Positions 1 to 36,724 of a stretch of 36,724 nt of DNA are shown one piece after another; the first letter of the stretch is position 1, and each line of letters starts with the position of its first letter. Below the pieces are notes generated by a model. It saw nothing but the letters and a program-made list of their open reading frames with translations. It did not search any database and was not told where the DNA came from. The position numbers were made by a program, and so were the translations under genes. The stretch comes from Candidatus Olsenella stercoravium (lineage in GTDB: Bacteria; Actinomycetota; Coriobacteriia; Coriobacteriales; Atopobiaceae), in assembly GCA_019116265.1 (NCBI GenBank), contig DXBZ01000167.1, forward strand, positions 1-36,724. The letters are read 5' to 3'.

Positions 1-1
1 C

Positions 2-403
2 GGACAGGGCCTGGAGGTGCTGGACATCCCGCAGGAGCTTCCGGCTGAGGCTCGCTGCGCCGTGGTGGAACGCGTGACGGGCCTGACGCCCGCCGACCGC
101 GGGCGCGTGCTCTCCACGGTGGCGCAGCTCAACTCCGACCCGGACCGCATCCTCGAGGGCGGGCGCACGAGCCCCGGCGAGCTCCGCAAGCTCATGCTTG
201 CGGAGGGCATCCTGCGCCACCCCGCGCTCATCGTCATGGACGAGCCCACCAACCACCTGGACCTGCACTCGACCGAGGCCCTCGAGCGCGCGCTCGCCGC
301 CTACCCCGGTGCGCTCGTGCTGGTGAGCCACGACCGGAGGTTCCTCGAGGCCTGCACCACGCGCACCTGGAAGGTCCGCGACGGCCACGTGACCGAGAAA
401 TGA
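2..403 (+). CDS. ABC-F family ATP-binding protein, C-terminal part (5' end outside window)
   Basis: LMLAEGILRHPALIVMDEPTNHLDLHSTEALERAL...LVLVSHDRRFLE: Walker B/DEPTNHLD and H-loop of ABC-F proteins; reading frame open to window edge. Confidence 0.9.
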   Translation, partial: GQGLEVLDIPQELPAEARCAVVERVTGLTPADRGRVLSTVAQLNSDPDRILEGGRTSPGELRKLMLAEGILRHPALIVMDEPTNHLDLHSTEALERALAAYPGALVLVSHDRRFLEACTTRTWKVRDGHVTEK

Positions 404-434
404 TACGAAGGGACAGTCCCTTCGTATCATTTCT
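396..434. terminator. Perfect 19-bp-arm inverted repeat (agaaatgatacgaagggac-a-gtcccttcgtatcatttct) between convergent genes, containing both stop codons
   Basis: Read directly; flanked by convergent CDS 2-403(+) and 427-1110(-). Confidence 0.85.
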
Positions 435-1110
435 TCCAGAGGAGGAAGCTGTAGAGCGCGACGAGCGCGACGCCGCCGAGAAGGGCCGCGAGCAGCACGC
501 CCAGCGTGAGCTCCGGAGCCGCGGAGGCGAGAAGGGCCGAGGCGAGCGTGACCACGCCCATGACCACAAAGACCGGGCCCGCGAAGCGATGCGTGCGACG
601 CCAGTTCTCCGGGTCCGCGAGCGTCCAGGGCAGGCGCACGCCGAAGGTGTAGTTGGGCTCGATGCGCGGCATCGCGACGCCAAGACCCACGAGCAGAAGC
701 CCCAGAAAACCAAACGCGACGACGTTAACGATCGGGCCGCCCGCCGTCGGGAGGGCGCCGAGCGCCGTGAGCGGCGTGATCCACGCCATGACGACCATGA
801 ATACCGTGAAGGCTGTAGAGAATCCCTGGTAGATACCCTTGAATCGGTTGAAGCTCTCGCCGCGCGGGTCGAAGTGCGGGACCGCGAAGAGCAGCGCCAG
901 GATCAGGAACGGCATGACGACGCCCATGAAGATTGTGGAGCCCTTGCTGTCCCAGCCGTCAGCCGTGCCGTCGACGCCCCAGTGCGTGGGCACCGTCTCC
1001 GGCATCGCGGGCAGCGCCCAGAGGACGTAGGCCGCCGCGCTTACCAGGCACAGGGCGCCCAGCGCGACCCACAGGGCCTTGTCGCGCGTCGTGTAGTCTA
1101 AGCCAGCCAT
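427..1110 (-). CDS. SdpI-family / DUF1648-domain membrane protein
   Basis: Multiple hydrophobic segments; PETVPTHWGVDGTADGW (DUF1648-like) and YTFGVRLPWTLADPENWRRTHRFAG (SdpI-like). Confidence 0.8.
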   Translation of the reverse strand: MAGLDYTTRDKALWVALGALCLVSAAAYVLWALPAMPETVPTHWGVDGTADGWDSKGSTIFMGVVMPFLILALLFAVPHFDPRGESFNRFKGIYQGFSTAFTVFMVVMAWITPLTALGALPTAGGPIVNVVAFGFLGLLLVGLGVAMPRIEPNYTFGVRLPWTLADPENWRRTHRFAGPVFVVMGVVTLASALLASAAPELTLGVLLAALLGGVALVALYSFLLWKK

Positions 1111-1167
1111 GCGAGCCTCCTCAGACGAACTTGATGCGCGATGTTATACCCCTCCTGCGAGCGCTTA

Positions 1168-2097
1168 TCAATCTCGCCGCTCGCCGCCACCGTGGCGCCG
1201 CTCGCCAAAGCTCAGCCAGCCGTGATGCCAAAAGAACGCAACCTCAACGGCCACGATCACAACGCACACCACGATCACCGCGGCATAGCCCCACGGCACG
1301 TCGAAGAGCGCCATGTGCGGGAAGTTCATGCCGTACCACCCGGTGACAAAGGTCAGTGGCATCGCAATCGTGGTCACCACCGTGAGCCACTGCATGACGT
1401 TGTTCTGACGCACGTCGATGGACTCTTGGTAGAGGCTGTGTACCTGCAGACTGTAGTCCTGCAGCGACTCCAGACGCATGGCGAGTCGACCCAGCAGGCG
1501 CGCGAGCGAGCGGAGCCTCGCGCGGTCCGCCGACGTCACGAGGCCGGAGTCGTCCTCGGCATGCTCCGCAGCGAGGTCTGACATGCCCTGGTAGAACGTA
1601 TCAAGTCCGAGCATGCGCCGCGAGTCCGCCATCATCTTGCGCCGGTCCGGTCGCTCGCGACCCTCGAGGACCTGTTGCTCCACCAGCTCATAGTCCTCGT
1701 GCATGCGAGAGAGGCGCGCTGGGTGGTCGCGCAGCAGCTCGCGAAGCAGCGCACAGAGCGCCCCGGCAGACCCCTCGACACGCGCCCTGTCCTCCACGGC
1801 ACGACCGAGCGCCGTGGCACAAACGTCCCCATCGTCAATAAGAACCAGCTCGCTGGGGGTAAGGATGAAGCCGAACCGACGTTGCCCGCTCGGCGTGACC
1901 ACAAGGCCCGCCGCCCCGGTAGAGGTGCGCTCCAGAAAGGGCATCGCGGCGTGCTCAAGTTGGTCGAGAACCTCACGCTGCGTGTGGGAGAGCGACCGCG
2001 CCCGCTCCTCCCCCGGGCGCAGGAGGACGGCAACGTGAACGCCGTCCTTCTCGCCCGTCGCGAGATGCCCGTTTGCGATGTGCCAAGCCCGTGCCAT
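1168..2097 (-). CDS. CorA-like Mg2+/Co2+ transporter family protein
   Basis: C-terminal TM pair with GWYGMNFPHM (CorA GMN signature) after helical region. Confidence 0.85.
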   Translation of the reverse strand: MARAWHIANGHLATGEKDGVHVAVLLRPGEERARSLSHTQREVLDQLEHAAMPFLERTSTGAAGLVVTPSGQRRFGFILTPSELVLIDDGDVCATALGRAVEDRARVEGSAGALCALLRELLRDHPARLSRMHEDYELVEQQVLEGRERPDRRKMMADSRRMLGLDTFYQGMSDLAAEHAEDDSGLVTSADRARLRSLARLLGRLAMRLESLQDYSLQVHSLYQESIDVRQNNVMQWLTVVTTIAMPLTFVTGWYGMNFPHMALFDVPWGYAAVIVVCVVIVAVEVAFFWHHGWLSFGERRHGGGERRD

Positions 2098-2199
2098 GGT
2101 ATGCCTCCGCCCGCCAACGCCGATGCGACCTCGTTGAAGGTTCTACCCGTTGTCCTATGAGACAATAGCCATGTTGGACCGCCGGCCTAAGGAGGCAGC

Positions 2200-2472
2200 A
2201 TGGACCTTGTGATGGAGCGCGACCGCATTCAGTACCTGGACGACAGCTGGAACGTTCTGGCCGAGGTGACCTTCCCCGTGGTGGAGCCCGGCGTCGTGGA
2301 GATCAACCATACCTTCGTGGACGAGAGCCTGCGCGGACAGGGCGTCGCGGGTCAGCTCATGGGCCGCGCCGTGGCGAGCATCGCCGCAAGCGGCTACTAT
2401 GCGCGCCCCACGTGCTCCTATGCCGTGAGCTGGTTCGAGAAGCACCCGGAGCACGCAGCGCTTCTCGCCTAG
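2200..2472 (+). CDS. Small GNAT-like N-acetyltransferase (YjdJ type)
   Basis: INHTFVDESLRGQGVAGQLMGRAV...CSYAVSWFEKHPE, typical of small Gcn5-related acetyltransferases. Confidence 0.8.
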   Translation: MDLVMERDRIQYLDDSWNVLAEVTFPVVEPGVVEINHTFVDESLRGQGVAGQLMGRAVASIAASGYYARPTCSYAVSWFEKHPEHAALLA

Positions 2473-2576
2473 CCACGGCCCGTGTCGCCCCTCGGCAGCC
2501 AGCGGCAACGCAGAATCAGGTTGAGTCCGTCCGTCAGGGCGGGCAGCCGCACGCGCGAGGGGCGCGGGGACGCGCC

Positions 2577-3326
2577 CTACGCCGGGTAGTCCTCGTCGGC
2601 GACGGGCTCGAGCCACTCGTTGGAGCAGCCCTCGCCCGGCGCCTCGAAGGCGATGTGGCTGAACCAGGAGTCGCGCGCGGCGCCGTGCCAGTGCTTGACG
2701 CCTGCGGGAATCACCACGACGGTGCCGGGCTCGAGCTCCTGCGGTGGGTTGCCCCACTCCTGGTACCAGCCGTGACCGTCGGTGCAAACGAGAATCTGCC
2801 CGCCGCCCTTGTCGGCGTGGTGGATGTGCCAGTTGTTGCGGCAGCCCGGCTCAAAGGTGACGTTGGCGAGGCCCACTCCGCACTCCGCGGCGCTGGTCAA
2901 CGGATTGAGGTACGAGTTGCCAACAAAGTACTGGGCGTACGCGTCGTTGGGGCCGCCCAGGCCGAACATGGGCGAGAAGGACGTGCCCTCGCCTGCGTCC
3001 GCATCGTCACCGTAGACCTTGAGCGCCACGCGGAAAGCAGCCCAAGCATTGGGCCAGCCGGCGTAGAATGCCTCGTGCGTGAGAATCTCCGCCATCTCGT
3101 CGCGCGTGACGCCGTTCTTGCGCGCCGTTGCCATGTGGAACTCAAAAGAGCTGTCAACCATGCCCTTGGCCACGAGCGTGACCACGGTCACGATCGAGCG
3201 CATCTTGAGGCTGAGCCTGTCCTCGCGGCTCCAAACCTCGCCAAAGAGCACATCATCGTTGAGCTCTGCGAACTTGGGGGCGAACTCGCCCAGCTGGTCG
3301 CGTCCCGCCGTCTGCTTCACTGCCAT
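2577..3326 (-). CDS. Carboxymuconolactone decarboxylase-cupin fusion protein
   Basis: N-terminal CMD-like segment (LKMRSIVTVVTLVAKGMVDSSFEFHMATARKNGVTRDEMAEILTH) plus C-terminal cupin (CRNNWHIHHADKGGGQILVCTDGHGWYQEWG). Confidence 0.85.
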   Translation of the reverse strand: MAVKQTAGRDQLGEFAPKFAELNDDVLFGEVWSREDRLSLKMRSIVTVVTLVAKGMVDSSFEFHMATARKNGVTRDEMAEILTHEAFYAGWPNAWAAFRVALKVYGDDADAGEGTSFSPMFGLGGPNDAYAQYFVGNSYLNPLTSAAECGVGLANVTFEPGCRNNWHIHHADKGGGQILVCTDGHGWYQEWGNPPQELEPGTVVVIPAGVKHWHGAARDSWFSHIAFEAPGEGCSNEWLEPVADEDYPA

Positions 3327-3371
3327 TTTTTCTCCCTCCTCGCCCCGGGGCCTTCCTCCCCGGCGCCTTCC

Positions 3372-4388
3372 TTACTTTGCGTTGGGGTCCGTCGTGCCGG
3401 CGAGGGGCTTCTCGCCGGGACGGCCCAGCGGCCCCACGAGCTCGTGGGCCACGTAGGGCTCCTCGAGGTAGGCCAGCTCCTCGGCCGAGAGCTCCACGTC
3501 GAGCGCGGCCACGGCGTCATCCACGCGGTCGGGGCGCGAGCAGCCCACGATCGGCGCCTCCACCCCGCGCGCCCAGTGCCACGCGAGCGCGACGCGCGAC
3601 ATCGGCACCTCGTGCCGCTCGGCGACCTCGGCCACGCGCGTCACGATCTTCATGTCGTTATCGCGCGCGGCGTCGTACTTGTTCACCATCACCTGGTCGG
3701 TGCGGCTGCGGACGGAGTCGGAGTCCCAGGTGGGGCGGCAGAGGTGGCCCGACGCGAGCGGGCTGTACGGCGTGAGCGCCATGCCGTACTGGCGGCAGAC
3801 GGGGATCATCTCGCGCTCGTCCTCGCGATAGAGCAGGTTGTAGTGGCACTGCATGGACGTGAACCTGGTCCAGCCGTTCTTCTCGGCCGCGACCTGCATG
3901 TTGTGGAGCTGGTAGGCGTACATCGCGCTCGCACCGAGCGCGCGGACCTTGCCGGCGCGCACGAGGCGGTCGAGCGCCTCCATGGTCTCCTCGATGGGCG
4001 TGTCGTAGTCAAAGCGGTGGATGATGTAGAGGTCGAGGTAGTCCGTGCCCAGGCGGCGCAGCGTGCCCTCGATCTCGCGCTCGATGGCGGCGGCCGAGAG
4101 GCGTCCCTCGTTGAAGTAGACCTTGCTCGCCAGCACCACCTTGTCGCGCTGAACGCCCAGCTCGCGTAGGGCGGCGCCGATGTACTCCTCGCTCGTTCCG
4201 TTTGCGTAGCAGTTGGCCGTGTCGATGAAGTTGACGCCCTGCTCGAGCGCGCGGGCGATGACGGCGCGGGTCTCGCTGGGGTCGATGGTCCACTGGTGGT
4301 GGTCCGGCGTGGGGACGCCGAAGCTCATGCCTCCCAGACAGATGCGGCTGACCTCGATGTCGGAGTGACCGAGTTTCGCGTACTTCAT
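3372..4388 (-). CDS. Aldo/keto reductase
   Basis: MKYAKLGHSDIEVSRICLGGMSFG...FIDTANCYANGTSEEYIG; start placed at internal ATG of ORF 3372..4616. Confidence 0.9.
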   Translation of the reverse strand: MKYAKLGHSDIEVSRICLGGMSFGVPTPDHHQWTIDPSETRAVIARALEQGVNFIDTANCYANGTSEEYIGAALRELGVQRDKVVLASKVYFNEGRLSAAAIEREIEGTLRRLGTDYLDLYIIHRFDYDTPIEETMEALDRLVRAGKVRALGASAMYAYQLHNMQVAAEKNGWTRFTSMQCHYNLLYREDEREMIPVCRQYGMALTPYSPLASGHLCRPTWDSDSVRSRTDQVMVNKYDAARDNDMKIVTRVAEVAERHEVPMSRVALAWHWARGVEAPIVGCSRPDRVDDAVAALDVELSAEELAYLEEPYVAHELVGPLGRPGEKPLAGTTDPNAK

Positions 4389-4398
4389 GTCTTCCTCC

Positions 4399-4788
4399 CT
4401 AGTCCGTCTCCGGGGTGCCCCGGCGCTCGTCCGTCTCGATGAGGGCGTCGAGCCGGCCCTCGAGCGCGCGCAGCGGCTCGAGCGGGCCCTCGACGCGCCC
4501 GATGGTGAGCTGGTCGCCGTAGCGCATGGAGTTTCTCTCGTCGTCGAAGAAAATCGCGAGCCAGCCGCCCGCCGGGTTGTAGTTGAGGTCCCCGTCCACC
4601 CAGCCTCGGTGGACAAGCCCGGGGCCGGCGGGAAGCGAGAAGGACAGTGCGCCGCAGCATCCCACGGTCGAGGCGCACATGCGCAGGGTCAGGGGAAGCC
4701 GCTCGGCGAGCGCACGGGCTGCGGGGGTGTCATTGAGCATGGCGCGCACGGTGACGTCGCCCAGGCGCACGACGATTCGCCTCCCCAC
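4399..4788 (-). CDS. Cyclophilin-like fold protein
   Basis: VRAMLNDTPAARALAERLPLTL...GDLNYNPAGGWLAIFFDDERNSMRYGDQLTIGRV, pattern of cyclophilin-like family (Cyclophil_like2). Confidence 0.75.
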   Translation of the reverse strand: MGRRIVVRLGDVTVRAMLNDTPAARALAERLPLTLRMCASTVGCCGALSFSLPAGPGLVHRGWVDGDLNYNPAGGWLAIFFDDERNSMRYGDQLTIGRVEGPLEPLRALEGRLDALIETDERRGTPETD

Positions 4789-4858
4789 GGATGCCTCCCC
4801 TCGTCAGGTCCCGATCGCCTGACTTCAGTGTGAACCCGAGCGCAAGAGAATACAATTG

Positions 4859-4883
4859 CTTATACTTTATCTTGCAGTATGAG
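4859..4883. promoter_or_regulatory. Candidate LysR-type site CTTATAC-N11-GTATGAG
   Basis: ATAC-N11-GTAT inverted repeat (T-N11-A class) in the divergent intergenic region next to the LysR gene. Confidence 0.55.
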
Positions 4884-4919
4884 TTTTCCTTATATGTTTT
4901 ACGCCGTCTGGGGGAAACC

Positions 4920-5801
4920 ATGGAGCTCAGGGCCCTTCGCTACTACCTCGCCGTCTGCGAGTGCGGGACCATGTCGCGCGCTGCCGAGGAGCTGCACGTC
5001 ACGCAGCCGGCACTCTCGCGCCAGATCGCCGGCCTCGAGCGCGAGCTGGGATGTGAGCTGCTTGAGCGCCACAGCCGCAGCGTGCGGCCCACCGAGAAGG
5101 GCCTCTACCTGCGCAGGCGCGCGCAGGAGATCGTGAGCCTGGCAGACCGGACCTCGGCGGACTTCTCGCACGGCGACGACATCGTGGCCGGCGACATCCA
5201 CATCGGCGCGGGCGAGAGCGCGAGCATGCGCCTCATCGCCCAGCGCGTGAGCACCTTTCGCCGGCGCTACCCAGACGTTCGATTCCACCTGCACAGCGCC
5301 GTGGCGACCGACCTGATGGAACGGCTTGAGCACGGACTCGACGACCTGGCCGTGCTCATGTCGTATCCCGACGACGAGCGCCACGCGCACCTGCGGCTGC
5401 CGCTCAGCGACGCATGGGGCGTCGTCATGCGCGAGGACGACCCGCTCGCCGAGCGCGAGGTGATCTCACCCACTGACCTCGCCGAGGGCCCGCTCGTCAT
5501 GCCGGAGCGATCGTGGACGGGAGAGCGCCTCTCGGGACCGCTCGCAACATGGTTCGGGGACGACGGCGAGGGCATCGAGGTCGCAGCGACCTACAACCTC
5601 TCCTTCAACGCCGCGCTGCTCGTGCGGGAGGGTATGGGCCGCATGCTCACCCTCGAGGGGCTCACGCCCACCGGGCCGGGCAGCGGCCTCGCCTTCCGCC
5701 TGCTCTACCCTCCCGCGGTCTCCATCATCGACGTGGTCTGGAAACGCACCGCAACACCCACGCGGGCGATGAGCCTGTTCCTGGAGAGCCTGCGACAGTA
5801 G
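4920..5801 (+). CDS. LysR family transcriptional regulator
   Basis: MELRALRYYLAVCECGTMSRAAEELHVTQPALSRQIAGLERELGCELLER: LysR HTH. Confidence 0.92.
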   Translation: MELRALRYYLAVCECGTMSRAAEELHVTQPALSRQIAGLERELGCELLERHSRSVRPTEKGLYLRRRAQEIVSLADRTSADFSHGDDIVAGDIHIGAGESASMRLIAQRVSTFRRRYPDVRFHLHSAVATDLMERLEHGLDDLAVLMSYPDDERHAHLRLPLSDAWGVVMREDDPLAEREVISPTDLAEGPLVMPERSWTGERLSGPLATWFGDDGEGIEVAATYNLSFNAALLVREGMGRMLTLEGLTPTGPGSGLAFRLLYPPAVSIIDVVWKRTATPTRAMSLFLESLRQ

Positions 5802-5846
5802 GCCCGCGCGGGAGGGGCGGGACCCCGCTCCGCCCGGCCGTATGAC

Positions 5847-5916
5847 GCCGAGTGTGCACATGTAGCGAAAAACAGGTTCCCCCGGACTTGTTTTTCTCCG
5901 CATGTGCACACTCGGC
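5847..5916. repeat. 70-nt palindromic element (perfect 16-bp outer arms gccgagtgtgcacatg/catgtgcacactcggc), possibly a bidirectional terminator
   Basis: Read directly; lies between convergent genes. Confidence 0.8.
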
Positions 5917-5972
5917 AAACGTAAGGCCCGTCATGGCGGCGGCACGCACGAGGGGTGCCGCCGCCATAGCGC

Positions 5973-6608
5973 CTAGCGGCGAACGACCGAGATGCGCCTG
6001 CCCACGTGCGCCCCGTCAGTGCGCTCGGCCTCATCGACCATCGCGATGGCGTAGTCGGCGTAGCTGATCTCGGAGACGCCGTCCTCGCTCAGCGCGAGCT
6101 CCTCGCCGCCAAGGATGTAGGCACCGGTGCGCGGTCCCTCGGCCTGGAAGTCGCCCGCCGGGGAGACGAAGGTCCAGCGCACGTCGTCGCGCCCGCGCAG
6201 TTCCTCGAGGGCCCTGCCCTGCGCCTCGGCAAGCGGCTTGAACTCGGTCGGGAAGTCAACGCTGTCCTTTACCTGAGCGGTGTGCTCGGGGTTTACGTAC
6301 AGGCTACCCGCACCGCCCACCACGAGCAGACGAACGTCGGTGTCGGAGAGCGCATCGCAGAGGTGCTTGAGCGAGGTGGAGTGCTGCGGCAGGGTCTCGG
6401 GCGTCCAGGTGCCAAAGGCGTCGATGACCACGTCGAAACCGGCGAGGTCGGCAGCGGTGAGGTCGAAGAGATCCTTCTGGATGACGCTCGGGGCAGCGCT
6501 CTGGTTCTCTCCGCGCACGACGGCGGTAACGTCGTGGCCGCGCCCCACAGCCTCGCGAACGATGAGCTGGCCTGCCTTGCCGTTGGCGCACACAACTGCG
6601 ATCTTCAT
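5973..6608 (-). CDS. NAD(P)-binding Rossmann / NmrA-like oxidoreductase
   Basis: MKIAVVCANGKAGQLIVREAVGRGHDVTAVVRG...VVIDAFGTW. Confidence 0.85.
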   Translation of the reverse strand: MKIAVVCANGKAGQLIVREAVGRGHDVTAVVRGENQSAAPSVIQKDLFDLTAADLAGFDVVIDAFGTWTPETLPQHSTSLKHLCDALSDTDVRLLVVGGAGSLYVNPEHTAQVKDSVDFPTEFKPLAEAQGRALEELRGRDDVRWTFVSPAGDFQAEGPRTGAYILGGEELALSEDGVSEISYADYAIAMVDEAERTDGAHVGRRISVVRR

Positions 6609-6658
6609 GGTGTTTCTCCTCCTTCTGGCGCGTCTGTCGAAACGCGCCGCTCCCGTTT

Positions 6659-6681
6659 GTTGTAATCACTGTGATTACAAC
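6659..6681. promoter_or_regulatory. Operator copy 1: GTTGTAA-TCACTGTGA-TTACAAC
   Basis: Perfect palindrome; same 7-9-7 architecture in three copies. Confidence 0.75.
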
Positions 6682-6711
6682 TCTTGACGACGCACATTGA
6701 ACATCGGCTGA

Positions 6712-6734
6712 GTTGTAATGTCAATAGTTACAAC
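6712..6734. promoter_or_regulatory. Operator copy 2: GTTGTAA-TGTCAATAG-TTACAAC
   Basis: Same conserved half-sites; start exactly 53 bp after copy 1. Confidence 0.75.
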
Positions 6735-6764
6735 AAACGCGACAGGTCTCCATATCTCCTCCAT

Positions 6765-6787
6765 GTTGTAACTGATATATTTACAAC
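6765..6787. promoter_or_regulatory. Operator copy 3: GTTGTAA-CTGATATAT-TTACAAC
   Basis: Same conserved half-sites; start exactly 53 bp after copy 2. Confidence 0.75.
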
Positions 6788-6815
6788 ATTTTCAGAATGA
6801 GCGAGAAGGACATCC

Positions 6816-7250
6816 ATGCAGATCTCAACGCGCTTCACCATCGCTGTACACGCGCTCCTGTGCGTGGCGAACTTCTCTCCCGAGCGCAAGGTCACCTCGG
6901 GCTTCATCGCGCAGAGCGTGGGCGTGAACCCTGTGGTCATCCGACGCACGCTCGGGCAGCTCAAGGAGGCCGGCCTCGTGCACGTGGAGCCGGGCATCGG
7001 CGGAACCACGCTCGCGCGCCCTGCCGAGAAGATCACGCTGCTGGACGTGTTTCGCGCAGTGGACAGCGTGGAAGGCTCGCTCTTTGACTTCCACTCAGCG
7101 CCCAACCCCACGTGCCCCGTAGGACGCAACGTCCATGCGGTGCTCGACACCGAGCTCAGCGCGGCGCAGTCGGCGCTCGAGGAGCGCCTCGGGCAGACCT
7201 CGCTCGCAGATCTTGACGCGCGGCTCGAAGGGCTCGTCAAGGCTGGATAG
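6816..7250 (+). CDS. Rrf2 family transcriptional regulator
   Basis: MQISTRFTIAVHALLCVANFSPERKVTSGFIAQSVGVNPVVIRRTLGQLKEAGLV: Rrf2 winged HTH. Confidence 0.9.
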   Translation: MQISTRFTIAVHALLCVANFSPERKVTSGFIAQSVGVNPVVIRRTLGQLKEAGLVHVEPGIGGTTLARPAEKITLLDVFRAVDSVEGSLFDFHSAPNPTCPVGRNVHAVLDTELSAAQSALEERLGQTSLADLDARLEGLVKAG

Positions 7251-7301
7251 TGCGGCAAGGGCCGAGACGACACCTCTGCCACCCGGCGCCTCTCGCCCGC
7301 G

Positions 7302-8400
7302 TCACATGCCAAAGTACGCGGCGATCTCGCGCATGCGCACGGACTGCGTCACGCCGAAGGGACAGCGAGAGTCGCAGTGGCCGCACCCCACGCACTCCCC
7401 CACATGGTGCTCGAGGTTGCGGTAGTGCTCCGCCGCGAGCTCGTCGCCGACGCGGGCGAGGTCGTAGTACTTGTTGACCAGGCCCACCTGGATGCCCGCC
7501 GGGCAGGGCTGGCAGTGGTTGCAGTACACGCAGCGCGCCTCGCGCGACTGGGGCGCCATGCTCGCGAGCTCGGAGTAGTCGCGCTCCTCGGGCGTGGCGT
7601 CGAGATAGCCGAGAAGGTCGTGCAGGTCGGAGAGCCCGTGGACGCCCGGCAGAACCGTAACCACGCCCGGCTTGTCGAGCGCGTACTGGATGCACTGGGT
7701 GCGCGTGAGCGCCCGCCCGAAGGGCGACTGGGCCGCGTCGAGCAGCTGGCCGCCAGCAAATGGCTTCATCGCGCTCACACCTATCCCGGCGCGCTCGAAC
7801 TCGCGCAGCAGCTCCATGCGGTCCGCGGCCTCGCCCCTGCCGTACTCGGACTCGTCGGTGTAGTCGTACATGGGATTCAGGCTGAACATCGCCAGGTCGA
7901 AGGCGCCCGTGGCGATGAGGAGCCGCGCGATGTGGGGGCTGTGCGTGGAGAACGCCAGGTGACGGATCGCACCATCGGCGCGGCGCGCCTGGGCGTAGTC
8001 CCAGATGCCCCCCGTTCATCACGCGGTCGAGGTCGGCGTCCTCGTCGATGCAGTGGATGAAGCCGAAGTCGGCGTAGTCGGTGCCGATGGTCGCCAGGCG
8101 CCGCTCGAACTCCGCGATGGCCGGCTTGGCATCGGTGGTCCACGCGTAGGCGCCGCGCCCGTAGAGCGCGCCGATGTGCACCTGCACGTGCACGTCGGCG
8201 CGGTGGCGGTGCAGGGCGCGCCCCATCGCCGCAAGCGGCCCGGACTCGCTGGGGATGAAGTCGAAGTGGTTGACGCCCGCGTCCACCGCCTCGTCGATGG
8301 TGCGCTCGACCTCGGCGTCGCTCGCGTTGTGAAGGCCCGCCGACCCCAGCCCGATCACGCTGATCTTCTCGCCGCCATGAGGCAGCGCCCGATATTCCAT
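7302..8400 (-). pseudogene. Aldo/keto reductase with C-terminal 4Fe-4S domain, interrupted by a +1 frameshift in a G6 tract
   Basis: N-terminal half (MEYRALPHGGEKISVIGLGSAGL...DLDRVMNGG) and C-terminal half (MFSLNPMYDY...CVYCNHCQPCPAGIQ...CVGCGHCDSRCPFGV) are in different frames; removing one C from the run at 8008-8013 restores MNGGIWDYAQA. Confidence 0.8.
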
Positions 8401-8446
8401 GCCCTCATCCTTCCTCTTTACTGGAGTGGAGGGCACCCTGCCCCCG

Positions 8447-9067
8447 CTACGCCAGGTCCAGGCCGTCCACCCAGGTCGCGGCGTCGTCGGTTGCGCCGGC
8501 TGAGAAGCGCTCGCCGTCGCGCCAGTCGCCGCCGCCGGCGAGCTCCGCCAAGGCCGCGCCGCTGTCCCCGATGCCCGACGAGGCGCTCGTGCAGAACGGC
8601 ACCACGGTCTTGCCCGCGAAGTCGTTGCCCTCCGCGAAGGTGCGCAGCGGCCAGGCCGCCTCGCCCCACCAGATGGGGTAGCCAAGAAGAACGGTCTGGT
8701 AGTCGCCCCACCCGTCGGGCGTGACCTGCGCGAGCTCGGGCCGCGCGTCGGCGCGCTCGGTGCTCGTGCGGCTGGAGGAGTCGTTGTAGTCCAGGTCGGC
8801 GTCGGTGTAGGGCTCGGCAGCCTCGATGGCAAAGGCGTCCGCGCCGAGGTGCTCGGCCAGTGCCTGCGCAATCTCCTCGGTGTTGCCGGTGGCGGAGAAG
8901 TACGCCACGAGCGTGGCGCCGGACGCGGCGGGCGCATCCTCGGCGGGCGTCGCCTGGTCGAGCGCCGCGGCGTCGTCGGCGTCATCGCCACGCGCCCCGG
9001 AGCACCCCGCGAGCATCGTCACCGCCGCCACCGCGGCGGCGTGAAGCAGGTTCCTTCTCGTCAGCAT
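8447..9067 (-). CDS. Flavodoxin-like lipoprotein
   Basis: Signal/lipobox MLTRRNLLHAAAVAAVTMLAGCSG; VAYFSATGNTEEIAQALAEHLGAD; LLGYPIWWGEAAWPLRTF. Confidence 0.88.
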   Translation of the reverse strand: MLTRRNLLHAAAVAAVTMLAGCSGARGDDADDAAALDQATPAEDAPAASGATLVAYFSATGNTEEIAQALAEHLGADAFAIEAAEPYTDADLDYNDSSSRTSTERADARPELAQVTPDGWGDYQTVLLGYPIWWGEAAWPLRTFAEGNDFAGKTVVPFCTSASSGIGDSGAALAELAGGGDWRDGERFSAGATDDAATWVDGLDLA

Positions 9068-9110
9068 GTCCTTCTCCTCGCTCCTCTCCTACACGCGCGC
9101 CGCCCGCCGC

Positions 9111-9608
9111 CTACTCCGCCAGCGCGACCTCGATCGCACCGCTGAGCCCGGCGATCGCGTCCATGCCGTCCACGGCCCGCCCCAGCTCGTAGAGCGCGCC
9201 GTTGGGCGAGAAGGACCCGTAGAACATCACCACGTCGCCCCACGGCGCGTAGTACGCGAGCGCCCCCGCCTCGCCGGACTCGGCGAGCGGAGCACCCGTC
9301 ACGTCGAGCTCCTCGGGCGGGTAGAAGACCTTCTCGTTGTCAGAGAAGTCCCCGACCTCCAGCGTCAGCGGCAGCTGGGCGAGAAGTGCGTCTGCCGCCG
9401 CGCTGTCGTTGAGCTGGTAGGTAACCGTCGCGTCCCCGCAGGTCACGGTCATGGTTCTCCCGTCGGCCATGGCATCCTCCTCCACTGGGGCGCCGGTCGC
9501 GGCGCCCGTCGTCGGCTCCCCGGCGTTCTCCCCGCCCGCGCAGCCGCTCAGGAGCGCACCGGCTCCCAGCGCGGCCGCCACGGAGATAAAGTTGCGACGA
9601 GTCATCAT
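9111..9608 (-). CDS. Cyclophilin-like fold lipoprotein
   Basis: MMTRRNFISVAAALGAGALLSGCAG lipobox; VTYQLNDSAAADALLAQLPLTLEV...YAPWGDVVMFYGSFSPNGALYELGRAVDG. Confidence 0.78.
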   Translation of the reverse strand: MMTRRNFISVAAALGAGALLSGCAGGENAGEPTTGAATGAPVEEDAMADGRTMTVTCGDATVTYQLNDSAAADALLAQLPLTLEVGDFSDNEKVFYPPEELDVTGAPLAESGEAGALAYYAPWGDVVMFYGSFSPNGALYELGRAVDGMDAIAGLSGAIEVALAE

Positions 9609-10159
9609 GCCCGTGCCGCCCTGGCAAAGTCCGCGCACGGGCCGATGACGTCACCGGTGCGCAGGTAGCTGTAGGTGGGGAACTCAAAGAGGACCGGCTT
9701 GACGCGCGCGTAGTCGATCTTGCCCGCTTCGGTGAGGTCGTCCTCGTCCACGTAGGTGCCGTCGATCGTGCAGACAAAGGTCTCGAAGCCCGGCGTCTCG
9801 TAGGTGTCCACGACCGCGCACGCCACCGAGACCGGCGCCTCGCTGATGAGCGGCGCGCCGTTCTCCGCCGCCTCCCAGCCAAAGAGCCCCGCCTTGCTCT
9901 GCTTGGCACCGGAGACCGCACCGGCCACGGCTACCTGCGGCAGCATGGGCTCGCTCACCAGGTTCACCGAGAGGCGGCCAGTCTTCTTGATGCAATCATT
10001 GATGAAGTGCGCAGCGGCCAGGCTCACCGTCACGCGATTGTGGCCGATGATGCCCACGTGCGCAACGAGCGTCCAGGTGGGCTCGTCGCCGTTCATCGCT
10101 CCGATTACCGTAACGGGCATGGGGTAGAGCGCGAGCGCGTTGCCGATGTTCCTTCGCAT
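9605..10159 (-). CDS. Flavin reductase family protein
   Basis: MRRNIGNALALYPMPVTVIGA...TWTLVAHVGIIGHNRVTVSLAAAHFINDCI; ATGA overlap with the downstream lipoprotein. Confidence 0.85.
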   Translation of the reverse strand: MRRNIGNALALYPMPVTVIGAMNGDEPTWTLVAHVGIIGHNRVTVSLAAAHFINDCIKKTGRLSVNLVSEPMLPQVAVAGAVSGAKQSKAGLFGWEAAENGAPLISEAPVSVACAVVDTYETPGFETFVCTIDGTYVDEDDLTEAGKIDYARVKPVLFEFPTYSYLRTGDVIGPCADFARAARA

Positions 10160-10214
10160 GATGGTCCTTTCCTGATTGGTTTGCCGCAACGGCGAGAAGG
10201 ACGCGAGGCCAGGC

Positions 10215-11396
10215 CTACAAGCTGGCGCGGAAGACCTCGATGACCTCGTCGCGAGAGAGCGGGTGGTAGCCGCCCTGCATGATGAGCGTGGAGTCGGCAA
10301 TGCCCTCGAGCATGTCCTCGGTGACGCCGAGCTCGCCCGCGCTCATCACGCAGCCGATCTCGCGCATCCAGGCCTCCATCGCGTCGAGGCCTGCGGCGGC
10401 GAGCTCCTCGGCGCTCCTGCCCTCCGGCGAAATCCCCCACACGCTCGTGGCGAAGCGCGCGAACTTCTCCACGCCGTACGGCATGACCAGGCGGTAGTAC
10501 GGGAGCGCCACGGCCGAGAGCGTCATGCCGTGCGTGGCGTCGGTGTGGGCGCCCACGGCCTGCCCGAGCATGTGGACCTCCCAGTCCGTGGCCTTTCCGC
10601 AGGCCACCAGCGTGTTGAGCGCCCAGGTGGCGCACCACATGATGTTGGAGCGCGCCTCGTAGTCATGCAGGTCGCGCACGGCCGCGCGGCTCGCGGCGAC
10701 GAGGCTGCGCATGAGGCCCTCGGCCAGGTAGTCGGAGGTGTTGTCGTCGGTGCCCGAGAAGTACTGCTCGGTGATGTGGTTCATGATGTCAAAGATCCCG
10801 GCGACCATCTGGTAGCGCGGCAACGTGTAGGTGAACTCGGGGTTGAGCACGGCGAAGCGCGGGAACACGCGCGCGTCGGCAAAGACGTGCCCGACCTTCA
10901 TCTTGGCCTCGTGGTTGGTGATCACCGAGCCGCAGTTCATCTCGGAGCCGGTGCCCACCATGGTGAGCACGGAGCCCACGGGAATGACGTCGAGGTCGGA
11001 CGACGGCTCGTCAAAATCCACCCAATACTTCTGCCAGGGGTCCACGTCCTCCGGCAGGTTTGCCGAGACGGCCACGCCCTTGGCGTAGTCTATGCACGAG
11101 CCGCCGCCCACGGCCAGGATGAGATCCACGTGGTTCTCTCGCGCAATCGCGACGCCCTCGTAGAGCTTTTCGACCGTGGGATTGGGCATAACGCCCGCAT
11201 CCTCGACCACGGTCTTGCCCGCCGCCGCGAGCACCTCCGTTACCTGGTCGTAGATTCCGTTCCGCTTGATGGACCCGCCGCCGTAGACGAGCTGGACGGT
11301 CGGGCCGTAGGCCGCAAGCTCCGCTGCGAGGGCCTCCATGGCGTCCTTGCCAAAGATGAGCTTGGTGGGGTTGTGGTACGTGAAATTGCCGAGCAT
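10215..11396 (-). CDS. Iron-containing alcohol dehydrogenase
   Basis: MLGNFTYHNPTKLIFGKDAMEAL...GGGSCIDYAKGVAV...GTGSEMN...FDIMNHITEQYF. Confidence 0.93.
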   Translation of the reverse strand: MLGNFTYHNPTKLIFGKDAMEALAAELAAYGPTVQLVYGGGSIKRNGIYDQVTEVLAAAGKTVVEDAGVMPNPTVEKLYEGVAIARENHVDLILAVGGGSCIDYAKGVAVSANLPEDVDPWQKYWVDFDEPSSDLDVIPVGSVLTMVGTGSEMNCGSVITNHEAKMKVGHVFADARVFPRFAVLNPEFTYTLPRYQMVAGIFDIMNHITEQYFSGTDDNTSDYLAEGLMRSLVAASRAAVRDLHDYEARSNIMWCATWALNTLVACGKATDWEVHMLGQAVGAHTDATHGMTLSAVALPYYRLVMPYGVEKFARFATSVWGISPEGRSAEELAAAGLDAMEAWMREIGCVMSAGELGVTEDMLEGIADSTLIMQGGYHPLSRDEVIEVFRASL

Positions 11397-11430
11397 ATAA
11401 GCTCCCTTCCTCGTGGGTTGGCCCCATTCT

Positions 11431-11449
11431 AAGTGACGCGACGTCGCTT
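11431..11449. promoter_or_regulatory. Candidate TetR operator 1 AAGTGACGCGACGTCGCTT
   Basis: Imperfect inverted repeat repeated 29 bp downstream in the divergent promoter region. Confidence 0.6.
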
Positions 11450-11459
11450 GTAAAGATAT

Positions 11460-11478
11460 AAGTGACGCTATTTCGCTT
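11460..11478. promoter_or_regulatory. Candidate TetR operator 2 AAGTGACGCTATTTCGCTT
   Basis: Shares AAGTGACGC-N4-TCGCTT with operator 1. Confidence 0.6.
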
Positions 11479-11529
11479 ATTTTCGGTTTAGCTGAGGTAT
11501 ACTTTGCGCAACAACCGTACGGAGGAGTC

Positions 11530-12174
11530 ATGGCCGAGTTCATAAGGGCGAGAAGGCCCGAGCAGAAGGAGCAGCGTCTCGACGAGATCAAGGGCACCGT
11601 CCGCCGCCAGTTCGCGAAGCGCCCCTATCACGAGATCACGCTCACCACGATCGCCGAGGAACTCGGCTGGTCGCGTGCCAACCTCTACAAGTACGTGACA
11701 ACCAAGGAGGAGATCTTCCTCCTGCTCACGGCAGACGAATGCGACGCCTACTTCGAGGCGCTTCTCGCTGCCCTCCCCGAGGGACACGAATTCGCCCCTG
11801 CCGAGGCCGCTGATGCCTGGGCGAACGTCGCAGCCGAGCACCAGGAGTACTTCCGCCTGGGCGACCTGCTCACAACCATCGTGGAGACCAACGTCACCGT
11901 CGAGCGCCTCATGGACTTCAAGCGCGGCTACTACGCGCACGTGGCTGAGATGCGCGAGCACCTCCCGCAGGTCATAGGTATCGCACCTGAGCACGTGGAA
12001 ACGCTGCTGCTGGCCGTCTACTACCATGCCACGGGCCTCGTCAGCTCCTGCTGGAGCAACCCGCTCATCGCCGAGGCGCTAAGGCGCCTTGAGATCGAGC
12101 GCCCTGAGACGGACTTCCGTGCCGAAATGCGCGATTTCGTGAGCATGTGCCTTGCTCACTACGAGCACCAATAG
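11530..12174 (+). CDS. TetR/AcrR family transcriptional regulator
   Basis: ITLTTIAEELGWSRANLYKYVTTKEEIFLLL: TetR HTH. Confidence 0.9.
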   Translation: MAEFIRARRPEQKEQRLDEIKGTVRRQFAKRPYHEITLTTIAEELGWSRANLYKYVTTKEEIFLLLTADECDAYFEALLAALPEGHEFAPAEAADAWANVAAEHQEYFRLGDLLTTIVETNVTVERLMDFKRGYYAHVAEMREHLPQVIGIAPEHVETLLLAVYYHATGLVSSCWSNPLIAEALRRLEIERPETDFRAEMRDFVSMCLAHYEHQ

Positions 12175-12296
12175 GCCCCGCGCCTCAAGCGACCACATAG
12201 AAGAATCCTTGGGGCAGTAAACAACCGCCCGTACGGCTCCCGAGGCGGAGTAAAGTAGCACCAACGATCACATCCGCCGCTGCGGAAGGAGCCACC

Positions 12297-12695
12297 ATGG
12301 ACGAGGTCCTCGCCTATCTCAAGGCCAATCCCACGTACTTCCTGGCGACCGTGGACGAGAAGGGCGACCCGCAGGTGCGCCCCTTTGGCACCATCGCCAA
12401 GTTCGAGGGCAAGCTTTACATCCAGACCGGCAAGGTCAAGGCCGTCTCCGACCAGATGCTCGCCCACCCGCGCGTGGCGATCTGCGCAACGGGCGCCGAC
12501 GGCTCGTGGCTGCGCCTCGAGGCCGACGCCGTACTCGACGACCGCCTTGAGGCGCGCGAGGCCGTGCTCGCAGAGTATCCCGAGCTGCAGCCCATGTACG
12601 CGGCGGACGACGGCAACTGCGAGGTCTTCGCGCTGGAGAACGTGACCGCCACGTTCTGCTCGTTCACCAAGGACCCCTACACGATCCGCTGGTAG
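12297..12695 (+). CDS. Pyridoxamine 5'-phosphate oxidase family protein
   Basis: NPTYFLATVDEKGDPQVRPFGTIAKFEGKLYIQTGKVKAVSDQMLAHPRVAICA. Confidence 0.88.
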   Translation: MDEVLAYLKANPTYFLATVDEKGDPQVRPFGTIAKFEGKLYIQTGKVKAVSDQMLAHPRVAICATGADGSWLRLEADAVLDDRLEAREAVLAEYPELQPMYAADDGNCEVFALENVTATFCSFTKDPYTIRW

Positions 12696-12709
12696 CGTAG
12701 CGCCCCGGA

Positions 12710-13213
12710 CTACTCCCCAAACGAGAAGAGCGCCCTGCTCGCGCCCGCCTCGCGCCATGCGGCGAGGGCGGCAAGGCGCTCAACCGTTGACGCCGCGAGC
12801 GGCTCCGGCAGCGCATCCGGCGCGAACCAACCCACCGCGAGGCTCTCGTCGTCACCCACGCGCGGCTCGGTCCTGCCGCCCTCGGCAAGGCGGCACACGA
12901 ACATGAGGTCCAGGTACTGCGTCCGATCGCCGTTGGCGTAGACAGTCTCGTGATGCTGGGCGCGCACGCGCACCAGGTCCGTGGGCACCACGTCGACGCC
13001 CGTTTCCTCCGCGACCTCGCGAATCACGGTGTCTGCCGGCTCCTCGCCCGGCTCGTTGATGCCGTAGACGAGCGCCCACTCCCCCGTATCGGCACGCCGA
13101 CCCAGAAGCACGCGACCCTCGCCGTCCTCCACATAGGCAGTCACACCGATAAGCCACAGCAGGTCGTGACCAATCTTCTCGCGCAAACGCAGGATGAACT
13201 CGGGAGTAGCCAT
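12710..13213 (-). CDS. NUDIX hydrolase
   Basis: GINEPGEEPADTVIREVAEETGVDVV: Nudix box-like GX5EX7REVXEEXGX pattern. Confidence 0.88.
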   Translation of the reverse strand: MATPEFILRLREKIGHDLLWLIGVTAYVEDGEGRVLLGRRADTGEWALVYGINEPGEEPADTVIREVAEETGVDVVPTDLVRVRAQHHETVYANGDRTQYLDLMFVCRLAEGGRTEPRVGDDESLAVGWFAPDALPEPLAASTVERLAALAAWREAGASRALFSFGE

Positions 13214-13227
13214 GATCTTCTCGTCCC

Positions 13228-14733
13228 TTAGATTGTTCCGCCAAAGATGATGTCGGTAATCACAAGCGTGTTCTTGTCGAGCTCGTACCAGCCGCCGGTC
13301 GCCGTGTGGGTGCCCATGTCCGCGTACACGTGCAGCCGGAGCGTGTCCGCCGTCTCGGAGTCCACGTCAACGATGTATCCATCAGGAATCTTTCCCGCCG
13401 CATCCAGCCTCTCGACGGCGTAGGCGTAGTAGTCGATCTCCTCCGGCGCGGGCGCGGGCTCGGGCTCGAGCTCCGTCCCCGTCCCTTCCAGTACATCAAT
13501 CGCCGTGCGCTCCGGCCGCACGCACAGGCTGTAGCCAAAGATGCTGTCCGTGTTGCGTCGCGCGGTCACCTGATACGTGGCAACCACGTGATCTGCGATG
13601 CCGTCGACATAGGTGACCTCGGCAACAAACGAGACGTAGTTGCCAAAGATCTGCCAGTCGCGCGTATCGATGGTACGCGTGAACGGGCCATCGGCAGCCC
13701 CCATGCGCCAGCCACCGCGCACTGGCTCAAGGCCAGAATCGGAAAGATAGCTCAGGTCATCCGGACAGCTCCCGTAGAAAGACATGATGATCTGCCGCAC
13801 GGTCTCGTCAGGAATGACCAGGTGCACGCCATCCTCGTCTTCGTAGTCAAGACCATACGCGTTGGTCCCAATGCCCAGTGACGCGCGGTCACCAAACTGC
13901 TTGTTGTAGACCAAGAGGAAGACGAGTTGATAATCAAAGTCGGCATCCTCGCCAGGTCCACTCGGCCCCACAAGCCCAAGGCTTCCCTCACTGGGAGTCC
14001 CGCCCGCCGTGCAGTAGACGAGTGCCAGATCCTCCAAGGGCACCGCGTCAAAGTCTTCGTCAGGAGCCGCTCCCAAAACCTGGGTGCTCTCGTCGAGAAG
14101 AACGTCGTCGAGCGACGGGCACCCCGAGAGATCGATCTGCCCCAGCTCCGGGTTACCCGTGACATGCACGGTTCTCAGCTCGTCCGTAGACGGGACAACG
14201 AGCTCCCCGAGTTCACAGTCGTTGCAAATCACCTCTGTGAGCTGCGTGTTCTTTGAGAGGTCAAGCTCCGCGATGCTATTGTCGGAACAGACGATGCTCT
14301 CGAGACTGGTAAAGTACTCGATTCCCGTGAGGTCAGAGATTCCCAGCCCACAGAGCCCGTTGCCCTTCTCGTCGGGCTCGTCCGCAGCCCCAAACGCAAC
14401 CGCGGCGGCAACCTCCTCCTCGGAGATTGCGCCCGTCTCGTTGGTGTCTACATTCTCCGCAAGGTACGTGCGGAATGCCTCGTCAGGAATGTCATCCAGC
14501 AGCACGACGACCCTCTCTGCGGTCGCAAACGGCCCCGCCTTGAAGAACCACAGGCAGCCAACGACCGAGGCACAGACGATGATCACGGCGCAGGATACGA
14601 TAACCGCAACGACGCTGCGGCGATTATGAGCCTGAGACCCTGAGGGGCCATCGGAGCAGGACACGCCACACGTCGGACAATATTCCGCCCCATCGGGAAC
14701 GCTCGTCCCACACAGATGACAAACTCGCGGCAT
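13228..14733 (-). CDS. Zinc-ribbon, single-TM, leucine-rich-repeat protein with unknown C-terminal domain
   Basis: MPRVCHLCGTSVPDGAEYCPTCG zinc ribbon; hydrophobic VVAVIVSCAVIIVCASVVGCLWFF; LRR-like LTGIEYFTSLESIVCSDNSIAELDLSKNTQLTEVICNDCELGEL. Confidence 0.75.
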   Translation of the reverse strand: MPRVCHLCGTSVPDGAEYCPTCGVSCSDGPSGSQAHNRRSVVAVIVSCAVIIVCASVVGCLWFFKAGPFATAERVVVLLDDIPDEAFRTYLAENVDTNETGAISEEEVAAAVAFGAADEPDEKGNGLCGLGISDLTGIEYFTSLESIVCSDNSIAELDLSKNTQLTEVICNDCELGELVVPSTDELRTVHVTGNPELGQIDLSGCPSLDDVLLDESTQVLGAAPDEDFDAVPLEDLALVYCTAGGTPSEGSLGLVGPSGPGEDADFDYQLVFLLVYNKQFGDRASLGIGTNAYGLDYEDEDGVHLVIPDETVRQIIMSFYGSCPDDLSYLSDSGLEPVRGGWRMGAADGPFTRTIDTRDWQIFGNYVSFVAEVTYVDGIADHVVATYQVTARRNTDSIFGYSLCVRPERTAIDVLEGTGTELEPEPAPAPEEIDYYAYAVERLDAAGKIPDGYIVDVDSETADTLRLHVYADMGTHTATGGWYELDKNTLVITDIIFGGTI

Positions 14734-14762
14734 GGCAACCACCGCCTCATCGGGAATCGTTG

Positions 14763-15602
14763 CTATATCGTAGCGCAACTCCCCACGTGCAGGTAGCGTA
14801 CGCGCTCGCCAAGCCCGTCACGCAGCAATGCAAACGCGTCTGTCCCAGTGCAGTGGAACGTGAAGTAGCGCGCGGGCCGTGCGGCAAGCTCGCGCGCCAG
14901 AGCGCGTGTGGCCTCTGCGTCCTCCACCGTGCCTCCGCTTGGGTCCATGAGATGAAAGCCCGCGACCACCGCGTCGAGCGGCGAACCGAGAAGCTCCTCC
15001 GCGGCGTCCATAAGGTTGAGGATGCCCCCGTGAGAGCAACCGGAGACCAGGATGCGCCGGCCATCGTCATCCACCAGCAGGCTTTGCTCATGTGCAAAGG
15101 CGTCGGGCACCAAGCCGCCGTCCGCACCTCGCATGAGCAGGCGCGCGTTTGAGCGGGCGGTCGGATGGGCCCGGCGAGCAGTCGAGAAGAGCATGACCCC
15201 GCCGCCAAGATCGCGCTTCTCGCGCACCACGTGCACGCGGGGATCGCTAGCGAGTGCCAGATCCAGACCAATATCGTGATGATGCGCGACCGTACCGGAG
15301 ACGTGCTTCTCGAAAGCGTGCTCTCGCACGTAGACGGGCACGTTGCGCCCCGTGGCGGCACAAGCGGCGAGAAACGCGGGCAGGCCACCGCCGTGGTCGT
15401 AGTGCCCGTGGCTGAGAACCGCCAGGTCCGCCGACGTCGCATCAACGCCGAGCACGCGCGCGTTGGCGAGAAATGCCTCGTCAGGTCCCATGTCAAAGAG
15501 CACGCGCCCGCCATCGGCGAGCTCGAGCCATAGACTGAGCCCGTGCCGCGCGGCAAGACGGCTCGATGGCGTGCTGTTCTCCATGAGCACCGTGACGTCC
15601 AT
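14763..15602 (-). CDS. MBL-fold metallo-hydrolase
   Basis: LFDMGPDEAFLANARVLGVDATSADLAVLSHGHYDHGGGLPAFL: HxHxDH motif. Confidence 0.9.
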   Translation of the reverse strand: MDVTVLMENSTPSSRLAARHGLSLWLELADGGRVLFDMGPDEAFLANARVLGVDATSADLAVLSHGHYDHGGGLPAFLAACAATGRNVPVYVREHAFEKHVSGTVAHHHDIGLDLALASDPRVHVVREKRDLGGGVMLFSTARRAHPTARSNARLLMRGADGGLVPDAFAHEQSLLVDDDGRRILVSGCSHGGILNLMDAAEELLGSPLDAVVAGFHLMDPSGGTVEDAEATRALARELAARPARYFTFHCTGTDAFALLRDGLGERVRYLHVGSCATI

Positions 15603-15789
15603 GAGCGCCTCCCCTGCAGACGTGACACCCGGCCCAACCCTCTTGTCACATCATAGGTGACCCTCGGCAAAGGCCACTTTGCCACGCGTCCACGGGCTTC
15701 TCGGCCACGCTCGCCGGACCTCGCGGGGCTTTGTTCCCGCGACGGGTATAACGCAGGTAGGTCCCGGTTTCGTCTTGAGGGAGGTAACC

Positions 15790-16266
15790 ATGTACTTCAA
15801 AAACATCCTGGTCCCCTACGACGAGTCCGACCACGCAAAGAGCGCCCTTCACATCGCGCTCGGCCTGGCGGGCCCCTATCCCGAGGCAAAGATCAGCGTG
15901 GTAACCGTCATCCCCTCGGCAGCGCTTCCCAACCCCACGCTTCTGAGCGACGGCAGCCTTGACGTGCCCTACGCCCTCGGCGACCCAAGTACCTACGAGC
16001 GCATCATGGAGGCAACCGTCGAGCGAGCGAGCTCCGACGCCCAGGCCGTCATCGACCAGGCGCGCGACGACGCGGAGTGCAAGATCGTGGCGGACGCGAT
16101 CATCGCCGACTCCCCGGTGGAGGGCATCGCGGACTACGTGAAGAGCCACGACATCGACCTCGTGGTAATGGGGCGGCGCGGCCTGGGAGCGCTACGCGGC
16201 ATGATCGGAAGTGTCAGCTTTGGCGTGCTCCGCTCCGTTGACGTGCCCGTGCTCACGGTGAAGTAG
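15790..16266 (+). CDS. Universal stress protein (UspA family)
   Basis: MYFKNILVPYDESDHAKSALHIALGL...IDLVVMGRRGLGALRGMIGSVSFGVLRSVDVPVLTVK. Confidence 0.95.
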   Translation: MYFKNILVPYDESDHAKSALHIALGLAGPYPEAKISVVTVIPSAALPNPTLLSDGSLDVPYALGDPSTYERIMEATVERASSDAQAVIDQARDDAECKIVADAIIADSPVEGIADYVKSHDIDLVVMGRRGLGALRGMIGSVSFGVLRSVDVPVLTVK

Positions 16267-16291
16267 CCCTTCTCGCAGACTCGGCCGAGAC

Positions 16292-16326
16292 AGGCCCGCC
16301 CGCCGCTCACCCCGGCAGGCGGGCCT
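16292..16326 (+). terminator. Candidate terminator hairpin AGGCCCGCC...GGCGGGCCT
   Basis: 9-bp perfect arms just downstream of the universal stress gene. Confidence 0.6.
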
Positions 16327-16332
16327 CTTGCC

Positions 16333-16479
16333 GACGGCTATGCGCACCGCCAACGGTTATGCGCATTCGCGACGGTTATGCGCACAGATTCGTTATCTAT
16401 ATTCCAACGTCAAAGGCTTGGCGAGAAAAGCGAAGCGCCCCGGTGGTGCGCATAACCGTCAAGGTTGCACATAACCGTC
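16333..16479. repeat. Palindromic iteron-like element, copy 1: three direct (GACGGTTATGCGCA-like) and two inverted units at 19-bp spacing around a 56-nt core
   Basis: Read directly; core 16383-16438 is 53/56 identical to 19818-19873. Confidence 0.9.
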
Positions 16480-16484
16480 GCCGA

Positions 16485-17135
16485 CTATCGGAGCGCCCAC
16501 GCTCCCTCTTCCAAGAACGACGACACACCATCTTCGACAAGCTGACAGGCCAGTTGCGTCACCTCGGCAATCGTCAGCCTTCTGCCCGAGAGCAGCCACC
16601 AACGATACAACGAGAAGAGTCCGCCGAGCCCATAGGCAAGAAGCATCTCCAGCTCGTCGTCAGGGATGTCCTCGCTCACGAACCCCCTGTCCACGCACTG
16701 ACGAACGAGCGACCGCGCAAGGTGCTCCAACAGCAGCTCGGAAGGCACGTGCTCGCAGTAGCGCTGCCCCAGCAGGAGGTTCTTGCTCAGATGCTCGGTG
16801 AGGGCCGCGAGGAAGGCGCGCAGGGGGCGTTGTTCGGAGCCGTCCGAGCTTGCCCGCGTGGCGCACTCGACCTTGTCCAGCAGCTCGGAGACCACATCCT
16901 CGGCGATTGCGTCGAGCAGCCCGTCGATAGAGCCAAAATGCTGGTAGAAGGTCTTGCGGTCGACGTCTGCCTCGCGCGCGATCAGGCTCACGGAGATCTG
17001 GTCGATGGGCTCGTCCATGATCAGGCGGTCAAAGGCCTCGATAATGGCCCGACGACTCCGGCGCACGCGGCGGTCAACGCGTTTGCCGTCCCTCTCGGCC
17101 TGCTGGTTCTTCTCGCCCTGGGACATATTCCTCAC
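16485..17135 (-). CDS. TetR/AcrR family transcriptional regulator
   Basis: ISVSLIAREADVDRKTFYQHFGSIDGLLDAI: TetR HTH. Confidence 0.88.
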   Translation of the reverse strand: MRNMSQGEKNQQAERDGKRVDRRVRRSRRAIIEAFDRLIMDEPIDQISVSLIAREADVDRKTFYQHFGSIDGLLDAIAEDVVSELLDKVECATRASSDGSEQRPLRAFLAALTEHLSKNLLLGQRYCEHVPSELLLEHLARSLVRQCVDRGFVSEDIPDDELEMLLAYGLGGLFSLYRWWLLSGRRLTIAEVTQLACQLVEDGVSSFLEEGAWALR

Positions 17136-17212
17136 ACCCCGCCCGTCTGTGGAATAGGCATCGCCCTCTCCCCTTTCACGGAAGAGACATCCTTATTATT
17201 CCACGTTTGTGG

Positions 17213-17236
17213 GTTTACACATAACTGGGTATAAAC
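17213..17236. promoter_or_regulatory. Candidate operator GTTTACAC-ATAACTGG-GTATAAAC
   Basis: 8-8-8 inverted repeat with 7/8 arm match in the divergent TetR/radical SAM promoter region. Confidence 0.45.
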
Positions 17237-17270
17237 GGAAAGCCAACCGCACCCAGTGAAAGGATCAAAG

Positions 17271-18713
17271 ATGTCGCTGACCCAGGCGGCGGAGCGCGCC
17301 GCGCTCTACAAGCTCATCGACTATGTCGACGAAAGCCCCGAGACCCGCATCCCCAAGCTCATGGATGCCGTGGACAAGTACGTTCCCGCGGACGTCTTTC
17401 CGGTGCAGCGCGCGGCGTTTCGTCACGCCATCGACAGCCAAAGCAACTGGTACCAGCTCATGATGCGCATCTTCCGCCTCAACCCCGAGGTGCGCGGCCG
17501 CCTGCTCAAGAGCTTCCTCGTGGACGCCAACGTCCTTGCCTGGCCCACGCAAGAAAAGGCTCGCGAGAAGTACCAGTGCAACATCCCGTGGGCAATCCTC
17601 CTAGACCCCACGAGCGCATGCAACCTGCGCTGCACCGGCTGCTGGGCGGCCGAGTACGGTCACGCGCTCAATCTCTCCTACGAGGACATCTGCTCGATCA
17701 TCGACCAGGGTCGCGAGCTGGGCGTGCACGTATACATCTACACCGGCGGCGAGCCTCTCGTGCGCAAGGACGACCTCATCCGCATCTGCGAGCGCTACCC
17801 CGACTGCGCCTTCCTCTGCTTCACTAACGCCACCCTCATCGACGAGGCCTTTTGCCAAGAGATGATCCGCGTGGCCAACTTTGTGCCCGCCATCAGCGCC
17901 GAGGGCAACGAGCACACCACCGACGCCCGCCGCGGCAACGGCACCTACGTCAAGATCGAGCAGGCGATGGACCTGTTGCGCGAACACGGCCTGCCCTTCG
18001 GCATCTCCGCGTGCTGGACGCGCGCCAACGCGGACGCCATCGCCACCGAGGAGAACATGGACTGGATGATCGAGAAGGGTGCGCTCTTCTGCTGGTATTT
18101 CCACTTCATGCCCGTGGGCCGCGCGGCGAGCGCCGATCTCATGCCTACGCCCGAGCAACGCGAGCGCATGTACCGTTTTGTGCGCCGGATGCGCGGCGAG
18201 AAGCCCCTCTTCACGATGGACTTCCAGAACGACGGCGAGTACGTTGGCGGCTGCATCGCCGGTGGGCGCCGGTACCTGCACATCAACGCCGCAGGCGACG
18301 TTGAGCCGTGCGTCTTCATCCACTACGCCAACGCCAACATCCACGAGGCGAGCCTGCTGGACGCGCTGCGCTCGCCCCTCTTCATGAAGTACTACGAGGG
18401 CCAGCCGTTCAACACCAACCACCTGCGTCCCTGCCCCATGCTGGAGAACCCGGACGACCTGCCGCGCATGGTGGCACAGACGGGCGCGCACTGCACGGAC
18501 CTCGTGGAGCAGGAGTCTCCCGAGCAGCTGCGGGAGAAGACCGCGGCTGCTGCCGCGGCGTGGGCGCCGGTGGCCGAGCGCCTGTGGAACGACCCCGCCG
18601 ACCCCGACCACACCAAGCGCGGCAACTGGCACGAGGGACAGGCGGAGACCGACGTCAAGCGCCTCGAGCGCCTGGGTCGCGACCTCACGAAGGAGCCCGA
18701 GCCGCAGCTGTAA
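17271..18713 (+). CDS. Radical SAM protein with SPASM-like cysteine-rich C-terminal region
   Basis: DPTSACNLRCTGCWAAEYGHALNLSYEDICSII (CxxxCxxC); YTGGEPLVRKDDL; C-terminal GGCIAGGRRYLHINAAGDVEPCVF. Confidence 0.9.
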   Translation: MSLTQAAERAALYKLIDYVDESPETRIPKLMDAVDKYVPADVFPVQRAAFRHAIDSQSNWYQLMMRIFRLNPEVRGRLLKSFLVDANVLAWPTQEKAREKYQCNIPWAILLDPTSACNLRCTGCWAAEYGHALNLSYEDICSIIDQGRELGVHVYIYTGGEPLVRKDDLIRICERYPDCAFLCFTNATLIDEAFCQEMIRVANFVPAISAEGNEHTTDARRGNGTYVKIEQAMDLLREHGLPFGISACWTRANADAIATEENMDWMIEKGALFCWYFHFMPVGRAASADLMPTPEQRERMYRFVRRMRGEKPLFTMDFQNDGEYVGGCIAGGRRYLHINAAGDVEPCVFIHYANANIHEASLLDALRSPLFMKYYEGQPFNTNHLRPCPMLENPDDLPRMVAQTGAHCTDLVEQESPEQLREKTAAAAAAWAPVAERLWNDPADPDHTKRGNWHEGQAETDVKRLERLGRDLTKEPEPQL

Positions 18714-18732
18714 GTCCTTCTCGCCCGCCCTC

Positions 18733-18774
18733 ACGGCCCCTGGCTGTCCGGCGACTCGGACAACTAGGGGCCGT
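18733..18774 (+). terminator. Candidate terminator ACGGCCCCT-ggc-TGTCCG-gcgact-CGGACA-act-AGGGGCCGT
   Basis: Two nested perfect stems immediately downstream of the radical SAM gene. Confidence 0.7.
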
Positions 18775-18781
18775 CTACTTC

Positions 18782-18851
18782 TCCCGACTGTACACAGATG
18801 CTGTTTTTACCCTCAGGCGGGACCTAATTTGACGTCCGTGTACAGTCGGGA
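18782..18851. repeat. Palindromic element A (14-bp perfect arms TCCCGACTGTACAC/GTGTACAGTCGGGA)
   Basis: Read directly; related to the element at 22019-22084. Confidence 0.85.
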
Positions 18852-19669
18852 CGTATATCCCCCAGCCATTCCGCCGCAAGGTCGACCCAATGCGCCACAT
18901 GCGGGATGGCGTCACCTGGATAATGGGCGGTCTGTTCGGTTGCCAGGGAGAGCCCGTGGCGACCCGCATGAAAGACGTGGAGCTCGTGGTCCACTCCGGC
19001 GTGGGCGAGCGCCGCGGCGTAGAGGTAGGCGTTGTTGACCGGCACCGTCTCGTCCGTTGCCGTGTGCCATAGGAAGGTCGGAGGCGTGGCGTCGCTCACC
19101 AGGTCCTGGGCGCGCCGCAGCAGAGAGCCCTCCTCGCAGATTCGCGCAGCGTAAGCGGGGTCCGGCGGCCAGCCTGCATCGAGGTCGACAACCGGATAGC
19201 AGAGCACCTGCCATGCGACGCACGCCTCCGTGTCGGAAACTCCGGCACGGGCGAGAAACGCGTCGTCTTTCGCGAGCGCCGCGTACGTTGCGCACAGGTG
19301 CGCACCGGCGGAGCAGCCGACGAGCCCGATGCGCGCCCCGTCCACACGCCAGTCATCGGCACGAGAGCGTACGAGAGCAAGCGCGCGGGCGAGGTCGACC
19401 TGTGGCGCGGGCAGCAGCGGCGCAGTCTCGGTGGCGTCGGTCACCGTATAGTCAAGGACAAAGGCCTGGTAGCCACGGGCGAGAAGAGCCAGGGCAATCG
19501 GCTCGCCCTCGCGGTCGGAGCAAAACGCGTAGCCACCACCCGGGCAGATCAGCGCGACCGGCCTCCGACGCGCGGGTTGATCCTCGATGTTGTCCTGCAC
19601 GTAGGCTGTGAGCGTGGGAATCTTTGCCCCGTAACCAGCTCCCGGCAGCTCGATCTTCTCGACGCGCAT
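18824..19669 (-). CDS. Alpha/beta hydrolase (acetyl-esterase-like)
   Basis: VALICPGGGYAFCSDREGEPIALALLARGYQAFVLDYTV...IGLVGCSAGAHLCATY; C-terminal stop lies inside palindromic element A. Confidence 0.85.
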   Translation of the reverse strand: MRVEKIELPGAGYGAKIPTLTAYVQDNIEDQPARRRPVALICPGGGYAFCSDREGEPIALALLARGYQAFVLDYTVTDATETAPLLPAPQVDLARALALVRSRADDWRVDGARIGLVGCSAGAHLCATYAALAKDDAFLARAGVSDTEACVAWQVLCYPVVDLDAGWPPDPAYAARICEEGSLLRRAQDLVSDATPPTFLWHTATDETVPVNNAYLYAAALAHAGVDHELHVFHAGRHGLSLATEQTAHYPGDAIPHVAHWVDLAAEWLGDIRPDCTRTSN

Positions 19670-19786
19670 GGCAGCTCCTCTCGGCGGCTTGCGACATACG
19701 TCACGTCGATACCCCGCCTCCTTCGCCAACACATGAAACCTTACATGATTCTGAGCGTGTTGCCGGTTGCAGGCGCGCTCTTCTCC

Positions 19787-19914
19787 GTCGGTTATGCGCA
19801 CTTGCGTCGGTTATGCACACAGATTCGTTTTCTATATCCCAACGTCAAAGGCTTGGCGAGAAAAACGAAGCGCTGCAGCACCGCGCATAACCGTCGGCAC
19901 TGCGCATAACCGTC
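19787..19914. repeat. Palindromic iteron-like element, copy 2: two direct and two inverted (GTCGGTTATGCGCA-like) units at 19-bp spacing around the 56-nt core
   Basis: Core 19818-19873 is 53/56 identical to copy 1. Confidence 0.9.
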
Positions 19915-19973
19915 ACGCGCCACCAGGCGCACCGTCGCGGACCCCCTACAATGGAAGGCCGGAAGGGGGCCAC

Positions 19974-22013
19974 ATGACAACTCACACGCAAGCCACCAAG
20001 ACGACCACGCCGAGAAGGGCCGCGCACTTCGCAACCACCACTCCCGGCAGCTCATCCCACAAGCCCACCGAGGTCAACGCGCAGGCGGCGACCACAGGTC
20101 CAGCGTCCGCACACCGCATCGGCGCCATCGACGGGCTGCGCGCGCTCGCCATTGCCGGCGTCGTGCTCTACCACCTGCGGCCCTCGGTGCTCGCGGGCGG
20201 GTTTCTCGGAGTCACGGTGTTTCTCGTCATCACGGGGTTTCTCGCCACGCGCAGCGTGATGGGAGCGCTTGACCGCGGAAGCTTTAGCTATGGTCACTAT
20301 CTTCTGCGTCGCGTCGTGCGCCTGCTGCCCCCGGTGCTCGTGGTCGTTGCGCTCACGGCGCTCGCGACCTACGTCGCGAGCCCGAGCCTGCTGCCCAAGG
20401 TCCAGGCGGACGCCCTGCCCGGGTCCCTCTTCTTCAGCAACTGGTCCTACATCTTCCGCCAGGTCTCGTACTTCCAGGCGGCAGGCCTTCCCTCGCCCCT
20501 CACGCACCTGTGGTACCTCGGCGTGGTCATGCAGTTCTACGTCATCTGGCCGCTCGTCATCATGGCCGTCTGGCGCTCCGCGTGCGGACGCACGAACATG
20601 CGGCGGCGCGCCGTGGCGCTCATCTGCGTCCTCGCACTCGCGTCGTTTGCGGTCATGGCGCTGCTCTACGACCCGCTCGGAGACACGGCACGCGTATATT
20701 ACGGAACAGACGCCCGTGCCGCCGAGCTCTTGGCAGGCGCGCTCGTGGCGGCGATTCTCCCGGCGAGCCGGGGCAAGAGGGACGCGGAGGGCGTGACGGC
20801 CACAGGCACGCGAGTCGCAGCCACCATTGTTGGCTGCCTCTGCCTCGCGGCGCTCGCCTGCGGCTTCGTGCTCGCAAACGGCGAGGACCCGCTCATGTAC
20901 CGCGGCGGATACCTCGCGGCGGCGGTCGGCACGGCGACCCTTCTCGCCTGTGCCCAGGTGCCCGGGAGCCCGCTCGGCAGGGCACTCTCACTGGCTCCGC
21001 TGCGCTGGCTCGGTACGAGGTCCTTCTCGGTCTACCTCGTTCACTATCCGATGCTCATCCTCATGAATCCGGCAACGCGCACGACGGCTCCCGCCTGGTG
21101 GGAGCAGGCGCTGCAGGTCACGTTGGTCCTGCTCGCTGCCGAGATCTTCTACCGACTGGTCGAGGCCCCGTGCGGGCGCCTGCTCAAGGATGGCCGAGAA
21201 GGACGGCGCACTCGCGGCACAGCGCCTGCGGCAGTGCCTGCCTGCCTCGGCGTGCTTGCTGCCGGGGCGGTTGGGCTTCTTGCCTTTGCGCCCGTTGACT
21301 GGGAGGCGGTATCGCGGGAGCGCGCCGTTACGCTGCGGCCAGAGCTCGCTGCGACCCAGGGAGAGACGACGGGGGACGAGGCGGAACCCACGACGGACGT
21401 GCCCTCCGACGGCGAGACAGAGGGCAACGGTGCCGCGCAGGAGCCTGAGCCCGCCGAGCCCGAACCCAGCGGCCCCGTTGCAGAGAAGGTCCCCGACAAC
21501 CTCCCCTGGGAGTTGTGGACCTATGACGAGGCGAGCGGGACCTGCGATGCCCGAGCCCTCATCATCGGCGACTCCGTGACCGAGGGCGCCACCCCCGCGC
21601 TCGAGGCGGTGCTGCCCGAGGCGCTCGTTGACGGCGCGGTGAGCCGACAGCTCCACGTGGGCCAAGACATCTATGCAGCTGACGTGGCCAGCGGCTACGA
21701 CCCCGACGTCGTCATCTTTGCGCTGGGCGGCAACAGCCTCATCCGTGACGAGTCCACGGTACAGGCGTTGATCGACGCCGTGGACGGCAAGCCGATGTTC
21801 TTCGTCACCATTCGCAGCCCCTATCCCCTGCAGGACCTGAACAACGAGATCCTGCGGCGCTATGCCAGTGAGAACGCCAACGTGGGCATCATCGACTGGT
21901 GCGGGGAAAGCGAGGGGCACAGCGAGTATCTGGTGGACGACGGGGTGCACCTCACTGACGCGGGGACCGTGGCGTTTTCCCAGCTCATTCGTCGGGCACT
22001 CTGCGGGCAGTAA
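19974..22013 (+). CDS. Acyltransferase-3 family (OafA/YrhL-like) with C-terminal SGNH-like domain
   Basis: IGAIDGLRALAIAGVVLYHLRPSVLAGGFLGVTVFLVITGFLATR...; C-terminal ALIIGDSVTEGATPAL; start placed after ggaaggggg. Confidence 0.88.
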   Translation: MTTHTQATKTTTPRRAAHFATTTPGSSSHKPTEVNAQAATTGPASAHRIGAIDGLRALAIAGVVLYHLRPSVLAGGFLGVTVFLVITGFLATRSVMGALDRGSFSYGHYLLRRVVRLLPPVLVVVALTALATYVASPSLLPKVQADALPGSLFFSNWSYIFRQVSYFQAAGLPSPLTHLWYLGVVMQFYVIWPLVIMAVWRSACGRTNMRRRAVALICVLALASFAVMALLYDPLGDTARVYYGTDARAAELLAGALVAAILPASRGKRDAEGVTATGTRVAATIVGCLCLAALACGFVLANGEDPLMYRGGYLAAAVGTATLLACAQVPGSPLGRALSLAPLRWLGTRSFSVYLVHYPMLILMNPATRTTAPAWWEQALQVTLVLLAAEIFYRLVEAPCGRLLKDGREGRRTRGTAPAAVPACLGVLAAGAVGLLAFAPVDWEAVSRERAVTLRPELAATQGETTGDEAEPTTDVPSDGETEGNGAAQEPEPAEPEPSGPVAEKVPDNLPWELWTYDEASGTCDARALIIGDSVTEGATPALEAVLPEALVDGAVSRQLHVGQDIYAADVASGYDPDVVIFALGGNSLIRDESTVQALIDAVDGKPMFFVTIRSPYPLQDLNNEILRRYASENANVGIIDWCGESEGHSEYLVDDGVHLTDAGTVAFSQLIRRALCGQ

Positions 22014-22018
22014 AAGTA

Positions 22019-22084
22019 GCGAGTGTACACAGCAGTCTGTTTTGCATCGCCGGCAGGCGGAAAATGACGGCTGTGCGCACTCGC
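22019..22084. repeat. Palindromic element B (GCGAGTGTACACAGC...GCTGTGCGCACTCGC)
   Basis: 13/15 arm identity; shares TGTACACAG, CTGTTTT, CAGGCGG and TGACG blocks with element A. Confidence 0.75.
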
Positions 22085-22135
22085 GTCGACCAGACGTATC
22101 ATGAGAGGGTCAAATCTCGTCGAACCGGAGCACGC

Positions 22136-23272
22136 ATGACGCCCATTTCTCGCAGGAGCGCACTTGGTCTTGGACTTCTTTCGCCCCTGCTCGCCGCGTG
22201 CTCCAGTGATGGGGGTGGGGAGCAGGCCGAGGGGCCCAGGCTCGGCAGGGGCACGCCCGTGGCCCTCTCTCACGCCACACAGTTCACACTCGATGCCTAT
22301 GAAGACGGCTGCCGGCTCGCAAGCCTTGCCAGCGGCGACCGCCTGCTCGTCGTGCCCGAAGGCGCGGAGCCCCCGGCGGGCCTGCCCGCAGACGTTACCG
22401 TGGTACGGCAGCCGCTCGCCAACGTCTACCTGGTCTCCACCGGCATGATCTGCCTCGTCGATGCCATCGGCGCGCTCGACGCCGTGGGCGTCTCGTCCGT
22501 GCGCGCCGAGGACTCCCCCGTCCCCGCCTTCACCGAGCGCCTGGAGGACGGCACCATCACCTACGGCGGCCTCTATCGCGAGCCCGACTACGAGCTCATC
22601 ACCGCCACGGGCTGTCCGCTCGCGATCGAGAACACCAACATCGACCACGTCCCTGAGGTCCGCACCAAGCTAGAGGAGCTGGGCGTGACCGTGCTCATGG
22701 AGCAGTCGAGCCGCGAGGAGGACATGCTCGGGCGTCTGGAGTGGATCAAACTCATGGGCGCGGTCTTTGGCCGCGAGGACGAGGCGGCGGCCGTGTTTGA
22801 CGAGGTGGCGGCCCGTGTGGAGGAGGCCGCTGCCGAGGGCTCGCTCGGCAGGACCGTGGCCTTCTTCTACATCAACGAGGACGGCGCCGCCGTGACGCGC
22901 CGCGCCGGCGACTACTTCTGCCAGATGATCGAGGCGGCGGGCGGCGCATACGTGAGCTTTGCCGAGGAGGGCGCGGCCGACGCCTCCCCCACCACCGTGA
23001 CCGTGGAGATGGAGCGCTTCTACGAGGGCGCGCGCGACGCCGACGTCATCATCTACAACGGGACGATCGACGACGGCGTGACGAGCCTCTCAGAGCTTGT
23101 CGAGAAGAACGCGCTGCTCGCGGACTTCCGCGCCGTGCGCGAGGGCAACGTCTGGGCCTGCGACTCCAACCTCTACCAGCAGATCACGAGCATGGCCGGC
23201 ATCATCTTTGACCTGCGCGCCGCGATCGGCGACACCGGCGAGCCCACGACCTTCGTCTGGAGGCTGGACTAG
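22136..23272 (+). CDS. ABC transporter substrate-binding lipoprotein (iron/cobalamin type)
   Basis: MTPISRRSALGLGLLSPLLAACSS lipobox; TTTVTVEMERFYEGARDADVIIYN; followed by FecCD-type permease and ATPase. Confidence 0.85.
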   Translation: MTPISRRSALGLGLLSPLLAACSSDGGGEQAEGPRLGRGTPVALSHATQFTLDAYEDGCRLASLASGDRLLVVPEGAEPPAGLPADVTVVRQPLANVYLVSTGMICLVDAIGALDAVGVSSVRAEDSPVPAFTERLEDGTITYGGLYREPDYELITATGCPLAIENTNIDHVPEVRTKLEELGVTVLMEQSSREEDMLGRLEWIKLMGAVFGREDEAAAVFDEVAARVEEAAAEGSLGRTVAFFYINEDGAAVTRRAGDYFCQMIEAAGGAYVSFAEEGAADASPTTVTVEMERFYEGARDADVIIYNGTIDDGVTSLSELVEKNALLADFRAVREGNVWACDSNLYQQITSMAGIIFDLRAAIGDTGEPTTFVWRLD

Positions 23273-23273
23273 C

Positions 23274-24308
23274 GTGGCGCGCGCGACGGGCGACAAGGAC
23301 GGGCGGATGCGTCGGGCGATTGCCTTTGACCTGGTGGTTCTTCTCGGCCTGGTCGGGCTCTTTGTGGCGAGCCTCTGCCTGGGCAGCGTGGAGACCACGC
23401 CGGCGGAGGTGCTGCGCATCCTCGCCGCAGGTCCCGGCGACGCGTCCACGGCGGCGCAGGTCGTCTGGCAGATCCGCCTGCCGCGTGTCATCGAGGCGGT
23501 GCTTCTGGGCGGGGCGCTCTCGCTCTCCGGCTTTCTGCTGCAGACGTTCTTTGCCAACCCGATCGCCGACCCCTTTGTGCTGGGCGTCTCCTCCGGCGCC
23601 AAGCTCGTGGTGGCCGTCGTGATGATCGTGGTGCTGGGAGCGGGGCAGGTCATGAGCCCGGCGGCCTCCGTCGCGGCAGCGCTCGCCGGGTCGCTCGTCA
23701 CGATGGGCGCGGTGCTGCTCGTCTCGCGGCGCGTGCGCTCGCAGAGCATGCTCATCGTGGCCGGCGTGATGGTGGGCTACATCTGCTCGGCCGCCACGAA
23801 CTTCCTCGTGGCCTTTGCCGACGATCAGGCCATCGTGAACCTGGACAACTGGTCGCGCGGAAGCTTCTCGGGCGCCACGTGGGCCGACGCGGCGGTGGTC
23901 GCCGTGGTCGTGCTCGCCGCCGGCGCGGCGGTCTTTGCGCTCTCCAAGCCGCTCGGAGCCTACCAGCTCGGCGAGCCCTACGCACAGAGCGTGGGCGTCA
24001 ACGTGGGCGCGCTGCGCATGCTCATCGTGCTCGTGTCCAGCCTGCTCTCGGCGTGCGTGGCGGCCTTCGCGGGACCGGTGTCGTTCGTGGGCATCGCGGC
24101 GCCGCACCTGGCCCGGCGCGGGGTGGGCTCGTCGCGCCCACTGCTGGTGACGCCCGCGTGCCTGCTCACGGGCGCCGCCTTCTGCTGCGGGTGCGACCTC
24201 GTGGCCCGCACGCTCTTCTCGCCGGTCGAGCTCTCCGTGAGCGCCGTCACCGCCGTCTTTGGCGCCCCGATCGTGATCGCCCTCATGCTCCGCAGGAGCC
24301 CCCGATGA
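23274..24308 (+). CDS. FecCD-family ABC transporter permease
   Basis: IRLPRVIEAVLLGGALSLSGFLLQTFFANPIADPFVLGVSSGAKL...GPVSFVGIAAPHLARR; GTG start assumed, ATG at 23307 possible. Confidence 0.92.
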   Translation: MARATGDKDGRMRRAIAFDLVVLLGLVGLFVASLCLGSVETTPAEVLRILAAGPGDASTAAQVVWQIRLPRVIEAVLLGGALSLSGFLLQTFFANPIADPFVLGVSSGAKLVVAVVMIVVLGAGQVMSPAASVAAALAGSLVTMGAVLLVSRRVRSQSMLIVAGVMVGYICSAATNFLVAFADDQAIVNLDNWSRGSFSGATWADAAVVAVVVLAAGAAVFALSKPLGAYQLGEPYAQSVGVNVGALRMLIVLVSSLLSACVAAFAGPVSFVGIAAPHLARRGVGSSRPLLVTPACLLTGAAFCCGCDLVARTLFSPVELSVSAVTAVFGAPIVIALMLRRSPR

Positions 24309-25468
24309 CTGCAAAAACGGGACGTGTTATTTCGAGCAGCTCTTTTGAACACGTCCCGTTTTCGCTGGAGCTGCGGGGGCTCGAGGTGGGGCACGGCGCG
24401 CGGGCACTCGTGCGCGACGTCTGCCTTGCGGTGAGGCCCGGGCAGGTCGTGGCGCTGATCGGCCCCAACGGATCCGGCAAGACCACGATTCTGCGCACTG
24501 TCGCCGGGCAGCTGCGCGCGCTCGGCGGCGTCGTGAAGCTCTTCGGCCGCGCGCTCGACGACACCCCCGCCACAGAGCGCGCCCGCACCATGTCCGTCAT
24601 GCTCACGGGCCGCCCGCAGACGGAGCTCCTCACCTGCCGCGACGTTGTGGAGGCGGGCCGCTACCCGTTCACCGGGCGCCTCGGCGTCCTGGGCGAGAAG
24701 GACCACGAGGCCGTCACCGCCGCGATGTCCGCGACGGGCGTGACGGCGCTCGCGGACCGCGACTTTGCGCACGTGAGCGACGGCCAGCGGCAGCGCGTCC
24801 TTCTCGCCCGGGCGCTCTGCCAGGAGCCGCGCGTGCTGCTGCTCGACGAGCCCACGTCATACCTGGACGTGCGCTCCCAGCTGGACGTCCTGCAGCTCCT
24901 GCGGCGCGAGGCGCGCGAGCGCAGCATCGCGGTGGTGGCGTCCCTGCACGAGGTCGACCTCGCCCAGAAGGCGGCCGACCACGTGATCTGCATCAAGGAA
25001 GGGCGCGTCTTGTGTCAGGGCTCGCCGGACGAGGTCTTCACCGCCGAGCGCGTCGCCGAACTCTACGACCTGGCGCCAGGCGCCTACGACCCGTCCTTCG
25101 GCAGCGTCGAGCTCACGCGGCCCGAGGGCGAGCCGGAGATCTTTGTCATCGCGGGCGGCGGGACGGGGGCGTCCTGCTTCCGACGGCTCACACGCGAGGG
25201 CACGCCGTTTGCCACGGGCGTGCTGCACGAGCACGACGCGGACGGCCTGCTTGCGCGCAGCCTTGCCACACAGGCGATCTTCGAGCGGGACTTCGAGCCC
25301 GTGAGCGCAGAGTCAGTGGCGCGCGCCCGCGATGTCCTTCTCGGCTGCCGCGAGGTCATCTGCTGCGTGAGCGGGTTCGGCACCATGAACGCCCGCAACG
25401 CCGAGCTGCTCGACACCGCCCGCTCCGCCGAAATCTCCGTGCGCCACGAAGGGTCCCGCGCCGATTAA
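24305..25468 (+). CDS. ABC transporter ATP-binding protein (FecE/BtuD type) with additional C-terminal domain
   Basis: LIGPNGSGKTTILRTVAG, HVSDGQRQRVLLARALCQEPRVLLLDEPTSYLD; C-terminal extension with IFVIAGGGTGASCFRRL; ATGA overlap with permease. Confidence 0.92.
   Translation: MTAKTGRVISSSSFEHVPFSLELRGLEVGHGARALVRDVCLAVRPGQVVALIGPNGSGKTTILRTVAGQLRALGGVVKLFGRALDDTPATERARTMSVMLTGRPQTELLTCRDVVEAGRYPFTGRLGVLGEKDHEAVTAAMSATGVTALADRDFAHVSDGQRQRVLLARALCQEPRVLLLDEPTSYLDVRSQLDVLQLLRREARERSIAVVASLHEVDLAQKAADHVICIKEGRVLCQGSPDEVFTAERVAELYDLAPGAYDPSFGSVELTRPEGEPEIFVIAGGGTGASCFRRLTREGTPFATGVLHEHDADGLLARSLATQAIFERDFEPVSAESVARARDVLLGCREVICCVSGFGTMNARNAELLDTARSAEISVRHEGSRAD
24314..24362. repeat. Perfect 15-bp-arm inverted repeat AAAACGGGACGTGTT/AACACGTCCCGTTTT inside the first codons of the ATPase
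   Basis: Read directly. Confidence 0.85.
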
Positions 25469-25535
25469 CGCGCACGGTTTGCAATGTGCGTAAATCTCAG
25501 CTTGGAATATAGGGAATCAAAACACGTCGTGCGTG

Positions 25536-26351
25536 TTAATCCACGCTACCAGGCGCTGTGCCCGCCACAAACTCCTCCACGAACCCCTCGTTCCTGCCGA
25601 GAAGGGCCTCGAGCGCGCCGCGTGCCTCGTCGGAGAGCCCCAGGGCGAGAAGGTCACGCGCCATCCCCGCGTTGACGCGGGCGTCGCAGACGTCACCGAG
25701 CTCGTCCTGGATCCCCTTCATCCGGGCGCCCTCGGCAACCGCCCGCTCGCCGAGAAGCGCGCCGAACGACTCCCCCACGTAACGAACGCGCTTGGAGCGC
25801 TTGCGCAGCGTGTGCACGGCGTCTGCGTCCGCGCGGTCGACGACGGCATACCCCTCGTCCACGGTGCGCACGAGCTCGTCAAAGACGGCGAGCACATCGT
25901 CTCGCGTCACACCGCGCTCGAGCACGGAGTCCTTCCAGGGAAGCGACTCCACGCGCCTACGAACGCGGGCAAGCGCCTGGCGGGTATGGCGACCTCGCAT
26001 GACGCCAACCACTCGGTTGCGCTCGAGGTCACGGAGCTCGCCGATTCTCTCAGGGAGCTCGCCGCACGGCACACCCAGCGCGCGGACGTCCCTCAGCATC
26101 ACGTCGTACTCGCGCAGGCGCGAGGTCTCTATCACCACCGACCGCAGGTCCGCCTGGAGCAGGCGATGACGGAGGCACTTGAGGAACGGGGAGGCAAACG
26201 CCAGCAGGCTCCTCAGCGTGCGGATGGAGATGCGCAGCTTGTGGATGGTCTCGACGTCGTCCGGATTGGCGAGAAACGCCTCCAGGCGCACGTCCACCTC
26301 GTCGCAGGCATCCGTCAGCACGCGCGCGATCTCTTCTCGAACGTCCGTCAT
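25536..26351 (-). CDS. CHAD domain-containing protein
   Basis: DDVETIHKLRISIRTLRSLLAFASPFL...DADAVHTLRKRSKRVRYVGE: two HxxRxxxRxxR-type CHAD motifs. Confidence 0.88.
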   Translation of the reverse strand: MTDVREEIARVLTDACDEVDVRLEAFLANPDDVETIHKLRISIRTLRSLLAFASPFLKCLRHRLLQADLRSVVIETSRLREYDVMLRDVRALGVPCGELPERIGELRDLERNRVVGVMRGRHTRQALARVRRRVESLPWKDSVLERGVTRDDVLAVFDELVRTVDEGYAVVDRADADAVHTLRKRSKRVRYVGESFGALLGERAVAEGARMKGIQDELGDVCDARVNAGMARDLLALGLSDEARGALEALLGRNEGFVEEFVAGTAPGSVD

Positions 26352-26381
26352 GCCCTCTCCCCCTCAATTGGCAACAGTCGG

Positions 26382-27710
26382 CTACGACCCCATTGTCACA
26401 GAGTCGAGCGACTGCATCCAGGCGATGTAGACGCTCGGGTAGTGGCCGTAGAGGACCCGCATGGGGTTCACGTCGGCGAGAAGGTCCTTCATGACCGTCG
26501 CGGCGCCGCCAAGCGTGGCCAAGTCCTCAGCCGTGGGAATCTCGCGCCCGAGGTCGGCCACGAGCTTGTCCACGTGCTCGCGGTCCTCGGGGACGTAGGG
26601 GCTCCCCACGCCCGTGTTAGCCTCGAAGGCCTCGCACATGGCGGCGTGCGCGGCGTCAAAGCCCTCGTCGCCGTAGCCGGGCAGCCACAGGTCGTGACCG
26701 TAGCGCTCGTAGCCCCAGGAGGCGAGCGGCAGACGCGGCACCATGTCGCTCGGGTTCATGACGTTGAAAATGTTGTCATAGAGCGCGTCGCTCGCGTTGT
26801 CAAAGGTCGTGACCGTGGGCGTGGCAAAGGTGTAGCAGTAGATGCCCGAGAGCGGCGCCAGCACGCGCAGGCCCTGGCTCATCTCGTCGGCGTACGCGGC
26901 AGCGATGTTGGCCGTCGCGGCGCCGCGCGAGTGCCCGGTGAACAGCAGGCAGATGTCGTCGGTGCCGTCGAGGCCGGCCTCGTCGGTAATGCACGCCGCG
27001 AGCTCGTCCACGATCTCGCGCGCAGCCTCCGAGAACCCCTCGTGCGTGATCTCGTCCATCTGGTAGTCGGCCGCGCTGCCCATGTTGAGGTCGCTCAGCC
27101 ACTCCGACCCATAGCTGCCGCGAATGGACACCAGAAAGAGGGTCTTCTCGGCCCCATCCGCGCTGGCCACACGCTTGGTGGCCACCGAGTAGGCAACGAC
27201 GTCGTCCGCGCCGCTCACAAAGTCGACGACCTCGTCGAAAATCTCGCTTCGGTACTGGTAGGACGCCGTGGAGATCTCCTCAAAGCCCAGCTCGGCCAGC
27301 GCCTGCTCCATGTAGGCCGGCGAGCTCGAGCCCGCCTGGTAGTACGCAGACTCCGAGTTGGCCACGGCGGAGAGCACCGAGCACGTGGTGGCGAGCTCGT
27401 GGTTGTAGACGGTGGGGTCCTGGAAGAACCACTCATCATCCCAGGCGACCTCGGTGGAGATGGTCTCGGCGCCCGTGGACATGCTCGTGAAGTCGATGCT
27501 CGCGGTGAAGGCGCCGGTGCGCCCGGTCGAACCCTCCAGCGCGGCAAACTCGCTCGGGGCCCGGACCACGCCCTCGCCGCGACTGCGCTGGTCGAGCCGG
27601 TACCACACGGCAATCGCCAGCGCGATGCCCGCCACGACCACAAGCACCAGCAGGCCGAGAAGAACGCGCAGCCCCCGGCGCGGGCGTCTCCGATCCGCCT
27701 CCTCCGTCAC
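26382..27710 (-). CDS. Membrane-anchored class-3 lipase-like alpha/beta hydrolase
   Basis: N-terminal TM segment; LLFTGHSRGAATANIAAAYADE nucleophile elbow; YTFATPTVTTF, NPSDMVPRLP. Confidence 0.82.
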   Translation of the reverse strand: MTEEADRRRPRRGLRVLLGLLVLVVVAGIALAIAVWYRLDQRSRGEGVVRAPSEFAALEGSTGRTGAFTASIDFTSMSTGAETISTEVAWDDEWFFQDPTVYNHELATTCSVLSAVANSESAYYQAGSSSPAYMEQALAELGFEEISTASYQYRSEIFDEVVDFVSGADDVVAYSVATKRVASADGAEKTLFLVSIRGSYGSEWLSDLNMGSAADYQMDEITHEGFSEAAREIVDELAACITDEAGLDGTDDICLLFTGHSRGAATANIAAAYADEMSQGLRVLAPLSGIYCYTFATPTVTTFDNASDALYDNIFNVMNPSDMVPRLPLASWGYERYGHDLWLPGYGDEGFDAAHAAMCEAFEANTGVGSPYVPEDREHVDKLVADLGREIPTAEDLATLGGAATVMKDLLADVNPMRVLYGHYPSVYIAWMQSLDSVTMGS

Positions 27711-29014
27711 GCGACGTCCTCGAACGTCTCGTCGGCGTCCCTCTCGATCAGCGACTCGTCGACCTCCGTCGCGTCGGCACGCCCGGCGCCGTCCACGCGC
27801 GCGGAGTCGTCCGGCGTGATCGTCATGGACTCAAAGCGGTGCGCCATGTAGGCGTCGTCGTAGTGCTCGGCGTAGAACCGCTCGACGGGCGTGGTCTGAG
27901 GAATCCCCGAGAGCCGCTCGAACCAGCAGTCCAGCGCCTCGAGCGTCATGACGCCGTTCACGAGCATGAGCACGGCGCAGAGCGCGGTGAACGAGTAGCG
28001 GACCTTCCACGGGATGAGGTTGATGAGCTTCAGCATCCACGGCAGGCAGAGCTTGATCCACACAAAGCCGAGGACGCCCCACATGCACATGAAGAGCGTC
28101 GAGGTGCGCCCGCCAAAGATCACGGCGATCGGGTCCGGGAAGAGCCCAAAGATCGTGGAGCCGGAGTAGTCCCAGGCCACGGCGCCAAAGCCGAACTCCA
28201 TGAAGAGCGAGGTAGCCGCCTCAAACAGACCGCCGATCACGGCGGAGACCACAAAGATGATCGCCGGGTTGGCCTTGTAGAAGCGGTTCAGCGCCACGGT
28301 CATGAGCACGGCGCCAAAGCCGTAGATGGGCGAGAACGGGCCAAAGAGCAGGCCCGCGCGGTCCTGGATCTCTCCGGGGACCACCACGACGAAGTGGTAG
28401 ACGGTCTCGATGACGAGCCCCAGCACGCAGCAGACCACGAAGACCCAGAACAGGTTGAAGAAGTTGAGCTCGATGTAGCCCCTGCCCTCGTAGTCGCGCC
28501 CGAGCATACCCTCCTCGGCCGCCTCGCGCTCCACCATGTCACGCACGTGGCGCTTGAGCGCACGCTCCTCCTTGAGCGTCGGGTCCACGGTGACCGAGAC
28601 CGCAATCAGCAGGAAGAGCTGGATGGCGTCAGGGACGAGCGAGAGGTCGACGCCCTGCAGCATGAGCCTGAACAGGACCTGCGCCACCGACGTCGCGATG
28701 AGCACGTGGGAGATGCGCGCGGCGTTACGCCGGCTGCCCTTGCGCAGCATGCGACCAAAGAAGACGAGCGCGATGCCGTCGAAGAAGGTGATCGCGTACG
28801 AAATGACGAGAAGGACCACCGGCAGCGTGAGATCGGAGCCAACGACGATCATCGACGGGTCGGTCTGGAGCGCCCAGGTCATGAGCGCGGCGAACACCAC
28901 CACGGCGAACAACGTATAGATGCCGAGCAGGATGCAGAACAGGCCGTAAAGCCGGTAGGCGAGCGGCATCTTCTGCGTGGAGTTGCCGGATTGCGGCTGC
29001 GTCTCTGGGGTCAT
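27707..29014 (-). CDS. Putative ABC-transporter-permease-like membrane protein (CmpB-type)
   Basis: FFNLFWVFVVCCVLGLVIETVYHF...RAGLLFGPFSPIYGFGAVLMT...WDYSGSTIFGLFP. Confidence 0.75.
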   Translation of the reverse strand: MTPETQPQSGNSTQKMPLAYRLYGLFCILLGIYTLFAVVVFAALMTWALQTDPSMIVVGSDLTLPVVLLVISYAITFFDGIALVFFGRMLRKGSRRNAARISHVLIATSVAQVLFRLMLQGVDLSLVPDAIQLFLLIAVSVTVDPTLKEERALKRHVRDMVEREAAEEGMLGRDYEGRGYIELNFFNLFWVFVVCCVLGLVIETVYHFVVVVPGEIQDRAGLLFGPFSPIYGFGAVLMTVALNRFYKANPAIIFVVSAVIGGLFEAATSLFMEFGFGAVAWDYSGSTIFGLFPDPIAVIFGGRTSTLFMCMWGVLGFVWIKLCLPWMLKLINLIPWKVRYSFTALCAVLMLVNGVMTLEALDCWFERLSGIPQTTPVERFYAEHYDDAYMAHRFESMTITPDDSARVDGAGRADATEVDESLIERDADETFEDVA

Positions 29015-29221
29015 GCAGGCTCCTTGGCAGGTGTTTCTCAGACAGGCATACGTGCTGAACGATACCTAACTTAATGAAGCCTCAAAGCCGCGGCGTCCCC
29101 ACATGCCGGATAATCAATTTCTGGTTGAGGCTCAGGCGCGCGTCTTTCTCGCCAATTGACGCGTTCCCGACTTCGTACCTACCCTGTCTTGGTATTTGCC
29201 ATCCGTTCTGCGAGGGCAATC

Positions 29222-30142
29222 ATGAACATCCGACAGCTCCAGTTCTTCTATCGAGCGGCGTGCCTGGGAAACTTCTCCGCCACCGCACGAGCGGAGAACG
29301 TCACGGTCCAAGCCGTCTCAAAGTCGATGCACGAGCTCGAGGAGGAGCTCGGAGGGCAGCTGTTTGAGCGCGAGGGACGAGGGGTGCGCCTCACGCCCCT
29401 CGGGGAGGCGCTGCTCGAACCGGCCCGCAAGGCAGTCGAGAGCTTCGAGTCCGTAGGGCAGCTGGCCGACGCCTGGGGCAGGGAGCCGACCCCCAGAAGC
29501 GACCTGAGGCTCGCCCTCGTCACGCCGCCCTTCTCCAAGCACGAGTTCATCTGCGGCATCGTGGCGCGCCTCATGACGCAGTCCCTTGGGATAAAGACAA
29601 GCCTCTCCGTCCGCATTGGTGCCGAGGCGCTGACGGAGCTTCGGGCCGGCAACCTCGACGCCCTCTTCACCATCGGACGCCTGAGCGCCCCGGGCTGCAC
29701 CTGCGTCCAGATCGGGACGGTCACGCCGGGCGTCTTCCTTGGCCGGCGGCACCCGCTGCGCGGCAGGCGGCAGCTGAGCTTTGCCGACCTCGCCCCCTAC
29801 CCCGTCCTCTGGAACGACAGGATCGACGGGTTCAACGAGACGGTGCTGGTCACCTGTCGCCGACATGGGCTCAGCTCCCCCCTCGAGCACGTCAGCACCA
29901 ACGAGGGGGTTGTCGACCACCTGGAGAACCACAACGGCTACATCATGGGGGTCAACCTCAAGGCCCTCAGCATCCTTCCCTTTGCCGCGATGCACGACCT
30001 GGACCCGGCCGAGGCGCCCGCGACTCCGGTGTGCCTCGTGCTGCTCGAGGGGCAGCGCCGGCCCGAGGTCGAGCGCCTCAACCAGTTCTGCAGGAACGAG
30101 TTCTCACTCCTGAAGAGGCTCCTGGGCTCCGAGGGCTACTGA
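29222..30142 (+). CDS. LysR family transcriptional regulator
   Basis: MNIRQLQFFYRAACLGNFSATARAENVTVQAVSKSMHELEEELGGQLFERE. Confidence 0.9.
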   Translation: MNIRQLQFFYRAACLGNFSATARAENVTVQAVSKSMHELEEELGGQLFEREGRGVRLTPLGEALLEPARKAVESFESVGQLADAWGREPTPRSDLRLALVTPPFSKHEFICGIVARLMTQSLGIKTSLSVRIGAEALTELRAGNLDALFTIGRLSAPGCTCVQIGTVTPGVFLGRRHPLRGRRQLSFADLAPYPVLWNDRIDGFNETVLVTCRRHGLSSPLEHVSTNEGVVDHLENHNGYIMGVNLKALSILPFAAMHDLDPAEAPATPVCLVLLEGQRRPEVERLNQFCRNEFSLLKRLLGSEGY

Positions 30143-30359
30143 GACAAAGGAGCGGGCCGTCTGTCTCACGACGCGGCCGCGCGGCGGAGGGGCCCTCCTC
30201 GCCCGCGCGGGCGGCCTCGACGCGGGCGGCGCATGAAGGAGAGCTTTGGCGCGCGACGACAGATCTCGGGGTTCCCTGCGGTGTTCCCTTCGGGTTCTCA
30301 GCAGAAAAACTCAGGTATAGTACCGAGCGACGCCCTCTGTTGCCGTGTGGGAGAAACGC

Positions 30360-31412
30360 ATGTCATCCGCTGGTGAAGCAACCGCCGAGAAGAGCGTGCG
30401 CTGGGGAATCGTCGGCGCGGGCAGGATCGCCCAGCGCTTTGCGCGCAGTCTCGCGCACGAGCCGCACTCCGAGCTCGTGGCCCTCAGCTGCCGAAGCGCC
30501 GCGAAGGCGGCCGTCTTTGCGACGGCGCACGGCGTGGGCGAGGACGGCGCCCTCTCCGACGAGAGGCTCGGCGACGTGGCCGGCTCCGCGCACGCCGCCC
30601 TTCTCGCCCGGCCCGACGTCGACGCCGTCTACGTGGCACTCCCCCACAGCATGCACGCCGCGTGGGCGCTCGCCGCGCTGCGCGCCGGCAAGGCGGTGCT
30701 CTGCGAGAAGCCCCTCTGTGTGAGCCCGGAGGAGACGGTCCTTCTCGCCAACGCGGCACGAGCCGAGGGCCTGCTGCTCATGGAGGGCATGAAGACGCGC
30801 TTTTTGCCGCTGTACCGCCGCGTGCGCGAGCTCGTGGGCGAGGGCACGATCGGGCGCCTCACGCGCGTGGAGGCCGTTCTGCACAACAACATGGGAGACC
30901 GGATCGCGCGCGGCGGAGACTACCTCAGCGCGGCGACGGGCGGCGGCATGCTGCTCGACTCCGGGATCTACTGCGCCGGCTGGGTCGAGGACTACCTTGA
31001 CGGGCCGCTCGAGGTCGTGAGCGCGGAGGCGCGCTGGGAGGCCGGCGTGGACTGCGCCGTCGACGCCGAGCTGCGCGCCGGCGAGAGGACCGCGCGCCTC
31101 GCCACCGCCGCTGACCGCGACAACACGCGCTACGCGCGGCTCGTGGGGACCGAGGGGCAGATCGTGGTCGAGCAGATGCACCGGCCCGAGCGCGCGCGAC
31201 TGGAGCGGACGGGCGAGAAGCCCGTGGAGCTGGAGCTCCCCTACCCCGTGGACGACCTCTACGGCGAGGTCGAGCACTTCGTGGGGCTCTTGTGCGCCGG
31301 CAAGACCGAGTCGCCCGTCATGCCGCTCGCCGCCTCGCTGCGCTGCGCCGAGCTGCTCGCCGCCGTGCGCGGGCGGCTGGGCTCGGGCCCGCGGCCCTCC
31401 CCGACTGTTTGA
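30360..31412 (+). CDS. Gfo/Idh/MocA family oxidoreductase
   Basis: VRWGIVGAGRIAQRFARSLA...DAVYVALPHSMHAAWALAALRAGKAVLCEKPLCV. Confidence 0.93.
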   Translation: MSSAGEATAEKSVRWGIVGAGRIAQRFARSLAHEPHSELVALSCRSAAKAAVFATAHGVGEDGALSDERLGDVAGSAHAALLARPDVDAVYVALPHSMHAAWALAALRAGKAVLCEKPLCVSPEETVLLANAARAEGLLLMEGMKTRFLPLYRRVRELVGEGTIGRLTRVEAVLHNNMGDRIARGGDYLSAATGGGMLLDSGIYCAGWVEDYLDGPLEVVSAEARWEAGVDCAVDAELRAGERTARLATAADRDNTRYARLVGTEGQIVVEQMHRPERARLERTGEKPVELELPYPVDDLYGEVEHFVGLLCAGKTESPVMPLAASLRCAELLAAVRGRLGSGPRPSPTV

Positions 31413-31491
31413 ACCCCTTCGCCCCGGGCCCCGACCCGCTACCCTAGAGGGGCAGGCGCGCCGACCGTCGGCGCACGACGAAAGGAAGCAC

Positions 31492-31767
31492 ATGGACGTT
31501 CAGGCAATCATCGCGCAGGTCTCCGCCGCCCTCGCGGACGCGCCCGAGAAGCTGCAGGAGCTCATCTCCGATCCCAAGGGCACCATCGAGGGCATCACCG
31601 GCATCGAGCTCGGCGAGGGCGACCTCTCCCAGATCGTCGACGGCGTCAAGAGCGGCATCGCCGACGGCAGCCTCGACCTGAGTGGGCTTGACCTGGGAGG
31701 TCTCGATCTGGGCGGCATCGCCGGCAACCTCGGCGGCATGCTCGGCGGCCTCTTTGGCAAGAAGTAG
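31492..31767 (+). CDS. Small Gly/Leu-rich protein of unknown function
   Basis: RBS-like aaaggaag upstream of ATG; MDVQAIIAQVSAALADAPEKLQELISDPKGTIEGITGIELGEGDLSQIVDGVKSGIADGSLDLSGLDLGGLDLGGIAGNLGGMLGGLFGKK; followed by a terminator. Confidence 0.8.
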   Translation: MDVQAIIAQVSAALADAPEKLQELISDPKGTIEGITGIELGEGDLSQIVDGVKSGIADGSLDLSGLDLGGLDLGGIAGNLGGMLGGLFGKK

Positions 31768-31794
31768 GGACGGCCGACAGTCTGACCCGCAGAC

Positions 31795-31823
31795 CGGGGC
31801 CGCCCTCGTGGCGACCCCGTTTT
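31795..31823 (+). terminator. Rho-independent terminator CGGGGCCGCC-ctcgt-GGCGACCCCG-TTTT
   Basis: Near-perfect stem with T4 tract after the small gene. Confidence 0.75.
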
Positions 31824-31824
31824 G

Positions 31825-32352
31825 CTACCTCAGGAGGTAGGCGGAGACGATTTGTGCATAGTAGGCGGTGTGCGGGGCGTCTGTGGAGTAGTAGCGCCCG
31901 CGCAGGTCCTCCGGCAGACGCGGCTCGTCCTGCTCGTCCCTGTAAAGCACGCGGCACTCCAGCGTGAGGGGCAGCTCCTGGATGGCCGGCGCGGCCACCT
32001 CCTCGCCCTCCACGAGCGTGAGGCCGAGCTCGGCCACCTTGTCGATGTCGCGGCCGCTCTTGGAGCCGCAGACGGCGAGGATCCGGTTGATGCGCTGGTC
32101 GAGGTCCTTCTCGCCCGTGCGCATGGGCACGCTGACCGTGAACTCGCCGCTCTTCTCGATGAGGCCATACGTGAAGCGGCTGCTGCGGACGTACGCCACA
32201 AAGAGCTCCCTGCCCCACTCGATGCCCAACGTGCCCCAGCCGATGGTCATAGGGTTGACGCGGCTGTCTGCGCTCGCGGTGAGCAGCACGCCCTTGGGCA
32301 GCTCGCGCAGGATGGTGGGTGCGTACTCGGCGACGTCGATCTTCTCGCGCAT
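31825..32352 (-). CDS. Flavin reductase-like / FMN-binding split-barrel protein
   Basis: LRELPKGVLLTASADSRVNPMTIGWGTLGIEWGRELFVAYVRSSRFTYGLIEKSGEFTVSVP; ATG preferred over TTG at 32406. Confidence 0.82.
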   Translation of the reverse strand: MREKIDVAEYAPTILRELPKGVLLTASADSRVNPMTIGWGTLGIEWGRELFVAYVRSSRFTYGLIEKSGEFTVSVPMRTGEKDLDQRINRILAVCGSKSGRDIDKVAELGLTLVEGEEVAAPAIQELPLTLECRVLYRDEQDEPRLPEDLRGRYYSTDAPHTAYYAQIVSAYLLR

Positions 32353-32396
32353 GATGGCCTCCAGCTCAACGCAGAATCTGGCTGACCCGATTATAG

Positions 32397-32429
32397 GATG
32401 AGTCAAAGGGACAGTCCCTTTGACTCATC
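32397..32429. terminator. Perfect 16-bp-arm inverted repeat gatgagtcaaagggac-a-gtccctttgactcatc
   Basis: Read directly; overlaps the stop codon of the S10 peptidase gene. Confidence 0.8.
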
Positions 32430-33918
32430 TTGCATAGAACTCCGCGAGGTCGGCACCCATCGCCTCGAGCGTGGGCACGTCGACGTAGGCCATGTGGCCG
32501 CAGCCGTAGAGCCTGTAGCTCACGCGCTCCTTGAGGGCAGGCGGCAGGAACAGGCAGGACATGTCGTGCACCACGTTCCAGTAGGTGGTCGCCGCGTCAT
32601 AGCGGCCACCGAGGATGAGCAGGCGCATCGTGGGGTTGCGCTTCATGGCCACGGCGATGTCGTAGGTGACGTTGGGCGCGGTGGCGGGCTCCTCCGTGCC
32701 GGGCTCCTCGTGCGTCCAGTTCCACGCCGCGCCCACCTTGGCGTAGTTGCTCACGAGGTAGGTGGGCGCACCGGCAAAGCCGATCTCGTCGAGGTGCGCG
32801 CGGAAGGCGGCGTGCCAGACGCTCTCCACCGCGTCATCGGCCGGGTCCTCCGCAGCGAAGAAGGCCGTGGAGCCCTGGACCGGCAGCGGTGCGGCAGAGG
32901 TGAAGCGCATGTCCAGGCGACCGGTGACCAGCCCCTCGTCGGCGAGCAGGCTGCGGCGGAAGGTGTCGAGGTCAACGCGCAGGTTGCAGCGCTCGATCTG
33001 CTCGGCGGAAAGGCCGATCAACTTGGAGATGCGCCGCGCCACGGAGGCTTTCTCGCGCACAGGCAGGCGGTCGCCGCGCAGGAGCGCCGGGGCGTAGACG
33101 CGCTCGGTGAACTCCATCGCGTCCTCGAACCACTGGAGCTCGTCCGCGCCCTTGCCGGCACGACCAAAGTAGCGGGCCGTCGCGGCAAAGGTGGGCAGCA
33201 TGCCCAGGTAGTAGAGGTCCTCGCCGGGCAGGGTCTGCACCCAGTCAAAGATCGCGGACAGCATGATGACGCCACGCACGGGCACGCTCTTCTCGCCCAG
33301 CACGCGCATGAGGACGGCGTTGCGGATTGTGCCGTACGACTCGCCAAAGAGGTAGACCGGCGAACCCCAGCGGTGGTTGGCCGTGAGCCACGCGACGATG
33401 GCGCGGGCGAAGGCGTCCGCGTCGCCGTCCACGCCCCAGACGGTCTTGGGGTCCACGCCCTCGGCGATGGCCGAGTAGCCGGTGCCGAGCGCGTCCAGGA
33501 AGACGAGGTCGCTCTGGCGCAGCAGCGTGTGGGGGTTGTCCTCCACGCGCGCGGGCAGCGAGAGATGCGCGGTGCCGTCGGTGGCCACGCGGCGCGGGCC
33601 GATGCCGCCCAGGTTCACGGGGACCGACGAGCTGCCCGGGCCGCCGTTGTAGCAGAAGGTCACGGGACGGTCGGCGTTCTCGCCCTCGGGCTTGGCCACG
33701 TAGGAGAGGCTGAACATCTTGCCGATGAGCGAGCCGGTGTCCGTGCGGACGTCGAGGTGGGCAGCCGTGGCGGTGTAGTCAATGCGCTGGCCGTCAGCCT
33801 CCCACGTAAAGTCCTTGCTCGCGGTCTCCGGGAGGTCCAGGCGCTTCTCGGCCGGGGCCGTGATCACCTCGTCCGCCGCCTGGGCTGCCTGCTGCTGGAC
33901 GTTCTGCTCGTCTGCCAT
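32425..33918 (-). CDS. S10 family serine carboxypeptidase-like protein
   Basis: RPVTFCYNGGPGSSSVPVNLGGIGPRRV...SPVYLFGESYGTIRNAVL...LRLLILGGRYDAATTYW; start at MADEQNVQQQ. Confidence 0.9.
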   Translation of the reverse strand: MADEQNVQQQAAQAADEVITAPAEKRLDLPETASKDFTWEADGQRIDYTATAAHLDVRTDTGSLIGKMFSLSYVAKPEGENADRPVTFCYNGGPGSSSVPVNLGGIGPRRVATDGTAHLSLPARVEDNPHTLLRQSDLVFLDALGTGYSAIAEGVDPKTVWGVDGDADAFARAIVAWLTANHRWGSPVYLFGESYGTIRNAVLMRVLGEKSVPVRGVIMLSAIFDWVQTLPGEDLYYLGMLPTFAATARYFGRAGKGADELQWFEDAMEFTERVYAPALLRGDRLPVREKASVARRISKLIGLSAEQIERCNLRVDLDTFRRSLLADEGLVTGRLDMRFTSAAPLPVQGSTAFFAAEDPADDAVESVWHAAFRAHLDEIGFAGAPTYLVSNYAKVGAAWNWTHEEPGTEEPATAPNVTYDIAVAMKRNPTMRLLILGGRYDAATTYWNVVHDMSCLFLPPALKERVSYRLYGCGHMAYVDVPTLEAMGADLAEFYAR

Positions 33919-33972
33919 ACTGTCTCCTGACGTCGTGTTCTTGTCCACATGGTAGCGCTGCGGGAGGTCCGC

Positions 33973-34461
33973 ATGTACGGAAAAGCCGAGACGCTGGAGC
34001 TGCTCGACCGCGAGGGGATTGCCTACGAGCTCTACGAGCACGTGGCGGTCTACACCGTCGCGGAGGCCGTGGCCGCAGGCATCCCCCACCGCGAGCTCGG
34101 CGCCAAGAACCTCTTTCTGCGGGACGACAAGCACCGCGCGCACTACCTCGTCTGCCTTCCGGACGAGAAGAACGTCTCGCTGCGAGAGATCCAAGAGCGC
34201 CTGGGCTCGCGGCGACTCTCGTTTGCGAGCGCCCAGGACCTGCGCGCGATGCTCGGCCTGGTGCCGGGCGCCGTCACGCCACTCGGCGCGCTGAACGACA
34301 CCGAGCGGCACGTGGAGGTCGTGATTGACCAGACGCTCGTCGACGCCGGGCGCCTGACCGTTCACCCCTGCGACAACACTGCGACCGTCCTTATCGCCAC
34401 GTCGGACCTGATCGCGCTGCTGCGCGAGCGCGGCCACGACGTCCGCGTGGTTGACCTGTAG
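33973..34461 (+). CDS. YbaK/ProX-type aminoacyl-tRNA deacylase family protein
   Basis: MYGKAETLELLDREGIAYELYEHVAVYTVAEAVAAGIPHRELGAKNLFLRDDKHRAHYLVCLPDEKNVSLREIQERLGSRRLSFAS. Confidence 0.9.
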   Translation: MYGKAETLELLDREGIAYELYEHVAVYTVAEAVAAGIPHRELGAKNLFLRDDKHRAHYLVCLPDEKNVSLREIQERLGSRRLSFASAQDLRAMLGLVPGAVTPLGALNDTERHVEVVIDQTLVDAGRLTVHPCDNTATVLIATSDLIALLRERGHDVRVVDL

Positions 34462-34469
34462 CACCCCAT

Positions 34470-34609
34470 CAATTCGAGACACGGCGTGTCTCGAATTGTG
34501 CACACACTGCGCGCACTTTCTTGACGCATTGCGTCAAGAATCTTCAAGCCAAGGATTCGGCACACGGCGTGAGCCGAATCAGGATTGTGAACGCGTTGAG
34601 TTCACAATC
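34470..34609. repeat. Tandem array of five short hairpins sharing an ACRC-N3-GNGN apical module
   Basis: caattcgagacACGGCGTgtctcgaattg; ttcttgACGCattGCGTcaagaa; gattcggcACACggcGTGAgccgaatc; gattgtgaACGCgttGAGTtcacaatc; plus degenerate tgcACACactGCGCgca. Confidence 0.85.
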
Positions 34610-34917
34610 TAGGCAATCGCCTGCTCTGAGGCACGACGCTCTGCCAGCTCAAAGATGAACGGCGCGTTATTCCGGACAAAGACGTCGAGTTCTGCCAGCT
34701 CTTCACCCGAGAAACCTGTTACATCAAACCACCTATGAGCCGGCAACAGGCATCGCGCGGAATCGAAACCCATGTCAACGGGCCTCTCTACGGCAACCTC
34801 GAGCGTACCGTCCTCGCGAAGGTCGGAGTAGGCAACCTGGGTCTCATCGGCAAGTTGCACGTAGCTCCACATCACCTGAACCAGCCTCCTCAGTCTCCCT
34901 TCCACTAGTTTACCCAT
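34609..34917 (-). CDS. Hypothetical protein
   Basis: MGKLVEGRLRRLVQVMWSYVQLADETQVAYSDLREDGTLEVAVERPVDMGFDSARCLLPAHRWF...; family not identified. Confidence 0.7.
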   Translation of the reverse strand: MGKLVEGRLRRLVQVMWSYVQLADETQVAYSDLREDGTLEVAVERPVDMGFDSARCLLPAHRWFDVTGFSGEELAELDVFVRNNAPFIFELAERRASEQAIA

Positions 34918-34981
34918 AGCACTCACCGTCCCGTTTGTTCGTGATCGAATAGGAAGAATCATCGACATCCAAATAAACGAA

Positions 34982-36028
34982 TTACTCGTCTCGCTCCGCC
35001 CGAGCCTCAGCGATCGCACGGCGCGTGGGTTCGAGGGCGTCGGCCAGTTCCTCCTCGGTGGGCAGACACGTGACGTAGCTCGACGCGAAGAGTCCCTTGC
35101 CGTCGGCGAGCGCGGAGTACTTCGCCACCGTCCGGTCGGAGCTCGAGCAGAGGATGAGTCCGATGGTCGGGTTGTCGTCAGTGCCCGCGTACTTCTCGTT
35201 GAACAGACGGACATAGAAGTCCATCTGACCAACGTCCTTGGCGTTGAGCGGGCGCGTCTTGAGCTCAATGAGCACGTAGCACTTGAGCTTGATGTTGTAG
35301 AAGACGAGGTCAACGTAGTAGCTCGCCTGCTCGCCATCGAGCCGGTACTGGCGGCCAACAAAGGCAAAGCCGCGTCCCAGCTCCAGCATGAACTCCTGCA
35401 GCCGCGTCATGAGCGCCTGCTCGAGCTGGTGCTCATCAAAGTCCGTGCGACCGCCCAGGTCCAGGAAGTCCAGTACGTACGGGTCCTTGATGAAGTCGTC
35501 CGCTGTCGTCGCCGGCTCGGAACGTTGAATCTCAGAGCGAATGAGTTCGCGCTTCTCACCCTGCGAAGAGAGCAAACGCTCGCGGTAGAACGTTGCAATT
35601 TGGTGGTCGAGCTGACGAGAAGTCCAGTGCTCGTCTGCTGCAGCGTTCATGTAAAACTCGCGCTGCTCCTGATCAGGAATACGCATCAGCCTACGATAGT
35701 GCGTCCAGCTCAATTGTGCACGCAGTGCGTGCACTTTTGGAAACGCCAAATAGAACTGCTGCATCTGATAGAGGTTTCTCTGAGTGAACCCCTTCCCGTA
35801 CTCCGCGGTCAGCCTCTCTGCCAGGTACTGGACCAGATGCTTCCCATACTCCGCGCGCTCGCCCGTTGCCTCAACAATCTGGCGCCCGATCTCCCAGTAC
35901 GCCTCGACCATGGCGCTGTTGACGGCGCGCTCCACCTTGCTGCGCGCGGACTCCAACGTCTCACGAACGGATACGTAGACTCGCTCGTCGTTCTTCTCGT
36001 CAAACTGCTTGATGGACTTCTTGGCCAT
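34982..36028 (-). CDS. DUF1016 / YhcG-like PDDEXK nuclease-domain protein
   Basis: VNSAMVEAYWEIGRQIVEATGERAEYGKHLVQYLAERL...QLSWTHYRRLMRI...FVGRQYRLDGEQASYYVDLVFYNIKLKCYVLIELKTRPL. Confidence 0.92.
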   Translation of the reverse strand: MAKKSIKQFDEKNDERVYVSVRETLESARSKVERAVNSAMVEAYWEIGRQIVEATGERAEYGKHLVQYLAERLTAEYGKGFTQRNLYQMQQFYLAFPKVHALRAQLSWTHYRRLMRIPDQEQREFYMNAAADEHWTSRQLDHQIATFYRERLLSSQGEKRELIRSEIQRSEPATTADDFIKDPYVLDFLDLGGRTDFDEHQLEQALMTRLQEFMLELGRGFAFVGRQYRLDGEQASYYVDLVFYNIKLKCYVLIELKTRPLNAKDVGQMDFYVRLFNEKYAGTDDNPTIGLILCSSSDRTVAKYSALADGKGLFASSYVTCLPTEEELADALEPTRRAIAEARAERDE

Positions 36029-36263
36029 AGCTGAACCCCCGTCTCACTCACGGCAAACCAACCTGCACAGACTGTGAGCTCCGGACTTTGCGGGTGCCGG
36101 AAGATGGGCGTACCAACCCACCCGAGACAAACAAGTGTGACCAGTCCCCGTTGCCCCTGGTCACCCGTCGACACGTACCATTGGGGGCCTCCGTGCCGCT
36201 CTTGTCGCCCTCGTACCTTGTTGAGAGTATAGCAGAGTTTAGAACAGATGTTCGCTACAAGTT

Positions 36264-36724
36264 CTACTTGTAATGCCGCACGTCCTTCTCGAGGTGGCGG
36301 CGCTTCTCGATTGTGGGACCCAGGGCGTTGATCTCCGCGTAGCGCGGGCAGTCGCGGCTGTGGTCGTTGATGATGCCGCAGGCCTGGAGGTGCGAGTAGA
36401 CCGTCGTGGGGCCCAGGTACTTGAAGCCGCGCTTTCGCAGGTCGGCCGCCACGCGCGCCGAGAGGCCGTTGCTCACGGGAATCCACCCGTCGGCGTGCTT
36501 GTTGTAGAGGATCGTCTTGCCGTCCGAGAAGCCCCAGAGGTAGGCGTCGAAGCTGCCAAACTCCTCGCGCACGCGCTGAAAGCAGCGCGCGTTGCCCACA
36601 ATGGCCTCGACCTTGCGGCGGGAGCGGATCATCCCCGGTGTCTCCAGGATGCGCTCAACGTCGTCCGGGCCAAACGTCGCCACGGTATCATAGTCAAAGC
36701 CCGCAAAGCACGCGCGGAATACCT
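36264..36724 (-). CDS. tag: DNA-3-methyladenine glycosylase I (5' end outside window)
   Basis: FGPDDVERILETPGMIRSRRKVEAIVGNARCFQRVREEFGSFDAYLWGF...YLGPTTVYSHLQACGIINDHSRDCPRY; frame open to window edge. Confidence 0.92.
   Translation of the reverse strand, partial: VFRACFAGFDYDTVATFGPDDVERILETPGMIRSRRKVEAIVGNARCFQRVREEFGSFDAYLWGFSDGKTILYNKHADGWIPVSNGLSARVAADLRKRGFKYLGPTTVYSHLQACGIINDHSRDCPRYAEINALGPTIEKRRHLEKDVRHYK

What the first reader, a model, noticed from the sequence alone, without database searches (positions are those of the whole stretch)
34470..34609. Tandem hairpin array with shared ACRC-N3-GNGN apices and different, self-complementary basal stems
Seen: five consecutive palindromes in about 140 bp, aligned as GAG-ACAC-GGC-GTGT-CTC, TGC-ACAC-ACT-GCGC-GCA (degenerate), TTG-ACGC-ATT-GCGT-CAA, GGC-ACAC-GGC-GTGA-GCC, TGA-ACGC-GTT-GAGT-TCA. 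Basal stems (CAATTCG, TTC, GATTC, GATTG) are unrelated in sequence but each still pairs with its partner arm, so structure rather than sequence is conserved. Centres lie 22-38 bp apart, so this is not a simple tandem duplication. One terminator would suffice between these convergent genes; five is unusual. Inference: a REP/BIME-like array, a hot spot for a palindrome-generating or single-strand transposase activity, or a structured RNA or protein-binding array tied to the adjacent unknown gene and DUF1016 nuclease gene.
Basis: partly seen in the sequence, partly recalled or inferred. Interest (0 to 1): 0.72.

Follow-up and report, generated by a model that had tools for sequence, protein, structure and literature searches.

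The report
Stray copies of a nuclease-gene palindrome
Five mirror-image DNA motifs between two gut-bacterium genes turn out to be non-coding relatives of a palindrome that sits at one fixed position inside the neighbouring DUF1016/YhcG nuclease gene in most members of that family examined, E. coli included; its letters change freely but its symmetry is kept, which suggests a hidden DNA-level role for a widespread candidate defence gene.

Summary
In detail: four strong and one weak hairpin, more stable than every shuffle, in a Thermophilibacter/Olsenella-type genome. They are not REP/BIME and not a dispersed repeat. The same ordered array lies after the same tRNA-editing gene in many congeners, beside a DUF1016 (YhcG, PADLOC candidate PDC-S02) gene or its empty site. 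Each hairpin is a relative of a 29-nt (13+3+13) palindrome inside the DUF1016 coding sequence. A covariance model built only from DUF1016 genes finds, in the whole 1.84-Mb genome at E<=1, only two DUF1016 genes and this array. All four DUF1016 arm types that occupy this locus in the genus are in the array. The coding palindrome recurs at the same protein position in 79 of 86 distinct DUF1016 site regions from at least four phyla, with unrelated but Watson-Crick-matched arms. E. coli yhcG has three in tandem, and extragenic copies lie after yhcG and after gltD. The pattern points to symmetry kept at DNA level. How copies leave the gene, and what the nuclease does with them, is inferred, not shown. 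My best guess is that they are sites of the DUF1016 nuclease and mark breakpoints of gene turnover at its locus.

The parts
34470..34498 (.). Palindrome H1, CAATTCGAGACAC-GGC-GTGTCTCGAATTG, the full 29-nt DUF1016-type element
   Evidence: gene-only model R2, E=8e-7 in the window and 4e-5 genome-wide
34496..34519 (.). Palindrome H2 (degenerate), AATTGTGCACACACTGCGCGCACTTT; the asymmetric AATTG/CTTT ends match the gene's own element (CAATTGTGCAC...GTGCACTTTTGG)
   Evidence: two mismatches over the 19-nt core to the gene copy (L086)
34518..34540 (.). Palindrome H3, TTCTTGACGC-ATT-GCGTCAAGAA; same arms as the DUF1016 gene element of G024, G025 and G009
   Evidence: R2 E=9e-4 in the window
34554..34580 (.). 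Palindrome H4, GATTCGGCACAC-GGC-GTGAGCCGAATC; same arms as the DUF1016 gene element of G013, G014, G019 and G026
   Evidence: weak with R2 (E=0.28)
34583..34609 (.). Palindrome H5, GATTGTGAAC-GCGTTGA-GTTCACAATC; same arms as the DUF1016 gene element of G023 and G027; its last base touches the stop codon of the next gene
   Evidence: R2 E=0.03 in the window
35711..35739 (-). The coding palindrome inside the DUF1016 gene, CAAAAGTGCACGC-ACT-GCGTGCACAATTG, encoding P-K-V-H-A-L-R-A-Q-L just before the LSWTHY motif
   Evidence: E=1e-8
34982..36028 (-). DUF1016/YhcG gene (DUF1016_N + YhcG_C PD-(D/E)XK domain, 348 aa); PADLOC candidate defence family PDC-S02
33949..34461 (+). Left anchor of the hot spot: aminoacyl-tRNA editing domain gene (PF04073); the array starts 8 bp after its stop
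34609..34917 (-). Variable cargo gene of about 102 aa, no Pfam or NCBIfam match; in relatives it lies beside a DUF4160 gene (a toxin-antitoxin-like pair by inference only)
36264..36724 (-). Right anchor of the hot spot: 3-methyladenine DNA glycosylase I gene (cut by the window end)
   Evidence: ortholog in L180 hits PF03352

Best explanation
H1-H5 are extragenic, non-coding relatives of the palindrome that members of the DUF1016/YhcG PD-(D/E)XK nuclease family carry at one fixed place in their coding sequence. SHOWN: shared identity of the array with the gene palindromes; the fixed site; arms that differ freely but stay Watson-Crick symmetric; confinement of the array to the DUF1016 hot spot between a tRNA-editing gene and the tag gene. 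INFERRED: the palindrome is a DNA site (dyad or extruded hairpin/cruciform) that the DUF1016 protein itself binds or cuts, recognising mainly symmetry and the apex. Breaks at these sites make the locus a hot spot of gene gain, loss and allele exchange, and extragenic copies are left at the borders of exchanged DNA; the five-hairpin array is such an accumulated border, inherited by the genus and now mostly drifting. The gene tolerates the element because it encodes a loop between two helices.
For: Gene-only model R2 hits only two DUF1016 genes and the array in the 1.84-Mb genome at E<=1. All four arm types used by locus-resident DUF1016 genes of the genus are among the five array types (about 0.004 if five types were drawn at random from the 15 counted). 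Site palindrome scores >=8 in 79 of 86 distinct DUF1016 site regions; above all 40 synonymous recodings of the same peptide in 75; mean 11.1 against 4.7 for recodings and 6.1 for the best elsewhere in the gene. In 24 gene elements, 60 cells with changes on both sides, 0 of 500 shuffles reach this, sliding destroys it. In 28 elements, 335 of 364 pairs Watson-Crick, only 6 G.T. Extragenic copies beside DUF1016 elsewhere: after E. coli yhcG and after gltD, and between hsdS and DUF1016 in another family. Borders: K-12's post-gltD copy lies where strains with gltD next to yhcG have none; BL21's yhcG is cut at the end of palindrome 3; array copies lie on both sides of the DUF1016 module in G024. AlphaFold places the encoded peptide in a loop between two helices, local pLDDT about 86-90.
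Against: No binding, cutting or transcription data. Within the array most changes are one-sided, and the array persists in species with no DUF1016 gene at the locus, so it is not under strong selection tied to a resident nuclease. Array spacing is not in frame and copies end at the palindrome, so the copying route is unknown. A few DUF1016 genes have a weak or no palindrome (7 of 86 below 8). The IS1 insertion seen in one E. coli strain shows that not every break near the palindromes needs DUF1016. The genome is a fragmented bin (89% complete).
Confidence: 0.58

Rival explanations
1. Purely mutational: replication template-switching across quasi-palindromes keeps correcting one arm from the other, so symmetry is maintained without a function; the array is a chance collection of such repeats.
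For: The same process was proposed for coding palindromes of Nematomorpha mitochondria (PMC6649704). It would explain Watson-Crick-only arms and arm changes at amino-acid-changing positions.
Against: It does not explain why the palindrome recurs at the homologous codon of one family in several phyla while the rest of the gene lacks it, nor why extragenic copies lie beside the same gene. Array copies show mostly uncorrected one-sided changes.
Confidence: 0.17
2. RNA-level role: the hairpins act in transcripts, as bidirectional terminators or mRNA 3' ends in the gap and as an mRNA hairpin (pausing, autoregulation) in the gene.
For: The gap lies between convergent genes and both strands fold far better than shuffles. 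The E. coli copy also lies in a convergent gap.
Against: G.U pairs are nearly absent among gene elements, whereas RNA helices usually drift through them. Only the weak H2 has a T-rich tail, and 3 terminator-like sites against 1.5 expected is not a signal. No Rfam match. Does not explain identity with the gene element.
Confidence: 0.12
3. Archive: the array is a store of silent variable segments used to rewrite the DUF1016 loop, in the manner of silent antigen cassettes.
For: The array holds all four locus-resident types plus a fifth, and the gene is hypervariable around the site.
Against: The variable block of the gene is about 25-30 codons and the array carries only the 25-29-nt palindrome without flanks; units are out of frame with each other; no gene-array identity suggesting recent conversion.
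Confidence: 0.08
4. REP/BIME array spread by a RAYT transposase.
For: RAYT-like Y1 transposases are in 28 of 31 congeneric genomes.
Against: H1-H5 are not dispersed. The dispersed palindrome that flanks RAYT genes here is a different one.
Confidence: 0.02

Closest known systems
REP/BIME/REPIN elements with RAYT (TnpA-REP)
   Same: Short extragenic palindromes, often between convergent genes, associated with a gene for a DNA-processing enzyme; some occur inside ORFs (PMC3733652).
   Different: H1-H5 are confined to one locus, conserve symmetry more than sequence, relate to a palindrome inside the coding sequence of a PD-(D/E)XK nuclease, and no tyrosine transposase is involved.
Rickettsia and Wolbachia protein-coding palindromic elements (RPE)
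   Same: Palindromic DNA read in frame inside proteins and also found outside genes.
   Different: RPEs are about 100-150 nt, sequence-conserved and inserted in many unrelated genes; here a 25-39-nt element holds one fixed site of one family in several phyla with arms of free sequence.
[quoted passage not shown]
   Same: Palindromic DNA coding for tandem repeat peptides; E. coli yhcG likewise has three tandem units.
   Different: PARCELs are 25-residue repeats defined by an HMM in ORFs without assigned function; these are about 9-residue units in a loop of a nuclease.
Nematomorpha mitochondrial coding palindromes (PMC6649704)
   Same: Perfect inverted repeats inside coding sequence whose arms change together.
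   Different: Those are long (up to 284 bp), scattered in mitochondrial genes of one animal phylum; here one homologous site in bacterial nuclease genes, plus extragenic copies.

Membership tests
DUF1016-gene palindrome (this report's family) | Matches a profile made only from DUF1016 coding palindromes | tested here: met
   R2: H1 and H3 clear, H5 marginal (0.03), H4 weak (0.28), H2 not found in the window search; genome-wide H1 and H3 only
DUF1016-gene palindrome (this report's family) | Arm types shared with DUF1016 genes of the same locus | tested here: met
   H2, H3, H4, H5 equal the four types of locus-resident genes; H1-like arms in a gene of another genus (L123)
REP/BIME with RAYT | Many dispersed copies in the genome | tested here: not met
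   one locus plus DUF1016 genes
REP/BIME with RAYT | Copies flank a RAYT gene | tested here: not met
   RAYT genes lie elsewhere; AAGGGGNCTGTCCCCTT, not H1-H5, lies beside RAYT genes in G003 and G017
REP/BIME with RAYT | GTAG or CGTC tag at one end of the palindrome (PMC3733652) | tested here: not met
   H1-H5 as read have no such end tag (CGTC occurs only within the apex)
Rickettsia-type palindromic element | About 100-150-nt sequence-conserved element inserted in unrelated genes | tested here: not met
   25-39 nt, one fixed site, free arm sequence
PARCEL | 25-residue tandem repeat | tested here: not met
   About 9-residue units; PARCEL HMM itself not run
Intrinsic terminators | GC-rich hairpin followed by a T run | tested here: not met
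   Only weak H2 has a T-rich tail; count not above shuffles
Known structured RNA | Match to an Rfam family | tested here: not met
   No match at gathering threshold in the window
Nuclease-substrate pair | DUF1016 protein binds or cuts the palindrome | not testable with these tools
   No solved DUF1016 structure found; PD-(D/E)XK domain by Pfam

The most novel reading that the evidence does not exclude
DUF1016/YhcG genes carry, inside their own coding sequence, the palindromic DNA site of the nuclease they encode. Because recognition rests on symmetry and apex, arms can change freely as long as both change, and the enzyme's action on its own gene and on stray copies makes the locus a self-made exchange hot spot: an enzyme-site pair in which the site is hidden in the gene. 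Coding palindromes at fixed sites of RhuM-family genes suggest that this is a wider class.
Probability: 0.3. Interest if true: 0.95.

Novelty: new variant of a known kind. Interest (0 to 1): 0.84.

Why it matters
DUF1016/YhcG is widespread (4,442 of 5,426 complete E. coli genomes hold at least part of the gene), is listed as a candidate anti-phage defence gene (PDC-S02), and I found no solved structure and no paper tying it to palindromes. A palindrome kept by symmetry at one codon position across phyla is a strong, cheap handle on what it does: it names a candidate DNA substrate that can be tested in E. coli K-12 at once. It would also add a case where DNA-level symmetry shapes a protein sequence, and offers a marker for exchange borders around defence-like genes.

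Tried and rejected
REP/BIME with RAYT: tested and rejected for H1-H5. Dispersed mobile repeat: rejected, one locus. Rfam RNA: no match. Intrinsic terminators: no support. Relic of tandem in-frame palindromes like those of E. coli yhcG: spacing 22/23/38/29 is out of frame, so not supported. Attachment or integron-like recombination site: no recombinase tied to the array; kept only as part of the hot-spot inference. Apex motif alone: not enriched. In one search my H3 register was off, so its H3 rows are not used. Model R1 mixes array and gene copies and is circular for the array; R2 was made to avoid this. Scans of viral contigs failed twice.

Full report
OBSERVATION. The five palindromes are present as described: H1, H3 and H4 are strong 3-nt-loop palindromes, H5 has ten perfect pairs around a 7-nt loop, H2 is degenerate. 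Both strands fold far better than shuffles (z -7.1 and -7.9). The apex motif by itself is common in this GC-rich window; the long, different, self-pairing arms are what is unusual. No Rfam family matches.

WHERE IT IS. The window belongs to an Atopobiaceae genome, nearest to Thermophilibacter/Olsenella records. The array starts 8 bp after the stop of a tRNA-editing-domain gene and ends at the stop of a small unnamed gene, followed by a DUF1016/YhcG gene and then the tag DNA glycosylase gene. In 16 of 31 congeneric genomes all or part of the array is found, and where the tRNA-editing gene's downstream region was read the array is in the same order after that gene. On the far side the content varies: unnamed/DUF4160 pair, aldo-keto reductase, GNAT, SWIM protein, DUF1016, or nothing before tag (the reductase and GNAT names rest on my reading of the sequence). 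So this is a hot spot between two fixed anchors. In G024 (L181) array copies lie on both sides of the DUF1016 module.

WHAT IT IS. Inside the DUF1016 gene of the window, at 35711-35739, is a palindrome with the arms of H2, down to H2's asymmetric AATTG/CTTT ends. Other species carry at the same codon the arms of H3 (G024, G025, G009), H4 (G013, G014, G019, G026) or H5 (G023, G027). Around the site the gene is hypervariable (mean identity 0.60 in the worst 30-nt window, about 0.9 over the nuclease domain), in four classes: PKVH, ILD, IRH, IVN. The array thus holds all four locus-resident types plus H1, whose arms resemble those of a gene in another genus (L123).

NON-CIRCULAR TEST. A model built only from DUF1016 coding elements (A4, R2) was run on the whole 1.84-Mb genome. 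At E<=1 it returns the palindromes of two DUF1016 genes and the array, nothing else (150 of 494 first-look candidates were scored, so weak copies may be missed). In the window alone its eight hits are the gene copy, H1, H3, H5 and H4. An earlier mixed model (R1) gave the same picture across 31 genomes, plus some REP-like palindromes and other DUF1016 genes.

FAMILY-WIDE. Of 86 distinct DUF1016 site regions, 79 hold a palindrome scoring 8 or more, 63 score 10 or more. In 75 it exceeds all 40 synonymous recodings of the same peptide; the mean is 11.1, against 4.7 for recodings and 6.1 for the best elsewhere in the gene (the fetched set is not a random sample). Strong examples come from Actinomycetota, Bacillota (Vescimonas), Bacteroidota (Dyadobacter, two genes) and Pseudomonadota (E. 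coli, Burkholderia); a cyanobacterium has one of score 8, and Clostridium tagluense and an acidobacterium have weak ones. Arms are unrelated, for example AATTTTCCAGAC/GTCTGGAAAATT and CAATTGTCGTGAC/GTCACGACAATTG. In the aligned 29-mers the four middle arm positions use up to all four pair types; 60 cells change on both sides, no shuffle reaches this and sliding abolishes it. Of 364 pairs in 28 elements 335 are Watson-Crick and 6 G.T. An RNA helix would be expected to pass through G.U; this points to DNA.

E. COLI. Another allele (ECNB21-M121) has two different ones with near-identical downstream sequence, another strain has one, and BL21's gene ends at the edge of the third. Extragenic copies lie in the convergent yhcG-nanQ gap (3368970-3368994) and just after gltD (3360632-3360656), the latter with the arms of yhcG element 1 as found in most strains read here. 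Strains with gltD directly next to yhcG lack the post-gltD copy, so in MG1655 it marks the border of the gltF-yhcF block. A third lineage (L246, another family) has a copy with the arms of its own gene between hsdS and DUF1016, and a related palindrome in the 3' end of hsdS.

MECHANISM (inferred). AlphaFold puts the encoded peptide (residues 97-106) in a loop between helices 83-95 and 108-114, in a region of pLDDT about 86-90, although the whole model is modest (68.7, pTM 0.45). A loop is a tolerant place for a DNA-level element. Foldseek's best matches are mostly nucleases of the PD-(D/E)XK type, with only one below E=0.001; there is no solved DUF1016 chain. I therefore propose that the palindrome is a DNA site of the DUF1016 nuclease and that its action promotes exchange at the locus, leaving palindromes at borders. 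The array itself is now mostly drifting: changes are mainly one-sided and it persists without a local DUF1016 gene. Binding, cutting and the copying route are not shown.

COMPARISON. The dispersed REP of this genus is AAGGGGNCTGTCCCCTT, up to 68 exact matches per genome (both strands) with none of the reversed control, and beside RAYT genes in G003 and G017; it is separate from H1-H5. Coding palindromes are known from Rickettsia, Mollicutes (PARCELs) and Nematomorpha, but I found no report of one at a fixed site of DUF1016. Searches of the open-access library for DUF1016 or yhcG with palindromes found nothing on this point; subscription papers were not searched. PADLOC lists the family as candidate defence gene PDC-S02.

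NOVELTY. I call it a new variant of a known kind (palindromic elements tied to a DNA enzyme gene, and coding palindromes), with a real chance that it is a new category.

Noticed in passing
L101:2818-2846, L109:139-167, L111:3347-3375, L257, L262, L263, L269-L271, L273, L275: Genes of the Virulence_RhuM family (PF13310) also carry a perfect coding palindrome near one site before the YNLD motif, with different arms (AGTTGTCAAGG/CCTTGACAACT, AGTTGTCGCAA/TTGCGACAACT, AACTTGTTCCA/TGGAACAAGTT): a second family with coding palindromes.
   Followed up: partly
window 396-434 and 32397-32429; L007:3647-3674; genus-wide: A dispersed palindrome family (AAGGGGNCTGTCCCCTT and the related AAGGGACAGTCCCTT) with up to 68 matches per genome; copies lie beside RAYT-type transposase genes (G003:C11, G017:C1). 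A genuine REP family.
   Followed up: partly
L246:2037-2063 and 2109-2134: The 3' end of an hsdS gene encodes a DUF1016-like palindrome, and the hsdS-DUF1016 gap holds a copy of the gene's own palindrome just before the ribosome-binding site.
   Followed up: partly
L243:2508-2532 (E. coli BL21 yhcG): yhcG of BL21 is truncated at the end of its third palindrome; many E. coli genomes share a break at the same base (nt 406).
   Followed up: partly
L196:1767-1799, L197:1965-1997, L198:1978-2011: Long nested palindromes, GGGGACAG outside and CAAATTGGGACAC inside, in three congeneric genomes; look like composite REP structures.
   Followed up: no
L180:6496-7267 (G014): The DUF1016 gene next to the array site is broken (N- and C-terminal parts in separate frames), and the array there is reduced to H5 plus a degenerate H4.
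   Followed up: no
L195:2009-2037 (G007:C12): A palindrome of the same 13+3+13 geometry (CGATTGAGTTGGC-ACT-GTCAGCTCAATCG, one mismatch) with no DUF1016 gene within the fetched stretch.
   Followed up: no
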